NCBI GenBank assembly: GCA_900320055.1
Contig: ONQS01000001.1
Span: forward strand, 98,964-162,963
DNA: 64,000 nt
DNA from: an uncultured Prevotellaceae bacterium
GTDB taxonomy: Bacteria > Bacteroidota > Bacteroidia > Bacteroidales > Muribaculaceae
Reading direction: 5' to 3'
Shown: positions 1-64,000 of the stretch, piece after piece
Layout: each line of letters starts with the position of its first letter
Position numbering within the stretch: the stretch's first letter is position 1
Made by a program: the position numbers and the translations under genes
The notes under the pieces: generated by a model
The model's database searches: none
What the model was told of the DNA's origin: nothing
Seen by the model: the letters and a program-made list of their open reading frames with translations, nothing else

Positions 1-861
1 AGGGCCTCACTCGAGAAACTTCAACTCAACGATGCGGCATTGACGTTCACTCCCGAGTCGTCGGTGGCATTGGGCTTTGGCTTCCGCTGCGGTTTCCTGG
101 GCTTATTGCACATGGAAATCGTGCAGGAGCGCCTCAGCCGTGAGTTCAATATGGAAGTCATTACCACAGTGCCCAACGTATCCTATAAGGTGTATGACAA
201 AAAAGGTGGCTTGACTGAGGTGCATAATCCCGCGGGTTTGCCCGACATCGCTATCATCGAGAAGATCGAGGAACCCTATATCCGTGCATCGATCATCACA
301 CAGAGCGAATACATGGGGCCCATTATTACCCTGTGCCTGTCTAAGCGAGGCGAATTGGCGAAGCAGGAGTATATCTCTGGTAACCGCCTTGAATTGACTT
401 TTGATATCCCGCTCGGTGAGATCGTTATCGACTTCTATGATAAGTTGAAGAGTATCAGCAAGGGATATGCCTCGTTTGATTATTATATCAACGGATATCG
501 CGAGTCAAAACTCATCAAGTTGGATATTCTGCTCAATGGACAGCCTGTGGATGCCTTGAGCACGCTCACTCATGTGGATAATGCGGTGTCGTTGGGGCGG
601 CGCATGTGCGAAAAACTCAAGGAACTGATTCCGCGTCAGCAATACGATATCGCCATCCAGGCCGCGATCGGTGCAAAGATTATCGCACGAGAGACCGTCA
701 AGCAGGTGCGAAAGGACGTTACAGCCAAGTGTTATGGCGGTGACGTGAGCCGTAAGCGTAAACTGCTTGAGAAACAGAAGGCTGGTAAAAAGCGTATGAA
801 GCAGATCGGTACTGTGCAAGTGCCGCAGAAGGCTTTCCTCGCTGTGCTCAAGTTGGATTAA
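1..861 (+). CDS. lepA: Elongation factor 4 (LepA), C-terminal half, cut by the window edge
   Basis: The reading frame is open from base 1 and ends in TAA at 859-861, giving 286 residues of a protein normally near 600. LepA is a translational GTPase that acts on the ribosome and promotes back-translocation. What is visible is the part after the GTPase: the stretch around [20 protein letters not shown] is diagnostic of LepA, followed by the EF-G-like C-terminal fold and the LepA-specific tail rich in Lys/Arg ([20 protein letters not shown]), which reaches the ribosomal A site in known structures. The GTP-binding half lies upstream of the window. The next gene follows after about 20 bases on the same strand. 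The family is certain; the N-terminus cannot be judged here. Confidence 0.97.
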
Positions 862-882
862 TCAAGTCGACCCACCATTGAC

Positions 883-2988
883 GTGAGAGGGGGAGTGGTT
901 GTGGCAGATGGATTGCAGCATATAGATCTGGATAATCCTGAATTTCAGGATGCTTGGACTATAATCAGGAAAACCAACCGTTCGGTCTTTCTCACAGGTA
1001 AGGCAGGAACGGGCAAAAGCACATTTCTTAAATACATTCGTGCCAACACTAAGAAGAAACTGGTAGTGCTTGCTCCAACAGGTATTGCCGCCGTGAATGT
1101 GGGTGGCCAGACCATGCACTCGTTCTTCAAAATTCCATTTAAGCCGCTCTTACCTGATGACCCGGACATCTCGAGCACTACGCGCCTGCGCAAGACATTG
1201 CGCTACACCAAGGAGAAAGTGAAACTCATCCGAGAGTTGGAACTCATCATCATTGACGAGATTTCAATGGTCAGAGCCGATGTCATCGACTTTGTGGATA
1301 GGGTGTTGCGTGTCTATTCTGGAAACATGCGTGAGCCATTTGGCGGCAAACAGTTGCTGCTGGTGGGTGACATCTTCCAGTTAGAGCCTGTGGTGACCCA
1401 CGATATGCGGGACATACTCAAGCGCTACTACAAGAATTTCTTCTTCTTCAATGCGCGGGCATTCAGCCAAATTAATTTGGTCGCTATCGAATTGCGCAAG
1501 ATTTACCGTCAATCGGACAATGGGTTTATCTCGCTGCTGGATCGTGTGCGCATCAATCGCGCTACCAATGCCGACATTGCTCTGTTGAACCAGCGCTGCA
1601 ACCCTGATTATCAAGAAGTCAACGATAACTTTGCGATTACGCTCGCCACACGTCGTGATACCGTAGACGCTATCAATGATGAACACATGCAGGCCTTGAA
1701 AACGCCTGAATATGTATACCAAGGGCGCATCGAGGGCGATTTCCCGGAAAACAGTCTGCCCACGGCCTTAAGGCTAACCCTCAAGGAGGGGGCTCAGGTT
1801 ATCTTTATCCGTAACGATAAGGAGGGACGATGGTATAACGGCACCATCGGCAAAGTGACGCTATTGCGTGACGATGAAGTGTATGTCACGCTCGAGAGCG
1901 GTGAGGAACTGGAAGTCCTGCCTGAAGTGTGGGAAAACATGCAGTACACCTATAATGAGAAAGAGAGGAAGGTTGAGGAGAAAGTGCTGGGTACCTTTAT
2001 GCAAGTTCCCATTAAACCCGCTTGGGCGCTAACCGTTCACAAGAGCCAGGGGCTTACGTTTAACAATGTGGTCATCGATTTTGTGGGAGGGGCGTTCACA
2101 GGCGGACAAACCTATGTGGCTCTTTCGAGGTGTACGACGCTTGAAGGTATCACTCTGCTCAAACCGCTGAGCGACAGGGATATAATTGTCAATATGGCTG
2201 TCGTGGATTTCAGTCGCCAATTCAACGATAAGCGATTACTCACTGAGGCCATGGAACAGGAACGGGCCAATCAGTTGTATCGTCGGGCAGTACATGCATT
2301 TGACCATCAGGAATTTGAAGAGTGTGTCAAATGTTTTGCCGAAGCGATGAGGATAAAGGATCAGTTGCAGAATGAGGTCGTTAAGAGGTTGATTTCCAAG
2401 AAATTAAACACTTTTAAGAAACAGCAGGCATCAATTGACCATCTCAATCAAGTGGTTAATAGCCAGAAAACTATGCTTCATGAATTGGCACTCGAATATG
2501 CATCCATGGGCGACCAGGCTCTATCGATGGGCGATAGTGGGGTAGTGGGAGAGGGTAGTGTCAACTATGGCAAACGATTGGATGACATCGCTTTGCGATC
2601 GGCACAGGCTAACTATAATAAAGCCCTCCGCATTATGCCTGAGTGTGTGCCAGCCATGATCGGAAAGGCTCGATTGCTCATGATACTGGACCAACTTGAA
2701 AGCGCCGAACAGGAGTTGAACAATGCGCTGAGCATTGATTCCAACAACTATGAAGCCCACATAATGATGGGTGAACTAATGGAGCAAATCAAGGATGTGC
2801 CTGAGGCGATAAAGTTCTATAAGAGAGCAGTCAAAGCCGACAAGAAAAGGCCGGAACCACATGAGTGTCTTCAGACTATTTATGAGAGAATTGGATTTGA
2901 CGACTTGGCTGAAGAAGAACAAGAAATTGCTGAACGATTACGCAAAGCGCTCCATAAAAAGGCATCATCTAAGCGTAAACGCAAATAA
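883..2988 (+). CDS. PIF1/RecD-like superfamily 1 DNA helicase with C-terminal TPR region
   Basis: 701 residues. Helicase motifs appear in order: Walker A GKAGTGKS (residues 39-46), Walker B DEIS (125-128), motif III GDIFQLEPV (about 163), motif V VHKSQGL (about 385) and motif VI YVALSRC (about 411). This order fits PIF1-type 5'-3' helicases that unwind DNA-DNA or DNA-RNA hybrids. From about residue 445 the sequence changes to helical repeats with the A-x3-Y/F pattern of TPRs, ending in a Lys/Arg-rich tail. The TPR half suggests a protein partner, which is inference. No ATG start is available; GTG at 883, 895 or 901 is possible. A purine-rich GAGAGGGGGAG sits just before GTG 901, which would remove six residues. 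It lies 21 bases after lepA and may be cotranscribed. Confidence 0.9.
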   Translation: MRGGVVVADGLQHIDLDNPEFQDAWTIIRKTNRSVFLTGKAGTGKSTFLKYIRANTKKKLVVLAPTGIAAVNVGGQTMHSFFKIPFKPLLPDDPDISSTTRLRKTLRYTKEKVKLIRELELIIIDEISMVRADVIDFVDRVLRVYSGNMREPFGGKQLLLVGDIFQLEPVVTHDMRDILKRYYKNFFFFNARAFSQINLVAIELRKIYRQSDNGFISLLDRVRINRATNADIALLNQRCNPDYQEVNDNFAITLATRRDTVDAINDEHMQALKTPEYVYQGRIEGDFPENSLPTALRLTLKEGAQVIFIRNDKEGRWYNGTIGKVTLLRDDEVYVTLESGEELEVLPEVWENMQYTYNEKERKVEEKVLGTFMQVPIKPAWALTVHKSQGLTFNNVVIDFVGGAFTGGQTYVALSRCTTLEGITLLKPLSDRDIIVNMAVVDFSRQFNDKRLLTEAMEQERANQLYRRAVHAFDHQEFEECVKCFAEAMRIKDQLQNEVVKRLISKKLNTFKKQQASIDHLNQVVNSQKTMLHELALEYASMGDQALSMGDSGVVGEGSVNYGKRLDDIALRSAQANYNKALRIMPECVPAMIGKARLLMILDQLESAEQELNNALSIDSNNYEAHIMMGELMEQIKDVPEAIKFYKRAVKADKKRPEPHECLQTIYERIGFDDLAEEEQEIAERLRKALHKKASSKRKRK

Positions 2989-3164
2989 ACAAAGGACGTG
3001 CGATATCGCAATTGCCCCATTATCGTATAGGTAGTCGTTTGGTGGGTGTGTCATCATTCAAGACCAATAGCAAATGAGGGTGTTGCAAAACTCAGCCGTC
3101 GTGACCATGGTCGGCCTATCGGCCGAAAAATTAAACAAAAATATAAATAAAGCAACAGAACTCC

Positions 3165-3253
3165 GTCGCTGAATGTGGCTTCGAGCCTGCAAGCCGCATA
3201 GAGAGGGCTGAGCCCTCGGCGACGCGTATAGAAGAAGAGGGGGCCTCAGCGAC
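3165..3253. repeat. Nested inverted repeats (candidate structured element)
   Basis: Outer arms GTCGCTGA (3165-3172) and TCAGCGAC (3246-3253) are perfect 8-bp complements. Inside, GAGGGCTgaGCCCTC (3203-3217) forms a second perfect stem, and GGCTtcgaGCC a third small one. A separate palindrome TCGGCCtatCGGCCGA lies at 3111-3126. No U-tract follows, so a simple intrinsic terminator for the helicase gene is not well supported. Confidence 0.45.
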
Positions 3254-3368
3254 TATTATTGTAGATTCTCAATTAATCTATTTTACATAATATCAATATT
3301 TATCGAAATGGGTCTTTCTGAGTCACATCAACCATATCTTCTATGCGTGGCCAATTTACAGGCATAGG

Positions 3369-3488
3369 TTAATAACCAAGGGATCCGCCGACCATGCTGT
3401 GGCGCGCGATGATATCGAAATTCTGTTGACTATATCCCGATGATTGATAAGAATTGTTGGAATATTGAAATCTGAATGAGTTGAGCAT
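3369..3488 (-). CDS. Possible 39-residue small protein, doubtful
   Basis: An ATG-started frame of 39 codons runs on the minus strand inside the 1.2-kb gap. The predicted product is rich in Ser, Gln, Asn and Tyr and ends DIIARHSMVGGSLGY. I do not recognise it. There is no clear promoter or ribosome binding site. It could be a small gene, the tail of a decayed gene, or chance. Confidence 0.15.
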   Translation of the reverse strand: MLNSFRFQYSNNSYQSSGYSQQNFDIIARHSMVGGSLGY

Positions 3489-4160
3489 TCAATAATAAAT
3501 CCGTATTGTGCCCAGTCACAGCATTATAATTCAAGAGTTTATTGAGCGCCTAATCGGTGGTAAAAAAAATGGGCATGTTGCCTGAGTGCATATTACACGA
3601 TTGCACCTAATTGTATGTATGAATTGCACGATTGATTCGACTGGACTAAGAATTGCTTGATCACAATATTAGGTGATGGCTCTTGACCAAACCTCATCAG
3701 AATGATGAATGGTACAAGTTTAAGAGTTGTTGTTTAATGTGCTCATTGATAGTTTTGATTGTAAAATAGATGATTATCTTGTGTTATTTGAAGTGATGAT
3801 TTAAATAAATCACTAAGAAAAATGCGAGTTTGTTCTGAAATCTGCTGATTCGGTTATTATTCTTGATGATTATTGTATGCTTTGGATTTGATTATAAGTA
3901 CTAATCGCTTATATATAAATGTAGTAAAATATAAATATTAAATTGATGGTTTTAGAAAAAATGAATGTGAATTGTAAAATTGTAAGTGTTATTAAGCGTA
4001 TCCTGTCCTTTTCGGTTCAAAAAGTGCGATATTTTATTATAATATAACTGCTTAATGTATTGAAAATAATCAATTTAGAATCAATATCTTCTAGCAGATA
4101 TTTAATATAGTTTGCTTATCCCCTACTCCATGCTAATTGTCTGATAACTTACTGAATTGA

Positions 4161-4192
4161 TTTGTGCTGATTTGAAAAAATATATATCTTTG
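4161..4192 (+). promoter_or_regulatory. Bacteroidetes-type promoter for the ABC exporter operon
   Basis: TTTG at 4161-4164, a 20-base spacer and TATCTTTG at 4185-4192 match the -33/-7 consensus (TTTG-N19-21-TAnnTTTG) of the Bacteroidetes housekeeping sigma factor. The start codon at 4221 would leave a leader of about 20-25 bases. Confidence 0.75.
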
Positions 4193-4220
4193 TTGCTTCG
4201 ATATCCACTTATTATATAAC

Positions 4221-5987
4221 ATGTTAAAGACTCTACTTCATCAGGTCAAGCAATATAAAGCGGCATCGCTTTTGACACCGGTTTTTATCATGCTTGAAGT
4301 TGTGCTCGATGTGCTGATACCGTTTGTTACGGCCAAACTCATTGACAACGGTATCACTGCGGGCCACATGCCCAGTGTCTATAAATATGGCTTGATAATG
4401 CTTGTCATGGCATTCCTGAGCATGATGGCTGCTATCATGGCCGGCAAGTACGCGTCGTATGCCTCGTCGGGCTTCGCCTGCAATTTGCGCGACGCCATGT
4501 ACAAGAATATCCAGCGTTTTGCCTTCAGCGATATTGATAAGTACAGCACGTCAGGCCTGGTAACGCGTATGACCACAGATGTGACAAATCTGCAAAACGC
4601 ATACCAGCAGATCATCCGCACGTCGGTGCGGGCACCGTTTAATCTGTTGTCGAGCATTGTGATGTGTTTCGTCATCAGTCCTCAATTGAGTATCATCTTT
4701 GTTGTGGCCAGTGTTGTGCTTGGTGTGATACTTGCCCTGATTATCAGTAAGGTATCCAAGATGTTTGCGTTGGTTTTCAAGCAGTATGACGTGCTGAACG
4801 GTGTGGTGCAGGAAAACGTCACCGGCATCCGTGTGGTAAAAGCCTTTGTCCGAGAAGATCATGAGAATGCTAAATTTTGGTCAGCCGCCAAGCGGCTTTA
4901 TGACCTGAATGTCAAGGCTGAGAGCCTGATGGCGCTCAACCGACCCTTGATGAACATAGTGGTCTATGGCTGCATCATTGCGATCTCGTGGTTCGGTGCC
5001 CAGTTTATAGTCGCTGGGAATTTGACCACGGGCCAGTTGACTTCCCTTTTCACCTATGTGATGACCATCTTGATGTCGCTGATGATGTTAAGTATGATTT
5101 TTGTAACCATTACTCAAAGTCTGGCCAGCGGACAACGTGTGGCACAAGTGATTAACGAAGTTCCTGATATTGTTAATCCGGATCATGCTCTGACCGAAAT
5201 ACCTAATGGTTCCATCGACTTTAACCACGTCTTTTTTGCCTACAAGGGCGGCAGTGGCGAGTATGCCCTCAACGATATTGATCTGCACATCGCCAGTGGC
5301 GAGTCCATCGGTGTAATCGGTGGCACAGGCAGCGGCAAGTCTTCTCTCATCAATCTGGTGAGCCGCTTGTATGATGTTTCCAAAGGTGAAGTACTCATAG
5401 GTGGAAATAATGTAAACACCTATGACCTTGAGAGCCTGCGTAATAATGTGGCTGTCGTCTTGCAGAAGAACGTACTCTTTTCCGGCACGATCCTGGATAA
5501 CCTGCGCTGGGGCGACGAGAACGCGACACTCGAGCAATGCCGGCAAGCATGCCGAGTGGCTTGTGCCGATGAGTTTATCATGGAGATGCCGGAGGGTTAT
5601 GAGACGCGCATCGAGCAAGGAGGCACCAATGTCTCTGGAGGTCAAAAGCAACGCTTGTGCATCGCACGAGCCTTGTTGAAGAAGCCCAAAGTCATGGTGC
5701 TGGACGATAGTACCAGCGCCTGTGATAACACGACCGACGCCCGCATCCGTGCAGCCTTGCGTGACAATCTGCCCGAGATGACCAAAATCATTATAGCCCA
5801 GCGCATCAGCAGCATTAAGGATTGCAATCGCATCCTCGTGCTCGACGACGGCAAGATGGCAGGCTTTGACACGCACGACAACTTGCTCAAGTCATGCAAA
5901 ATCTATCAGGAAATCTGCGCTATCCAAGAGGCGGCAGGAGGAGACTTTGACAAACCCCAAGATGACAGAAAGGAGGCCCAATCATGA
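4221..5987 (+). CDS. ABC exporter half-transporter, degenerate-site subunit
   Basis: 588 residues: six-helix exporter membrane domain (about 1-310) followed by a nucleotide-binding domain with Walker [10 protein letters not shown] and signature VSGGQKQR. Two catalytic positions are changed. Walker B reads LDDSTS, with Asp496 where the catalytic Glu is expected, and the switch reads AQR, with Gln527 in place of His. This D/Q pair is the known mark of the non-hydrolysing site in heterodimeric exporters of the TM287/288 and BmrCD type. The next gene overlaps by four bases (ATGA) and supplies the intact residues, so the two are expected to form one inner-membrane exporter of lipids, drugs or peptides. 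The substrate cannot be read from sequence. Confidence 0.93.
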   Translation: MLKTLLHQVKQYKAASLLTPVFIMLEVVLDVLIPFVTAKLIDNGITAGHMPSVYKYGLIMLVMAFLSMMAAIMAGKYASYASSGFACNLRDAMYKNIQRFAFSDIDKYSTSGLVTRMTTDVTNLQNAYQQIIRTSVRAPFNLLSSIVMCFVISPQLSIIFVVASVVLGVILALIISKVSKMFALVFKQYDVLNGVVQENVTGIRVVKAFVREDHENAKFWSAAKRLYDLNVKAESLMALNRPLMNIVVYGCIIAISWFGAQFIVAGNLTTGQLTSLFTYVMTILMSLMMLSMIFVTITQSLASGQRVAQVINEVPDIVNPDHALTEIPNGSIDFNHVFFAYKGGSGEYALNDIDLHIASGESIGVIGGTGSGKSSLINLVSRLYDVSKGEVLIGGNNVNTYDLESLRNNVAVVLQKNVLFSGTILDNLRWGDENATLEQCRQACRVACADEFIMEMPEGYETRIEQGGTNVSGGQKQRLCIARALLKKPKVMVLDDSTSACDNTTDARIRAALRDNLPEMTKIIIAQRISSIKDCNRILVLDDGKMAGFDTHDNLLKSCKIYQEICAIQEAAGGDFDKPQDDRKEAQS

Positions 5988-7891
5988 GAATGCCTGGAGG
6001 ACAAGGTAACCGCAACGTCGTTGTTGACACTACTGGTGTGAACAAGCGTAGCACGCTGTGGCGCCTGTTTAAGATTGTGATGAAGAACTATAAGTTCTCA
6101 TTTCTAGCGGTGGCAGCATGCATTGTGGTGACAGCCTGCACCACCCTCGCCTCTACCCTATTCACGCGTACGCTCATCGACGATTATATCACACCGATGA
6201 TTGGCCAGGCCCATCCCGATTATGGCCCGCTGGCCGAGACACTGGTTAAACTGGGAATCGTTCTGGCCTTTGGCGCGCTGTGCTCGTATCTGCATAGCCG
6301 GCTGATGATCAATGTGACGCAAGGCACTATGCTGAAGTTGCGTAAAGGCATGTTTGAACACATGCAGTCGTTGCCCATCAAGTACTTTGACACCCATCCC
6401 CATGGCAACGTGATGTCGGCCTATACCAATGATGTGGATACCTTGCGACAGATGATCTCCAATAGTCTGCCGCAGGCCTTCAACTCATTGATTACTCTTG
6501 GTATTACTTTTGCTAGCATGATTGTGATGAGCGTGCCCATGACCATCCTGTCGATAGTTATGGCACTGATTATGGCATGGTCCACGACTTATCTGGGCAA
6601 GCGCTCACGCAAGCACTTCCGCGTCCAGCAGCAGAAGTTGGCGGAGGTCAACGGCTTCATCGAGGAGATGATGTCAGGCCAGAAAGTCGTCAAAGTCTTC
6701 TGCCACGAGGATAAGGCCATCGAGCAGTTCGAAGTCATCAATGAGGAGTTGCGCAGCAACACCTATGATGCCAATCGCATCAGCAACATCGTTATGCCCG
6801 TTAACGGCAACCTGGGACACCTGAGTTATGTGCTCATGGGCGTGCTGGGTGCCGCTCTCATCATCAACGGCCACACAGGAATGACGCTGGGTACACTCGT
6901 GGCATTCCTGACCCTGAACAAGAGTTTTGCCCGCCCGATTGCCAGCATCAGCCAGGAAATCAACAGCGTGCTCAACGCTTCGGTGGGTGCCGACCGCATC
7001 TTCAAGATGATGGATGAGCAGCCCGAGGCTGATGCCGGGCTGGTCAAACTGGTCAATGCCAAGCGTGGAGAGGACGGCCTGTTGCACCCCTGTAACCATC
7101 ATACGGGCATCTGGGCATGGAAAATACCCATGGAGGGGGCCAAACTACGCTATGTCAAGGTGTCGGGCGGTGTCAAGTTCAATAATGTGGACTTTGGTTA
7201 CAACGAAGAGAAACAAGTGCTTTTTGACATTGACATCGATGCGATGCCCAATCAGAAGATCGCATTTGTCGGAGGAACAGGCGCCGGCAAGACCACCATC
7301 ACCAATCTCATTAACCGATTCTATGACATCCAGGACGGTAAAGTCTCATTCGATGGCATTAGTATCAACGACATCAGCAAGCGCGACCTGCGACATGGCT
7401 TGGGTATGGTGCTGCAAGAGACCCATCTGTTTACGGGAACTGTGCTCGACAACATCCGTTACGGCCGTCTCGAAGCCACCGACCAAGAGTGCATCGAGGC
7501 TGCAAAACTGGTCAATGCCGATAGTTTTATTCGCCGTCTGAGCGATGGTTATCATACTGTGCTTAACGCTGATGGCGGTAACCTCAGCCAAGGCGAACGC
7601 CAGTTGCTGGCCATTGCCCGTGCTGCCGTCGCCGATCCTCCCGTACTCATCCTCGACGAGGCCACCAGCAGCATCGATACCCGTACCGAGACCCTCGTGC
7701 AGCGCGGCATGGACTCGCTGATGAAGGGTCGCACGACCTTTGTCATCGCCCACCGCCTATCGACTGTGCGCAACAGCGACTGCATCATCGTTCTGGAGAA
7801 AGGCCGCATCATCGAGCGCGGCTCTCATGACCAACTTCTTGCAGCCAAGGGCAAATATTACCAACTCTACACCGGCGGAGAAATTAGTTGA
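5984..7891 (+). CDS. ABC exporter half-transporter, catalytic subunit
   Basis: 635 residues: exporter membrane domain, then a nucleotide-binding domain with Walker A GGTGAGKTT, Walker B LDEATSS (catalytic Glu559) and switch His590. Its signature is LSQGE rather than LSGGQ. In heterodimers that signature faces the Walker motifs of the partner, so the altered signature completes the degenerate site formed with the preceding gene; the consensus site uses this protein's own Walker motifs. An insertion of about 40 residues, containing TGIWAWKIP, lies between membrane domain and ATPase, giving a longer linker. The start overlaps the stop of the upstream gene, indicating translational coupling. Ends just before a convergent intergenic region. 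Confidence 0.93.
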   Translation: MRMPGGQGNRNVVVDTTGVNKRSTLWRLFKIVMKNYKFSFLAVAACIVVTACTTLASTLFTRTLIDDYITPMIGQAHPDYGPLAETLVKLGIVLAFGALCSYLHSRLMINVTQGTMLKLRKGMFEHMQSLPIKYFDTHPHGNVMSAYTNDVDTLRQMISNSLPQAFNSLITLGITFASMIVMSVPMTILSIVMALIMAWSTTYLGKRSRKHFRVQQQKLAEVNGFIEEMMSGQKVVKVFCHEDKAIEQFEVINEELRSNTYDANRISNIVMPVNGNLGHLSYVLMGVLGAALIINGHTGMTLGTLVAFLTLNKSFARPIASISQEINSVLNASVGADRIFKMMDEQPEADAGLVKLVNAKRGEDGLLHPCNHHTGIWAWKIPMEGAKLRYVKVSGGVKFNNVDFGYNEEKQVLFDIDIDAMPNQKIAFVGGTGAGKTTITNLINRFYDIQDGKVSFDGISINDISKRDLRHGLGMVLQETHLFTGTVLDNIRYGRLEATDQECIEAAKLVNADSFIRRLSDGYHTVLNADGGNLSQGERQLLAIARAAVADPPVLILDEATSSIDTRTETLVQRGMDSLMKGRTTFVIAHRLSTVRNSDCIIVLEKGRIIERGSHDQLLAAKGKYYQLYTGGEIS

Positions 7892-8044
7892 TTAATGATG
7901 CTGTGTCATAATTCATTTGTCGTAAATTGTATCGCGCTTCGCACGAGAACCTTTAGATCGGCGAAGCCAAATTGAAACAAAATGACCTATACACCTGAAA
8001 ACAATGGAAACGTTATAGCAGTAGACCCTGAAACGTTTTTTAAT

Positions 8045-8129
8045 GCCAATTTTGCTAATGAGGCGAATTTCACGAATTTATATTTAAAATTCGCGTTCAA
8101 TTAGTCAAATTAGTGTAATTAGCATTGGC
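8045..8129. repeat. Large imperfect hairpin between convergent genes
   Basis: Outer arms GCCAAT...CTAAT (8045 onward) and ATTAGCATTGGC (ending 8129) are complementary with a small bulge, and an inner perfect stem GCGAATTT (8063-8070)/AAATTCGC (8087-8094) sits inside. The element lies between the convergent ABC exporter and TPR genes. It may end transcription from both sides or be a small palindromic repeat. Confidence 0.45.
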
Positions 8130-8172
8130 CCCGCAGGGTTTGGGCTGGGCTGCTATATCATTGCCAAAACAA

Positions 8173-9882
8173 TTAACAGTTTTCACCCATAATGAACTCA
8201 TTCAGGTCGGGAACGCCTAGTTTCTTGGCGATTTGGTTCTTCTTGTTATAAACCGTGCCGATATGTTTGTAACCCATCGTCACCATAATTGTCGTGAAGG
8301 AAAAACCAAAGCAATAAAGGGCCAACATATTAAGTTCGCTGTCGTTCAGGGTACCGCCAGCGGTCTCTTGGGCCTTGACCAGGATGTTGTCGTGCAGGTC
8401 GTTGGCCAGGGTCTGCAGATTGGACCAATAGTTGCTCTCATCGCCCGTCTTGGGCAAGGTCATCGCTTCCCTAAACTTGGCGGCAAAATCCTCGCCGTGA
8501 TATTGGTAAGACAATTTCATCAGTTGCTGCACGGCGTCAATCTGCTGGTTAACGATGGCACGCAACTTGTTGCTATGGTTGTTCTTGCCATCGTCGGACT
8601 GCTCACCGTCGCCGAGCAGTCGCTGCATCTTTTTCAGATTCATCAACGAGTCCTCAAGGTCGGCCTTCAGCATCTCGGCCTCGTTCTGCTTCATCTTCAA
8701 TCGGTTGCGGTAACGCATCAGCCCCAACAACAGTAGCAGCGAAGCGATGATCACTCCCGCCAATGCCAACAGTGCCCCCCTAAATCTTGACTGGTATTTA
8801 ATCTTGTTCAACTCCGCCAACTGCACATCATATTTCTTCTCCACAGCCAATAATCGGTGATTGAGGCTGTTCATGGTCAAAGAATCGGCTATGGCATGTG
8901 CTTGTTGGATGTAGTTTTTGGATTTCCCTTCATTTTTCCAATAACGGTGCTCCAGTTCGGACATGAGTTCATAATAAACAATGCTGTCCATCGCACTCTT
9001 GGCAATAGGGGCTTTGTTTAGATAATAAACAGCAGAGTCGGGTTGTCCTAGGAACAAGTAAGACGAAGCAAGGCGATAATGTGCTCTCGGATGATCTATC
9101 GTTATTCCATCTGTCGATATTGCCTGCAGGGCATAATGCTTCGCCTTTTCATAATCATGTTCCCTGACCAGATAATACTCTGAAAGAAGGAATAGATTAG
9201 CAAACACCACATATTGCTCATTCAAGGATTTTGCTAAATCAATGGCGTCATTGAGATAGAAAACTGCTGAATCGTGCTTTTCTTCAATGTTTCGATAAAT
9301 CCCGGCAATACTTGAAAGGCAGATGAGTTCATAGTGCCTATCTCCAAGACTTCGGTATAAAGGCAGGGCTTCTTGCAACTTCTGCAGCGCAATAGTATTG
9401 GAGCCAATAATCTGATTTTGATAGAGTACACCCATTCTCAATTTGGCATAAGCGATCATTGAACTATCGGTGGCTAACGGCAGTTCCTCGGCATGATGGT
9501 AACTATCAACCGCTAGATCAAGGTGCCCCAAGTCCTCAAGGACACACCCCTGGGCGACAAGGGCTTTCAGGTATTTCACCTTGTCGTTCGAATTCCTGTA
9601 GTGTTCAACGGCCTCGTTGATGGCCGAATCGCTGGTGAATGGTTGATAGCATTTATACTGTGCCATGGCGAGCAACAACGAGTAATAGGACTTTTCCTCG
9701 TCGTTGAAGCCGCTGACGTCCATTTTCTGGAGTATGGGCAACGCCTCCCTCTCTTGCTGGTGATAGACCATGGAATCGAGCCCTGCTAGTTGCTGCATGG
9801 TGGAGTTGTCATGATGGCAGCCTACTGACATGAGAGCAAAGACGGCCAAAAGTACAATGGTGATGTTCCTGGAGTGTATCAT
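8173..9882 (-). CDS. TPR lipoprotein with one membrane helix and HTH-like C-terminus
   Basis: 569 residues. A lipoprotein-type signal peptide ends at MSVGC (Cys22). Repeated helical pairs with TPR spacing fill about 60-340, with AKxxYxxALxL-like patterns. A hydrophobic segment near 368-388 (LLALAGVIIASLLLLLGLM) is followed by a charged coiled coil and a C-terminal region of about 60 residues, LNDSELNMLALYCFGFS...IGTVYNKKNQIAKKLG, whose layout resembles LuxR-type helix-turn-helix domains. Such proteins are frequent in Bacteroidales and are thought to pass a periplasmic signal to the cytoplasm, but their targets are mostly unknown. DNA binding is inference. Oriented convergently to the ABC exporter operon; its promoter and a 5' hairpin lie just upstream. 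Confidence 0.8.
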   Translation of the reverse strand: MIHSRNITIVLLAVFALMSVGCHHDNSTMQQLAGLDSMVYHQQEREALPILQKMDVSGFNDEEKSYYSLLLAMAQYKCYQPFTSDSAINEAVEHYRNSNDKVKYLKALVAQGCVLEDLGHLDLAVDSYHHAEELPLATDSSMIAYAKLRMGVLYQNQIIGSNTIALQKLQEALPLYRSLGDRHYELICLSSIAGIYRNIEEKHDSAVFYLNDAIDLAKSLNEQYVVFANLFLLSEYYLVREHDYEKAKHYALQAISTDGITIDHPRAHYRLASSYLFLGQPDSAVYYLNKAPIAKSAMDSIVYYELMSELEHRYWKNEGKSKNYIQQAHAIADSLTMNSLNHRLLAVEKKYDVQLAELNKIKYQSRFRGALLALAGVIIASLLLLLGLMRYRNRLKMKQNEAEMLKADLEDSLMNLKKMQRLLGDGEQSDDGKNNHSNKLRAIVNQQIDAVQQLMKLSYQYHGEDFAAKFREAMTLPKTGDESNYWSNLQTLANDLHDNILVKAQETAGGTLNDSELNMLALYCFGFSFTTIMVTMGYKHIGTVYNKKNQIAKKLGVPDLNEFIMGENC

Positions 9883-9902
9883 TTGTCAAATATGTTTAGG
9901 CT

Positions 9903-9941
9903 GGATTTTCACCCGAACCTCACGAGAAAACGGTGAAATCC
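9903..9941 (-). promoter_or_regulatory. Hairpin at the predicted 5' end of the TPR-protein mRNA
   Basis: On the minus strand GGATTTCACC (9941-9932) pairs with GGTGAAAATCC (9913-9903), with one bulged base. It starts about where transcription should begin from the -7 element at 9947-9954, so the mRNA would open with a stem-loop. This could stabilise the transcript or control translation. Confidence 0.35.
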
Positions 9942-9946
9942 ACATG

Positions 9947-9954
9947 CAAATTTA
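9947..9954 (-). promoter_or_regulatory. Bacteroidetes -7 element for the TPR-protein gene
   Basis: TAAATTTG on the minus strand matches TAnnTTTG. No clear -33 TTTG is present at the right distance. It lies about 65 bases before the start codon at 9882. Confidence 0.5.
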
Positions 9955-10095
9955 ACACTTTCAGCCCCATCATTTGTGCCTATTAAGTCAAAATTAGAAT
10001 TTTATTTTTTATGTGATTGATATTCAGTGTTTTATAATTCCGAAAATTAAGTCTGAATTTATCCACTTTTTAGTCAATTTAACAATTTTCTTTGT

Positions 10096-10103
10096 TAGCT
10101 TTG
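10096..10103 (+). promoter_or_regulatory. Bacteroidetes -7 element before a small ORF
   Basis: TAGCTTTG matches TAnnTTTG. The region upstream is AT-rich without an obvious -33 TTTG. It would give a transcript covering the small ORF at 10149 and perhaps the secreted-protein gene at 10364. Confidence 0.45.
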
Positions 10104-10148
10104 CATTTTAAAATTACGATGATTACTAAACCAAAACAATAGATTACA

Positions 10149-10268
10149 ATGAACACGACAAAGAAACATCCGGCAGCCCTTCGGCGTGAAGTTCGAATTC
10201 TTTCTCGTGGAATACATAAAATTCACTTTTGGGGTTTAGTAAATGAGAATTTGCGTGTCTTTATATAA
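10149..10268 (+). CDS. Possible 39-residue small protein
   Basis: An ATG-started frame of 39 codons (MNTTKKHPAALRREV...) lies 45 bases after a good -7 element and before the secreted-protein gene. It is basic and has no recognisable domain. It may be a real small protein, a leader peptide or chance; the rest of this 450-base gap shows nothing else. Confidence 0.25.
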   Translation: MNTTKKHPAALRREVRILSRGIHKIHFWGLVNENLRVFI

Positions 10269-10363
10269 AACGGGCATTTGCATGAGTCAGAAGGCTAGCC
10301 ACTTTCGAGTGTGTAAAATATTCTTGCTATCTTTTGATGTTGAACTATAATAAATTTCTGAAT

Positions 10364-11425
10364 ATGAAACGATTATCTATGAAAAGTATTTTCTTTGCAG
10401 TACTACTGTCAATTAACCCGTTAGTATTGCATGCTGAGGTTTACCATCGTTGGGCCATGGCCGTCTTGGAAAGTGGGAATGAAACACCGACACTTTTTCA
10501 ATACCATAGTGATGTGGAAACTGCCGAAAACGGGATTCAGTATTATCGTATCATTGATGACAGTTATATGGTCCATTATGGTGAGCCATATAATCCTGTA
10601 AAACTACAGTATGGTTACAGATGGGCGGATAAACAATTGTATATCTATGATTTTGAGAAGCAAAAAGAGACTCTTGCATTTGACTTCAATCTCTCTCCAG
10701 GCGATCATTTCACGACGTTAAATGGAATTGAATGGACGGTTGAAGCATCCACGGATACCCTTGTGAATACTTCGTTTTGCTGTTATGGCGAGGCTGTGCC
10801 CAAGAGACTACTGACCGTAAAGTCAACAGATGGTCTGTTGACAGACCAGTGGTTAGAAGATTTCGGGTCATTTACAGATATTTTTATGATGAACGACTTG
10901 GAAAATATCGTTTTTTCTCAATCATTGTGGATGGAATATGGCTATGGGGAGTACCTTGCGCGCGAAATCAATGCAGACCCGTTATATGCCCATGACAGCG
11001 GGTGGCTGGAAGGTTCGTATGACGATTCTCCTGTAGACCAGGGCTATGCAAACTGTTACATTGAGGATGGAAATGTGGTATTTGAAAATGTACAGCTTTG
11101 GTGGGCGCATCGCGATTACTCCCTGTATTATCGGAATGGAGACGATATCTATCATGTTTATGCTTGGGAGTTGGAGCCCCATGTCGATGATGGTGATTTA
11201 ACCCTGTTAAGAGATGTTGTCACCTTCAAGGGATTGCCGACGCCCGCAAGCGGCCAATACACAATCCATATTGGTGATAACGAGTACTCAACAAGCAGCG
11301 TTACTGAAATATTCTCAAGCACACAATCCGAAGATCGGTTTTATGACTTGCAAGGTAGAAGATTGGACTCGAAGCCAACACATGGTTTTTATATCAAGAA
11401 TGGACAGAAAATATATGCTAAATAA
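10364..11425 (+). CDS. Secreted protein of unknown function with YDLQGRR-type C-terminal tail
   Basis: 353 residues from the ATG at 10364; an in-frame ATG at 10379 is also possible, and both give a normal signal peptide (KSIFFAVLLSINPLVLHAEV). The body is rich in aromatic and acidic residues, probably beta-sheet, and I do not recognise a domain. The last 30 residues, with FYDLQGRRLDSKPTHGFYIK followed by NGQKIYAK, match a C-terminal motif seen on many secreted Prevotella and Muribaculaceae proteins, similar in layout to type IX secretion sorting tails. It precedes the lipoprotein/TonB-receptor genes on the same strand but is separated from them by about 100 bases with a new promoter element. 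Confidence 0.7.
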   Translation: MKRLSMKSIFFAVLLSINPLVLHAEVYHRWAMAVLESGNETPTLFQYHSDVETAENGIQYYRIIDDSYMVHYGEPYNPVKLQYGYRWADKQLYIYDFEKQKETLAFDFNLSPGDHFTTLNGIEWTVEASTDTLVNTSFCCYGEAVPKRLLTVKSTDGLLTDQWLEDFGSFTDIFMMNDLENIVFSQSLWMEYGYGEYLAREINADPLYAHDSGWLEGSYDDSPVDQGYANCYIEDGNVVFENVQLWWAHRDYSLYYRNGDDIYHVYAWELEPHVDDGDLTLLRDVVTFKGLPTPASGQYTIHIGDNEYSTSSVTEIFSSTQSEDRFYDLQGRRLDSKPTHGFYIKNGQKIYAK

Positions 11426-11483
11426 TCAGCTGTTAGTTTTTTGTATTATGAGGATTACTCAATACATAGATGAACTTGTATAA

Positions 11484-11491
11484 TATCTTTG
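11484..11491 (+). promoter_or_regulatory. Bacteroidetes -7 element for the TonB-receptor operon
   Basis: TATCTTTG matches TAnnTTTG exactly, 31 bases before the start codon at 11523. A -33 TTTG at standard spacing is not obvious. Confidence 0.6.
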
Positions 11492-11522
11492 CCGGATACA
11501 ATAACTAAACAATATCACAACA

Positions 11523-12080
11523 ATGAAGAAGTTAACTTTAATACTGATGCTGTTTGCAGCAGGGCTGATGGCTGTTTCCTGTGGCCATGACGAGCCGGAT
11601 GATCCTAATGCAGTAACTCGTGTGCAGGATGGCAATGGGAAAGTGTTTTTGGAGAACGGTTTGCTTGTTGAGGCAAATCTGAATTATACCCAAAATGACT
11701 TGATCAATGCCCTAGCCACTTATGAATGGGAGCGAGATTATTGTTTTTATTATGACAATAAAACAATCTCGAACAAAACTGACATCAGCGCGATGCCCAT
11801 TCTCATGCATACTGACATGACTATTGAATTTGACTTTCCAATTGAATCTGCAAGATTACGTGACATGAGCGTGTCTGGAAAACAGATCACTGTAAGTATG
11901 CGACATGATCCAATATCGGGTTCCTATTATCCTGATGAAACCCTTACGGTTGTTGCACTTGACTTGACTCAATCTTACGGAAGAATTGTCATGGACAGAA
12001 AACTCAGTTGGGATGTTGATGGTTACTTGACAAACTCTCTCTACGTACGAATGGTTTGGAAAGCTAAAATGGCAAATTAG
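11523..12080 (+). CDS. Small lipoprotein of unknown function, first gene of the TonB-receptor operon
   Basis: 185 residues with a clear lipoprotein signal (MKKLTLILMLFAAGLMAVSC, Cys20) followed by acidic residues (GHDEPDDPN), typical of Bacteroidetes surface-exposed lipoproteins. The mature part looks beta-rich and has no motif I recognise. It ends three bases before the TonB-dependent receptor gene, so the two are surely cotranscribed. By position it may be an accessory or ligand-binding partner of that receptor, which is inference only. Confidence 0.75.
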   Translation: MKKLTLILMLFAAGLMAVSCGHDEPDDPNAVTRVQDGNGKVFLENGLLVEANLNYTQNDLINALATYEWERDYCFYYDNKTISNKTDISAMPILMHTDMTIEFDFPIESARLRDMSVSGKQITVSMRHDPISGSYYPDETLTVVALDLTQSYGRIVMDRKLSWDVDGYLTNSLYVRMVWKAKMAN

Positions 12081-12083
12081 CGT

Positions 12084-14516
12084 ATGAAAAATGCCGCATT
12101 ATTGTTTTTTCTGATAATGTGCGCGTTTCCATTAGGGGCGGCCACGGTTGACACGACAACAGTCGCCCTTAATAATGATAGCAGCACATTATCTCGTGGC
12201 GTGCATCTCGAGAATGTGGTGGTCTATGGCAGCCGCAACAACTTCGGTGTGGCTTCATCTCAGATGAGTGCCGTAACACTCAACAAGGAGCAAATCATGT
12301 CTGTCCCCGTGTTCCTAGGCGAGCCTGATGTGCTCAAGTCCATCCAGAAACTCCCTGGTGTTCAGTCGGGCACTGAAGGCAGTGCAGGGATTTTTGTACG
12401 TGGAGGGGATTACGACCAAAACTATATCACCCTTGACGGTTCGGCCATCTACAATGCCGAACATATGCGAGGGTATGTCGGGGCGATCAATCCAGATATG
12501 GTGCAGAGCATCAACTTCTATCGAGGTGCTTTTCCTGCCCGCTATGGCTCGCGCCTGTCAAGCGTAATTGACGTGGGTATCAAGGAGGGCGACTATAATC
12601 GTTATCACGGTCTGTTAAGTCTGGGAACATTGTCTAGCCGCATTCAGGTCGAAGGTCCCATCTGGAAAGGGCACACATCTTTCAATGTGGCGGCCCGCCT
12701 GTCCTATTTTGACTTGATTGCCAAGCCAGTGTTGAAGCACTTCTATGACCGACCCGAAGCGTTGCAGCCTTATAGCAATATGCGCTACTATGACATCACT
12801 GCTAAGGTCGTACACCGGTTCAACGACCGTAACCGCCTCTCAGCGGTATTCTACTATGGGGAGGACATTGACAATGAATCACCCACTGATAGCCGCCGCA
12901 GTGAAAGCACCATAGGCAGAGTTGATATCTTGACCGAAAAGCAATACAAGGAGGATGATTACCGTGCAAGCAGCAACGAGAGCCGGTGGAACAATCTGCT
13001 TTCGAGCCTCTATTTTACATCGTTTGTCAACGAAAGCCACCGCTTGAACATCAATCTGAACTATAGCCAATATGAGTATGATATGTCGATCAGTAATAGG
13101 ATTGACGACAAAATCACCGACCTATACCGTTTGTACTATAACCATGAAGAAACGAGCCGTATCACCTCACATTCGGGAATCAAAGACTTGGCATTGACAT
13201 TTGATGCTTCGTGGCAAGCAAATGAAGACCATTGGTTGCGCTATGGTCTCAAGCTATCCAAGCAGTGGCTCAATCCAAACACTTCGGTTTTCAAGGATGC
13301 CACGATTCAACGCTACCGTGGCGGCTTGAACTATGATGGCGATGAATCATTATATAACCCGAAATATGATGAGACAAGTGAATATATCGACTACACCAGT
13401 GGTGAGAAAATGAACATCAACAATCTCGCGTTATATGCAGAGGACGACTTCTCGCTATTTCACAATCTCAAACTCAACTATGGACTGCGTCTAAGTTCAT
13501 ATTTCGTCACCGACAGATCCTATCTTGCCCTCGAACCGCGAGTATCGTTACGGTATCTGTTTAGTAACCACTTATCACTCAAAGTCTCCTATTCCAATAT
13601 GACTCAGGGTATTCACCGGTTGGTTACAAACAACCTAATCATGCCCAGTGACATCTGGGTGCCGATAACAAAAGATGTTCCACTGATGAAAAGCTATCTC
13701 TATGGTTTGGGAATAAACTATGAGTGGAAGGGGATCACCTTTGCTGTAGAGGGTTATTACAAGACCATTGACAATGTGCTTGAATACCGTAATGGCGCAT
13801 CTTATTTCATCACCGCCCGCAACTGGCAGGATATAGTAGCCATTGGCAAGGGGCGTAGTTTCGGCTTTGAGGTGCTTGTCGAGAGAAAGGTTGGCAACAC
13901 TACTGGCTGGTTGAGTTACACATGGTCTAAAGCACTTCGTACTTTTGACCGCCCCAGCAATGAAATCAATGGCGGTCTAGAGTTCTATGCATCAACTGAC
14001 CACCGACACAATTTCTCTGTCAATGTGATGCATCATTTCGCATTGTCCAAGAAATTGGGGCTGGACTTTAGCGCCGCTTGGAGTTATCAGTCTGGCCGTC
14101 GCGGCACAGTGCCGTATGGCATCACCTATGGTCAAAGTATATATGAATTTGTCGGTCGTTATCCCGTGGTAGCTTATGGAGAGGTCTTGTTTTACATAGA
14201 AAATTGGACTACTGTTTTAGGCGATATCGGGATTGATACCCGATTGGGTAGCCCGGCAGGAGACGTGCAGCCTTTCCATTCATTTAGAAATATCAACGAT
14301 TTTAAACTTCCCGATTCACACCATCTTGACGTCAATGCCAACTTGTCCATCAAGCACCGACTTGGTGAAAGCGTGATAGGCCTCGGCATCTATAATGTCT
14401 ATAATCATTACAACGTCAGCAATGTGTATATCGGTTACAGGGATAATAAGGCCGTCTTAAAAGGTATATGTCCTTTCCCATTGATGCCGTCAATCAGTTT
14501 CACCCAAAAGTTTTAG
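12084..14516 (+). CDS. TonB-dependent outer-membrane receptor
   Basis: 810 residues. Signal peptide 1-20, a short linker, then a plug domain (about 45-150) with PGVQSGTEGSAGIFVRGGDYDQNYITLDG-type motifs, the hallmark of TonB receptors, and a beta-barrel to the C-terminus, ending in FTQKF with the terminal Phe typical of barrel proteins. Unlike many Bacteroidetes receptors it has no N-terminal carboxypeptidase-regulatory-like domain and no obvious SusC-type signature. Flanked by a small lipoprotein (3-base gap) and a DUF4249 lipoprotein (3-base gap), an arrangement common in Bacteroidetes. No SusD, glycosidase or regulator is linked, so the substrate is unknown. Confidence 0.93.
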   Translation: MKNAALLFFLIMCAFPLGAATVDTTTVALNNDSSTLSRGVHLENVVVYGSRNNFGVASSQMSAVTLNKEQIMSVPVFLGEPDVLKSIQKLPGVQSGTEGSAGIFVRGGDYDQNYITLDGSAIYNAEHMRGYVGAINPDMVQSINFYRGAFPARYGSRLSSVIDVGIKEGDYNRYHGLLSLGTLSSRIQVEGPIWKGHTSFNVAARLSYFDLIAKPVLKHFYDRPEALQPYSNMRYYDITAKVVHRFNDRNRLSAVFYYGEDIDNESPTDSRRSESTIGRVDILTEKQYKEDDYRASSNESRWNNLLSSLYFTSFVNESHRLNINLNYSQYEYDMSISNRIDDKITDLYRLYYNHEETSRITSHSGIKDLALTFDASWQANEDHWLRYGLKLSKQWLNPNTSVFKDATIQRYRGGLNYDGDESLYNPKYDETSEYIDYTSGEKMNINNLALYAEDDFSLFHNLKLNYGLRLSSYFVTDRSYLALEPRVSLRYLFSNHLSLKVSYSNMTQGIHRLVTNNLIMPSDIWVPITKDVPLMKSYLYGLGINYEWKGITFAVEGYYKTIDNVLEYRNGASYFITARNWQDIVAIGKGRSFGFEVLVERKVGNTTGWLSYTWSKALRTFDRPSNEINGGLEFYASTDHRHNFSVNVMHHFALSKKLGLDFSAAWSYQSGRRGTVPYGITYGQSIYEFVGRYPVVAYGEVLFYIENWTTVLGDIGIDTRLGSPAGDVQPFHSFRNINDFKLPDSHHLDVNANLSIKHRLGESVIGLGIYNVYNHYNVSNVYIGYRDNKAVLKGICPFPLMPSISFTQKF

Positions 14517-14519
14517 TCC

Positions 14520-15533
14520 ATGAATGAATTGAAATCAACAATAATTATTCTTGCCGCTTTGGTCGTCTTTTTGACGAGTTGCGAGAAAGACATTGACTTC
14601 AACAGTCAATATGAAAGCGGCATAGCGATTTATTCCCTCGTTATGCCCGGAGAGCCCTTTACTTTGAGAGTTTCGCGTTCGTTCAGCGTGAACGACAACC
14701 CGGTTGTCATTTACTCTCACTACTCGGAGTACTACAGCGAAATTGATTCCCTCTATCGTTCTGAGATCGTGATAAAAGATGCTACTGCCGAAGTAATCGT
14801 AAATGGTGCCGACAATTATTCCTTGCATTACGATGAAACAAAACCCTATGTTTACGTTTGCGATTACATACCAAAGGAGGGCGACAATATTGCCATAACA
14901 GTCAATGCTGCGGGATATAAGGCCATCAGTGCTACAGCCAAAGTTGAGAAAGCTCAGAAAGTAGAGATAGTCAAAACTGAAGTGGCTTATAAAGAGAATG
15001 GCTATGATGGTTCCACGATAATGGTAAATCCGTTATTCAAATATGGGGTCGATTCTGTGATGTTGATAACAATGCGTCTAAACGACCCTGTTGGGGAACA
15101 CAACTTCTACCGACTGAAAGTGCGTGGTGTCGCTGAGGGCGAAGAAGTAATGGTTGGCTCTATCACACGTCGGTTTTATTCGCTTTGTGATGTCTTTGAC
15201 TCAGATGATATCATTTTTGCCGACAACCAATTGACTAAACCCTTTGGCGATTGGAAAGCGGGATTCAGCAACGTGTTCGATGATCACTTGTTTAATGGCC
15301 AGAGTTACACCTTTACAGTTGAATCTCGGAAAAGATACTGCGACAATCCTCGCGTGATTGTTGAACTTGAAACAATCAGCCAAGACCTATATTACTTCCT
15401 AAAGTCCTATCAGGTGTTTCGCATCTCCACCGATGATGTCTACATGACTCCGATAGGACTCTACAGCAATATCAAAGATGGATGGGGCATCCTGGGCTCA
15501 CTCAGTTACGACCGCCACATCATCTATTACTGA
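14520..15533 (+). CDS. DUF4249-type lipoprotein, partner of the TonB receptor
   Basis: 337 residues. Lipoprotein signal with Cys at FLTSCEKDIDFN (Cys21) and acidic residues behind it. The mature region, from FNSQYESGIAIYSLVMPGEP onward, follows the pattern of DUF4249 proteins, which are regularly encoded beside TonB-dependent receptors in Bacteroidetes and begin with a cohesive beta-sandwich. Molecular role is unknown. It starts three bases after the receptor gene and is followed by a hairpin at 15580-15623, so it is probably the last gene of the operon. Confidence 0.8.
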   Translation: MNELKSTIIILAALVVFLTSCEKDIDFNSQYESGIAIYSLVMPGEPFTLRVSRSFSVNDNPVVIYSHYSEYYSEIDSLYRSEIVIKDATAEVIVNGADNYSLHYDETKPYVYVCDYIPKEGDNIAITVNAAGYKAISATAKVEKAQKVEIVKTEVAYKENGYDGSTIMVNPLFKYGVDSVMLITMRLNDPVGEHNFYRLKVRGVAEGEEVMVGSITRRFYSLCDVFDSDDIIFADNQLTKPFGDWKAGFSNVFDDHLFNGQSYTFTVESRKRYCDNPRVIVELETISQDLYYFLKSYQVFRISTDDVYMTPIGLYSNIKDGWGILGSLSYDRHIIYY

Positions 15534-15579
15534 TAAAAGAATCCATAAAATAATTTGAGCCTCGGCGAAGCAAAGTATA

Positions 15580-15623
15580 ACCCCTGTGGCAGTTAAGATC
15601 AACCGTTCAAGCCCCACAGGGGT
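15580..15623 (+). terminator. Hairpin after the TonB-receptor operon
   Basis: ACCCCTGTGG (15580-15589) and CCACAGGGGT (15614-15623) are perfect 10-bp complements with a 24-base loop. There is no clean U-tract behind it, so it is either a weak intrinsic terminator or an mRNA-stabilising stem. The rest of the 280-base gap holds only the fprA promoter. Confidence 0.5.
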
Positions 15624-15754
15624 GGCAGTATGCTCTGACCTTTAAAGTAAATCCCCTTTTCCCGAAAACACCATAACGGCATTGATATTGCACAAATTTC
15701 CTGATTGAAGGAAAAATAAAGAGCGAAAACTGACTTGTGAACAAAAATAATGAG

Positions 15755-15762
15755 TACTTTTG
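15755..15762 (+). promoter_or_regulatory. Bacteroidetes -7 element for fprA
   Basis: TACTTTTG matches TAnnTTTG; a CTTG lies 17 bases upstream. The leader to the ATG at 15816 would be about 45-50 bases. Confidence 0.6.
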
Positions 15763-15815
15763 CAGAATGTTTTGGAATATAACTTATTAACCGATAATAA
15801 AGAAAACATTAACAC

Positions 15816-17003
15816 ATGGGTAAGAAATTAACTGACCGAGTGACTTGGGTTGGAAAGGTGGACTGGGAACTGAAGCGTTTCCATGGTGATGAACTGTCAA
15901 CAGACCGCGGATCAAGTTATAACAGTTACTTGATTCGTGACCAAAAGACGGTGCTCATCGACACTGCATGGCTGCCCTATAGCCGTGAGTTTATCACCAA
16001 TCTGAAGAAGGAGATTGACCTCAACAAGATTGACTATATCGTGATGTGCCACAACGAGATTGACCACAGTGGCGCCCTCGTTGACCTGATGCGCGAGATT
16101 CCCGATACGCCCATCTATTGCACAGCCAAGGGCGAGGCCATCATCCGCGGTCACTACCATCAGGACTGGAACTTCGTCAACGTCAAGACCGGTGATCAAC
16201 TGGAATTAGGCGAAACCACACTTACCTTTATCGAGGCCACGATGCTGCACTGGCCCGACACGATGTTCTGCTACCTGAGCGGTGAGGAAATCCTGTTCAG
16301 TAACGACGGTTTTGGCCAGCACTATGCCACCGAGTCGCTCTATGATGACCAGGTGTGCATGGACGAGGTGCTGCAGGAGGCCGAGAAATACTATGCCAAC
16401 ATTCTTGCTCCGTTCAGCCCGCTCGTTGCGCGCAAGGTGAAGGAAATCCTGGGCATGAACCTGCCCGTGAAGATGATTTGCCCCAGCCACGGCATCATCT
16501 GGCGCAACAATCCCGGCCTGATCATTGAGAAGTATCAGCAGTGGAGCGACGCTTACCAGCAGGACCAGGTGACCATCGTCTATGACACCATGTGGCAGAG
16601 CACCCGCCTGATGGCCCAGGCTATTGCCGATGGCATCCGCGAGCAGTCGCCCACGACAACCGTCAAGATTTACAACGCTGCTCATACCGACAAGAACGAC
16701 ATCCTGACCGAGGTGTTCCACTCGCGTGCCGTGCTTGTGGGCTCCCCCACCATCAACAATGGCTACAGTTATGCGATTGCAGGCATTCTGGAAATGATCA
16801 AGGGCTTGAAACTGAAGAAGAAAAAAGGCGCCGCTTTTGGCAGTTATGGCTGGAGTGGCGAGGGCATCAAACTCATTACCGAGCACTTGAAGGCCGCAGG
16901 CATCGAGCCCGTGAATGACGGTATCCGCGCGATGTGGGTTCCCGAGCAGGACGCGCTGGAGCAGTGCCGCCAGTTCGGCAAGGAGTTTGCTGCAGCCCTA
17001 TAG
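15816..17003 (+). CDS. fprA: A-type flavodiiron protein (flavoprotein oxygen or NO reductase)
   Basis: 395 residues, the size of an A-type flavodiiron protein. The N-terminal metallo-beta-lactamase-like domain carries the diiron ligands: HNEIDH (His79, Glu81, Asp83), then the LHWPD, NDGFG and CPSHG segments with the remaining His/Asp ligands. From about residue 250 a flavodoxin-like domain binds FMN (VYDTMWQSTRLMA phosphate loop). The enzyme reduces O2 to water or NO to N2O in the cytoplasm of anaerobes. It lies directly upstream of nfnA and nfnB (82-base gap, same strand), suggesting a shared role in oxygen defence with reductant handling. Regulation is not visible beyond the promoter. The family is certain; O2 versus NO preference is not readable. 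Confidence 0.93.
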   Translation: MGKKLTDRVTWVGKVDWELKRFHGDELSTDRGSSYNSYLIRDQKTVLIDTAWLPYSREFITNLKKEIDLNKIDYIVMCHNEIDHSGALVDLMREIPDTPIYCTAKGEAIIRGHYHQDWNFVNVKTGDQLELGETTLTFIEATMLHWPDTMFCYLSGEEILFSNDGFGQHYATESLYDDQVCMDEVLQEAEKYYANILAPFSPLVARKVKEILGMNLPVKMICPSHGIIWRNNPGLIIEKYQQWSDAYQQDQVTIVYDTMWQSTRLMAQAIADGIREQSPTTTVKIYNAAHTDKNDILTEVFHSRAVLVGSPTINNGYSYAIAGILEMIKGLKLKKKKGAAFGSYGWSGEGIKLITEHLKAAGIEPVNDGIRAMWVPEQDALEQCRQFGKEFAAAL

Positions 17004-17085
17004 TCTCTATAAATACTATAGTCACTATAATTATATAACGAACCTTATACTTAAAAATAATAATATCAACTAATATCTAAAACAA

Positions 17086-17868
17086 ATGAACAAAGTCGTT
17101 AGTAAAGAGCAGTTTTCTGCTAACGTGACAAAACTTGTCGTTGAGGCTCCCCTCATCGCCAAGTCGCGCCGCGCAGGTCACTTCGTGATCGTACGCGCTG
17201 GCGAAAAAGGCGAACGCATCCCCCTGACGATTGCCGACAGTGATCCTAAGGCTGGAACGATTACCCTTGTTATCCAATCAGTTGGCGATAGCACGCGCAA
17301 GATTTGTGCTCTTGAGCCGGGTGAATGCTTGCATGATGTGGTAGGTCCCCTGGGACAGGCCACTCATATCGAGAAGTATGGCACCGTGCTGTGTGCCGGT
17401 GGTGGTGTGGGTACCGCTCCCCTGTTGCCCATCATCCGCGCGATGAAGGAGGCCGGCAACCGCGTGATCAGCGTGCTGGCAGGCCGTACCAAGGATCTGA
17501 TCATCCTGGAGGATGAGGTGCGCGCATCGAGCGACGAGACCATCATCATGACCGATGACGGCAGTTATGGTAACAAGGGTGTTGTTACCGTGGGTATGGA
17601 AGAGGTGCTGAAGCGTGAGCATGTGGACTACTGCGTGACCATCGGTCCCGCTATCATGATGAAGTTCTGTGCCCTGCTGACCAAGAAGTATGAGGTGCCC
17701 ACCGAGGCTTCGCTCAACGCTATCATGGTTGACGGTACGGGCATGTGCGGCGCTTGCCGTGTGACCGTGGGTGGCAAGACGCGCTTCGTGTGTGTCGAGG
17801 GCCCCGAGTTCAATGCCCATGAGATTGATTTTGACGAGTTGATGATGCGCCTGAAGGGTGCGCAGTAA
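17086..17868 (+). CDS. nfnA: NADH-dependent ferredoxin:NADP+ oxidoreductase, alpha subunit
   Basis: 260 residues of the ferredoxin-reductase type: FAD domain, then an NAD(H) domain with GGGVGTAPLLPI (about 105-115), then a C-terminal [2Fe-2S] region. The cluster motif is D216-x4-C221-x2-C224-x11-C236, with Asp in the place of the first Cys of PyrK-type proteins, as is known for NfnA. Together with the next gene it should form the bifurcating transhydrogenase NfnAB (also annotated sulfide dehydrogenase subunit or dihydroorotate dehydrogenase electron-transfer subunit). Start ATG at 17086 is 82 bases after fprA; the downstream nfnB begins 35 bases after its stop. Confidence 0.88.
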   Translation: MNKVVSKEQFSANVTKLVVEAPLIAKSRRAGHFVIVRAGEKGERIPLTIADSDPKAGTITLVIQSVGDSTRKICALEPGECLHDVVGPLGQATHIEKYGTVLCAGGGVGTAPLLPIIRAMKEAGNRVISVLAGRTKDLIILEDEVRASSDETIIMTDDGSYGNKGVVTVGMEEVLKREHVDYCVTIGPAIMMKFCALLTKKYEVPTEASLNAIMVDGTGMCGACRVTVGGKTRFVCVEGPEFNAHEIDFDELMMRLKGAQ

Positions 17869-17903
17869 CTATTATAGTTAACGGCATAAAACAAACAAAT
17901 AAA

Positions 17904-19364
17904 ATGGAACAGAACAATATGGATCCGCGTAACGAACAATGGCGCATCGACTTGCGCAACTCTAAGACTCCCAAGGAGCGCACCGCTATCCCCCGCGTGG
18001 AGATGCCGCAACTCGATCCCAAGTACCGTATCACCTGTAACGAGGAGGTAAACCAGGGCATCAGTGCCGAGCAGGCCGTGGTTGAGGCTAGCCGCTGCTT
18101 GGATTGTGCTAATCCCCAGTGTGTTACCGGTTGCCCCGTTAATATCAATATCCCCACCTTTATCAAGAACATCGAGCGTGGCGAGTTTGGCCAAGCCGCC
18201 GCTACCTTGAAGATGACCAGTTCGCTGCCTGCTGTGTGTGGCCGCGTGTGCCCGCAGGAGAAGCAGTGCGAGTCGCGTTGCATCCACACCAAGATGAAAC
18301 ATCCCGCTGTGGCTATCGGTTATCTGGAGCGCTTCGCTGCTGACTGGCAGCGCGACAATCTGCCCCAGGAAGTGCCTGCCATGGCTCCTGCCAATGGCAT
18401 CAAGGTCGCTGTTATCGGCAGTGGACCTTCAGGTCTGTCGTTTGCCGGTGATATGGCTAAGAAGGGCTTCAGCGTGACCGTGTTTGAAGCACTGCATGAG
18501 ATCGGTGGTGTGCTGAAGTATGGTATTCCCGAGTTCCGTCTGCCCAACCACATCGTGGATTACGAGATTGAGGGCCTGAGGAAGATGGGTGTTGAGTTTG
18601 TCAAAGACTGCCTGGTAGGTAAGACCATCAGTTACGAAGACTTGCATGAGATGGGCTTTAAGGGCGTGTTTGTCGGCAGTGGTGCCGGTTTCCCGCGCTT
18701 TATGAACATCCCCGGTGAGAACCTCAACGGCATCATGTCGAGCAACGAGTATCTGACCCGCATCAACCTGATGGAAGCCGGCCGCGGTGGTGACACCCCC
18801 GTGCTGCGTGGCAAGACCATCGCCGTGATCGGTGGCGGTAACACCGCTATGGACTCGACCCGTACCGCTCTGCGCATGGGCACCGAGCGCGTCATCCTCA
18901 TCTATCGCCGCAGCGAGGAGGAGATGCCTGCCCGTCGTGAGGAGATTGGCCATGCCAAGGAAGAGGGTGTAGAGTTCATGACCCTGCACAATCCCATCGA
19001 GTATATCGGTGACGACAAGGGCCGCGTGGTGGCTATGCGCGTGCAGAAGATGGAACTGGGCGAACCCGATGCTTCGGGCCGTCGCAGCCCTGTGCCCGTC
19101 GAGGGCGCTATCGAGGAGATTCCTGTCGACCTGGTAATCGTGGCTGTGGGCGTGTCGCCCAACCAACTCGTTCCCCGTTCGATTCCCGGACTGGACATCA
19201 GCAAGCGCAATACCATCGTTGTTAACGAGGAAACCATGCAGTCGTCGGTGGGCGACCTCTATGCCGGTGGTGACATCGTGCGTGGCGGTGCTACCGTGAT
19301 CTTGGCAATGGGTGATGGCCGCCGTGCCGCCCTGAACATGGCCAAGGAACTCTTGGGCGAGTAA
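17904..19364 (+). CDS. nfnB: NADH-dependent ferredoxin:NADP+ oxidoreductase, beta subunit (GltD-like)
   Basis: 486 residues related to the glutamate synthase small subunit. An N-terminal helical domain carries two cluster motifs: CLDCANPQCVTGC with CP, and CGRVCPQEKQCESRC, for two [4Fe-4S] clusters. FAD binding is shown by VIGSGPSGLSFAG (about 170-182) and NAD(P)H binding by VIGGGNTAMDSTRTA (about 308-320). A C-terminal GDIVRGG completes the FAD site. A glutaminase large subunit is absent, and the preceding nfnA makes NfnB the better call than glutamate synthase. The enzyme couples NADH, NADPH and ferredoxin by flavin-based bifurcation. Followed by a strong terminator. Confidence 0.88.
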   Translation: MEQNNMDPRNEQWRIDLRNSKTPKERTAIPRVEMPQLDPKYRITCNEEVNQGISAEQAVVEASRCLDCANPQCVTGCPVNINIPTFIKNIERGEFGQAAATLKMTSSLPAVCGRVCPQEKQCESRCIHTKMKHPAVAIGYLERFAADWQRDNLPQEVPAMAPANGIKVAVIGSGPSGLSFAGDMAKKGFSVTVFEALHEIGGVLKYGIPEFRLPNHIVDYEIEGLRKMGVEFVKDCLVGKTISYEDLHEMGFKGVFVGSGAGFPRFMNIPGENLNGIMSSNEYLTRINLMEAGRGGDTPVLRGKTIAVIGGGNTAMDSTRTALRMGTERVILIYRRSEEEMPARREEIGHAKEEGVEFMTLHNPIEYIGDDKGRVVAMRVQKMELGEPDASGRRSPVPVEGAIEEIPVDLVIVAVGVSPNQLVPRSIPGLDISKRNTIVVNEETMQSSVGDLYAGGDIVRGGATVILAMGDGRRAALNMAKELLGE

Positions 19365-19390
19365 AACGCTCTCGCTCATACGACTTATTA

Positions 19391-19443
19391 CTGTGGGTGA
19401 TGGTCCCCTATATCGATGGGACCATTGCCCACAGTCGTTTTTT
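19391..19443 (+). terminator. Intrinsic terminator of fprA-nfnAB
   Basis: CTGTGGGtgATGGTCCC pairs with GGGACCATtgCCCACAG around a 10-base loop and is followed by TCGTTTTTT. This is a textbook Rho-independent terminator. Confidence 0.9.
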
Positions 19444-19569
19444 AGTCGACATGATTTACTACTCGGTATTCTATAGGCAGGGGTTGGTCACAGATTGGCT
19501 TGTGAATAAAATTGGATGACTGAAAAAGACATCTTTTCCCAAAAGCGGCAATAAATGACAAAAAAACAT

Positions 19570-19577
19570 TACCTTTG
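19570..19577 (+). promoter_or_regulatory. -7 element almost touching the next start codon
   Basis: TACCTTTG matches TAnnTTTG. Only six bases separate it from the ATG at 19584, so transcription would begin at or next to the start codon (leaderless or nearly so). Confidence 0.6.
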
Positions 19578-19583
19578 CGGTAG

Positions 19584-21746
19584 ATGAAGAAAAATAGGAC
19601 GCTGAGCACAATCTGGATGCTTGCGGCAATTGCCGTGAGCCTGTTTCTGTGTGCTTGCGGTGGCCGCAAGGAGATGAGCAATCGCGTGATCGTGCAGAAC
19701 GAAGCGTTTACTCTCTCGGGCGATAGCGTGATTGAAGACACCGTGATTGCCTATTGCCCCACCCCATCCCACATCGAAACTAATATGACCATTTCCCGCC
19801 TGGATAGTCTCTATAAGGATGTGGACACTCCTGCCGTTAAATTTGTGCGCGGGCGGCAGTGGCACAAGCGCGACAAGCGTCCCGTGTTGATGCCCCTGTA
19901 TGCCAGTGATCAGCACTTGGTCGACGTGCTCTATGACATGTCTGTCGATCACATTGCCGACGCTATCGATCAATCAGGGCGGTTTGCGCCGTCACAGAGC
20001 AATTATAGCCGTCTGTATTGCTCCATCTATTTGTCACTGGCCGCACTCAAGCCTCACCAGTCGATGGCCACCTTGCGGGCTATTGTTGACAAGGATAGCA
20101 TCATCATGCAGCGCGAGGGCCAATGGCCAGTGGTGAGCGATCACATCGGATGGGCAACGGCAGCATGGGAAGTCTACAAGACCACAGGCGACCGACAGTG
20201 GCTTGCCTATTCTTACCATGTGATTGAAAAGACGCTGAGAATCAATCATGCGGTATTGCTCGATCATGAGTTGGGGCTCATACATGGCGCTGGATACACC
20301 TCGTCAAGGCCGATTGGGGTGCGGCGCATGACTTGGATGGGTTACAACGATTTGTTTGCCTGCATGTCGCTGGGTAATAACATCTTGACAGGAAATGCTT
20401 ATGCCATTCTGGCCGATATGGGTGAAGAATTGGGCATTGAGAATTCTTACCAGAAGGATGCTCAGCGCATCAAGGACGCCATCAATCAGCACTTATGGAA
20501 CGAGGACAAGGGCTTCTATAGTTCCTTCCTGTATGGCATGGCAGTGCCCAGACAATCTCCGCTGACGGACAATACCTCTCAGGCCATGTGCGTGCTCTGG
20601 GGCATTGCTGATGATGAGCGTGCCGAGAATCTGATTGCCCACACTCCTGTTTCTGATTATGGGGTAAATGTCTCTTATCCTGCGTCTAATCCGATAGAGC
20701 CTTATCTTGCCAACTCGTCATGGACAACCACTCAGGCCCTGTGGAATCTGGCTGCTGCCTATGTGGGCAACGAGAACGCATTACGACGAGGGCTGGGCGC
20801 CCTGTATCGGGCTCAAGCGCTATACCAGTCCCGAGGGATCCATATGCGTGGCGTCGATACAGACTACTTGGGAGCCAGCGCCTCGAATGCAGCGATGATA
20901 TTGCGAGTGTTTATGGGCATGAGTTTCACGCCAGAGGGAATTGATTTTTCACCGATGGTTCCAGCATGCATGCCGGGTGATAAAACCCTCAAGGGACTGA
21001 ATTATCGCAAGGCCGTTGTTGATGTTACCATCAAGGGCACCGGCAATGATGTCGCCTCGATTACCGATAACGGGAAATCTCTCGAGAGTGCATTTCTTCC
21101 TCGTGATATCGAGGGTAATCACAATATTGTCATCACCCTGCGTCAGGGAAATAAGCCATTACAGCAAGTGACCATTCACCGCAACGAGGTAAGCCTGCCT
21201 CTCACGCCTGAGGTCGTTTGGACCAACGACAGCGGTCGCATCGTGGGCTTCAAGCCTGGCACGCCCTATCGCTTGTCGGTAAATGGTCAGTTGACCGCCC
21301 TGAATGATTCAGTATTCGCACTACCGGATCTGGATGAGCCCTTCACCGAATTTTCGGTTGAAATTGCGGGCAAATATGGTAATGGGTTTATGTCCAAACC
21401 CTTGCTGCACTTTGGCTTAACGCCTCAAATCGCATTCCTGCCGCCCGCCATCGACGGACATGCTTCTGTCATTGTGAGTGTGGCGCAAGGCGGTGACTAT
21501 CTGCTGGATGTAGGCTATCGGCCCACAGGATCACTCGAGGTGTGCCGTGTAACGGCCAATAGCCATCCCATGGGCACATTGGTCATGGTGGGAGGCCAAC
21601 ACGGTGACGAGGGCGAACTGGCCTATAGCAATATGATAGCAGTGAAACTGCTTAAGGGAGAAAACCTGCTCGAAATCGAACAGATCAGGCTTCCCAAGCC
21701 ATTTACATCCTGCGAGCCTGTGCATATGAGAATCATTAAGCGCTAA
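19584..21746 (+). CDS. Lipoprotein with six-hairpin (alpha/alpha)6 glycosidase-like domain
   Basis: 720 residues. Signal peptide and lipobox SLFLCAC (Cys24 or Cys26). Residues about 80-470 have the repeating helical pattern of six-hairpin glycosidases, with segments such as WMGYNDLFACMSLGNN, HLWNEDKGFYSSFLYG and SNPIEPYLANSSWTTTQALW, similar to trehalase, alpha-rhamnosidase and GH63-type enzymes. The C-terminal 240 residues look like beta-sandwich domains. It should act on an oligosaccharide at the cell surface or in the periplasm. I cannot fix a GH family, substrate or catalytic acids. The next gene starts 47 bases later and may share the transcript. The start is supported by the signal peptide despite the promoter overlap. 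Confidence 0.72.
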   Translation: MKKNRTLSTIWMLAAIAVSLFLCACGGRKEMSNRVIVQNEAFTLSGDSVIEDTVIAYCPTPSHIETNMTISRLDSLYKDVDTPAVKFVRGRQWHKRDKRPVLMPLYASDQHLVDVLYDMSVDHIADAIDQSGRFAPSQSNYSRLYCSIYLSLAALKPHQSMATLRAIVDKDSIIMQREGQWPVVSDHIGWATAAWEVYKTTGDRQWLAYSYHVIEKTLRINHAVLLDHELGLIHGAGYTSSRPIGVRRMTWMGYNDLFACMSLGNNILTGNAYAILADMGEELGIENSYQKDAQRIKDAINQHLWNEDKGFYSSFLYGMAVPRQSPLTDNTSQAMCVLWGIADDERAENLIAHTPVSDYGVNVSYPASNPIEPYLANSSWTTTQALWNLAAAYVGNENALRRGLGALYRAQALYQSRGIHMRGVDTDYLGASASNAAMILRVFMGMSFTPEGIDFSPMVPACMPGDKTLKGLNYRKAVVDVTIKGTGNDVASITDNGKSLESAFLPRDIEGNHNIVITLRQGNKPLQQVTIHRNEVSLPLTPEVVWTNDSGRIVGFKPGTPYRLSVNGQLTALNDSVFALPDLDEPFTEFSVEIAGKYGNGFMSKPLLHFGLTPQIAFLPPAIDGHASVIVSVAQGGDYLLDVGYRPTGSLEVCRVTANSHPMGTLVMVGGQHGDEGELAYSNMIAVKLLKGENLLEIEQIRLPKPFTSCEPVHMRIIKR

Positions 21747-21793
21747 ATAACTAACAATCAGCAACTAATAACCAAATAAAAATCGTAATCGAA

Positions 21794-24700
21794 ATGAAGT
21801 CTAGAATCATTATGATGGCGGCACTGGCGGCCGCCGCGTTGACGGCACAAGCCGACGAGGGACGCTTGCTGCGTTTTCCCGGAACCAATGGCCGCGAGGT
21901 GGCATTCAGTTACGCGGGTGACATCTATACTGTTCCCATCACCGGCGGTACCGCACACAAACTCACCTCTCATGAGGGTTATGAGGCTTTTGCACGCTAT
22001 TCTCCAGATGGGCAGACCATTGCCTTTACAGGACAGTACGATGGCAATACCGAGGTCTATGTGATGCCTGCCCAGGGCGGCGAGCCCAAGCGCATCACCT
22101 TCACAGCCAGCAATCCACGTGACGACTGGGGCGACCGTATGGGTCCCAACAACATCACGATGAACTGGACGCCCGACGGTAAGGGCGTGATCTACCGTAA
22201 TCGCATCAGCGACAGTTTTGACGGTAAATTGTGGTGCGCCCCCATCGATGGCGGCATGCCAAGCCAGTTACCCTTGCCAGAGGGCGGTTTCTGCTGCTAT
22301 AACGGCGACGGCACCAAGTTGGCCTATAACCGGGTCTTCCGCGAGTTCCGCACTTGGAAGTATTACAAGGGCGGAATGGCCGACGACATCTGGATCTATG
22401 ATACTCAGGCCAAGACGGTGACCAATATCACCAACAACGTCGCTCAAGACATCGATCCCATGTGGATCGGAGACGAGATCTACTTCATGAGCGACCGTGA
22501 CAACCGCATGAACATCTTTGTCTATAACACCCTCACCGGCGTGACCCAGAAGGTGACCGACTTCACGGAGTATGACGTGAAGTTTGCCAACTGCGGCGGC
22601 GGCAAGATCGTGTTTGAAAACGCTGGTTACCTCTACGTGCTTGATCCTGCCACCAAGCGTAGCGAGAGAATCATGATTGACCTCAACAGCGAGAACAACT
22701 TTGCCCGCGAGCAGCAGCGCACTGTCAAGGACTATCTGACAGGCGGCAGTCTCGCTCCTGATGGAAGCCGCATCGCAATCAGTGCACGAGGCGAGGTGTT
22801 TGATGTTCCCGCCAAGCACGGCGTGATCCGCAACATAACCCACACCCCTGGTGTCCACGAGCGCAATGCCTCGTGGAGCCCCGATGGCAAGAACATCGCC
22901 TTCATCAGCGACCAGACGGGAGAAACTGAGATTTGGATGCGTCCTGTGGGTTCCGATAAGGCCGTCCAACTGACCAAGGACAACGATACCTACATCCGCG
23001 ACTTTGAGTGGAGCCCTGACGGTAGCCAGATTGTGTATACCGACCGCAAGAACCGCATGATCCTGCTCAATGTCAAGACGATGGCCAAGCAGACTCTGCT
23101 CACCGATGAGATGGGCGAGATTCCCACTCCCTCATTCTCGCCAGACGGCAAGTGGCTCACCTACTACCGCAATGGTGCCAACGAGTATAGTGTCGTGTAT
23201 CTGTATAACATCGCCGAGCGCAAGGAGTATCCTGTTACCGACCGCTGGTATGACAGCAACTCACCCGCCTTCAGCAGCGATGGCAAATATCTGATATTTG
23301 CCTCGGCTCGCGATTTCAATCCCATCTATAGCAGCATCGAGTGGAACTTTGCCTATCGTGATATGGAGGGCATCTACTTGGTGATGCTGGCAAAGGACAC
23401 CCCCTCGCCCTTCTTGCTCAAGGATGATCAGGTAATGGCCGGCGGCCAATCAGCCGATTCTCCTAAGGACGATGCCAAGAAGGGCGGCAAGAGCAAAGCC
23501 CAGGCCGACGCCAGTGCCGTGCGCATCGACATCGACGGTATCGCCGATCGCATCGTCAAAGTGCCCGTGGGCACCGGTAGTTACGGTAACTTCATCTGTG
23601 ATGGCTCCCACCTGTGGTACAGCGGCCGGGGCAGTGTGCGCATGTTTGACTTTGCCGAGCAGAAGGATGAGGTGATTGCCGATCGCGCCATGATGATGGC
23701 CTCGGCCGACATGAAAAGTGCCCTCTACTTGAAGGGCGACGACATCTATGTCGTTCCGTTGGCTCCACGCAAGGCAGACTTGAGCGAGCCCGTTGCCCTC
23801 GATGGCATGATCGCCACGGTCAATTATGAGCAGGAGTGGAAGCAGATCTTTGACGAGGCATGGCGCGCTTACCGCGATGGCTTCTATCTGGAGAATATGC
23901 ACGGCGTGGACTGGCAGGCGATGCACGACAAATATGCCGCCCTGCTGCCCTATGTCAAAAACCGCTTGGATCTCACCTATGTGATTGGCGGCATGATTGG
24001 CGAGTTGGCGGTAGGCCACGCCTATGTCGATGGCGGAGACCACATCACCGTCGACCAGCATAACATCGGTATGCTCGGTGCCGAACTCCAACAGGTGGGC
24101 ACGGGCTACAAGATTACCAAGATACTGCGTGGCGCGCCCGATCGCGAGAGTCTGCGGTCGCCTCTGCAGGAGCCGGGCTTGAATGTCAAGGTTGGTGACA
24201 TTATCACCGCCATCGACGGTGTGCCGACTCAGGGCGTCAGCAACATCTATACCCTGTTGCGAGACAAGGCCGGTGTCCTCACCGAGTTGACCCTCGAGGG
24301 TGGCCGCAAGATTGTGGTGAAGCCCATCCAGGACGAGTATCCCCTGTATCATAACGAGTGGGTACAGCACAATATCGACTATGTGAGCGAGAAGACTGGC
24401 GGCCGCGTGGGTTATGTCTATATCCCCGATATGGGTCCTGAAGGCCTGCGTGAGTTCTCGCGCTACTTCTTTGCCCAGACCGACAAGGAGGCCTTGATCA
24501 TTGATGACCGTGGCAATGGCGGCGGCAATATCTCACCGATGGTGATCGAGCGCCTGCTGCGTCAGCCCTATCGTCTGACCATGTATCGTGGCAGCAACCG
24601 CAACGGCACTACTCCCGAGCGCACGCTTGTTGGTCCCAAGGTGCTGCTGGTCAACAAATACTCTGCCAGCGATGGTGACCTGTTCCCCTGGAGTTTCAAG

Positions 24701-25018
24701 GAAAACAAGATCGGTCCTGTGATCGGCACCCGTTCGTGGGGTGGTATCGTGGGCATCAGCGGTTCGCTGCCCTATATGGACGGTACCGACATCCGTGTGC
24801 CTTTCTTCACCAACTACGACACCCGTGGCAACTGGATTGTGGAGAACCACGGAGTGGACCCCGACATCCTCATCGACAACGACCCCGTGATGGAGTACCG
24901 TGGCATCGATCAGCAACTCGACAAGGCTATCGAGGTCATCCTGGAGCAACTCAAGGATCGTCAGCCCATGCCGGGCACGCCTGCTCCACGCACGCTCAAG
25001 GACCTGGGAGTAAACTAA
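21794..25018 (+). CDS. Tricorn-like protease (S41 family) with beta-propeller and PDZ
   Basis: 1074 residues with a signal peptide (cut near AQADEG), so periplasmic. Residues about 30-390 carry repeated SPDG motifs of a WD40/TolB-like beta-propeller, followed by a second propeller-like part, a core helical segment, a PDZ domain (about 770-850) and the S41 protease core. Catalytic residues align with tricorn: His742 in GELAVGHAYVDGG and Ser959-Asp960 in YSASDGD, with GNGGGN shaping the oxyanion region. Tricorn proteases cut short peptides released by other proteases. The length equals the archaeal enzyme. It follows the glycosidase-like lipoprotein by 47 bases and is closed by a terminator hairpin. 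Confidence 0.92.
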   Translation: MKSRIIMMAALAAAALTAQADEGRLLRFPGTNGREVAFSYAGDIYTVPITGGTAHKLTSHEGYEAFARYSPDGQTIAFTGQYDGNTEVYVMPAQGGEPKRITFTASNPRDDWGDRMGPNNITMNWTPDGKGVIYRNRISDSFDGKLWCAPIDGGMPSQLPLPEGGFCCYNGDGTKLAYNRVFREFRTWKYYKGGMADDIWIYDTQAKTVTNITNNVAQDIDPMWIGDEIYFMSDRDNRMNIFVYNTLTGVTQKVTDFTEYDVKFANCGGGKIVFENAGYLYVLDPATKRSERIMIDLNSENNFAREQQRTVKDYLTGGSLAPDGSRIAISARGEVFDVPAKHGVIRNITHTPGVHERNASWSPDGKNIAFISDQTGETEIWMRPVGSDKAVQLTKDNDTYIRDFEWSPDGSQIVYTDRKNRMILLNVKTMAKQTLLTDEMGEIPTPSFSPDGKWLTYYRNGANEYSVVYLYNIAERKEYPVTDRWYDSNSPAFSSDGKYLIFASARDFNPIYSSIEWNFAYRDMEGIYLVMLAKDTPSPFLLKDDQVMAGGQSADSPKDDAKKGGKSKAQADASAVRIDIDGIADRIVKVPVGTGSYGNFICDGSHLWYSGRGSVRMFDFAEQKDEVIADRAMMMASADMKSALYLKGDDIYVVPLAPRKADLSEPVALDGMIATVNYEQEWKQIFDEAWRAYRDGFYLENMHGVDWQAMHDKYAALLPYVKNRLDLTYVIGGMIGELAVGHAYVDGGDHITVDQHNIGMLGAELQQVGTGYKITKILRGAPDRESLRSPLQEPGLNVKVGDIITAIDGVPTQGVSNIYTLLRDKAGVLTELTLEGGRKIVVKPIQDEYPLYHNEWVQHNIDYVSEKTGGRVGYVYIPDMGPEGLREFSRYFFAQTDKEALIIDDRGNGGGNISPMVIERLLRQPYRLTMYRGSNRNGTTPERTLVGPKVLLVNKYSASDGDLFPWSFKENKIGPVIGTRSWGGIVGISGSLPYMDGTDIRVPFFTNYDTRGNWIVENHGVDPDILIDNDPVMEYRGIDQQLDKAIEVILEQLKDRQPMPGTPAPRTLKDLGVN

Positions 25019-25053
25019 CGTGCTCCACAGATAGCATCCAAATCCAATCAGGT

Positions 25054-25094
25054 AACGGCATCTGTACTCACATTACTCGAGTGCAGATGCCGTT
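25054..25094 (+). terminator. Intrinsic terminator after the tricorn-like gene
   Basis: AACGGCATCTGtACTC pairs with GAGTgCAGATGCCGTT with a single mismatch, followed by CTTTAG. The U-tract is short. Confidence 0.7.
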
Positions 25095-25167
25095 CTTTAG
25101 ACCAGCCTCCAAACCGTCATTACTGCGGCAAAAATGGGTTAATGATTTAAAATGTGGGCCTGCAGTT

Positions 25168-25198
25168 ATTGTTGAGTAAGAAAAATGCAGTACCTTCG
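25168..25198 (+). promoter_or_regulatory. Promoter of dxr, close to the start codon
   Basis: ATTG at 25168-25171, 19 bases, then TACCTTCG at 25191-25198, a one-base deviation from TAnnTTTG. The ATG codons at 25208 and 25217 are only 9 and 18 bases behind the -7 element. Confidence 0.5.
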
Positions 25199-25207
25199 CA
25201 CTTTGTA

Positions 25208-26413
25208 ATGAATAATATGAATCAAAACAGGCGAAATATCGCTGTGCTGGGTAGCACAGGCTCGATAGGCCGCCAGACGCTCGACATCATTGCTGAGTAC
25301 CCCGACCTGTTTCGGGCTTGGCTGCTGGTGGCCAACAGTAGTGCCGACCTGCTGATTGGGCAGGCGCGCCAGTTCCGTCCACACATGGTCATCATTGCCC
25401 AAGAGCAATATGGAGACTATGTGCGTGACGCTCTGAGTGGAACGGGCATTGAGGTAGCCACGGGCAGCGAAGCGATAGCCCAGGCTGTGACCGCTGCCGA
25501 AATCGACACTGTGGTAACTGCCATGGTGGGCTATAGCGGCTTGGAATCGACCATAGCCTCCATCCAGTCTGGCAAACGCATTGCCCTGGCCAACAAGGAG
25601 ACGCTGGTGGTGGCGGGCGAACTGATTGAGCGATTGCTGCAAGAACACTCCGACAGTGTGCTCTATCCCGTGGATAGCGAGCATGGAGCCTTCTACCAGT
25701 GTCTGGTGGGCGAGCGGCGAGAGGATGTGGAGCGGCTGATGCTCACGGCCTCGGGCGGCCCGTTCCGTACCGTGCCAGCAGAGCGGCTCCCGCAGGTGAC
25801 TGCAGCCGATGCGTTGAAGCACCCCAATTGGTCGATGGGCGCCAAGATCACCATCGACTCGGCGACGATGATGAACAAGGGCTTTGAGATGATCGAGGCG
25901 CGCTGGCTGTTTGGCATCGAGCCCCGCGACATCGAGATTGTGGTCCATCCCCAGTCGATAGTCCACTCGATGGTGGCCTTTAAAGACGGCTCTGTCAAGG
26001 CTCAACTGGGATTGCCCGATATGCACCTGCCCATCCGTTATGCCTTGGGTTTGCCTGATGGCCGCCTGGCAAGTGCCTGCCGCAAAATGACGATTGAGGA
26101 TATGGTGACATTGACGTTTGAACGTCCTGATTTCGATAAGTTCCCGCTGCTGCGCACAGCCTATGCCGCGGCACGTCAGGGGGGGACCGTCCCCTGTGTA
26201 ATGAATGCCGCCAACGAGATTGCTGTGGCATCATTCTTGCAGGACAAGATCAGGTTTACGGACATCTACACAATCGTTGAGAAAACAATAGAGCAGTCCC
26301 CTCTTGTGGAGCATCCCACCTATGAGGACTATGTGGCCAGCAATGCTGATGCCCGCTGCCGCGCATCCCATCTCGTCGATGAACTAATGATCAATAACAA
26401 AAGACTTAAATAA
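25208..26413 (+). CDS. dxr: 1-deoxy-D-xylulose 5-phosphate reductoisomerase
   Basis: About 400 residues. The NADPH-binding loop GSTGSIGRQTLDII is near the N-terminus; the metal and substrate motifs SEHGAFYQCL, SGGPFR and ATMMNKGFEMIEA follow, as does the C-terminal helical domain. The enzyme makes 2-C-methyl-D-erythritol 4-phosphate, the committed step of the MEP isoprenoid pathway, in the cytoplasm. Start at 25208 (MNNMNQNRRNIAVLG) or 25217; the longer upstream frame overlaps the promoter and was not used. rseP begins three bases after the stop, the same gene order as in many other bacteria. Confidence 0.96.
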   Translation: MNNMNQNRRNIAVLGSTGSIGRQTLDIIAEYPDLFRAWLLVANSSADLLIGQARQFRPHMVIIAQEQYGDYVRDALSGTGIEVATGSEAIAQAVTAAEIDTVVTAMVGYSGLESTIASIQSGKRIALANKETLVVAGELIERLLQEHSDSVLYPVDSEHGAFYQCLVGERREDVERLMLTASGGPFRTVPAERLPQVTAADALKHPNWSMGAKITIDSATMMNKGFEMIEARWLFGIEPRDIEIVVHPQSIVHSMVAFKDGSVKAQLGLPDMHLPIRYALGLPDGRLASACRKMTIEDMVTLTFERPDFDKFPLLRTAYAAARQGGTVPCVMNAANEIAVASFLQDKIRFTDIYTIVEKTIEQSPLVEHPTYEDYVASNADARCRASHLVDELMINNKRLK

Positions 26414-26416
26414 TCA

Positions 26417-27859
26417 ATGGACTTATCATTCTTTCTGACTCAATCATTCTGGATAAAGACCCTGGAACTGATATTGGCACTCAGCATTCTGGTCGTGTTT
26501 CATGAATTGGGACATTACTCGTTTGCACGCCTGTTTGGCGTGTGGGTAGAGAAATTCTATATGTTCTTCAACTACAAGTTCTCTTTGCTCAAGTGGAAAC
26601 CCGGCAAATACCTCAAGTGGTTTTCTCATGGTAGCGAGATGGGCGCTATGGAGGAAGAAAACACCAGCAACGAGAACAAGAACTCGTGGCGAGCCACCGA
26701 GTATGGTATCGGCTGGATTCCACTGGGTGGCTATTGTGCTATCTCGGGTATGATCGACGAGTCGATGAACACCGAGGCTATGAAGCAGCCAGCCAAGCCC
26801 TGGGAATTCCGTAGCAAGGCTGCATGGAAGCGCTTGTTGATCATGCTGGGTGGCGTGCTGTTCAACCTGCTGCTGGCGATGATTATCTACTCTGGCATTA
26901 TGTACACCCAGGGCGAGCAGGTCATCCGCTTCACTGACATTACCGAGGGTATGACCTTCAGCGATGCGGCCCACAGAGCAGGATTTGTCGATGGGGATAT
27001 CATCCTGCTGGCTGACGGACACGAATTGGAGAACATGGTTGACCAAACTGATTACAACGACCTGTTGCTTGCTGAACAGGTGACAGTGCTGCGCAACCAC
27101 AAGGACACTGTCACGATACCTATTCCCAAAAACTTCATCACCAGCCTTGAGAGCGACGCCAAGGCAGGCATACCGTTTATGGTGCCGCGCACGCCGGTTG
27201 TCGTCAAGGAAACCCTGCTCAATCAGGGAGCAGAGGCCGCTGGCCTCAAGCAGGGCGACCGCATGGTTGCAGTTGATGGCGTATCGACACCAACCTACAC
27301 GGAATTTACCGCTGAGTTGCAGAAGCACAAAGGACAGACAATCGCCTTGGAAATCATCCGTGAGGGCCACAATATGGTGGTCCCCAATGTCCCTGTCGAC
27401 CTTGATGGCAAACTGGGAATTCTGCTTGCCGACTTGTATACGGTTTATAAGACGCAAACGCTTCATTATAACTTTTTCCAATCCATACCTCGCGGCATCA
27501 AGATGGGTTGGGATCAGACGATCAGTTACATCAAGCAACTCAAACTCATCTTCACTCCTGAGGGCGCTAAGAGCGTGGGCAGTTTCGGCACCATCGGCAG
27601 CATTTTCCCCTCGACATGGAACTGGGTGGGTTTCTGGAACATTACCGCCTTTATCTCCATCATACTCGCGGTGATGAACCTGTTGCCTATTCCCGCTCTG
27701 GATGGTGGCCATGTGCTGTTCCTGTTATTTGAGATGATCACCCGCCGCAAACCCAGCCTGAAGTTTATGGAGGTGGCTCAGATGGTGGGCATGGGACTGA
27801 TTATCGCCTTGATGTTATTAGCCATCGGTAATGACATATTCAGATTCATAATAAAATGA
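26417..27859 (+). CDS. rseP: Site-2 zinc protease RseP (M50 family)
   Basis: 480 residues, an inner-membrane protease. The zinc motif HELGH is in the first helix (VVFHELGHYSFARLFGVWVEKF), and the third ligand lies in the C-terminal NLLPIPALDGGH motif. Two PDZ-like regions sit between, one with LLADGHELENM and one with GAEAAGLKQGDRMVAVDG. Compared with the E. coli protein it has an insertion after the first helix (residues about 55-95), as is usual in Bacteroidetes. It cleaves membrane-bound anti-sigma factors and leftover signal peptides. Packed between dxr (3-base gap) and the methyltransferase gene (4-base overlap). Confidence 0.95.
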   Translation: MDLSFFLTQSFWIKTLELILALSILVVFHELGHYSFARLFGVWVEKFYMFFNYKFSLLKWKPGKYLKWFSHGSEMGAMEEENTSNENKNSWRATEYGIGWIPLGGYCAISGMIDESMNTEAMKQPAKPWEFRSKAAWKRLLIMLGGVLFNLLLAMIIYSGIMYTQGEQVIRFTDITEGMTFSDAAHRAGFVDGDIILLADGHELENMVDQTDYNDLLLAEQVTVLRNHKDTVTIPIPKNFITSLESDAKAGIPFMVPRTPVVVKETLLNQGAEAAGLKQGDRMVAVDGVSTPTYTEFTAELQKHKGQTIALEIIREGHNMVVPNVPVDLDGKLGILLADLYTVYKTQTLHYNFFQSIPRGIKMGWDQTISYIKQLKLIFTPEGAKSVGSFGTIGSIFPSTWNWVGFWNITAFISIILAVMNLLPIPALDGGHVLFLLFEMITRRKPSLKFMEVAQMVGMGLIIALMLLAIGNDIFRFIIK

Positions 27860-29037
27860 CCTACAAAACCGTAACACTCAAGCGTGGCAAGGAGGAATCG
27901 CTGGAGCGCTTCCATCCTTGGGTGTTCTCGGGCGCCATTGCCGCGGCCGACGACACGATCGAGGAAGGCGACTTGGTAACCGTCTATGCCCACGATGGCA
28001 GCCTCATCGGTAACGGCCATAGCCAGATCGGCAGCATTGCCGTGAGAATGCTCACATTTGACGACACTGCCATCGACGAGGCATTCTATGAGCAGCGCCT
28101 GCAGGACGCCTACAGAATGCGTCAAGCCTTGGGGCTGCAGCGCGACGATAACAACGCTTATCGACTGGTGCATGGCGAGGGTGACTTCCTGCCCGGTCTG
28201 GTGGTGGATATCTATGGCCCGACTGCTGTGATGCAGGCCCACTCGCCTGGCATGCACTTTGCCCGCGACATCATAGCCCAGGCTTTGACCCAATTGCCAG
28301 GCATCCGCAACGTGTATTACAAGAGCGAGACAACCCTGCCCTATAAGGCTCATCTCGACCCTGTCAACGACTATATCATCGGTGGAATGGAGACCGACGA
28401 AGCCCTGGAAAACGGGTTGCGCTTCCATGTCGATTGGCTCAAGGGACAGAAGACGGGCTTCTTTGTCGACCAGCGTGAGAACCGCAGGCTGCTCGAGCAT
28501 TACAGTAATGGCCGTAAGGTGTTGAACATGTTTTGCTACACGGGTGGCTTCTCGGTATATGCTCTCAGAGGGGGTGCCCTGTCGGTTGATTCTGTCGACA
28601 GTTCGGCCAAGGCCGTGCGCCTCACCGATGATAATGTGGCACTGAATTTTGCGCCAGAAGATGGCCGTCATCGGTCTTATGCCGAGGATGCCTTTAAGTT
28701 CTTGGACAATATGGAACCAGGCGCCTATGACTTGATCATTTTGGACCCGCCTGCATTTGCCAAGCACAAGAGCGCCCTGCGCAATGCTCTGGTGGGTTAC
28801 CGCCGCCTGAATGCTAAGGCGCTAGAGAAGATCGCCCCCGGCAGCATCTTGTTTACCTTCTCCTGCTCACAGGCTGTGAACAAGGAACAATTCCGTCTGG
28901 CTGTGTTCAGCGCTGCCGCCCAAACCAAGCGTAAAGTGCGCATCCTGCACCAACTCACTCAGCCTGCCGACCACCCGATCAACATCTATCATCCCGAGGG
29001 CGAGTATCTCAAAGGACTGGTGCTCTATGTCGAATGA
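27856..29037 (+). CDS. RlmI-like class I SAM-dependent rRNA methyltransferase
   Basis: 393 residues. An N-terminal PUA-like RNA-binding domain (about 1-80) precedes a RlmI-type Rossmann methyltransferase with NMFCYTGGFSVYAL (SAM motif I, about 217-230), a GALSVDSVDSS acidic loop and the catalytic motif ILDPPAFAK (about 296). E. coli RlmI makes m5C1962 in 23S rRNA; the same position here is likely but not proven. ATG overlaps the stop of rseP (ATGA), so it is the third gene of the dxr operon. The tail ends in KGLVLYVE, typical of the family. Confidence 0.9.
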   Translation: MTYKTVTLKRGKEESLERFHPWVFSGAIAAADDTIEEGDLVTVYAHDGSLIGNGHSQIGSIAVRMLTFDDTAIDEAFYEQRLQDAYRMRQALGLQRDDNNAYRLVHGEGDFLPGLVVDIYGPTAVMQAHSPGMHFARDIIAQALTQLPGIRNVYYKSETTLPYKAHLDPVNDYIIGGMETDEALENGLRFHVDWLKGQKTGFFVDQRENRRLLEHYSNGRKVLNMFCYTGGFSVYALRGGALSVDSVDSSAKAVRLTDDNVALNFAPEDGRHRSYAEDAFKFLDNMEPGAYDLIILDPPAFAKHKSALRNALVGYRRLNAKALEKIAPGSILFTFSCSQAVNKEQFRLAVFSAAAQTKRKVRILHQLTQPADHPINIYHPEGEYLKGLVLYVE

Positions 29038-29099
29038 CGTGTACTCGCGAAAAAAAAGAAAAAAAATAAAAAAAACGGAAATCAATAAGAATTAATGCA

Positions 29100-29549
29100 A
29101 TGAAGAAATTATCATTCCTGATCGCTGCTGTGGCCCTGATGCTGATGGCAGCATGCAACGAGAAAGCCGCCAAGAGCGACGACGCTAAATCGCCTGCGAC
29201 CGAACAGGCCGATCAGCAGGGCAACACTGCTGCCTCTGGACCCAAAGTGAGCGTCGAGAAAGCCGCTCCCACCGACGATGGCAAGGACCATGCGGTGGCC
29301 GAGTTCAGCACCAAGGAGTATCAGGTGAAACTCGAAAACCTGGCCGACGGCACCTATCGCTTGAGCCTGAGCAAGGGTGGCAAGGCCGAGCAGGTTGTTG
29401 AAACCAAGCAGTGTGTGATGCAGAAGGACAATTACCTGATGAAGGACGAGTCGGGTAAGGCTTATATCATCAAGACCACTGCAGGCAGTGAGGAACTCAC
29501 GATCATGGACAAGAAACAGATCATCTATCACGGTGGCAACAGCAAGTGA
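29100..29549 (+). CDS. Small lipoprotein of unknown function
   Basis: 149 residues. Lipoprotein signal MKKLSFLIAAVALMLMAAC (Cys19), then a low-complexity linker rich in Ala, Asp, Gln and Lys (about 20-65), then a compact beta-rich domain of about 80 residues. The domain layout (YRLSLSKGG...KDNYLMKDESGKAYII) is loosely like small beta-barrel lysozyme-inhibitor proteins, but no cysteines or catalytic motif support that. It is preceded by a long A-rich stretch (29050-29080). Its own promoter is not clear. Function unknown. Confidence 0.72.
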   Translation: MKKLSFLIAAVALMLMAACNEKAAKSDDAKSPATEQADQQGNTAASGPKVSVEKAAPTDDGKDHAVAEFSTKEYQVKLENLADGTYRLSLSKGGKAEQVVETKQCVMQKDNYLMKDESGKAYIIKTTAGSEELTIMDKKQIIYHGGNSK

Positions 29550-29614
29550 TGGCACTGTGGCCGGATTGGATCATCATAGTCTGACTGACACTAAACATTT
29601 AAGATATAGATAAT

Positions 29615-31615
29615 ATGAAAAAAATGATGCTCGCCGCTATCGCAACAGTGGCACTTTCATCTACCGCAATGGCACAGAACAGCAACTTTGACTACACCGT
29701 TGACCGTTTTGCCGACATCGAGGTGCTCCGTTACCAGGTGCCTGGATTTGAGGAACTCTCGCTGCAGCAGAAAGAACTGGTCTATTATCTTACCGAGGCC
29801 GCACTCAATGGTCGCGACATCTTGTTTGACCAGAACTGCAAGTATAATCTGATGGTCCGTCAAACGCTCGAGGACATCTACCGCAACTACAATGGTAATA
29901 AGCAGGATGCTGATTATCTGGCATTTGAGAAGTATCTGAAGCAGGTGTGGTTTGGAAATGGTATCCATCACCACTACTCGATGGATAAGTTCACACCCGA
30001 GTTCAGCAAGAAATTCTTTGACACTCAGTTCAATCGACTGCCTAACGCAAAGCAGCGCACCGACGAGAAGAAGGTGCTCGACCGTGTCATCTTTGACCCG
30101 ACATTTATGGCCAAGCGCGTCAACCAAGCCGACGGACAGGACCTGATTCTTACCTCGGCATGCAACATGTATGAGGGAGTTACCCAGAAGGAAGTTGAGG
30201 ACTTCTACAACAACCTGAAGGATACCACCGACCTCACACCCATCTCATGGGGTCTGAACTGCAAGGTGGTGAAGCGCAATGGCAAGATCGTCGAGGAGCC
30301 CTACATGGTGGGCGGCCTCTACAGCAAGGCCATCGAGAAGATTGTCTATTGGCTCCAAAAGGCCGCTACCGTGGCCGAGAACGAGGGCCAGCGTGCCTAC
30401 ATCAACGAGTTGATCAAGTTCTATCAGACGGGATCTCTCAAGACCTTTGATGATTATAGCATCATGTGGGTCGAGGAGACACAGAGCGACGTTGACTTCA
30501 TCAACGGCTTCATCGAGAGTTATGGTGACCCCCTGGGCATGACCGGATCGTGGGAAGGCATGGTCAATTTCAAGGACAAGGCCGCTTCACGCCGTTCCAA
30601 ACTCATCAGCGACAACGCCCAGTATTTTGAGAGCAACTCACCCGTCGACGATCGCTTCAAGAAGAAGAATGTGAAGGGCGTGAGCGCTAAGGTGATTACC
30701 GCTGCCATTCTGGCCGGTGACAGTTATCCCTCTACCCCGATCGGCATCAACCTGCCTAACAGCAACTGGATTCGTGCCACTCATGGCTCCAAGTCGGTTT
30801 CTATCGATAATATCACCAATGCCTACAATGAGGTGGCTGCGGGCACCGGCTTCAATGAGGAGTTTGCTTACAGCGATGCTGAGGTGCAACTTATGAAGAA
30901 GTCCCTCGCCCTGGCCGATGCGCTCCACACCGATCTGCACGAGTGCTTGGGTCATGCTTCGGGTCAACTGCTCCCGGGCGTTGACCAGGATGCTCTCAAG
31001 GCTTATGGCTCATCGCTTGAGGAAGGCCGTGCCGACCTGTTTGCCCTCTATTATCTGGCAGATCCCAAACTGGTAGAACTTGGCATTTTCCCCGACATGG
31101 AGACCTATAAGGCTGAGTACTATAAGTATATCATGAATGGCCTGATGACCCAGTTGACCCGCATCGAGCCGGGCAAGGACATCGAGGAGGCCCACATGCG
31201 CAACCGCAAGTTCATCAGCGAGTGGTGCTACCAGCATGGTAAGAAGGATAACGTCATCGAGTATGTGAAGCGCGACGGCAAAACCTATATCCGCGTCAAT
31301 GATTATCAGAAACTCAGAGACCTGTTCGCACAACTGCTTGCCGAGGTGCAACGCATCAAGAGTGAAGGCGACTATGAGGCTGGACGCCAGTTGGTTGAAA
31401 CCTATGGAGTTAAGGTTGATCCCGCCATTCACAAAGAGGTGCTCGAGCGCTACGAGAAGTTGAACATCGCTCCTTACAAGGGCTTTGTTAACCCGATTTA
31501 TACACCCGTCTATGACAAGAACGGCAAACTCGTTGATGTAAAGATTTCTTATACCGAGAATTACATCGACCAGATGCTGCGTTATGGTCAGGACTATTCT
31601 CCCCTGACCCGTTAA
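29615..31615 (+). CDS. Dipeptidyl peptidase III (M49 family)
   Basis: 666 residues. The zinc motif of M49 enzymes, HEXXGH, is present as HECLGH (His442, Glu443, His447), with the second glutamate motif EEGRADLFALYYL about 50 residues later. A signal peptide (MKKMMLAAIATVALSSTAMAQ) makes it periplasmic or secreted, as described for Bacteroides enzymes. DPP III removes dipeptides from the N-terminus of short peptides. Length and C-terminal layout (NPIYTPVYDKNGKLVDVKISY) fit the family; such proteins are sometimes mislabelled dihydrofolate reductase. With the tricorn-like protease nearby it suggests good use of peptides. Followed by its own terminator. Confidence 0.93.
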   Translation: MKKMMLAAIATVALSSTAMAQNSNFDYTVDRFADIEVLRYQVPGFEELSLQQKELVYYLTEAALNGRDILFDQNCKYNLMVRQTLEDIYRNYNGNKQDADYLAFEKYLKQVWFGNGIHHHYSMDKFTPEFSKKFFDTQFNRLPNAKQRTDEKKVLDRVIFDPTFMAKRVNQADGQDLILTSACNMYEGVTQKEVEDFYNNLKDTTDLTPISWGLNCKVVKRNGKIVEEPYMVGGLYSKAIEKIVYWLQKAATVAENEGQRAYINELIKFYQTGSLKTFDDYSIMWVEETQSDVDFINGFIESYGDPLGMTGSWEGMVNFKDKAASRRSKLISDNAQYFESNSPVDDRFKKKNVKGVSAKVITAAILAGDSYPSTPIGINLPNSNWIRATHGSKSVSIDNITNAYNEVAAGTGFNEEFAYSDAEVQLMKKSLALADALHTDLHECLGHASGQLLPGVDQDALKAYGSSLEEGRADLFALYYLADPKLVELGIFPDMETYKAEYYKYIMNGLMTQLTRIEPGKDIEEAHMRNRKFISEWCYQHGKKDNVIEYVKRDGKTYIRVNDYQKLRDLFAQLLAEVQRIKSEGDYEAGRQLVETYGVKVDPAIHKEVLERYEKLNIAPYKGFVNPIYTPVYDKNGKLVDVKISYTENYIDQMLRYGQDYSPLTR

Positions 31616-31642
31616 TCCTCGGGACCAAAACGGTAATCATCT

Positions 31643-31685
31643 AGCGGGATATCTGCCAGTGTGGCGGGTGTCCCGCTTCTTTTTG
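31643..31685 (+). terminator. Intrinsic terminator after DPP III
   Basis: AGCGGGA (31643-31649) pairs with TCCCGCT (31671-31677), with an inner GCCA/TGGC pair, followed by TCTTTTTG. Confidence 0.75.
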
Positions 31686-31772
31686 TGAGAACAACCGGCC
31701 AAAGTGATGTGAATAACCGTCTGCTTGGTAGAATTAAGCCCCGCAAATGATGGCATACTCGGATTTTTGCAC

Positions 31773-31780
31773 TACCTTTG
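31773..31780 (+). promoter_or_regulatory. -7 element of the LptF/G permease gene
   Basis: TACCTTTG matches TAnnTTTG. It gives a leader of about 25-28 bases to the ATG at 31814, and helps to choose that start over ATG 31790. Confidence 0.6.
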
Positions 31781-31813
31781 TGGCTCATAATGGACAGAAT
31801 TGTCCCTGACCTG

Positions 31814-33766
31814 ATGTTCAAAGTAAAAAGGCTATATACGTTTATGCTATCCAGGTTCCTGCCCAGGTTCCTGATGACATTTTGCATCTGCCAGTTTATC
31901 GTAATCATGCAGTTTCTGTGGCGATATATCGATGATCTGGTGGGTAAAGGTCTTAGCCTGGATCTTATCGCTGAATTGTTTTTCCATGCGGCGCTCTATC
32001 TGTTGCCGCTGGCCTTGCCTCTGAGCATCCTGCTGGCAGCCTTGATGACCTTCGGCGATCTGGGTGAACATGTCGAGTTGACGGCGTTGAAGTCATCGGG
32101 TATCTCGCTGACTACCATTATGAAGCCGCTGGCCATACTGATGGTTTTTGTCGCCATCGCAGCCTTCTTCTTCATGAACAACGCTTTGCCCAAGTCGCAG
32201 GTCAAGATGTGGACCCTGCTGTTCTCGATGCGCCAGACCTCCCCCACCCTCGATATCCCCGAGGGCACTGTCTATAGCCAGATTCCTGGTTATAACATCT
32301 ATGTGAAGCGTAAAGACAAGGAGCGTGACATGCTCTATAATGTGCTGATCTATGACGTGTCGATGGCCTCGATGTATCCGCGCATCGTCGTGGCAGACTC
32401 CGGGCGCTTGAGCATGACAGAGGACAAGCAACACCTCGTGCTCTCGCTTTACAAGGGAGCATGGTATGAGGAAATGAAGGGGGGCGGCGTCAATGGTATG
32501 AGTAGTGATCTGTACCGCCGCGAGACTTTCCATGACAAGGAAATCATGATTCCCTATGATGCTAATTTCACCCGCATGGACGACGAGACCATGAAGACGC
32601 AATATGTGGGTAAAGATATAGCGGGATTGCGCCAGACGATTGATTCTGTGCGCGTCAAGGTGGACTCGGCCGCATCGCTCGTCGTTGCCAAATTAAGGCA
32701 GCAGCCCGTGTGCGGTGTCCCCCTGCAGCGGACATCCATCAAGGATGGCCGTCCCTCCTTTGAAAAGGTAGAGGAGGTCCGTCTCGACAATCCCATCGAT
32801 CTGGATGAGATTATCAAGGATATGCCCCCTCAAGATCAGCAACTGATGATCAATCAGGCGCTCATGCACACCACCAGCGCGATGCAGGATCTGCAATTCC
32901 AGGGCTATACGATCAACGACGACAACTACGTTATCAGGCGCCATCAGATTGAATTGTTGAAGAAATTCACATTGTCGCTGGCTTGTCTGATCTTCTTCTT
33001 TATCGGCGCTCCGCTGGGTGCGATTATCCGCAAGGGTGGCTTGGGCACGCCCATTGTCGTGTCTGTGATCCTGTTCATCATTTACTATGTGATCGATAAC
33101 ACGGGGTATAAGTTGGCTCGCGATGGCCGATGGGAAGTATGGCAGGGCATGTGGCTCAGTTCTGCGGTCTTGTTGCCATTGGGCATCTTCTTGACGCATA
33201 AGGCGGTCAACGATTCTGCCGTGTTCAATCCTGACGCATGGCTCAATTTCCTGCGTCGCTTTACAGGATTGCATCAGACACGTAAATTGGAGGCCAAAGA
33301 GGTGATTATCAACGAAATTATACCCGAGCAGGCAGTCTCCAAAATTGAAGCGCTTCGGGTCGCTTGCCAGCAATTCCTGGAGAAATATTCTGGCAGGCAG
33401 GGTTATCTGGAGTATTGGCGCCAGGGATATGACAAGAGTTTGGTCAAGTCGCTGGCCGATGAGGTTGATGCCGTGGTCGACTATCTGTCTAACTCTCGTG
33501 ATCAGATGGTGCTGAACAAGGCCATGGATTACCCTGTAATCCGCCAATTGCTCACTTACTATCCGGCAGAGAACAAGACGTTAGGCACTGCCTTAGCGGT
33601 GCTGTTTCCTGTTGGCCTGCCCGTGTGGCTCGTCGGATTGCGCCACCAGCATAATCTGAAGCGAGATGTGCGCCAGACTATCAAAACCTGTGATCAACTG
33701 ATAGCCATCTTCAATGGCGAGTATAGCCGTGAGATGGAATATCGGGATGATTCTCAAACGGTTTGA
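31814..33766 (+). CDS. LptF/LptG-family permease of the LPS transporter
   Basis: 650 residues from ATG 31814, where MFKVKRLYTFMLSRFLPRFL and the following FLWRYIDDLVGKGL match the usual start of Bacteroidetes members. Layout: helices 1-3, a periplasmic beta-jellyroll region (about 115-370, including IPEGTVYSQIPGYNIYVKRKD), helices 4-6 (LACLIFFFIGAPLGAIIRKGGLG is the family signature), then a C-terminal extension of about 150 residues with another hydrophobic segment. The extension is typical of Bacteroidetes and absent from the E. coli protein. It extracts lipopolysaccharide from the inner membrane together with LptB, whose gene is at 53548 in this window. LptF versus LptG cannot be decided. 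Confidence 0.9.
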   Translation: MFKVKRLYTFMLSRFLPRFLMTFCICQFIVIMQFLWRYIDDLVGKGLSLDLIAELFFHAALYLLPLALPLSILLAALMTFGDLGEHVELTALKSSGISLTTIMKPLAILMVFVAIAAFFFMNNALPKSQVKMWTLLFSMRQTSPTLDIPEGTVYSQIPGYNIYVKRKDKERDMLYNVLIYDVSMASMYPRIVVADSGRLSMTEDKQHLVLSLYKGAWYEEMKGGGVNGMSSDLYRRETFHDKEIMIPYDANFTRMDDETMKTQYVGKDIAGLRQTIDSVRVKVDSAASLVVAKLRQQPVCGVPLQRTSIKDGRPSFEKVEEVRLDNPIDLDEIIKDMPPQDQQLMINQALMHTTSAMQDLQFQGYTINDDNYVIRRHQIELLKKFTLSLACLIFFFIGAPLGAIIRKGGLGTPIVVSVILFIIYYVIDNTGYKLARDGRWEVWQGMWLSSAVLLPLGIFLTHKAVNDSAVFNPDAWLNFLRRFTGLHQTRKLEAKEVIINEIIPEQAVSKIEALRVACQQFLEKYSGRQGYLEYWRQGYDKSLVKSLADEVDAVVDYLSNSRDQMVLNKAMDYPVIRQLLTYYPAENKTLGTALAVLFPVGLPVWLVGLRHQHNLKRDVRQTIKTCDQLIAIFNGEYSREMEYRDDSQTV

Positions 33767-33806
33767 TATGTCACGATTATTCACCATTGAATGAACAACG
33801 AAGCCG

Positions 33807-34439
33807 ATGCAACGCGATTTTAATCAGATCAAGGCTTTCGTAGAACAGGAAATCGTTCCCTGCTACAACCACTTTGACGCAGGGCATGACACCCGTCATG
33901 TTGAGACCGTCATGTCACAGGCCATGGACCTGGCCCGATATTATCCGCAGGTGGATCGCTGCATGCTGCTCGTGGCGGCAGCCTATCATGACCTGGGGCT
34001 GAAGTTCGGTCGGGAGTTCCATCATGTTCACAGTGCTGCCATCATCCGTGCCGACGAGCGGCTGAGTCAGTGGTTCACCGAGCAGGAAATCGACATTATC
34101 GCCGATGCAGCCGAGGATCATCGCGCGTCGAGCGACCATGAGCCCCGCACCATCTATGGCCGCATCGTCGCCGAGGCCGACCGCATCATTGATAGTGAGA
34201 CGATTGTGCGCCGCGCTCTGCAATACGGTCTCTCGCATGAGCCAGCGTTGGATAAGGAAGGACAGTATCGCCGGCTGATGGCTCACATGCATGAGAAATA
34301 TGACTACGGCGGTTACCTGAAGTTATGGATTCCACAGGGCGATAATGCCCGCCGCCTCGAGGAGTTCAGGCAGATGTTGGCTCGTGAGGACGAATTCCGG
34401 CAACTGTTTGATAAGATTTATGATAACTTGAATGATTAA
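33807..34439 (+). CDS. HD-domain phosphohydrolase
   Basis: 210 residues, no signal peptide. The metal-binding pattern of HD proteins is visible: His in GHDTRHVETV, the HD pair in AAAYHDLGL, then EDHRASS and a final Asp in AEADRII. Family members hydrolyse phosphate esters of nucleotides or related small molecules; the substrate here is not readable. It begins 40 bases after the permease gene on the same strand and may be cotranscribed. Size is close to the stand-alone YedJ-type HD proteins. Confidence 0.82.
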   Translation: MQRDFNQIKAFVEQEIVPCYNHFDAGHDTRHVETVMSQAMDLARYYPQVDRCMLLVAAAYHDLGLKFGREFHHVHSAAIIRADERLSQWFTEQEIDIIADAAEDHRASSDHEPRTIYGRIVAEADRIIDSETIVRRALQYGLSHEPALDKEGQYRRLMAHMHEKYDYGGYLKLWIPQGDNARRLEEFRQMLAREDEFRQLFDKIYDNLND

Positions 34440-34453
34440 TTGATAATATCCAG

Positions 34454-36271
34454 ATGATTATGAAACGAATAATTACTCCACTAGTATTGATTGGCGCATG
34501 GTGTGCCATCGTGTCGGCTACGGTACCTCAGGGCTATTACACCAATGCGGTCGGTAAGCATGACGAGGGTCTGATGACAGCCCTCGAAGGCATTATTTTC
34601 ACTCACACAGAATTGGGCTACAATTACATGTGGATAGCCTATGACTCAACGGACGTGGGCGCTGACGGCTATTACATCGACATGTACTCTACTTGTAAAT
34701 ACAACAAGTATTCCACTCACGTGGGTGGCGCGTCACATGTCGGACAAGGAATCAACCGAGAGCACTCATTCCCCAAGAGTTGGTTCGGAGGAGAAGTCGC
34801 CCCCATGTTTACAGACTTGACCATGCTGATTCCCACCGATGCTTTTGTCAACCAGCGTCGCAGCAACAATCCCTATGGCATCTGTGCCCATGGCGAGACT
34901 TATACTTATCAAGACGAAGAGATGTATGTGACGATGCTGGGCAAATTGGGGACAAGCACTTACAATGGATATACTAAAACGGTGTTTGAACCCGACGATG
35001 AGTATAAAGGTGACTTTGCGCGCATCTATTTCTATATGGTGACTTGCTACAAGGGTAGAATTAGTGAGTGGCCGGGATGTGACCAACTGGATTATGCCCA
35101 AAACGGCTATAAGGCTTTCTCGGACTGGTCGATGCGGATGCTCATGGAGTGGCACCGTGCTGACCCCGTGAGCCAGAAGGAGTTGGACCGCAACGAGGCT
35201 GTTTATCGACTGCAGGGCAATCGCAACCCTTATGTCGACCACCCCGAACTGGCCGAGTACATCTGGGGATCCAAGCAAAACACGGCATGGACCGATGATG
35301 GCGATATCCCAGAACCCATCGTCAAGGAGGTGCCTGTCATGCTGAGTGTGGACGAAACGGCCATTGAGCACGATGGCTTCCGGGCTGATTGGACCAGCGG
35401 TGGCGATGTGTCGAGTTACACACTGCGGGTCAATCGCATGAGCCATGCTGCCGCTACCCTGCTGATGGAGGAAAACTTCAGCAAAGTTGTCGTCGAGTCT
35501 GACGGCAATAAGGATGTAGGCACATCGCTTGACAGTTATACCGACAACCCAGGATGGACGGGTTATAAATTGTATCTGGCTGCTGGGCAGGGCTTGAAAT
35601 TCAGCACTGCTGATGATGCGGGATATCTTATTAGCCCCAGCCTGACGCACTCCAGCACAGTGAGCGTTAAGTTCAATGCCAAGAATTGGATAAATAGTAG
35701 TGGAGTGAGCGACGGGAGTTCGGTTGTCGTTTCCTGTGGTGATGTGGCTGAAACCGTTACACTGACCGATACGGCCGAAGATTATACTATCGTGCTGAGG
35801 AATTGCAGTACGGACAAAATCAAGTTGTCTGGAACGGCAGGCAAAAAGCGATTCTATGTCTATAGTGTTGAGGTCTATGACGGCGACTTGGCCGCACCAC
35901 GACGCGCGATTGTAGAGGAGGGCGACTCCACTTGGCGTATGGTCAGTGGCATTGTCGACACGTGCTACACTGTCAGGGCTCTTGCCGCAGGTGACTATGA
36001 GTATATGGTAAAAGCCATCTACAACGATGGAACCCAGAGCGTATGGTCCAATATTGAGCATGTGACCATCGTGGGCAATGGCGATGAGCCGCTCATGGGC
36101 GATGTGAATGGTGACGGTGAAGTTAACATCAGCGATGTGACCACGTTGATTGATTATCTGCTTGCAATGCAACCCGGCGATCAATTTGATGCTGCTGCTG
36201 ATGTGAACGGCGATGGTGAAATCAACATTACCGACGTGACAGCCATCATCGACTTGTTGCTAAGCATGTAA
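34454..36271 (+). CDS. Secreted endonuclease I-family nuclease with C-terminal dockerin-like repeats
   Basis: 605 residues (alternative start at 34460). Signal peptide about 1-24. Residues about 35-275 match endonuclease I: NREHSFPKSWFG carries catalytic His104, followed by DLTMLIPTDAFVNQRRSNNPYG, equivalent to the metal-binding segment of EndA/Vvn. Next come a fibronectin-III-like region with an inserted beta-sandwich (about 285-545), then two calcium-loop repeats GDVNGDGEVNISDVTTLIDY and DVNGDGEINITDVTAIIDLL at the very end, the pattern of a type I dockerin. It should degrade extracellular DNA or RNA for nutrition. No cohesin is present in the window; such tails are common in this group and may serve another anchoring or sorting role. 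Followed by a strong hairpin. Confidence 0.88.
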   Translation: MIMKRIITPLVLIGAWCAIVSATVPQGYYTNAVGKHDEGLMTALEGIIFTHTELGYNYMWIAYDSTDVGADGYYIDMYSTCKYNKYSTHVGGASHVGQGINREHSFPKSWFGGEVAPMFTDLTMLIPTDAFVNQRRSNNPYGICAHGETYTYQDEEMYVTMLGKLGTSTYNGYTKTVFEPDDEYKGDFARIYFYMVTCYKGRISEWPGCDQLDYAQNGYKAFSDWSMRMLMEWHRADPVSQKELDRNEAVYRLQGNRNPYVDHPELAEYIWGSKQNTAWTDDGDIPEPIVKEVPVMLSVDETAIEHDGFRADWTSGGDVSSYTLRVNRMSHAAATLLMEENFSKVVVESDGNKDVGTSLDSYTDNPGWTGYKLYLAAGQGLKFSTADDAGYLISPSLTHSSTVSVKFNAKNWINSSGVSDGSSVVVSCGDVAETVTLTDTAEDYTIVLRNCSTDKIKLSGTAGKKRFYVYSVEVYDGDLAAPRRAIVEEGDSTWRMVSGIVDTCYTVRALAAGDYEYMVKAIYNDGTQSVWSNIEHVTIVGNGDEPLMGDVNGDGEVNISDVTTLIDYLLAMQPGDQFDAAADVNGDGEINITDVTAIIDLLLSM

Positions 36272-36305
36272 CCGATTCCCGACCCGACGATGATCGGGAG
36301 AAATA

Positions 36306-36348
36306 GATGAGCCCTATGTTTGCTTGATGTGTAAACATAGGGCTCATC
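36306..36348. terminator. Strong hairpin after the nuclease gene
   Basis: GATGAGCCCTATGTTT and AAACATAGGGCTCATC are perfect 16-bp complements with an 11-base loop. There is no U-tract, but the stem is very strong and separates the nuclease gene from clpC. Confidence 0.65.
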
Positions 36349-36372
36349 GTTCATGACAGCAAGAACTGCTTC

Positions 36373-36388
36373 TGGCATGGTGTTTGCT
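36373..36388 (+). promoter_or_regulatory. Candidate sigma-54 (RpoN) promoter of clpC
   Basis: TGGCATGGTGTTTGCT fits TGGCAYR-N4-TTGCW with GG and GC ten bases apart. A TGACA word lies 16 bases upstream. Transcription would start near 36400, about 40 bases before the ATG. No TAnnTTTG element competes. See the dnaK promoter for a second, better case. Confidence 0.55.
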
Positions 36389-36440
36389 AGTTGTGCAATG
36401 AGTTTATTACAATTAGAACAAGAAAGAAAAATTTTAGAGA

Positions 36441-38636
36441 ATGATACACAACCAGCACGACATGCAACAGAAGTACTGGAGACACGATATTGCTGTGCCC
36501 AAGGCTGGCGCCGACTTCCCTGACGAGGAGGATGATGAGGAAGACGACTTGCCTGGGGGCTCTAACTATGGTAGTGAAGGCGATAGCGAGAATCCGTCTT
36601 ATCGTGAGACGCGACAGCGACGAAATGTCAGTCGGGGTGACAATTCTGCCACTCCCGTTATTGATAAGTATGGCAAAGATATCACCAGAGAGGCCGCCGA
36701 GGGCCGTTTGGATCCCGTGGTGGGACGAGAAGTCGAGATTGAGCGACTGGCGCAGATCCTGAGTCGTCGCAAGAAGAATAACCCCGTGATGATCGGCGAG
36801 CCCGGTGTGGGCAAGAGTGCCATTATCGAGGGGCTTGCACGGCGCATTGTCGAGCGCAAGGTGGCTCGTACCCTGCTCGATAAGCGCATCGTGTCACTCG
36901 ACATGGCAGCGATTGTGGCAGGAACCAAGTATCGTGGCCAGTTTGAGGAACGCCTCAAGGCTGTGATCGACGAGGTGAGCCAGAACAAGAACGTCATCAT
37001 GTTTATCGACGAGATCCATAACATCGTGGGCGCAGGAAACGCCAGCGGATCGATGGATGCCGCCAATCTGCTGAAGCCGGCCCTGGCTCGTGGCGAGTTT
37101 CAGTGCATTGGCGCCACCACCCTCGACGAGTACCGCAAGAGCATCGAGAAGGACGGTGCCCTCGAGCGCCGATTCCAGAAGGTGCTTGTCGAACCCACCA
37201 CTCCCGAACAGACGCTCGAGATTCTGCATAATATCAAGGATATGTATGAGAAGCATCATGGGGTGAACTATACCGACGAGGCACTCAAGGCATGTGTGAC
37301 ACTGACCGACCGATACATCAGCGACCGCTTCTTCCCAGACAAGGCTATAGATGCCATGGACGAGGCCGGATCACGTGTGCATATCACCAAGGTGGATACC
37401 CCCAAGGAGATAGAGGACTTGGAAGCCCGCATCGCCGAGGCCCAAGACAATAAGTTCAAGGCGGTGCAGGCTCAGAACTTTGAGAGCGCGGCCAATTATC
37501 GCGACCAGCAGGAGAAACTCAAGGATGAACTTGCCGTGGCCAAGGAACGCTGGGAACGCGAACTCGACAGCCGACGAGTTACCGTCAATGAGGACCATAT
37601 TGCAGAAGTGGTTGCCATGATGACAGGAGTGCCGGTTCAGCGCATCGCACAGAGCGAAGGCATCCGTCTGCTGGGTATGACCGATGAACTCAAAAAGCAG
37701 GTCGTCGGCCAGGACGAAGCAATCGATAAAATCGCCCGAAGCATCCGTCGTAACAGGGCAGGATTGCGTGACCCGAAGCGCCCGATCGGCTCATTTATGT
37801 TTCTGGGCCCGACGGGTGTCGGCAAGACGTTGCTGGCCAAGAAACTGGCCCAGTTCCTGTTTAACAGCGATGATGCCCTTATCCGGGTGGACATGAGTGA
37901 GTATATGGAGAAATTTAATGTATCCAGACTCGTGGGCGCGCCTCCGGGCTACGTGGGCTATGAGGAGGGAGGCCAGTTGACCGAGAAGGTACGTCGCCAT
38001 CCCTATAGCGTGGTGCTGCTCGATGAGATTGAGAAGGCACATCCCGATGTGTTCAACATGTTGCTTCAGGTACTGGATGAGGGTAACTTGACCGATGGAC
38101 TTGGCCGCAAGGTGGATTTCAAGAACACCATTATCATTATGACCTCAAACATCGGTACGCGGGAGTTGAAGGACTTTGGTGCCGGGGTGGGATTCAATAC
38201 CAACGAGTTGACCAAGGAACGCAGCGATTCGGTGATCCGTAAGGCCCTGAACCGTCAGTTCTCGCCCGAGTTCTTGAACCGTGTAGACGACATCGTCACC
38301 TTCGGAGCCTTGAATCACGAGAGCATCCTTAAGATTGTGGATATTGAGTTGGCTTCGTTCTACAAGCGCGTTGAGCAGAACGGCTTGAAACTGGAAATCA
38401 CCGATGCCGCCAAGAATCTGGTTGCCGATCGTGGGTTTGATATCCAGTATGGTGCGCGTCCGTTGAAGCGTGCTATCCAGAGCGAGATCGAGGATCCGCT
38501 GAGTGAGATGCTCTTGCGTGAGGAAGCCCAACCTGGCGACACCATCGTCATTGATGCCCGTGGTGGCCAAATCATCACAAACATCAACAAAGCGGCCAAG
38601 AGCGATACAGTCGGTGCTACCCTACCTGAGCAGTGA
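36441..38636 (+). CDS. clpC: ClpC-type AAA+ unfoldase lacking the N-terminal domain
   Basis: 731 residues. Residues 1-75 are an acidic, disordered linker (DEEDDEEDDLPGG). D1 ATPase: Walker A GEPGVGKS (about 119-126). Then a short middle domain with a UVR-like motif NFESAANYRDQQEKL (about 350-365), the mark of ClpC rather than ClpB. D2 ATPase: GPTGVGKT (about 456). A GVGF tripeptide loop near residue 583 fits ClpP docking. Bacteroidetes ClpC proteins usually have about 840 residues with a double Clp-N domain; here a TAG stop lies two codons before the ATG, so the N domain is absent, not missed. The linker that normally follows it is kept. Promoter looks sigma-54-like. Confidence 0.9.
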   Translation: MIHNQHDMQQKYWRHDIAVPKAGADFPDEEDDEEDDLPGGSNYGSEGDSENPSYRETRQRRNVSRGDNSATPVIDKYGKDITREAAEGRLDPVVGREVEIERLAQILSRRKKNNPVMIGEPGVGKSAIIEGLARRIVERKVARTLLDKRIVSLDMAAIVAGTKYRGQFEERLKAVIDEVSQNKNVIMFIDEIHNIVGAGNASGSMDAANLLKPALARGEFQCIGATTLDEYRKSIEKDGALERRFQKVLVEPTTPEQTLEILHNIKDMYEKHHGVNYTDEALKACVTLTDRYISDRFFPDKAIDAMDEAGSRVHITKVDTPKEIEDLEARIAEAQDNKFKAVQAQNFESAANYRDQQEKLKDELAVAKERWERELDSRRVTVNEDHIAEVVAMMTGVPVQRIAQSEGIRLLGMTDELKKQVVGQDEAIDKIARSIRRNRAGLRDPKRPIGSFMFLGPTGVGKTLLAKKLAQFLFNSDDALIRVDMSEYMEKFNVSRLVGAPPGYVGYEEGGQLTEKVRRHPYSVVLLDEIEKAHPDVFNMLLQVLDEGNLTDGLGRKVDFKNTIIIMTSNIGTRELKDFGAGVGFNTNELTKERSDSVIRKALNRQFSPEFLNRVDDIVTFGALNHESILKIVDIELASFYKRVEQNGLKLEITDAAKNLVADRGFDIQYGARPLKRAIQSEIEDPLSEMLLREEAQPGDTIVIDARGGQIITNINKAAKSDTVGATLPEQ

Positions 38637-38658
38637 GCATCGGATGGTCTTGAATTGT

Positions 38659-38710
38659 AAAAAAAAGAAGGCAGGGGATTGCGATACCATACTCGCAATC
38701 CCCTGCCTTC
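38659..38710 (-). terminator. Terminator between convergent clpC and tamL
   Basis: GAAGGCAGGGGATTGCGA (38667-38684) and its complement (38693-38710) form a perfect 18-bp stem. The A8 tract at 38659-38666 becomes a U-tract for minus-strand transcripts, so it terminates tamL; the stem probably also protects the clpC message. Confidence 0.9.
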
Positions 38711-38731
38711 TATTCGATATGCTGCTACACG

Positions 38732-41047
38732 TCAGAACGGATAACCGATAGCCAAATGGAAGGCTAGACCATCTTTAAACGAGGGGATGTTGTAATAGCC
38801 GTGACGATCGGTCTCGTAAGGGACATGGATGCCAATGCCCAAGTCGGCACGGACAACAAGCATCGACATGTCAAATCTAAGACCAATACCCGTGCCAAGT
38901 GCCAACTCATCAAAGAAATTCTTCATCTTCAACTTGCCCCCCTGGCGGTAAGGATCATCCTTGAGCAGCCAAATGTTGCCCGCGTCCAGAAATATCGCCC
39001 CCTTGAAGTAACCCAAAATGGGGAAGCGGTATTCGGCATTGGCCTCAAACTTGAAAGTTCCCGTTTGGTCATAGTAAGCATAGCGGTCGCTGCCGGCAGG
39101 ATGGTAACTGCCGGGACCTAGTGTGCGCACAGCAAAGGCGCGCACCGAGTTGGATCCGCCCACGTAGAATTGTTCCCTATAGGGCACTTCCTCGCTGTTG
39201 CCATAGGCATGGGCAGCACCCATAAACACGCGCGAGGCCAGTTCGCCTGCGATACCCAATTTGCGTGTCCACACGACTTGAGCCTGGGCCTTGACAAACT
39301 GCGAGAACGGAGTCCCAAAGAGTTCTTTCCTGCCTGAAGCCTTAAAGATTGACCAGATGCCAGAGAAGACGTTTCCAGCCTCGGCTACACCTGCCGTCAG
39401 TGTGATGTGGTCCACTGGCGTGATATCGCGGTCGAAGGTATAGGTGTATTCAATCTTAGGGATGAAAGCATTTTCAAAACTCTGGGCCAACGCGATGTTG
39501 CTGACCATCGCCGAGTCAAATTCAGCCGAGCGGCTGATGAGTTTGTTGTAAGTGAGTTTGAACGGGGTCAGGACATGGCTGGAATAGCGGCTGCCATGCC
39601 ATTCCCATGTGGCTGCCATATTGAACTGGGCCATCTTGAAGAAGCCTGGGCGATTGAGCAGGTCGGCACTGATGGCAAAACGGGTCCAGTTGGTATATCG
39701 GCGCGACGGATACAGGAATTTCGGGGCCAAGAGGCGGGGAAAATCCAGTTTCCCTTCAATACCAAACTCATAGGAATCAAAGTCTCCTCCTTTGTATTTA
39801 CCGCCACCTGTCTGCCACTCATAGTCGCCGTAGAGGTCTACCGAGAACTTCTCCCCTGCCCCAAACGCATTTTTGTGGCTTGCGCCCACTTCGATACCCG
39901 GCCCGATAAAACTATTGCTCTTGGAGGTGCCGTGCATCTCAAAGGTCACTTCCCAAGGCTTGTCCAGTTGGCAATAGATAGCCAAGTCCACCAGGCCCTC
40001 TCCATCTGGCGTGACGCTATCCAGCGGATTGACCTGGATGTTGACAGTGCTGAATATGCCTAAGCGCGACAGTGCAGCCTGAGTGCGATCGATGCTGTTG
40101 ATGCGGAATGTCCTGCCTCTGCGAGCCCTGATGCACGACGGTATTACATGATCCTTGATGTAGACGGGCTCATATCGGACAAGTGTGCACCGATCAGTCT
40201 CGATGGTGTCTGGTTCGCCTTTGGCATCGTCGTTGACTACGGTGGCTGTGATATCATGAGTGATATACCGAATCATGGCGTTGTTAGGAATATCTCCTGA
40301 GGGAATCAGGCGCATGTGTATCACGCCCTGCTCATGCACACTATCGGCTAGATACTGTAAGTATTCCGGGCGGAAAAAGTAGTACCCCTGGTTGCGCACA
40401 TAGTTGGTGATGTCGATGCGCACAGCGCTCAATGAGTCCAGGCAATAGCGGCTGCCCTCTTGCAGGTAGGGGTTGATCTTGGCTAGTGAGTCAACCATCT
40501 GCATCAAGGGGTCATGACCGCCAGTGTATTCGATATGGCCAATTGTGTATGGCGGACGGATGTTCACGTCATAGGATATCTTGGCCTTCTTGGGATTCTT
40601 GGACGGATGTAAGGTGTAGTTGGCTGAAGACGTGAAGTAGCCGTTGTTGTGCAGGATGGTGTTGATCATGTCCACTCGAGCCTGTGGATTGACGCGCTTG
40701 ATGAGCACGGGCTTGGATGCGAAATGCTTGTAAATCCAGCCCTTGAGACCTGTAGCATCCTCATCAATGTTGTTATAGATCATCAATCCGATGGGGAATG
40801 GCGTGCGGTAATAGGGCGAGTAGAGTGGATTGTTGGGTTTGACATTGATGGCCGTGAAGATGTCATCTTTCACTCCCGCATCGACTTTGACACCATCCTC
40901 ATGATACTTAAGATGCTTCACACCGGTGTATAACACATCATTCTCACCCAACTTGCGTGTGGTCGAACAAGATGTGGCTACAAGCATGACAAGGGCTGCT
41001 GACAGTAGCAGGCCTATGGAATATGTCTTAAGGTTCGCTCTCATCAT
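38732..41047 (-). CDS. tamL: TamL: Omp85/BamA-family outer-membrane lipoprotein
   Basis: About 771 residues from the MMRANLKTYS start; a longer frame reaches 41089 but runs further into tamB. Lipoprotein signal with Cys in VATSCSTTRKLGENDVLYTG, which is typical of TamL. POTRA-like repeats fill about 35-370, then a 16-strand barrel with the Omp85 motif VRAFAVRTLGPGSY and a C-terminal FHLAIGYPF ending in Phe. TamL is the Bacteroidetes lipid-anchored counterpart of TamA and inserts barrel proteins or moves lipids together with TamB. It overlaps the end of tamB by about 20 bases, so translation is coupled. The terminator follows within 25 bases. Confidence 0.9.
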   Translation of the reverse strand: MMRANLKTYSIGLLLSAALVMLVATSCSTTRKLGENDVLYTGVKHLKYHEDGVKVDAGVKDDIFTAINVKPNNPLYSPYYRTPFPIGLMIYNNIDEDATGLKGWIYKHFASKPVLIKRVNPQARVDMINTILHNNGYFTSSANYTLHPSKNPKKAKISYDVNIRPPYTIGHIEYTGGHDPLMQMVDSLAKINPYLQEGSRYCLDSLSAVRIDITNYVRNQGYYFFRPEYLQYLADSVHEQGVIHMRLIPSGDIPNNAMIRYITHDITATVVNDDAKGEPDTIETDRCTLVRYEPVYIKDHVIPSCIRARRGRTFRINSIDRTQAALSRLGIFSTVNIQVNPLDSVTPDGEGLVDLAIYCQLDKPWEVTFEMHGTSKSNSFIGPGIEVGASHKNAFGAGEKFSVDLYGDYEWQTGGGKYKGGDFDSYEFGIEGKLDFPRLLAPKFLYPSRRYTNWTRFAISADLLNRPGFFKMAQFNMAATWEWHGSRYSSHVLTPFKLTYNKLISRSAEFDSAMVSNIALAQSFENAFIPKIEYTYTFDRDITPVDHITLTAGVAEAGNVFSGIWSIFKASGRKELFGTPFSQFVKAQAQVVWTRKLGIAGELASRVFMGAAHAYGNSEEVPYREQFYVGGSNSVRAFAVRTLGPGSYHPAGSDRYAYYDQTGTFKFEANAEYRFPILGYFKGAIFLDAGNIWLLKDDPYRQGGKLKMKNFFDELALGTGIGLRFDMSMLVVRADLGIGIHVPYETDRHGYYNIPSFKDGLAFHLAIGYPF

Positions 41048-44000
41048 CTTTTTTGCGGTTAACGGTGGGTTTGTCGATGCTATTGTCATCTACTGGAACG
41101 ATAAATGTTTCTGCAGATGAGTCGGTAATGGCATCAATAGCGCTCTCTTGCAGTTTGAGTTCCGCTTTGCGTGCTTTCTCGAGTGAGTCTCGCAACAGGT
41201 ATTCGCGGGAGTGCTTGAACTTGAATAGGTTTTTGAGGTTAGTCAGTTTGCGCTTAAGCACATAGGCGATGCCTGTTTCAGTCACTTGACCTTCAAGCAC
41301 GTTTTCATAACTGGCGTGACGGAAGAGTTTCAGGAACCTGTTGCCAGCATCATTGAGATAGTATTCCAGCGAGACGTCGTTAAACAGGCTCTTGGCGATC
41401 TCTTCATCGTTGCGTGCTTCGGTGCTAAATTCACCTCCCACCACAATCTTGAAGCGGTCGTTAAACAGCGATTTGGCCAATCGGTAACTGTAACTGGTCT
41501 CTGTGCCGCCACTGAGGTCTTTCTCATACTGGTTGATGCCAAACGAGAGATCAATGCCGGGCAGCGTTTGTGCAGCCCAGGTGTTGAGTTGTGACTGCAG
41601 GAAGGAGAACAAGGCCGTTGTAGCCGTCAGGTTATTGATGTTACCAGCGCTGTTAGTTCCGGAATAGGTGTTATAGAGCAGCAGATTGATGGCTGCTTGC
41701 GACCGCTGATTGTCAGTCATGGATTGCAAGTCGTAGTGAATATCCTTGTCGTTCTCGCACTTCAGATCAAAGCCCAGGTCAATGTTATTGAGCGAGCCAC
41801 CCACACTGGCATCGATGAGAAACTCGACGGGATGTGGATTCTCGTTATTAGTCGACACACTGGTCTTAACACGTTGGGTGCCCTTAAGGTCGAGTTGAGG
41901 ATTCATCATGTCTCCTGTCCAAGAGATTGTGCTGCCATTGTTGATGTCAAAGTTCTTCTGTGCAATCAAGGGCGGTGTATATCGGATATTACCGCTAGTA
42001 ATGGTGTAGGTACCGGTAAGGTTGTCCTTGCCGGCAAAGTCTAATGAGTACTTCAGCCTGCCGCTGCCATCGATGGTGGCGCGGTTTTGGCCATCCTCTG
42101 AAAGGAAGGCGTTGACTTTGGCTCCCTGCTGCACGTCGATGTTGACAATGATGTCGGTTGCACTGCTTCCTCGGCCAGTTACAAGCACTGTCTGGCCGGT
42201 CTGCGTGTTGGTAAAGTCGATAAATGTCACCATATCCTCATCGACGGCCGTCGATAGTTGGGTGATGTCGTTTTTCATCACATAGGTGATGTTTGAGCCG
42301 TTGAGCAAGGTAGCGTTGGCACGCACCTTCATCAGGTTGCCTATGCTCTTGACTGTCGCATCAATGTCGGCTAAACCCTTGCCAAAGAGTTGCGTCAGAT
42401 CATCTTGCTGGCTATCCATGAACTGAACCTCGCGGCCCGTTGCTTTGAGGTCAATCATCATGTTGTTGAAGTCGCGCAGGTCTACCACGCCATTGACGAT
42501 GACAGGACTGCGGTTGGCTCCAGTGAGTCTGTAGTCGGTGAGGGTGATGACATTGTCGGTGATGGGGATACGGTCACTGCCTAACTTTAGTGAAGACCCA
42601 TAACGGGGCAAGTCGACCGATGCGGAGTCGCCAGTGAAGTAACCTTGCACATGAGGCTGATCCATTGACCCGGTGATGGTCATGTTGCCAACGGCATATC
42701 CACTCAGCCAGATATATCCGCCAGGAATAAAAGCATTGGCCCTCTCGAGGGGGAATCGGCCAAAGTGGGCATCAAGGTTGAGCGGAGTGGCGGCTGTGGC
42801 ATCGTTGAGCGAGCCGCTCAGCGTGGCAGCCTCTTTGCCGTCAAGAATAAGATTGGCGGTCAACCGCGTTGCTGATGATGCCGGGTCGAAATCGAAATCA
42901 GCATCGAGGGTCACATCGCCCTCGGGCTTTCCGTTATAGACAAAGTCCTGGATGTCGATAGTACCATCACCATCGGCATTGCTTCCGTCCCAATTGATAT
43001 CGACATTGGCATTGAGAGTACCGCTGGTCTTGCTCAGAGCGGGTACAATCTGTGTCCATTCTTCCAGTTTCAGGTTGTCCACATTGAGCCGTACGTTCTC
43101 GCTGTTCTCGCCAGGCAAGCGTGTGGTCAACAGTTCCACTCTGCTGCTGTCACTCTTGAGCATGAGGTTGGCGTCGAGCATACGTGTGCGGTAATCCACG
43201 TTGACGTGGTTGTCATCGTTGAATGTCCAATGACGGTAGCCGATAACGGGATCTTTACCGAAGAGCCTCATCTGCACCTCATCATCTGTCAAGTGAGCAT
43301 TACAGCCCAGCCGATAACCTGTTTCCTGATTAATGTTCTGCTGATGCAGCATGAAGTCTAGAGCCGATCCCTTGATGCCTCCCTCAATATCGACCTGTGC
43401 AAATTCGTCCCATGTGCCAGGCCTGTTACCCATGTGGGCATTGAATGCCAGATACTTGTTGTGCAACTCGTTGGCATGAATTGTGATGGTATCAACATTG
43501 GTTTCGCCGTAACTGATGCCGTGGGCCCGTCCGTCGATATAGATGCTGCTGTCGCGGCTCATCTCACAACTGATGTTGCGGAAGTCAAACTCATATTGCT
43601 GTAGATAGCGCTGCACCAGACCATCAGCGCCCATGTGCATGTCAAAGTCGAATCGGGGCATGGGGGCCTTGAGGCGTTCGATGTCGATGTAGCGCTCCTT
43701 GAATTGCTGCTGGAACACGGCTGCAGTCTGTCTGAAATCTTCAATCAGCGGCATCATGGCACTCGGGGCGTTCAAGTGGGCGTAATTGTCTTCATTCTCG
43801 ATGGTGATGCATGTGATGGAAGGTGTGCTATGCAGTGTGGCATGGGCGTCATCGGCTACCAGCATGCTGCTGTCGAGTTGCCAGTCAATGTCATGGAGTG
43901 TGAGGTCAGCGTCCCACACTTGAGTGCGTAGGTTGATGTCGCCATCGGCGTGCAGGCGCGTCTTTCCGTTGCAGATGCCGTCATACAGCCCCAAATGTTT

Positions 44001-45944
44001 AAGGTCCAAATCTCTCACATTGCCGTCGGCAGTAAAGACGTAATGATCGTCACAGATGGTGCCGTGTGCATTCATATCCAGGTCACATCCCTTGTTGGCG
44101 CTGGAGGCATACACATCGGCATAACCGCCACGCAACCTGCCACGTGCCTTGATGTTGCCGTAGTGGGTGCCATTATAGCGCACACTAGCCAGATTGACAG
44201 TTGCATCGGTCCATGTGCTGCCGCAATCGGTGAAATCAAAGCCGTGGCCGCGGGCATTAACACTGCCGGTCAGATTCCTGACATCATACTTGGGCAGGAA
44301 CGACTTGACCGGGAAATTGTTGAATGCGGCATCCACATCGTAATTCTCGTTGCACACGTCATAGTAGCCATCACCTCGCAAGGTACCGCCACCAGTTGAT
44401 ACACGCAGATTGCGAGCCACCCATTTGCATCCTTCTTTGTTGATCTTGCCACTCAACTTCATGGGCGGCAACTTCACGTCATCGAGGCCTAACATCTTGT
44501 TCAACACACTGGGGTCACGCAGGTCCACCTCCGTGTCAAGATTGGCCTTCATGCGATCCATATCTGTGGGATTGTAGATGGTTCCCTTACCCTTGATGCG
44601 GCCGATGCCAGGCACGTCGGCATCGAGTGACTGCACATCTAATCGCTTGTCATTGCCGCGCGCTTTGGCCTTGATGCGTACGGGCTTCTTATGCGGGAGG
44701 TCTTTGAGGGCCTTGCGGGCATCCGGAACGAGTTTTTCCACCTCGTTCAGGTCGATTTTGCTATCGGTGTCGATGGTGGCTTTGCCGTTGGGCTTGCCGT
44801 CGAGCATGTCTTGGTCTACATGGGCATCGAGTTTGATGTCACTGCCCTTGGTCTTGAGTTTCACATCGTTCAAGTCAAGGCCGTTCTTGTTCTTGTCGAC
44901 TGTACCGCTCGCGTCCTTGACTTGTAGGCCGCTGCGTTCTTTTCCGCTCAAGTGCTTCACGGGCACCTTGATGTTGTCACCATCCATCTCAAAGTTGTCG
45001 ATGGCGGCATTCACATCTTTCACCTCGATATTGTCCGGGTCGAGTGTCGTTCCAGGCTTGTTGGGCTTTTTGCCTGTTTGCGCATAGCGTCCCTTGCTGT
45101 CGTTCACCCTGATCTTGTCGGCCTTGACCTTCCAGGGCTTATCATCGGCTTTTTTAGGTTGTTCTTTGGGCATGGGATGATCTTTGCGATACTGCTTGGC
45201 ATCCTTTTCACTCGGGTGCTCGTAATTGACGTCGGCCTTATCAACATCGAGTTCTCCCACGTCTACAGTCTGATCGCCTGTATCCACTTTCACGTCCTTG
45301 GCTTCGGCATGGCCCACCTTGGCATCAAGTTTATCGACAGTGGGCTTCATGTCCATTTTGAAGTCAACATCATCGGCTGTGACTTTGTTGGCCTTGACTT
45401 TCCAGGGCTTACCGGGTTGCTTGTCGGGATCTGGCTTCTTCTTCTCAGGCTTATAACTCATCTTGGCTTTGCCACCCTTGAGCGCCGCGTTATTGATGTC
45501 GACCTTGTTGTTGTTCAGGTCGACGCTGGCTGCATCGATGTTGGCATCGTCCACATCCACATCCAGATCCATTGAGCCGTCGTCGGTCTTGATTTGGCTC
45601 TTGGCTCCCTTGAGCGAGGCGTTGTCCACCTCTACCTTTTTGTCCAGCAGTGGCTTAGGCTTGACGTTGGCCTTGACCTCATCGGCTTTGAACAGGGTGT
45701 CACCGTTCTGGTCGATCACTTGAATGTCATTGGCGGTCACATCAAGCGGGAATTTAACGTTGACGTCCCCCACACTGATATCCATGCCGGTTTTTTTGCT
45801 GGCATACTCTGCTGCAATGTCGGCGGCTTTGTTCTGCACCCATGGGATATATGCGGCAAACGGCAGAGCCGCTACCATACCCAGTAGTCCGCCGCCTACC
45901 CAAGCGGCGATCTTGCTGAACATATTTCCCTTCTTGCCAAACAT
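41028..45944 (-). CDS. tamB: TamB: translocation and assembly module inner-membrane protein
   Basis: 1638 residues. One N-terminal membrane helix (VGGGLLGMVAALPFAAYIPW), then a long repetitive beta-helix rich in N, D, G and hydrophobic positions, and the conserved C-terminal TamB/DUF490 domain (about 1180-1600; ISWTGDMMNPQLDLKGT is typical). TamB forms a periplasmic groove between inner membrane and TamL for lipid or barrel-protein transfer. Residues about 95-470 are unusual, dominated by Asp, Lys and Val, with repeated PWKVKA-N/D-K blocks and proline/lysine spacers. A second ATG at 45923 is preceded by AAGAAGGG and could be the true start. tamL overlaps its 3' end. Confidence 0.9.
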   Translation of the reverse strand: MFGKKGNMFSKIAAWVGGGLLGMVAALPFAAYIPWVQNKAADIAAEYASKKTGMDISVGDVNVKFPLDVTANDIQVIDQNGDTLFKADEVKANVKPKPLLDKKVEVDNASLKGAKSQIKTDDGSMDLDVDVDDANIDAASVDLNNNKVDINNAALKGGKAKMSYKPEKKKPDPDKQPGKPWKVKANKVTADDVDFKMDMKPTVDKLDAKVGHAEAKDVKVDTGDQTVDVGELDVDKADVNYEHPSEKDAKQYRKDHPMPKEQPKKADDKPWKVKADKIRVNDSKGRYAQTGKKPNKPGTTLDPDNIEVKDVNAAIDNFEMDGDNIKVPVKHLSGKERSGLQVKDASGTVDKNKNGLDLNDVKLKTKGSDIKLDAHVDQDMLDGKPNGKATIDTDSKIDLNEVEKLVPDARKALKDLPHKKPVRIKAKARGNDKRLDVQSLDADVPGIGRIKGKGTIYNPTDMDRMKANLDTEVDLRDPSVLNKMLGLDDVKLPPMKLSGKINKEGCKWVARNLRVSTGGGTLRGDGYYDVCNENYDVDAAFNNFPVKSFLPKYDVRNLTGSVNARGHGFDFTDCGSTWTDATVNLASVRYNGTHYGNIKARGRLRGGYADVYASSANKGCDLDMNAHGTICDDHYVFTADGNVRDLDLKHLGLYDGICNGKTRLHADGDINLRTQVWDADLTLHDIDWQLDSSMLVADDAHATLHSTPSITCITIENEDNYAHLNAPSAMMPLIEDFRQTAAVFQQQFKERYIDIERLKAPMPRFDFDMHMGADGLVQRYLQQYEFDFRNISCEMSRDSSIYIDGRAHGISYGETNVDTITIHANELHNKYLAFNAHMGNRPGTWDEFAQVDIEGGIKGSALDFMLHQQNINQETGYRLGCNAHLTDDEVQMRLFGKDPVIGYRHWTFNDDNHVNVDYRTRMLDANLMLKSDSSRVELLTTRLPGENSENVRLNVDNLKLEEWTQIVPALSKTSGTLNANVDINWDGSNADGDGTIDIQDFVYNGKPEGDVTLDADFDFDPASSATRLTANLILDGKEAATLSGSLNDATAATPLNLDAHFGRFPLERANAFIPGGYIWLSGYAVGNMTITGSMDQPHVQGYFTGDSASVDLPRYGSSLKLGSDRIPITDNVITLTDYRLTGANRSPVIVNGVVDLRDFNNMMIDLKATGREVQFMDSQQDDLTQLFGKGLADIDATVKSIGNLMKVRANATLLNGSNITYVMKNDITQLSTAVDEDMVTFIDFTNTQTGQTVLVTGRGSSATDIIVNIDVQQGAKVNAFLSEDGQNRATIDGSGRLKYSLDFAGKDNLTGTYTITSGNIRYTPPLIAQKNFDINNGSTISWTGDMMNPQLDLKGTQRVKTSVSTNNENPHPVEFLIDASVGGSLNNIDLGFDLKCENDKDIHYDLQSMTDNQRSQAAINLLLYNTYSGTNSAGNINNLTATTALFSFLQSQLNTWAAQTLPGIDLSFGINQYEKDLSGGTETSYSYRLAKSLFNDRFKIVVGGEFSTEARNDEEIAKSLFNDVSLEYYLNDAGNRFLKLFRHASYENVLEGQVTETGIAYVLKRKLTNLKNLFKFKHSREYLLRDSLEKARKAELKLQESAIDAITDSSAETFIVPVDDNSIDKPTVNRKKDDESEP

Positions 45945-45983
45945 TTACATTCGCGTCAAAGCACAATCATTCATTTTAACTTA

Positions 45984-46017
45984 CAAAGTTACAAAAGAAA
46001 TGGAAAAGGCAAGCAAA
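45984..46017 (-). promoter_or_regulatory. Promoter of tamB-tamL
   Basis: On the minus strand TTTG (46017-46014), 22 bases, then TAACTTTG (45991-45984), matching the Bacteroidetes consensus. The start codon is about 40 bases downstream. Confidence 0.7.
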
Positions 46018-46066
46018 ATCCGCGATTTTTTGAATATTTGTCGGGATTTAGACTGATATAATACTT

Positions 46067-46110
46067 AAGCCGCTAGGGCGCTAAGATTTCACTTAGCAGC
46101 CTAGCGGCTT
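46067..46110 (-). terminator. Hairpin after glgP
   Basis: AAGCCGCTAGG/CCTAGCGGCTT and an inner GCTAAG/CTTAGC form a long stem with a small internal loop, 27 bases after the phosphorylase stop. No long U-tract follows on the minus strand. Confidence 0.65.
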
Positions 46111-46136
46111 GATAGGATAGAACTGATACTGGTGGA

Positions 46137-48689
46137 TCAGAACCACTTCAAGTAGGCGAAGTCCTGGCGGTGAGGCAGGAGGTCACACCATGGATATGCG
46201 CGGTAAGCATAACGGAACATACCGTTTTCGCGGAAGGGTACCTTGCAGTTGTAGGTGAGGATGTTACCTTCCTCGGCGACAACTTCCAGGGGCTCTGCTC
46301 GATAAAACTTGGCTTGGCCATCTTCTTCCTTGTAGACAACCAGTTCGAGTTTGACGTCACGGCCCAGGCCTGCGGTGTCGAGGCGCATCGTAATCTCGAT
46401 GTCGGACTGTCCGTTGGCTATGGCCTCACGGTTACCCATGATATCGCCCACGAGATTAACATCGTTCCAATGTGCGGCAACGTTCTCTTTCCAAGCGACT
46501 ATCCGCTTAGCCTCGGCGCAACCGTTGGCCATCAGGCGCTGAGCGCGCTCGGTCTGGGGACGATAGAATTTGTCCACATAGTCTCGCATCATGCGCGACA
46601 TGGTGTAGTTGGGCGCGATGTGGCAGATAGAGTTCTTGATATACTGGATCCACTCGGGAGAATAGCCCTTGCTGTTCTTGGCAAAATACAAGGGGATGAT
46701 CTCGTTTTCAAGCATCGAGTAGATGGTTGCCGAGTCAAGTTTATCCTGTTGAGACTGATCGGTATAGGTGCGCTTGCTGGTCAGCGCCCAGCCTGCTCCC
46801 TCGCGATAGCCCTCATACCACCATCCGTCGAGCACCGAGAAGTTGAGCAAGCCATTCATCTCGGCTTTCTCGCCCGATGTGCCCGATGCCTCGAGTGGAC
46901 GCGTGGGCGTGTTCAGCCACACGTCAACACCTGTGATGAGTCGCTTGGAGAGCGTCATGTCATAGTTCTCGAGGAAGATGATCTTGCCGAGGAACTCGGG
47001 CATCTTGCTGATCTCAATGATGCGTTTGATCAGACCCTGGCCTGCTCCATCGGCGGGATGAGCCTTACCTGCAAAGATAAACTGTACGGGGAACTGCTCA
47101 TTATTGACAATCTTCTTCAGTCGCTCCAGGTCGTTGAAGATGAGGTGAGCGCGCTTATAGGTTGCGAAGCGGCGGGCAAAACCTATCAACAGCGCATCGG
47201 GATTGATTTTCTCAACGATGCTCGTAATGCGTGTGGGATCGCCCTGATTCTTCAGCCAGTTGTCACGGAAATCGCGTTTGACAAAGCGGATGAACTTCTG
47301 CTTCAAGGTCATACGCATTTTCCAGATTTCCTCATCGGGGACGTTCATCAGAGGAGCCCAAGTCGATTCGAGTTCCTGTTTTTCCATGAAGTTGTCACCC
47401 AAGACCTTCTTGTAGAACGCTTTCCACTCGCTGGCGGCCCAAGTGGGCATGTGCACGCCATTGGTGACATAGCCCACGTGTGACTCTTCGGGAGCATAAC
47501 CTTTCCACAATCCGGCAAACATCTTCTTGGACACTTCACCGTGGAGCCAACTTACACCATTGCTCTCTTGGGTGGTGTTGAGGGCAAACGTGCTCATGCA
47601 GAAGCGCTCGTTGCTGCCAGGATTTTCACGCCCCATGTCCATAAGATCCTGCCATGAGATGCCCAGTCGCTCGGGGTACTCACCCATGTATTTTCCGAAG
47701 AGTTCCTCGTCAAAGTAGTCGTGACCGGCGGGCACGGGAGTGTGTACGGTGTAGAGCGATGTGGCTCGCACGATCTCTAATGCCTCGTTGAAGTTGAGCC
47801 CGTCCTCCTGCACCATGTCTACCAAGCGCTGCAGATTGAGCAGTGCGGCATGGCCCTCGTTGCAGTGGTAGATGTCGGCCTTGATGCCCAAGCGCTTGAG
47901 CAGCAATACGCCACCGATGCCCAGCAGGTATTCCTGCTTGATGCGGTTCTCCCAATCGCCACCATAGAGTTTGTGGGTGATTTCTCTGTCAAACTCGCTA
48001 TTCTTGTCCATGTCGGTGTCGAGCAGATAGAGGGTTACACGGCCCACATTGGCTTTCCAGACATTGGCATAAATCGTGCGTCCAGGATAGGGCACTTCAT
48101 GCACAAGTTGCTGACCGTCCATGTCCAGAACAGGCTCGATAGGCAACTGATGGAAATTCTGTGCCTCATAGTTGGCGATTTGCTGGCCATCCATCGATAG
48201 GGTCTGAGTGAAGTAACCGTAGCGGTACAGGAAACCCACAGCGGTCATGTTGACACAGCGGTCGCTGGCTTCTTTCACATAGTCACCTGCCAGGATGCCC
48301 AAGCCACCGGAGTAGATCTTGAGGGCATTGCACAGGCCATATTCCATGCAGAAGTAGGCAATCGACGGCAGGTCTGAGCGCAAGGGTTTCTTCATGTACT
48401 CCTTGTATAACTCATAAGTGCTGTCGATACGGGCTATCATGGCCGTGTCGTTTTGGATTGCCTCGATTTTCTCGTTAGATAGTCGCTGCAGCATCTTGAC
48501 GGGGTTCTCGCTGGTAGCACGCCAAGTGTCGCGGTCCAGGTCATGGAACAAGGTCTTGCCCTCGGCGTTCCATGCCCACCATAGGTTGCGGGACAGTTCG
48601 TTGAGTTTGTTGAGTTTGCCAGGCAACTCAGATTTGACAGTGATGTTCCTCCACTGAGGATCATTGCTGTTGCTAAATTGAATCTTCAT
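46137..48689 (-). CDS. glgP: Alpha-glucan (glycogen/starch) phosphorylase, GT35
   Basis: 850 residues. The N-terminus ([16 protein letters not shown]) and the length fit the shorter alpha-glucan phosphorylase branch of GT35. The pyridoxal-phosphate region is [14 protein letters not shown] (about residue 600), where the Lys holds the cofactor. The enzyme releases glucose 1-phosphate from glycogen or maltodextrin in the cytoplasm. The gene is downstream of a GT3 glycogen synthase gene with a gap of about 45 bases and is probably in the same transcript, giving synthesis and breakdown of a storage glucan from one operon. Confidence 0.95.
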
Positions 48690-48733
48690 AATCGGTAGTT
48701 ATCTCTTTGTTTCTCTGTATTTTCTCTGTATTT

Positions 48734-50377
48734 TTATCGGCGTTTGCTGGCTTGCTCGAGAGCCAAGTCGTAGGCCGCGTCATAATACTTGATAAAGTTT
48801 TCCCATGATGCCAACTTACTGGTCTGGCGTGCGCCCTTGCGCACGGCTTGCATCTGCTTGGAGTCCATCATGAAGAGATTGATGAGGCTTGATACGATGG
48901 TCTGTACCGTCTCGTGGTAGTTGCTGTCGTTGCGATGCAACACTTTCACTCCGCACTTATCGCTGTCGCTGCCGCAGGTGTCGAGCACCCACTGACCGAA
49001 GCCGGCCAGGTCGGTAGTGATCGTGGGAACGCCAAAGGCTGCACTCTCAAGCGGCGTATACCCCCATGGCTCATAATATGATGGGAACACGGCTGCGTCC
49101 AGTCCGGACAACAGATCGTAGTAGGTCTGATTGAAGATGCCGTCGTCGCCGTTGAGGTAGCATGGCACATCGATGACGATTACTTTGTCGAGGGCCTCGT
49201 TGTGGAAGCCCAGCATGTTGATGCGATTATAGACGGGGTCACTGTCGGCATTGTGCAGATTATGTGTGATGACCGGGTCAAACAAGCGGTGGACGTTGCC
49301 GCTGGCCAAAGATTCAGAGAGGTCTGTACGGGGCGACTTCATCCATGCGGGAACTAGCACAAATGCCACTATCTTGCGGTGCTGGCTTGTGACTTGAGAG
49401 AGCGAGTCGCGTAACGAGGACAAGGCATCCAGATAGATATCAATGCCCTTGTTGCGCATCTCCAATCGGCCGGATGTGGCGACAAGCATGGTGTCCTCGG
49501 CAAATTGCTGACCTGTCAGAGCGCTGGCAACCTGCAGCATGCGCTTGCGGGCGGCGATGCGCTTGGCGGTGAACTTGGCGCCTTTGGGCACAAAATGCTG
49601 CTCAAAGGCATTGGGAGTAACCAGCGGACAACGTTCCAGCAACTGGCGGCATTCCCGTGCAGTAACATCGCTCACTGTGGTAAAGGCATCTGCAGCATGG
49701 GCCGCAGCCTTCTCCAGCGAGTGTTTGGACTGCATATTGAGTTCACCGGCCATCTGGTCACCGAAGTAGCCGGGCATGTAGTCATACAAGGGCTTGCCAT
49801 TGCCGCAGATGCTGCGTCCGATGCTCGTCGCGTGAGTGGTAAACACAGTAGCCACTTGCGGCATCCGAGACTTGAGATAGAGTAGGCCCATGCCTGTTGT
49901 CCACTCGTCGAAGTGTGCCACGACGCGCAGAGCAGGGTCGTTTTTCCACTTGACAATGCTCTCGATGACTATGGCGGCAGCATAGGCAAACATGCATGAC
50001 TCGTCATAGTCTCCATAGGCATGCAACGAGTCTACACGATAGCGTTGCCACATATCGGTATAAAGTGCATCCTTGTATGGATATAGGGCGTCGTAGGTCA
50101 CCAGCACAGCAATAGGTTTGCCAGGGATATCCCAGCGCCCTACCCTCACGCGCATGCCTGTGGGCAGTTGCGCTTGTGGCAGCCATGATGCCAGTGGCGT
50201 CTTGCCTTCGACAAAGTAAGGCGAAGGCGCCGCATCGCTCCACAAATCAGGGCCGATGAAGATGAGGTTGTCTTTATATCGTTGTTGCAGGGTCTTTGCC
50301 TTGGTCGAGAGCACGGCATAGATGCCTCCGACCTTGTTGCATACTTCCCAACTGGTTTCGAACAGTAAGTCCAACAT
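48734..50377 (-). CDS. GT3-family glycogen synthase
   Basis: About 547 residues from the ATG at 50377 (MLDLLFETSWE); a longer frame starts before the promoter and was not used. ETSWEVCNKVGGIYAVLS at the N-terminus and TTHATSIGRSI (about 175) match GT3 glycogen synthases, the fungal/animal type found in Bacteroidetes, rather than GT5 GlgA. The C-terminal part has PSYYEPWGYTPLESAAFGVPTITT, the E-x7-E type motif of retaining glycosyltransferases. It extends alpha-1,4-glucan; GT3 enzymes usually use UDP-glucose. No branching enzyme is nearby. Followed by glgP. Confidence 0.9.
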   Translation of the reverse strand: MLDLLFETSWEVCNKVGGIYAVLSTKAKTLQQRYKDNLIFIGPDLWSDAAPSPYFVEGKTPLASWLPQAQLPTGMRVRVGRWDIPGKPIAVLVTYDALYPYKDALYTDMWQRYRVDSLHAYGDYDESCMFAYAAAIVIESIVKWKNDPALRVVAHFDEWTTGMGLLYLKSRMPQVATVFTTHATSIGRSICGNGKPLYDYMPGYFGDQMAGELNMQSKHSLEKAAAHAADAFTTVSDVTARECRQLLERCPLVTPNAFEQHFVPKGAKFTAKRIAARKRMLQVASALTGQQFAEDTMLVATSGRLEMRNKGIDIYLDALSSLRDSLSQVTSQHRKIVAFVLVPAWMKSPRTDLSESLASGNVHRLFDPVITHNLHNADSDPVYNRINMLGFHNEALDKVIVIDVPCYLNGDDGIFNQTYYDLLSGLDAAVFPSYYEPWGYTPLESAAFGVPTITTDLAGFGQWVLDTCGSDSDKCGVKVLHRNDSNYHETVQTIVSSLINLFMMDSKQMQAVRKGARQTSKLASWENFIKYYDAAYDLALEQASKRR

Positions 50378-50408
50378 GAATTTTACTTTAAGACTTAAAA
50401 TTTGGGGG

Positions 50409-50416
50409 CAAAGGTA
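50409..50416 (-). promoter_or_regulatory. -7 element of the glycogen operon
   Basis: TACCTTTG on the minus strand, 31 bases before the ATG at 50377, giving a leader of about 25 bases. Confidence 0.65.
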
Positions 50417-50419
50417 CAA

Positions 50420-50628
50420 AAAAATCCTCGATTTTCATTGATTTATTGATCATAATACAGCCCCGGCCAGTCATGTTGTTGTAGAAGTATTTAATTATCA
50501 GAGGTTTGCAATGGCATGATGATGGCGTGCATGAGGGCAATGATTGATAATATAAATACTTGTAACACAAGATTTTGTGGTTAGTGCAATCGTTTGCTTT
50601 GCATTAATTGACATGCAGCCGCGAGGTG
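50420..50628. other. Intergenic region between glycogen operon and dnaK terminator
   Basis: No ORF of note and no repeat. It lies downstream of dnaK and upstream of the glycogen-operon promoter, both on the minus strand. I see nothing else in it. Confidence 0.6.
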
Positions 50629-50668
50629 AAAAAACAATGAGGGTGTGCCAGAATGATGACACACCCTC
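50629..50668 (-). terminator. Intrinsic terminator of dnaK
   Basis: On the minus strand GAGGGTGTG and CACACCCTC form a perfect 9-bp stem with a 12-base loop, then ATTGTTTTTTC. Confidence 0.88.
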
Positions 50669-50718
50669 ACATCGGATTTATTAACTTTTAAACTGATGAA
50701 ACACTTAATGAAAAATGT

Positions 50719-52650
50719 TTACTTCACTTCTTCGTAAGTGGTATCCTCGACGTTGTCACCGCCTTGGCCTTGACTGCCGCCCTGCTGAGGACCGCCCTGG
50801 AAGCCTGCGCCACCCATGTTGTTGGGATTAAAGCCTGCACCTGGCTGGCCTTGTGCGCCACCTGCCTGCTGATACATCTTTTCGAACAGCGAGTTCAGTT
50901 CGGCTGTTGCGGTGTCGATGGCTGCGAGGTCTTGGCTCTTGTGAGCGTCTTTCAACTTATTCAGGGCGCCTTCGATCTGGCCCTTGATATCGGCTGGCAA
51001 CTTGTCGCCGCTGTCCTTGAGCACCTTTTCGGTTTGGAAGATAAGGGCGTCGGCGCCATTGATCTTGTCGATGCGCTCCTTCTCGGCGGCGTCGGCTGCG
51101 GCATTGGCCGTGGCCTCGTCCTTCATGCGCTGGATTTCGGCGTCGCTCAAGCCGCTTGAAGCCTCGATACGGATGCTTTGCTCCTTGCCGGTAGCCTTGT
51201 CCTTGGCGCTCACATTCATGATACCGTTGGCATCAACCTCAAAAGTGACTTCAATCTGAGGAATGCCGCGGGGTGCGGGAGCGATACCATCGAGGTGGAA
51301 ACGACCCAAGGTCTTGCAGTCCTTTGCCATCGGACGCTCGCCCTGCAGCACGTGGATTTCAACCTCGGGCTGGTTGTCGGCAGCGGTCGAGAACACCTGG
51401 CTGCGACGGGCGGGAATAGTGGTGTTGGCCTCAATCAGTTTGGTCATGACACCACCCAGCGTCTCGATACCTACGCTCAGGGGCACAACATCGAGCAGCA
51501 GCACATCCTTGACATCACCGGTAAGCACACCACCCTGGATAGCGGCACCTACAGCGACAACCTCATCAGGGTTAACACCCTTAGACGGAGCCTTGCCAAA
51601 GAATTTCTCGACAATCTGCTGAACGGCGGGGATACGGGTAGAACCACCCACGAGAATCACCTCGTTGATGTCGCTGGTGTTCAGGCCGGCATCGGCGAGA
51701 GCCTTGCGGCAGGGCTCGATAGTGCTTTGAATCAGATCGTCGCACAATTGCTCGAATTTAGCACGTGACAAGGTCTTTACCAAGTGCTTGGGCATGCCAT
51801 CGAGTTGGGTGATATACGGCAGGTTGATCTCGGTGCTTGTCGAACTCGACAGTTCAATTTTTGCCTTCTCGGCGGCCTCTTTCAGACGCTGCAGTGCCAT
51901 GGGGTCCTTGCGCAGGTCCATACCGTTTTCCTGCTGGAATTCATCGGCCAGCCACGTGATGATGCGCTGATCAAAATCGTCACCACCCAGATGGGTGTCA
52001 CCATTGGTGGCTTTCACTTCAAACACGCCGTCGCCAAGTTCCAGGATTGAGATATCAAATGTACCACCACCCAGGTCAAACACGGCAATGCGCTTGTCGC
52101 TGTTGTCCTTGTCAAGACCATATGCCAGAGCGGCAGCGGTGGGCTCGTTAACGATGCGCTGCACCTTCAGGCCGGCAATTTCGCCTGCCTCTTTGGTGGC
52201 CTTGCGCTGAGCGTCGTTGAAGTAGGCGGGAACGGTGATGACAGCCTCGTCAACGGTGGTGCCTAGATAATCCTCGGCGGTCTTCTTCATCTTCTGGAGA
52301 ATCATGGCCGAAATCTCTTGCGGAGTGTACTGGCGGCCAGCAATCTCAACGCGGGGCTGGTTGTTGCCGTTGTTCACTACCTTGTAGGGCATGCGCTCCA
52401 CATCCTTCAGGACGTGGTCATACTGCTCGCCCATGAAGCGCTTGATCGAAAATACGGTACCCGTGGGGTTCATGATGGCCTGGCGCTTTGCGGGGTCACC
52501 CACGATGCGCTCGCCACCATCCTTGAAAGCAACTACCGAAGGTGTGGTGTTGCGGCCTTCGCTGTTGGGAATCACAACAGGCTTTGAGCCTTCCAGAACC
52601 GAAACACACGAGTTAGTTGTTCCTAAATCGATACCAATAATCTTTCCCAT
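50719..52650 (-). CDS. dnaK: Hsp70 chaperone DnaK
   Basis: 643 residues. [21 protein letters not shown] is the start of the ATPase domain; [13 protein letters not shown] and the [11 protein letters not shown] phosphate-binding motifs follow. The substrate-binding domain begins near residue 390 ([20 protein letters not shown]), and the lid ends in a Gly/Gln-rich tail and [10 protein letters not shown]. DnaK folds and protects proteins in the cytoplasm with DnaJ and GrpE, which are not in this window. The gene stands alone between its own terminator and a divergent udk gene. Its upstream region has a consensus sigma-54 promoter and repeated TGTCAG words, so stress control through RpoN is likely. 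Confidence 0.98.
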
Positions 52651-52743
52651 AATAATGTCTCTCTCTTTCTTTTTATGTTTTTAATGTTGTTAATTTCAAA
52701 TCTGTTGTTAGCACCTAAATACATAGGTAACCGCCCACATTCC

Positions 52744-52759
52744 TGCAAACTGCGTGCCA
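52744..52759 (-). promoter_or_regulatory. Consensus sigma-54 (RpoN) promoter of dnaK
   Basis: On the minus strand the sequence reads TGGCACGCAGTTTGCA, a full match to TGGCACR-N4-TTGCW, with GG and GC ten bases apart. Transcription would start near 52733, leaving an untranslated leader of about 80 bases before the ATG at 52650. I found no TAnnTTTG element for dnaK. Confidence 0.75.
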
Positions 52760-52762
52760 AAA

Positions 52763-52796
52763 CTGACATGCTGACACAATGGCAGCAAAACTGACA
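52763..52796 (-). promoter_or_regulatory. TGTCAG repeat cluster upstream of the dnaK promoter
   Basis: On the plus strand CTGACA occurs at 52763, 52771 and 52791 and the inverted half-site TGGCAG at 52780. CTGACAcaaTGGCAG (52771-52785) is a near-palindrome. The cluster begins four bases upstream of the -24 box. It may be the binding site of an enhancer-binding protein or another stress regulator. Confidence 0.5.
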
Positions 52797-52854
52797 CTAC
52801 ATCTTTTTTGACAAGTTTTCTGGGAAAATCACTTATTGATTGAATCAAAATTCT

Positions 52855-52862
52855 TACCTTTG
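52855..52862 (+). promoter_or_regulatory. -7 element of udk-lptB
   Basis: TACCTTTG matches TAnnTTTG; ATTG words lie 12 and 16 bases upstream. The leader to the ATG at 52931 is about 60 bases. Confidence 0.55.
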
Positions 52863-52930
52863 TGTGTTTGAAATCTGCCTTTGAGCATTTTCCAATCATT
52901 TTCAATGACCTCTAAATTAAAGTTAATGTT

Positions 52931-53551
52931 ATGATTATCATCGGAATTGCCGGTGGCACCGGCTCTGGTAAAACTACAGTAGTGCGCAAAATCATGGAAC
53001 GACTGCCCGAGGGCGAAGTTGGCGTGATTTCTCAGGATTCGTATTATAAAGATTCAAGCCATGTCCCCGTTGAAGAGCGTCAGAACATCAACTTTGACGA
53101 GCCTGCAGCCTTTGACTGGAATCTGCTGCTCGAGCATGTCAAGATGCTTAAGCGAGGCGAGCCCATCGAGATGCCCACCTACAGTTACCTGACCTGCTCC
53201 CGCCAGAAGGAGACTGTCCCCATGGGGCCGCATGACGTCGTGCTCATCGAGGGTATCATGGCATTGAGTGATTCCCGCTTGAGGAAGATGATGGACATCA
53301 AGGTGTTTGTCGACGCCGATGGTGATGATCGTCTCATACGTGTCATCTCGCGTGACTGTATCGAGCGAGGCCGCACTGCCCAGGCTGTGATTGACCGCTA
53401 CCAGCGTGTGCTTAAGCCTATGCACCAGTTACATATTGAACCGACCAAGAAGTTTGCTAACATCATCATACCAGAGGGTGGTAACAATGAGGTGGCCATC
53501 AATCTGATCACTGACTACATCAAGGGGCGCCTGACCGCAAACAAGAAATGA
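52931..53551 (+). CDS. udk: Uridine kinase
   Basis: 206 residues. P-loop [14 protein letters not shown] near the N-terminus, then SQDSYYKD and FDEPAAFDW, the nucleoside-binding segments of uridine kinases, and the [13 protein letters not shown] lid. It phosphorylates uridine and cytidine to UMP and CMP for pyrimidine salvage in the cytoplasm. Its stop overlaps the start of lptB by four bases (ATGA), an unusual partner, so the two are translationally coupled. Confidence 0.95.
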
Positions 53552-54405
53552 AACTGCCTTGGCAACATAGCGTCAAGGCCGTCGGTGACGGAAATGTTCC
53601 TGCTGCTGTCAAGCGCACCGACAAGGAAACCGCATCGCTCTTGAATGCATCGGGCGAGGCGGGAACTCTAGTGCTGAGTACCGATAATCTGGTGAAGAAA
53701 TATCGCCAGCGTATTGTCGTTAACCACGTTTCGATCAATGTTCATCAAGGAGAAATTGTGGGTCTGCTAGGTCCTAATGGTGCAGGCAAGACGACCACAT
53801 TCTATATGACAACTGGGCTGGTTACTCCTAATGAGGGACGTGTGTTCCTTAACGATGTGGATATCACTACCCTACCCGTCTATAGGCGTGCGCAATTAGG
53901 CATCGGTTACCTACCACAAGAGGCTTCTGTTTTCCGTACGCTGAGCGTTGAGGATAATATTCGCACAGTGCTTGAGATGACCGATTTCACTCCTGCCGAG
54001 CAGAAAGACCGTTTGGAACAACTCATCAGTGAGTTCCACTTGCAGAAGGTGCGCAAAAACTTAGGTAACCGCCTGTCGGGTGGCGAGCGGCGCCGTACCG
54101 AGATCGCCCGTGGCTTGGCCATCAATCCGCGCTTTATCATGCTCGATGAACCGTTTGCCGGCGTCGATCCCATTGCCGTTGAGGATATCCAAAGCATCGT
54201 GTATAGCCTCAAGAGCAAGAACATCGGCATCCTGATCACTGACCACAATGCCCCTGAGACGTTGAGCATCACCGACAGGGCCTACCTGCTGTTTGAGGGC
54301 AAGATCCTGTTCCAAGGCACTAGCGAGGAGTTAGCCGACAACCCGACCGTACGCGACAAGTACCTGGGCCACAACTTCGTCTTCCGCCGCAAGCACTTCG
54401 ACTGA
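53548..54405 (+). CDS. lptB: LptB: ATPase of the LPS export ABC transporter
   Basis: 285 residues. ABC ATPase with Walker [14 protein letters not shown] (about 75-87), Q-loop [10 protein letters not shown], signature [15 protein letters not shown] and Walker [21 protein letters not shown]; the last two stretches are the LptB hallmark. It powers LPS extraction with LptF/G. The ABC domain begins only near residue 42; the first 41 residues form an extra, probably flexible extension not present in E. coli LptB. No internal ATG fits the usual start, so the extension is probably translated. Cotranscribed with udk, followed by a hairpin. Confidence 0.95.
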
Positions 54406-54432
54406 TTTTTCTGACTACTTGAACAACATAAC

Positions 54433-54477
54433 AACAACCAGGACAACATTTTATATTTTTTCGTTGTCCTGGTTGTT
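54433..54477. terminator. Bidirectional hairpin between lptB and the phosphoesterase gene
   Basis: AACAACCAGGACAAC and GTTGTCCTGGTTGTT are perfect 15-bp complements with an AT-rich 15-base loop. It lies between convergent genes and may terminate both. Confidence 0.75.
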
Positions 54478-54549
54478 TGCTATAGCATTTTATTAGTGTC
54501 CGGTGAGATTTTCAGTGTTGTTGCCCCAGACACCCTAATGAGATAGTAT

Positions 54550-56406
54550 TTAATCGCAGGAGATCGTTGCGTAGGGATTGGAAATGCGCCAGATGGTGCC
54601 CTCGATGAGTGAGCAGTAGATGTCGCCGGTCGCGGGATCGAGTTCAAAGCCGTTGACCTCGCTTGTACCCAGGCGATAAGTGAACTCCAGTTGATGGGTT
54701 CCGGCATTGACTACGGCCAGCATACCACGGCGGGAGCCGCAGTAGATATAGCCGTTATGTTCAAGGACGATGCAGGGGGCATGTTCGTAGCCAAACCCTA
54801 AATCCACCTTCCACAAGAACTGATACTTTTCGCCCGTGCTCATGGCGACCAGTTCGCCATCCATCGTTTTGGCATAGGCCACCTCGCCATCAGCACTGTA
54901 GCCCAGGCTCTCACGCACCTTGTTTTCGTTCTTCTCGCGCCATATTTCTGTGCCACTCTTGCGGTCAATGGCGGTTGAAACGCGGTCGGGGGCAACGATA
55001 ACCACACGCTCGGGTGTCACTACAGGTACGACATTGCCAGGACTGTATAGGTTGACGGATTTGCCGTTGTTCCACTGCCATCGAAGGACTCCCGTGCGGC
55101 GGTCGAGGCAGCGAAGATAGGTGTCCCAAGCACCAAAGATGACATCATTGCCATCAACTATGGGCGCGGCCTGGCAATAGTTGTTGATACTGTCATATTG
55201 CCACAACAGGCGGTGCCGTTTCACATCCCATGCCTGGAAGGTCATGAAACCGCCCTGATAGAGGATGCCGTCCTTGACCACGCCATCGGCCACATAGGGA
55301 CCATCGGCTTCATATTGCCATTTGACTTTTCCCGTCTGTTTGTCTATCCATACAAGGCGCTTGTCGCTGGTGGGCAGCACAATGTACTTGTCACCCACTG
55401 CGGGACGTGAGAACAGCATCGCGCCGGTCTTGTACTGCCATCGCAGTTTGCCCGTCTTTTTGTCAACAGCCTTGCAGTAGCCCAGTGAATTGCCGAAGTA
55501 CAGATTTTTAGCATCAATGCCCACGCGTGTGAAGATGGAAGCATTATCGGCCACCACGCGCTCGATGACGATATCTTCATTAGGCACCGAATAATGTTCC
55601 TCTGTAAGTTGAGGCGAGTAATAGTCCATGTTGATGCGATAAGAGAACATCACCTCGGGATCCTTGCCCAACACCTTATTATATACATATATCCATTGGC
55701 GGTCCAGGTCGATGTTCATCAATGTGTAACCGTAGTTACCGCCACCCATGTCGAGAGCACGCACCATCACGCCGTTGATGCCGTCGGTCTCATACAGGCG
55801 CCAGCGGTGGTAATGGCCACACTGGTGGGTGATTACCGGATATTTCTTGAGGATATCGACATAGGCCCGATAATTGTCCAGGTCATCGAGGATGGGATAG
55901 TGGTTGACGCTCAGCACCTGCATGCCGGGCTTGACCATCACATTGAGGGTGCTGTCGAGCCACAGCAGGTCCTCTTGCTTGATGTGTCCATCACCCATCT
56001 TCATGAACGGGCCGCAGTTCATGCCCACGACCACCAGGTTGCCGACCGTGAAAACAAATCGGTCGCTGCCCCACAGGTCATTAAACGTCTTGCACGCACT
56101 CTGGCTCCAATTATTCTCGTGGTTGCCGGGAATGACATAGAGCGGATGTGTGATGTCATCAAGGATGTCCTTGATGTTATGTAACTGCACATCGCTGCCC
56201 TCGTTGGTCAGGTCACCTGTCATCATCACGGCATCAACATCGGTAGCGTTGATTTCGGCAACGGCCTCACGCAGTTTGCCCTCGTTGGCATTGCCAGGCG
56301 AGACGTGCACATCGCTCAGAATGGCAAGTCTGATCACCCCACCCTCTAGGGCTAGGGGTAGAGTCAAAATCGTGATTAAAAGAATGATAAAACGTCTTTT
56401 TGTCAT
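54550..56406 (-). CDS. Exported calcineurin-like phosphoesterase fused to a PQQ-type beta-propeller
   Basis: 618 residues. An N-terminal hydrophobic segment (FIILLITILTLPLALEGG) is a signal peptide or anchor. The phosphoesterase domain (about 25-225) has the full metal set: SDVH (Asp32, His34), GDLTNEG (Asp65), GNHEN (Asn95, His96), VNHYP (His169) and CGHYH (His198, His200). From about 290 to the end, repeats such as TGKLRWQYKTG and TGKVKWQYEADG show a PQQ-like propeller. The phosphoester substrate is unknown; nucleotides are common substrates in this superfamily. It follows the small RyR-domain gene by 41 bases on the same strand and may be the third gene of that operon. Confidence 0.85.
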   Translation of the reverse strand: MTKRRFIILLITILTLPLALEGGVIRLAILSDVHVSPGNANEGKLREAVAEINATDVDAVMMTGDLTNEGSDVQLHNIKDILDDITHPLYVIPGNHENNWSQSACKTFNDLWGSDRFVFTVGNLVVVGMNCGPFMKMGDGHIKQEDLLWLDSTLNVMVKPGMQVLSVNHYPILDDLDNYRAYVDILKKYPVITHQCGHYHRWRLYETDGINGVMVRALDMGGGNYGYTLMNIDLDRQWIYVYNKVLGKDPEVMFSYRINMDYYSPQLTEEHYSVPNEDIVIERVVADNASIFTRVGIDAKNLYFGNSLGYCKAVDKKTGKLRWQYKTGAMLFSRPAVGDKYIVLPTSDKRLVWIDKQTGKVKWQYEADGPYVADGVVKDGILYQGGFMTFQAWDVKRHRLLWQYDSINNYCQAAPIVDGNDVIFGAWDTYLRCLDRRTGVLRWQWNNGKSVNLYSPGNVVPVVTPERVVIVAPDRVSTAIDRKSGTEIWREKNENKVRESLGYSADGEVAYAKTMDGELVAMSTGEKYQFLWKVDLGFGYEHAPCIVLEHNGYIYCGSRRGMLAVVNAGTHQLEFTYRLGTSEVNGFELDPATGDIYCSLIEGTIWRISNPYATISCD

Positions 56407-56428
56407 ATCTGCTTGAATTGATGTTTAT

Positions 56429-56452
56429 TGTCTATTTGTCTATTTGTCTATT
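56429..56452. repeat. Three tandem copies of an octamer at the 3' end of the small RyR gene
   Basis: TGTCTATT occurs three times in a row (56429-56452). The last copy covers the TAG stop codon of the small RyR gene (minus strand). The number of copies could vary by slippage. Confidence 0.8.
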
Positions 56453-56750
56453 TTGAAATCTTATACCCCAACTTGATGATTAATTTCAGAGTCCCTAAAG
56501 CGGTGTCTCGGTCATACTGTTTCTCTGTCTCGGTCAACTCGTCATAAGGAACCAGGCAGGGATGGGTCTTGAGTTCATCGCTGCGCCGTTCCCCCCAAGT
56601 CCAGCCTTGTGACAATCTGGAACTAGCCCATACTTGATGAACGTTGCGGGCAATCAATTCGACCAGATTCTCCATATCCTTGGGTAATGTGATATCGCTG
56701 GTGTCGATGGGCTGTGGATTGTATTGACTATTGGTCTTCATTATATTCAT
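56448..56750 (-). CDS. Stand-alone RyR-domain protein
   Basis: 100 residues (a second ATG three codons later is possible). Apart from a short N-terminal tail it is a single RyR domain, named after the repeat of ryanodine receptors: NVHQVWASSRLSQGWTWG, the HPCLVPYDEL segment, EKQYDRDTA and LGTLKLIIKLGY are all at the expected places. No signal or membrane segment, so cytoplasmic. Bacterial RyR domains have been proposed from comparative genomics to bind nucleotide-derived ligands; this is not established for this protein. It sits 52 bases behind the large membrane protein whose C-terminus is also RyR-like, and 41 bases before a phosphoesterase gene. Confidence 0.85.
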   Translation of the reverse strand: MNIMKTNSQYNPQPIDTSDITLPKDMENLVELIARNVHQVWASSRLSQGWTWGERRSDELKTHPCLVPYDELTETEKQYDRDTALGTLKLIIKLGYKISK

Positions 56751-56802
56751 TGTCGATTAAGTAAGCCATAGAATATGTTTTTGTCGATCGCTAGCATTAT
56801 CG

Positions 56803-59151
56803 TTAGATGATGCCAAGCGATACGTCCACCACGTTGTAATCGTAACTCCTCACGGTTGTTGACAACGCGCTCCATGGTTTGAGGCACCCGTGCAGGAGCC
56901 GGGCTTCGTCTTTATCGGCCTCGGTCCCGTCATCGCGATATCCCAGTATTTCATGTGATGCCATCCAGCGCAGATGTTCTGTCTGTGCGAGCACATCAAG
57001 CACTCTTGTGATAGCGGCGTCGGGTTGGCAGCCGGTCCATTGATAGGTAGTCTCATTCTCGTTGCGGCGAAGATGCCCGCCACTGAGCACACCGTATTTA
57101 TCCTCGCCTAATGCCGATTGTGCCAGGAATCGTTTTGTCTGCTGGTGGAAGCAATTCTCCATATTCTGGCGTTGCACACGGCGCAGCCTCATGATGCTGG
57201 AGAATGTGGGTGAATAGGATTTATCGCTATCATCGGCCGATTGTGCGGTCACATGTTCATTGTCTGGTCTCACAATCGACTGGTTACTCATCGCCCTGAT
57301 CGATTGGTCATACTTCTTCTTGAACAGCAGGGCTTCATGCTGGAGTTGGTCACTTACGATATAATCCCAAGTGAAGGTGGACTCTGTCGAACCAAAGATC
57401 GTGATCGGCTCATGGATGATATCGCTCACACCTATCGTCTGCTGATGACAATGCTGAGGATCATCACTGTGCACCTCGGCGGCCCATAGCCTGTTGTAAT
57501 GCTCTGTGATGTGCAGCAGGTGACCACCCTCATCATCCCTTACCCTGGCCAGGATGCGCAGTTTGGACATCTTGGTCTGGTGCCGCACAGCGAGCCTGAA
57601 GATCCGCACTGCAAGCGAGACATTCTCCTCATCGTCGTCAAGGGCTAGCACGATATAATTGAGCGTTGCAATCCACTGCTCGATGTGCCGATAGAAGTCC
57701 ACACTGTGAATATCCAGATTGTGCAGCGTGAAGGGGGATGGTGAGCCCTGATTCTCATCGTCATAAGTGATCTGACGGGATATTGATGGCGCGTTGACGG
57801 CAAACAGTCCTGCGCTAGCCTTGATGTTCTTGTCGACCACATGGCAATGGAAGCCGGAGCGTTCTGCCCTATCGGAGTCGCTACCTGTCTTGACAAACGC
57901 GCCAAACTCATAGAGGAATCGCACGGCATCCTGCCCCACTTCGCCAAACCCCACGACCAGCGCATTAAAGTCGGATGAGACAGTTGCATCGTCTTGGATA
58001 TCGACATAATTGACGGGATGAAAACAGAAGTTCTGTTTCAGTATCTCTACACTGATATGAGAGGCGTCAACAACCTTGACCTCGATGCCACTGGGTGCTT
58101 GCTCATCCTCAATCACGCGGTGCACGCTGTTATAGCGGGCTTTGCAATACAGGGTGACGTGTACGCCTCGGTCAGCAGCCATGTTGACAGAGGAGTCCAT
58201 CTTGAGGTTGCTTACTGCCATAATATTGTGGTCATCATCGTCAGAGAGTAAGAATATGTGTAATCTGCGGGTGGTCTTCTGTCGTATAATTCGGCTCATC
58301 TGATTGAGATGAAGATGATGGCGCAAGATGTCGATAGAGGATGCTTCGGCATGTTGCTTGAACGGCAGGTTTGACAAGTCGGAATAGGTGCTGGTAGTGA
58401 GGCAATTCAAACTCGATAACCTTTCGAGGTCAGTGTTATTGATCGAGAGGAAGTTGAACAACCGCTCCATACCATTTTTCACGCTCGACTGGTTGTTGTC
58501 GTGGTTGGAACGAACAACGATGATGCGGTAGTCCTTGCTGTTGCCGCCATAATGCTGCCTGATGCTGCGTGCCAACTGATAGGATGCATCGTTAAGCCCC
58601 CAGAGCACGTAGGTCTCTTGTTTCTTGCCGAGAACGTAGGCTTCAAAAAGCAATCTGAAACCGGCAATGATGTGGTAGCCGAAATGCTTGATAACAAACA
58701 CCAAGGTGATGATTGCAGCCAGTAGATGTACCAATGAGAATGCCCCCATATAAATCCAGTTGTCATGAAACTGGTCATGGATTGCAGCCACATCACTCTC
58801 CAGCAGGAACATCTCAAAGGCATGGATGATAGCCATCGGCATGTTGGTAAGCAAGGACAACCGGTTGTGACCGATGTACATGCCCACGTCATAAATGACA
58901 AAGCCGGCAAGCCAAATTAGTGTGAACGCTGTGGTCAGGAACTTGCCCGATACATTCCATCGGTTATCCTTGTCGTACCGATTCAGAACCAGCAGCACAA
59001 CAAGCAAGATAATGACCAATGCGACGCCCATCACGCTACTCCAACTGGCCATTGTTGTCAGATAATTGGTCACGTCAAAGTTGTGATGGTGATATGCGGG
59101 AAGACTATTAAACAAGTCGCTTATATTTAATAATAATGAGTATTGGGTCAT
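56803..59151 (-). CDS. Membrane protein with two Rossmann (TrkA-N/RCK-like) domains and a C-terminal RyR-like domain
   Basis: 782 residues from ATG 59151; a longer frame reaches 59229 but its start lies upstream of the promoter. Three hydrophobic helices are visible at about 38-57, 71-91 and 133-155. A first nucleotide-binding fold follows (YVLWGLNDASYQLA, about 181-194) and a second near residue 400 (ALVVGFGEVGQDAVRFL, a good GxGxxG), an order like the tandem RCK domains of potassium channels. The last 65 residues, from AQTEHLRWMASHEILGY to LKPWSALS and YDYNVVDVSL, have the RyR pattern EHxRW...G...H..L.PW..L...D. No TVGYG filter is present, so a potassium channel is not supported. Likely first gene of an operon with the two genes that follow. 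Confidence 0.75.
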   Translation of the reverse strand: MTQYSLLLNISDLFNSLPAYHHHNFDVTNYLTTMASWSSVMGVALVIILLVVLLVLNRYDKDNRWNVSGKFLTTAFTLIWLAGFVIYDVGMYIGHNRLSLLTNMPMAIIHAFEMFLLESDVAAIHDQFHDNWIYMGAFSLVHLLAAIITLVFVIKHFGYHIIAGFRLLFEAYVLGKKQETYVLWGLNDASYQLARSIRQHYGGNSKDYRIIVVRSNHDNNQSSVKNGMERLFNFLSINNTDLERLSSLNCLTTSTYSDLSNLPFKQHAEASSIDILRHHLHLNQMSRIIRQKTTRRLHIFLLSDDDDHNIMAVSNLKMDSSVNMAADRGVHVTLYCKARYNSVHRVIEDEQAPSGIEVKVVDASHISVEILKQNFCFHPVNYVDIQDDATVSSDFNALVVGFGEVGQDAVRFLYEFGAFVKTGSDSDRAERSGFHCHVVDKNIKASAGLFAVNAPSISRQITYDDENQGSPSPFTLHNLDIHSVDFYRHIEQWIATLNYIVLALDDDEENVSLAVRIFRLAVRHQTKMSKLRILARVRDDEGGHLLHITEHYNRLWAAEVHSDDPQHCHQQTIGVSDIIHEPITIFGSTESTFTWDYIVSDQLQHEALLFKKKYDQSIRAMSNQSIVRPDNEHVTAQSADDSDKSYSPTFSSIMRLRRVQRQNMENCFHQQTKRFLAQSALGEDKYGVLSGGHLRRNENETTYQWTGCQPDAAITRVLDVLAQTEHLRWMASHEILGYRDDGTEADKDEARLLHGCLKPWSALSTTVRSYDYNVVDVSLGII

Positions 59152-59207
59152 TTCGGTCGTGATAGTTGACGGAGATTGTTTGTTTGTATGAATGTTTGTT
59201 TTGTTTG

Positions 59208-59215
59208 CAAAAATA
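59208..59215 (-). promoter_or_regulatory. -7 element of the RyR operon
   Basis: TATTTTTG on the minus strand matches TAnnTTTG. The start codon at 59151 lies about 50 bases downstream of the predicted transcription start. Confidence 0.5.
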
Positions 59216-59304
59216 AAGAAAAAAATCAAAATCCAATCCGATTTATCCCAGAAATCCAGTCAAAAAACTGATTGCTGATAAATCAACAACTGAAAACTTA
59301 TTAC

Positions 59305-59312
59305 TACTTTTG
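59305..59312 (+). promoter_or_regulatory. -7 element of the LolC/E-like gene, close to its ATG
   Basis: TACTTTTG matches TAnnTTTG and ends nine bases before the ATG at 59322, leaving a leader of only about three bases. Confidence 0.55.
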
Positions 59313-59321
59313 CACTCGTCA

Positions 59322-60575
59322 ATGAATCATGAACTTTACATAGCGCGGCGCATGTCGCTGAACGGGGAGCAGCAAAAAGGCTCTCCGAGCCTAACCGTTG
59401 CCTTGGTGGGCATCGTGCTCGCTGTGACTGTGATGATATTGTCCGTTGCTGTAGTGATGGGCTTCAAAGGCGAGATCACCGGCAAGATCATGAATCTCGA
59501 TGCCCATCTCAAAGTCACTAATGCTGCCCTTGGCATTGATGATAATTATGCGACAGTCAATGGACGTGAAGTGAGAGAGGCGATTGCCGCCAATCAGGAC
59601 TTTGCTCCTCTGGTCGAGAGCATCAGCCTTGTCGCTGACAAGAGCGCGATACTTAAAACGGATAACGACTTTATGGGCATCATTATGCGAGGCGTTGATG
59701 AGGGATATGATTTCCGTTATCTCGAGGACAAGATGATCACCGGCCATACTCCTGTTGTGAGCGATACGGCAACCGAGCAACAAATCGCTATCTCGAAAAC
59801 AGTCGCCGACCGCTTGCGTTTGCAAGCGGGTGATAAAGTGCTCACCTACTTTATTGATCAAAACATCAAGGTGAGGAACCTGAGCATAAGCGGAGTGTTT
59901 GAAACCGACCTCGAAGCCTTTGACGGCGCATACATTGTTGGGGGAATCGGTATTGTGCAAGGCGTTAACGGATGGAATGGCGACACGGGCACACAAGTGG
60001 CTGTCAACATGAAGGATCCTAACGACCTGGAGAGTGACGGCTATTTCCTGTATTCGTTGCTTGCCGAGAACACTGTGAAGCAAGAAAGCAAGAATCTGTT
60101 TTTTGTCACAACCACTCAGCAGAACAATCTAGCCTTCTTCGCATGGCTGCAGATGCTGGACATGAATGTGGTGATTATCCTGACACTAATGATGATTGTG
60201 GCCGCATTTACTCTTATTTCGGCCATGCTGATGATTGTGCTTGAGCGAATACGTGTCATAGGTAACTTTAAGGCCATGGGCGCTACCAATGGTTCAATAC
60301 GCCGAATCTTCATCTACATGACTGGCAAACTCATCCTCAAGGCGCTTATCATCGGCAACATCATCGGCATCGGCCTTGCCTTGCTGCAGAAGTATGGACA
60401 CATTGTGCGACTAGACCCTGCCTCCTACTACATGCCTTATGTTCCCATCCAACTGAGCATCCCGGCCCTGCTGATGCTCAACGTGGGCATCATCATCGTG
60501 TCCTACCTCACCCTGCTTGGCGCCAGCCACATCATCTCGACCATCAAGCCGACGTCCACCATGCGCTTCGAGTGA
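59322..60575 (+). CDS. LolC/LolE-family lipoprotein-releasing permease (FtsX/MacB fold)
   Basis: 417 residues from ATG 59322 (MNHELYIARRMSLN, the usual start of such permeases). One helix near 27-50 (LTVALVGIVLAVTVMILSVAVVMGF), a large periplasmic domain to about 265, then three helices (about 275-300, 325-350, 380-405) with the FtsX signature ISAMLMIVLERIRVIGNFKAMGA. LolC/E proteins move lipoproteins from the inner membrane to LolA, with the ATPase LolD, which is not beside it. A MacB-like role is the alternative. Divergent from the RyR operon. About 50 bases separate it from the PreA-like gene. Confidence 0.85.
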   Translation: MNHELYIARRMSLNGEQQKGSPSLTVALVGIVLAVTVMILSVAVVMGFKGEITGKIMNLDAHLKVTNAALGIDDNYATVNGREVREAIAANQDFAPLVESISLVADKSAILKTDNDFMGIIMRGVDEGYDFRYLEDKMITGHTPVVSDTATEQQIAISKTVADRLRLQAGDKVLTYFIDQNIKVRNLSISGVFETDLEAFDGAYIVGGIGIVQGVNGWNGDTGTQVAVNMKDPNDLESDGYFLYSLLAENTVKQESKNLFFVTTTQQNNLAFFAWLQMLDMNVVIILTLMMIVAAFTLISAMLMIVLERIRVIGNFKAMGATNGSIRRIFIYMTGKLILKALIIGNIIGIGLALLQKYGHIVRLDPASYYMPYVPIQLSIPALLMLNVGIIIVSYLTLLGASHIISTIKPTSTMRFE

Positions 60576-60627
60576 TTGTGCCGGCAGCACATCATCAACA
60601 GATAATAATCAAGTATAAAATAAAGAT

Positions 60628-62091
60628 ATGATCAAGAAGCAATTAAACATCAAGGAAGAAGCAGCCCGTTGCCTGCTTTGTGAGAATGCTCCGTGTAGCC
60701 GTGCTTGCGGCAAGGGTGATGTGGCCAGGGCGATTCGTGCCGTGCGTTTTGGCAACGAGAGTATTGCCCGCCAGTGGATTGCAGGTTGCGACGAGAGCGA
60801 CCTGGAGAGGGCCGAACAGGCATGCATCCACTACGACCGTCCTATACGCCTCAGGGAAATAGCAAGTCAGTTACCCGAGGAACCTCATGTTGACTTGCCG
60901 AGCCTGTCCATCGACTTCTGCGGCATGCCCTGCGAGAACCCGTTCTTCCTGGCTTCATCATCGATCTGTACCAACTATGAGATGGTGGCACGCGCCTTTG
61001 ATGCCGGGTGGGCTGGCGTCTTCTACAAGACCATCTGCCTCGATGACATCAACGAGGTGTCGCCACGATTTGACGTCTTACACCGTGAGGGAGATAAGGG
61101 TGACTTCAATGCGCTGCGCAATATGGAGCAATTGAGCGAGAATCCGCCCGAGGTCGATTTTGACATCCTGCATCGCTTGAAACAGAATTATCCGTCAAAA
61201 ATTGTCGTGGCATCCATTATGGGTTCGACCGAAGAAAAGTGGATCGAACTGGCCAAGAGGGCCGAGGCTGCCGGCGCCGATGCCGTGGAACTCAATTTCT
61301 CGTGCCCGCAGATGCGTGCGACGGGTATGGGCAGCGATGTGGGACAGGATCGCGAGTTGGTGACCTTCTTCACCGCCTATGTCAAGCACGCGGTATCCAT
61401 CCCCGTCATCCCCAAGATGACACCCAACATCACCATGATGAGTGACCCTGCTATCGGTGCCCATTTCGCTGGGGCCGACGCGATCAGTGCCATCAACACC
61501 ATCAAGAGCGTCACCATGGATGAACGCGCCCAGGTGTCGGGCTCATGGGCCGTGTCGGGACTTTCGGGACGAGCCGTCAAGCCCATCGCCCTGCGTTTCA
61601 TCCTTGAGATGGCCATGAACCCCATTCTCAAGAACCTGAGACTGAGCGGCATCGGCGGCATCGAGACCTGGCAAGACGCGCTCCAGTTCATCCAACTGGG
61701 ATGCAGCAATGTGCAGGTATGCACCGCTGTGATGCAGTATGGCTACCGCATCATCGACGACCTCAAACTGGGCCTTCAGCACTACATGGCCAGCCGTGGC
61801 ATCAACAAGGTGTCAACCCTGGTGGGAGAGCAGTTGCCCAATTTCACCAAACCCAGCGACCTGGACCGTGATACCGTCGTCTTCCCCATCTTTGGCACCG
61901 AGAAGTGCATCGGCTGCGGCCGTTGCTATGTATCCTGCATGGACGGCGGCCACCAGGCGATCACCTTTGGCGACGACCGCAAGCCCCGCCTCGTGGGCAG
62001 CAAGTGTGTGGGCTGCCACCTGTGCCGCCTCGTCTGCCCCACCGGCGCCATCAGCGTCTCAAAGCGCGTCCCCAAGCGCAAGGCAAAATAA
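60628..62091 (+). CDS. preA: PreA-like dihydropyrimidine dehydrogenase subunit with an extra N-terminal Fe-S region
   Basis: 487 residues. The central part (about 85-400) is a class-1B dihydroorotate-dehydrogenase-like FMN barrel with ELNFSCPQM, whose Cys matches the catalytic Cys of DPD, and INTIKSV plus SGIGGIETWQDAL for FMN. The C-terminus has two [4Fe-4S] motifs, CIGCGRCYVSC and CVGCHLCRLVCP. The first 85 residues carry C-x2-C-x4-C-x3-C (CLLCENAPCSRAC) and a GNESIARQWI segment resembling domain I of eukaryotic DPD and the start of PreT. The FAD/NAD(P)H domains between are missing and no preT follows, so the electron donor is unclear. Reaction expected: reduction of uracil or thymine. Confidence 0.88.
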   Translation: MIKKQLNIKEEAARCLLCENAPCSRACGKGDVARAIRAVRFGNESIARQWIAGCDESDLERAEQACIHYDRPIRLREIASQLPEEPHVDLPSLSIDFCGMPCENPFFLASSSICTNYEMVARAFDAGWAGVFYKTICLDDINEVSPRFDVLHREGDKGDFNALRNMEQLSENPPEVDFDILHRLKQNYPSKIVVASIMGSTEEKWIELAKRAEAAGADAVELNFSCPQMRATGMGSDVGQDRELVTFFTAYVKHAVSIPVIPKMTPNITMMSDPAIGAHFAGADAISAINTIKSVTMDERAQVSGSWAVSGLSGRAVKPIALRFILEMAMNPILKNLRLSGIGGIETWQDALQFIQLGCSNVQVCTAVMQYGYRIIDDLKLGLQHYMASRGINKVSTLVGEQLPNFTKPSDLDRDTVVFPIFGTEKCIGCGRCYVSCMDGGHQAITFGDDRKPRLVGSKCVGCHLCRLVCPTGAISVSKRVPKRKAK

Positions 62092-62093
62092 GT

Positions 62094-62131
62094 TCAGGAT
62101 TTTAGAGTAGCGTTGCACTTTAAAATCCTGA
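62094..62131 (+). terminator. Hairpin just after the preA-like gene
   Basis: TCAGGATTTTA (62094-62104) and TAAAATCCTGA (62121-62131) are perfect 11-bp complements. Weak as a terminator because no U-tract follows. Confidence 0.5.
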
Positions 62132-62135
62132 GGTC

Positions 62136-62243
62136 TAGAGTTTAGGGTTTAGGGGCTAAAGGGAACACAGGCGTCATTTCAAGACAATAACCTGTGAAAT
62201 TGGAAAGAAAAATTCTCCACTAAGTTCTAAACCTTAAACTCTA
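62136..62243. repeat. Long inverted repeat with a nested stem
   Basis: TAGAGTTTAGGGTTTAG (62136-62152) and CTAAACCTTAAACTCTA (62227-62243) pair over 17 bases with one mismatch. Inside, CACAGG and CCTGTG form a second small stem. The right arm contains the stop codon of the ORF fragment that follows. It resembles palindromic intergenic repeats, but I cannot name a family. Confidence 0.6.
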
Positions 62244-62455
62244 AACTTGAGTAATTCATCCCAGCGAATGGAATATGATTCTAATAGTTTGATGGGTATT
62301 TGCAGTTCGGTAGCGGTTTTGCGCCAGTCTTTGATGGCGGCACAAACCTCCTGAATAGTTCCTCTACGAAGCACTTGCTTAACTATACCTAGCGACCAGG
62401 CTACGAACCTCTGCGAGGTTCTGGCATGGTCTTTCTCTTTGAAATCGAGGCTGTG
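62234..62455 (-). pseudogene. ORF fragment without a start codon, possible gene relic
   Basis: A minus-strand frame of 73 codons lies between a TGA at 62456-62458 and a TAA at 62234-62236. It has no ATG or GTG start near its beginning but reads like a real protein (RTSQRFVAWSLGIVKQVLRR, then a helical stretch ending in SYSIRWDELLKFRV). Its beginning touches a sequence resembling an insertion-sequence end, so it may be the 3' remnant of an interrupted gene. I do not recognise the family. Confidence 0.4.
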
Positions 62456-62590
62456 TCATAACACGTGATACTGCTTTTTCGTTGAATGAACTTTTTGTTT
62501 TTCAAGTGGCTGAATTTCAGTGATTTGAAAAACGCGAAATGAAGTGCGATTATTTGCTGGATTCGGTAATTGGCAGTAACTTTGCCTCCG
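62445..62590 (+). mobile_element. Possible solo insertion-sequence end
   Basis: The segment starts GAGGCTGTGTCATAACACG and ends in a promoter, a layout like the left ends and transposase leaders of Bacteroidales insertion sequences. No transposase ORF and no matching right end are present. The word GCTGTGTCATAA also occurs at about 7903-7914. This is recognition from memory of such ends, not from a search. Confidence 0.3.
62553..62584 (+). promoter_or_regulatory. Strong Bacteroidetes promoter before the frameshifted secreted-protein gene
   Basis: TTTG (62553-62556), exactly 20 bases, then TAACTTTG (62577-62584). The ATG at 62632 is about 40 bases downstream of the expected start of transcription. 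Confidence 0.75.
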
Positions 62591-62631
62591 TGGTATATCC
62601 ATATTGTTGAGCGATTTAACAGGATTATGAT

Positions 62632-63204
62632 ATGAAACAGATTCTTCTTTATGTAGCCATGTTGCTTGGCTCGTTTATAGCCCAGGCGCAGAATGCCGTT
62701 GAATTCCATGATGTCACGGCGGCAATTACCGACTCGGTGCGCATCGTGCCCAATTTCTCTTTGGGCGACACCCGTTCTTACCGTGCCACGGTAATGACCG
62801 TAATGGCGAGGTCTGACTCATCATCGGTGGATTACCACATGAAAGTGGAATCGGTTGACAGTGACCACTACGGCATGTTCATGACACTTGATAATTTCGC
62901 TTACGACAAATTATATCACCCCGACTCTGAGCAGTTGGTTGCATTCTTTGGCTCCGAGGGATTTCATTTCTACTTTAACCGTCACAGCCTGAAGGTGGAC
63001 AGCATCGATGGTTCCAATTTGGTAAAGCCATTAAAGGAATTTCTGATTAAAGTCTCAAGTGGAATTAACCAAGCGCTGGATGGAGACACCACGCAGTTAC
63101 TCATTGACAATGAACTGGATAGCGGCATCAATGACATGGCAAAAAAGTACTGGAAGAGGCCATGCAGACCTGGGCCGACCAGTATGGCCGCACCTATGCC
63201 ATAG
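62632..63204 (+). CDS. Secreted protein of unknown function, 5' part of a frameshifted gene
   Basis: 190 residues with a signal peptide (MKQILLYVAMLLGSFIAQAQ). The domain is beta-rich with alternating polar/hydrophobic residues; I do not recognise it. The frame stays natural up to NDMAKKYW; the last 19 residues (KRPCRPGPTSMAAPMP) are compositionally foreign and end at TAG 63202. The -1 frame continues the protein naturally from the A6 run at 63141-63146 (MAKK-VLEEAMQTWADQYG) to 63542. So this and the next entry are two halves of one gene of about 300 residues, split either by loss of one A or by programmed -1 slippage. Confidence 0.7.
   Translation: MKQILLYVAMLLGSFIAQAQNAVEFHDVTAAITDSVRIVPNFSLGDTRSYRATVMTVMARSDSSSVDYHMKVESVDSDHYGMFMTLDNFAYDKLYHPDSEQLVAFFGSEGFHFYFNRHSLKVDSIDGSNLVKPLKEFLIKVSSGINQALDGDTTQLLIDNELDSGINDMAKKYWKRPCRPGPTSMAAPMP
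63141..63147 (+). other. Possible -1 slippery site A AAA AAG
   Basis: In the zero frame the codons are GCA AAA AAG, giving the heptamer A AAA AAG in the phase needed for -1 slippage. A 6-bp inverted repeat, GGCCAT (63158-63163) with ATGGCC (63184-63189), lies 11 bases downstream as a possible weak stimulator. A plain deletion of one A from a GCA AAA AAA GTA run would leave the same heptamer. Confidence 0.4.
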
Positions 63205-63542
63205 GCGACTCCCGATGGATTGAAACCGATGAAGACTTCGAAAACATTGAGGTTGAAGATATTGATGCCACCAATGAAGATGAGGCACTGCCCGAAGGCG
63301 AGGACGAAGAGATTCCCGATCTGTCTTCAAAAAAGGTTCATCAGGCATTTGCACACATCAACGAGGACGGGACCTTCTTTTACCGTGAAAAAATCTCGTG
63401 GGAATCCGTCATGCTTGGCAACTGGTTTGAGGTGCAAGAGGCATCATTTGATGCTAATGGTTGGCCGATCGAAATCACAAGCACAATCACTATGGGCGAG
63501 ACCAACATCTCTGTCCACTGGCAATTGATTAAGGACAAATAA
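63162..63542 (+). CDS. 3' part of the frameshifted secreted-protein gene
   Basis: 126 residues if counted from the internal ATG; the frame is open further back into the A6 run. It has no signal peptide or promoter of its own. An acidic linker (DEDFENIEVEDIDATNEDE) precedes a beta-rich end with ITSTITMGETNISVHWQLI. It is best read as the C-terminal half of the preceding gene. Function unknown. Confidence 0.65.
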   Translation: MQTWADQYGRTYAIGDSRWIETDEDFENIEVEDIDATNEDEALPEGEDEEIPDLSSKKVHQAFAHINEDGTFFYREKISWESVMLGNWFEVQEASFDANGWPIEITSTITMGETNISVHWQLIKDK

Positions 63543-63572
63543 TTTGGCGCTAATTGAAAAACGTTACGATTG

Positions 63573-63749
63573 ATGAATACGATTGAGACACTTTTGAAAT
63601 GTTGTTTGACATTTGTTGTCATGTTAATTGGGGCATACGCAGCGATATTTGCCTTTGATTCGCCGTCATGGTTAACCAATCTGAGTATATTGGTAGTTAT
63701 CATTTTGTTTATTGGTGCGATCCTTTATTTCATCTGGAGAAAGAATTGA
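63573..63749 (+). CDS. Small membrane protein, 58 residues
   Basis: ATG-started frame with two hydrophobic helices (about 8-27 and 36-54) and a basic end (IWRKN). It lies 30 bases after the frameshifted gene and 13 before another membrane-protein frame on the same strand, so it may belong to the same transcript. No recognisable family. Confidence 0.5.
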   Translation: MNTIETLLKCCLTFVVMLIGAYAAIFAFDSPSWLTNLSILVVIILFIGAILYFIWRKN

Positions 63750-63762
63750 CCCCAAATAGAAA

Positions 63763-64000
63763 ATGAAAGCATCTAACGAAATAAACATACTGCGCATTGG
63801 GACTTATTTCCTGGTATTGGGATTCATTTGTGCTTTATTGGCACCAATGTTTTATTCAACAACATATAATAGCAGTATCGTGTGCCCGGTTTGTGTCATT
63901 CTGATGTGTGCACCTCGATTATTCTACAATAGCAAGACATGGACGAGCGTGCTGCTCTTGATTTGTTGCATCTTGACGTCATTAGTATTGCTGCATTTTT
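63763..64000 (+). CDS. Membrane protein, cut by the window end
   Basis: At least 79 residues from ATG 63763 (MKASNEINILRIGTYF), open to the last base. Three hydrophobic segments are visible: about 11-29, 38-50 and 62-78. A CPVC motif lies near residue 41. No family is recognised, and the C-terminus is outside the window. Confidence 0.5.
   Translation, partial: MKASNEINILRIGTYFLVLGFICALLAPMFYSTTYNSSIVCPVCVILMCAPRLFYNSKTWTSVLLLICCILTSLVLLHF

Follow-up and report, generated by a model that had tools for sequence, protein, structure and literature searches.

Gene content of the locus and its insertion site

The window, the stretch of 64,000 nucleotides that was analysed, contains two adjacent genes for RyR-domain proteins followed by a third gene on the same strand. 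P0001 (56803..59151, minus strand), recognized by its reading frame, predicted structure and fold search, encodes a membrane protein of 782 aa. It is separated by 52 bases from P0002 (56448..56750, minus strand), which encodes a stand-alone RyR-domain protein of 100 aa, and this in turn by 41 bases from P0003 (54550..56406, minus strand), encoding a calcineurin-like phosphoesterase with a PQQ/BamB-type propeller and, as judged by eye, an export signal. Upstream of P0001 lies an intergenic region (59152..59309, minus strand) that contains TATTTTTGC 64 bases before the ATG and is the likely promoter of P0001-P0002-P0003. This element has the form TAnnTTTG, a Bacteroidota -7-like promoter consensus. 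The other flank of the insertion site is formed by an FtsX-like permease gene (59310..60575, plus strand), named by resemblance only.

The sequence-only reading had proposed the phosphoesterase/propeller protein as a partner of the RyR proteins. Of 60 same-genus genomes, 55 carried P0003, and 40 of these 55 gave no P0001 match; P0001 itself was patchy (15 of 60 genomes). In 14 of 19 chosen P0003 regions the site was empty, with P0003 lying directly against the FtsX-like gene. P0003 is a common gene of the chromosome that borders the insertion site and, being widespread without P0001, was rejected as a component of the system. A TAnnTTTG element was located 26-39 bases upstream of P0003 in nine of nine empty sites, whereas the 41-base gap between P0002 and P0003 in the window (56407..56447, minus strand) has none, which suggests that P0003's own promoter was displaced. 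Judging by its position, P0003 is probably co-transcribed with P0001-P0002.

Predicted structure of P0001

Three TM helices are predicted in the model of P0001 (residues 28-58, 69-90 and 132-172). A short re-entrant-type helix (residues 104-115), placed by the single-chain model between the second and third of these, is an addition to the three-helix description given in the sequence-only reading. The membrane part is followed by tandem TrkA/RCK-type Rossmann domains (residues ~177-380 and ~394-600, limits set by eye from the model), the second of which carries an NAD-type GxGxxG...D signature. A fold search gave 16 matches at E≤0.001. Thirteen of these were TrkA, TrkH/TrkA, Slo1 or other channels, in agreement with the two TrkA-N/RCK-like folds previously read from the sequence. 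The best match was the TrkA gating ring 4j9v (E=9.4e-8), and Slo1 8gh9 was matched at E=2.3e-5. Transhydrogenase and SPY structures likewise fell at E≤0.001. Over the full length, the TM-scores against Trk and Slo structures were low, with TMq values of 0.24-0.28 among the first 12 matches. Since the channel-type matches are weak over the full length and non-channel folds reach the same threshold, the reading of P0001 as a channel rests on the helix pattern and the RCK tandem. A sequence search of the PDB gave no match to P0001 at E≤1.

RyR domains of P0001 and P0002

P0002 matched the RyR family PF02026 with an E-value of 1e-37 and 128.7 bits (curated cut-off 27.4) over positions 1-90 of 91. 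It is a direct homologue (E=4.3e-34) of the stand-alone RyR protein of B. thetaiotaomicron, for which structures are known (PDB 3nrt, 4n05 and 6uag). The C-terminus of P0001 (residues ~712-780) matched PF02026 with an E-value of 0.023 and 15.4 bits, under the curated 27.4. A profile of this segment from 77 homologues matched the Bacteroides RyR structure 3nrt (E=3.7e-7) and the chimera 6uhi (E=9.6e-16). The segment was predicted to fold with a pLDDT of 94.7, and a PDB search with this fold gave 150 matches at E≤10, of which the best 50 were all RyR structures; these matches were weak, with a best E-value of 0.025 and none below 0.001. Superposition on the B. thetaiotaomicron RyR domain gave TMt values of 0.54-0.61. 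Both the presence of two adjacent RyR genes and the RyR fold at the end of the larger protein, as first proposed from the letters of the sequence, were thus borne out. A profile-profile match between the P0001 C-terminus and P0002 (E=4.2e-42) was rejected as an artefact, as it had aligned to an extra fused RyR domain in the row of locus L174 instead of the P0001 domain.

Four residues in each protein correspond to H75/W78/H100/D117 of the phage protein RyDEP, by which ADP-ribose signals are bound there (PMC13232231). In P0002 these are H38, W41, H63 and D80, at the RyDEP spacing, and in P0001 they are H726, W729, H754 and D771, with a 3-residue insertion. Among the P0001 homologues, H726 and W729 were each retained in 77 of 77, H754 in 74 and D771 in 76. 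The peptide pattern used in the locus scan contains the H and W and so could favour their conservation; both were kept in all 71 rows that match the other pattern (71 of the 77 rows) and in 18 of 18 rows of alignment A1, which was gathered without peptide patterns. The same quartet occurred in 57, 57, 52 and 57 of 57 neighbouring RyR proteins. The description of the P0001 domain as degenerate holds for its diverged sequence and does not extend to the predicted ligand residues, which are retained.

The same preprint (Lopez Rivera et al., 2026) describes phage RyR domains that bind TIR-made 2'/3'cADPR and act as counter-defence proteins; cleavage of the signals was seen with the founding phage protein alone, and a stable complex was lacking for two of eight homologues. 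RyDEP homologues vary in cleavage and binding, and the quartet alone therefore leaves the function unfixed.

Conserved neighbourhood in relatives

To describe the neighbourhood, 136 relatives were collected and 80 were kept, corresponding to 78 loci (77 named loci and the window), mostly of gut Bacteroidales. Locus L143 had no usable anchor. Of the 77 other anchors, all but L178, which at 602 aa fell outside the length filter, entered alignment A4 (76 anchors). In 51 of 78 loci a second RyR gene was located no more than 9 kb away, in 39 it lay within the operon and in 19 it was adjoining, which agrees with the expectation that the two RyR genes share a conserved neighbourhood. In L174 the two proteins form a natural P0001-P0002 fusion, followed by a TIR gene.

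TIR genes, detected with our own profiles, were enriched in the operons, comprising 46 of 273 operon genes and 19 of 783 flanking genes (p ~5e-15). Removal of the window's own clade of 13 members left counts of 37 of 225 and 18 of 683. In a Pfam comparison of random samples of genes for proteins of 100-1100 aa from the same loci (95 genes drawn from 235 in operons and 95 from 644 in flanks), TIR_2 was found in 24 of 95 operon genes and 2 of 95 flanking genes. A TIR gene lay within 9 kb of the anchor in 46 of 78 loci and inside the operon run in 36, and the glutamate of the WVxxE motif was retained in 67 of 68 TIR domain hits. The remaining 32 loci had no TIR gene within 9 kb, some of them on very short contigs (L154, L165). 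In 25 of 78 loci both a TIR gene and a further RyR gene were missing from the operon run, and for 12 of the 78 anchors no neighbour on the same strand lay within 150 bases. On a Butyrivibrio plasmid, a diverged P0001 relative follows a TIR gene. The TIR genes in relatives' operons, together with the published finding that phage RyR domains bind 2'/3'cADPR (PMC13232231), support the suggestion of a nucleotide-signalling or conflict setting.

An alternative in which P0001 serves housekeeping cation or redox homeostasis, as an NAD-responsive RCK-type transporter regulator with an incidental TIR linkage, would account for the RCK/TrkA folds and the GxGxxG...D signature. This is highly improbable given the patchy presence of P0001 among same-genus genomes, with occupied and empty sites, and the enrichment of TIR and RyR genes in the operon run relative to the flanks. 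In addition, no TrkH-like partner was found among the annotated cluster representatives and sampled genes, one set of which was the 25 commonest families.

Other operon partners were highly varied, including caspase C14 (cluster c10, 8 of 78 loci), CHAT, trypsin, M48, PrsW and TPR proteins. Several partners seem, by eye, to be exported. Such variety among proteases and adaptors would be expected if P0001 were a membrane-anchored nucleotide sensor or scaffold and not a channel, recruiting TIR, TPR, caspase and CHAT proteins under the control of NAD-derived ligands on its RyR or Rossmann domains. Similar operons also contain RyR proteins of 485-540 aa (cluster c4) that have no Pfam match and, by eye, a Rossmann part and no obvious TM helix, and the K+ selectivity filter motif TVGYG occurred in none of the 77 P0001 homologues (first 250 residues searched). 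However, the predicted TM-short helix-TM arrangement with tandem RCK domains resembles Slo/TrkA-type gating systems. F115 was unchanged in all aligned homologues and 73 of 77 had an acidic residue at position 120, as a pore loop might show. The plant RCK channel CASTOR likewise has no TVGYG and needs an acidic filter residue (PMC6697748). The scaffold is judged unlikely, and P0001 is read as a membrane effector, probably an RCK-type channel that would be gated by TIR-made ADP-ribose signals.

When 395 genomes of the phylum were searched with A4, 25 genomes other than that of the window gave short matches, none above 45.4 bits and most of them to RyR stretches. The relatives L163 (labelled Clostridiales) and L178 (Lachnospiraceae) may be binning errors. 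No P0001 match was found among 50,697 phage records, 72,556 plasmid records contained a single diverged one, and a pattern scan of IMG/VR gave 25 stretches, none of them a P0001 relative. On these searches, a phage- or plasmid-borne origin of P0001 was rejected; the scarcity of P0001 in such records says nothing about a role in defence. Two human-faecal records labelled 'Bacteriophage sp.' contain P0002 homologues (62-63 %) and were not counted as phage, their neighbouring genes looking bacterial by eye.

PADLOC named no system for P0001 or P0002. In the sample of operon genes of the relatives it matched ThsB and other TIR models, and no ThsA-type effector was present in the 25 PADLOC families listed for these genes. 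Thoeris TIR signalling systems also include TIR-caspase forms.

State of the window copy

No TIR, caspase or TPR gene lies next to P0001-P0002 in the window, and our own TIR profiles gave no match within 9 kb of P0001; the one TIR_2 match found in the genome is located on a different contig. In the tree, the window falls within a clade of seven rows (support 100/97), five of which have an operon of P0001, TPR, a ~285-aa protein, caspase, TIR and RyR genes. Apparently, the window copy has lost its TIR gene and is now either a remnant or active in trans. Another pair lacking TIR, that of L130, groups as sister (100/99) with L109, where both TPR and TIR genes are present. As both TIR-less pairs have kin with TIR genes, TIR was probably lost at least twice.

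These losses raise the possibility that the pair is what is left of a TIR operon, either without present function or acting as an anti-signal sink. This is a substantial possibility, albeit doubtful on balance. The end branch of the window (0.43) is the longest of the seven-row clade, and 12 of 227 clade-conserved sites were changed, the joint highest count of 13 members with L130. However, the reading frames of P0001 and P0002 and all ligand residues are intact. Of 61 family-conserved sites, P0001 departs from the family at only 2 (range 0-3 in its kin), and the genome still has one TIR gene at another place. The dN/dS of P0001 against eight relatives was also low (0.07-0.14), a value that is dominated by shared history and for which dS is saturated. 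The preferred reading is that P0001-P0002 form the core, kept in the window, of a TIR-associated nucleotide-signalling module of gut Bacteroidales, probably anti-phage, and this is put forward tentatively, at a little short of even likelihood.

Possible mechanism and relation to known systems

The ligand, channel activity, direction of control and defence role of P0001-P0002 are inferred in the following scheme. In complete operons, the TIR protein would turn NAD into an ADP-ribose-type signal, which the C-terminal RyR domain of P0001 would bind. The tandem RCK-like Rossmann domains could then pass this binding on to the membrane part, opening an ion pathway and leaving the cell depolarised or arrested. 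Free P0002, which has the four RyDEP residues, may take up this ligand too, buffering or hydrolysing it against false alarms, or serve as a co-receptor. A more specific version, in which a TIR-made cADPR isomer bound by RyR opens an RCK-gated channel and stops the infected cell, would amount to a bacterial ryanodine-receptor-like alarm, with phage RyR proteins as derived or convergent decoys; it is speculative and rather improbable as a whole.

RyDEP and other PF02026 phage proteins share with P0001-P0002 the RyR (Repeat12) fold and the H/W/H/D quartet. RyDEP, however, is encoded by phage and works unattached as a counter-defence enzyme or sponge, whereas the proteins described here are encoded by the host and one of the two RyR domains is joined to a membrane RCK-type protein. 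Thoeris (ThsB/ThsA) resembles the operons of relatives in combining a TIR gene and a candidate signal-sensing effector, but here the candidate sensor is an RyR domain on an RCK-type membrane protein, a ThsA-type effector was not found and the window copy has no TIR gene. With the RCK-gated channels TrkH/TrkA, Slo1 (BK) and CASTOR/POLLUX, P0001 shares a tandem RCK-type Rossmann module behind a predicted TM-loop-TM segment; it is a predicted channel only and adds a C-terminal RyR domain. Animal ryanodine receptors also have RyR repeats on an ion-channel-like protein and a link to cADPR, but the homology lies in the RyR domain only and the gating module of P0001 is of the TrkA/RCK type.

The host family combines a RyDEP-type pocket with a candidate RCK-type channel, frequently within TIR operons. 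This makes it testable whether cADPR acts on RyR domains and what purpose bacterial RyR domains have. The family would add a possible class of TIR effector and would hint at where phage RyR sponges could originate. If the proposal is true, the cADPR-RyR link of animal calcium signalling would have its counterpart in prokaryotic immunity.

Among the papers found, PMC13232231 was the one on RyR domains and TIR signalling, and an earlier description of a P0001-type system may exist. A word search of PMC7159879 gave neither RyR nor ryanodine. PMC9025141 and PMC4820453 contain 'RyR domain', and the review PMC8295901 contains the words Thoeris and ryanodine.

RyR domains and ligand residues of P0001 and P0002

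On the minus strand of the window, P0001 (59151–56803, a 782 aa ORF), P0002 (56750–56448, 100 aa) and P0003 (56406–54550, 618 aa) follow one another, separated by 52 and 41 bases. P0002 consists of a complete RyR domain (PF02026, E=1e-37). It is directly homologous to the B. thetaiotaomicron protein 3nrt, whose structure is solved (E=4.3e-34), and to all four repeats of animal ryanodine receptors. The C-terminus of P0001, a membrane protein, scored 15.4 bits against PF02026, below the cut-off of 27.4, and Pfam alone was insufficient to establish an RyR domain. A profile of the C-terminal 143 residues from 77 homologues matched 3nrt (E=3.7e-7) and 6uhi, a B. thetaiotaomicron/human RyR chimera (E=9.6e-16), and this family profile establishes the RyR domain in P0001. 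When this part was modelled separately (pLDDT 94.7), the best 50 of 150 PDB matches were all RyR structures, with weak E-values among the listed matches (best 0.025), as is typical of a short domain.

For RyDEP, a phage RyR-domain protein, the preprint PMC13232231 gives H75, W78, H100 and D117 as ligand residues (spacing +3, +25, +42). P0002 has this quartet at identical spacing (H38, W41, H63, D80), while H726, W729, H754 and D771 correspond to it in P0001 with an additional three-residue insertion. Among the 77 homologues of P0001, with identities down to 24 %, H726 and W729 were invariant, and H754 and D771 were present in 74 and 76, respectively. One of the two peptide patterns used in the locus scan includes the ligand H and W of P0001; rows matching the other pattern kept both residues in 71 of 71 cases. 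In an 18-row alignment gathered by whole-protein search, the H, W, H and D were kept in 18, 18, 18 and 17 rows. The same preprint reports that six of eight tested phage RyR homologues complexed with 2′/3′cADPR and that, unlike the founding protein, none of the eight cleaved it (PMC13232231); P0002 could therefore bind, cleave or do neither.

Membrane and Rossmann domains of P0001

The full model of P0001 (pLDDT 88.3, pTM 0.83) placed helices at residues 28–58, 69–90, 104–115 (short) and 132–172 (long), followed by two Rossmann domains. The model had 16 PDB matches at E≤0.001; TrkA, TrkH/TrkA, Slo1 or other channels made up 13 of them and SPY and transhydrogenase structures three, with Slo2.2 next (E=3.8e-3). 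In the second Rossmann domain, G401, G406 and D440 were present in 77/77 homologues and G403 in 55/77, a pattern which we take to be an NAD-type signature. TVGYG was not found in the first 250 residues of any of the 77 homologues, and residue 120, just past the short helix, was acidic in 73 (68 D, 5 E). Absence of TVGYG is shared with CASTOR, an RCK channel that requires an acidic filter residue (PMC6697748). P0001 may act as a channel.

Association of P0001 with TIR and second RyR genes

Gene neighbourhoods were compared for 78 loci anchored on P0001 (77 named loci and the window), with an operon defined as the same-strand run around P0001 with gaps of ≤150 bases, using simple ORF calls of ≥60 aa. 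TIR domains, identified by our own profiles, were found in 46 of 273 operon genes and 19 of 783 flanking genes (37 of 225 and 18 of 683 when the 13-member clade of the window was removed), and TIR_2 in random samples from the same loci in 24/95 and 2/95, respectively. TIR profiles built from three separate seeds ended with one and the same set of 65 proteins, and the WVxxE glutamate, the catalytic residue of NADase TIRs, was kept in 67 of 68 TIR domain hits. RyR genes made up 41 of 273 operon genes as compared with 15 of 783 flanking genes; a second RyR gene lay ≤9 kb from P0001 in 51 loci, inside the operon run in 39 and directly adjacent in 19. Operon runs contained both TIR and a second RyR in 22 loci, RyR only in 17, TIR only in 14 and neither in 25, with 12 of the 78 anchors standing alone. 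The association is strong, not obligatory.

Further partners were caspase C14 with LRR, CHAT, trypsin, M48, PrsW, SIR2+TIR, TPR and WD40. In the 95-gene sample, which consisted of operon genes only, the most frequent PADLOC models were the TIR types SAVED-TIR (14), Aga_TIR (10) and ThsB (9), and the candidate family PDC-S66 accounted for 12 genes. An example from another phylum is the Butyrivibrio fibrisolvens plasmid pNP243 (L234:5149-9728), where a diverged 604 aa relative of P0001 (hhalign probability 99.7) comes directly after a TIR gene. At L174:9965-12397, a P0001 homologue and a P0002-type domain are naturally fused as one 811 aa protein with RyR at 629–709 and 718–808; the next gene encodes a TIR protein from a cluster whose representative is TIR+FGE.

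From the folds, pocket residues and operon linkage observed, the preferred proposal is a mechanism in which TIR would make an ADP-ribose signal, the RyR domain of P0001 would sense it and the RCK-like domains would pass it to a membrane pathway, perhaps through gating and conductance and in a putative defence role. P0002 would share the ligand of P0001.

Other RyR genes were seen beside P0001 homologues. A small sigma-factor-like gene (called by eye, with only DUF1492 in Pfam, below cut-off) precedes a ~320 aa protein with a C-terminal RyR (clusters c6 and c5) at L121:12908-14378 and at L116, L117, L124, L126, L149, L153, L162 and L163. An operon of a c4 RyR protein (510–540 aa, no obvious TM, Rossmann part judged by eye), a trypsin-like gene, a kinase-like fragment and CHAT-TPR, possibly a separate RyR-based protease system, was found near the P0001 homologues of L138, L136, L139, L122, L123 and L113. 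At L034:4747-10293 (DEKO01000046.1, also L123), the genes after P0001 encode SIR2+TIR, a STAND-like ATPase with what looks by eye like a lysozyme-like domain at its end, and a RyR protein of the c4 type.

Distribution and insertion site

A search of 101 genomes gave P0001 matches in 18, namely the genome of the window, 15 of 60 same-genus genomes (one of which, G002, has only a fragment where a contig ends) and two more. At order level, 14 of 393 genomes, including the window's own, exceeded 200 bits. P0003, a phosphoesterase/propeller gene that the sequence-only reading had grouped with the RyR pair, is judged a flanking chromosomal gene; it was present in 55 of 60 same-genus genomes, 40 of these having no P0001 match. 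Nineteen P0003 regions were selected for examination, the majority of them in genomes that lack the module at this position. In 14, P0003 and an FtsX-like gene faced each other directly; in G002, genes of TPR size and TIR size and P0002 lay ahead of P0003, and four regions had other neighbours. Five of the 14 empty-site genomes (G006, G009, G025, G036, G054) have P0001 on a different contig. Nine measured empty sites spanned 61–348 bases and five occupied sites 2.9–8.9 kb; at L103 and L108, the module lies ahead of P0003 but the opposite flank is not the FtsX-like gene.

The motif TAnnTTTG occurred 26–39 bases ahead of P0003 in 9/9 empty sites and was absent between P0002 and P0003 in the window (56407–56447) and from the gap preceding P0003 in 6/6 other occupied loci (7–37 bases). 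This suggests that the module was inserted between P0003 and its promoter. The nearest TAnnTTTG in the window is 64 bases ahead of P0001 (in 59152–59309), and P0003 now likely depends on the P0001 promoter.

Probable gene loss in the window copy

Five close kin (L102, L103, L105, L106 and L108) have the order P0001, TPR, a ~285 aa protein, LRR/caspase, TIR, P0002, P0003. Together with L104 (P0001, TIR, P0003), they form a supported seven-row clade with the window (100/97). Since the window pair is nested among these fuller operons, its likeliest explanation is that the middle genes were lost. Such loss probably occurred at least twice, because L130, of the same minimal form, is sister to L109, which carries TPR and TIR.

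The frame of the window P0001 is intact, with 2 of 61 family-conserved sites differing (kin 0–3); dN/dS was 0.07–0.14, with dS saturated, and mostly reflects shared history. Weighed against full activity were the end branch (0.43, longest of the seven-row clade) and changes at 12 of 227 clade-conserved sites, a count matched by L130 and exceeded by none of the 13 clade members. In the window's genome (2.6 Mb, 73 contigs, 92.8 % complete), P0001 and P0002 were the only two PF02026 matches at E≤1. As both are on the window's contig, the 310 aa protein with the single TIR_2 match at E≤0.001 (G000:C26:45220-45522; L231:6612-7544) is a possible partner in trans.

RyR genes in phage-labelled records

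P0002-like genes were also found at L232:11061-11354 and L233:7046-7348 in two human faecal records labelled Bacteriophage sp. (MT837259 and MT836850), which are probably mislabelled contigs, as their neighbouring genes look bacterial by eye. In a phage collection, RyR-domain matches occurred in 215 records. Phages of Salmonella, Pseudomonas, Aeromonas and Arthrobacter often had them, and that of Aeromonas phage ZPAH1 is annotated ‘ryanodine receptor’.
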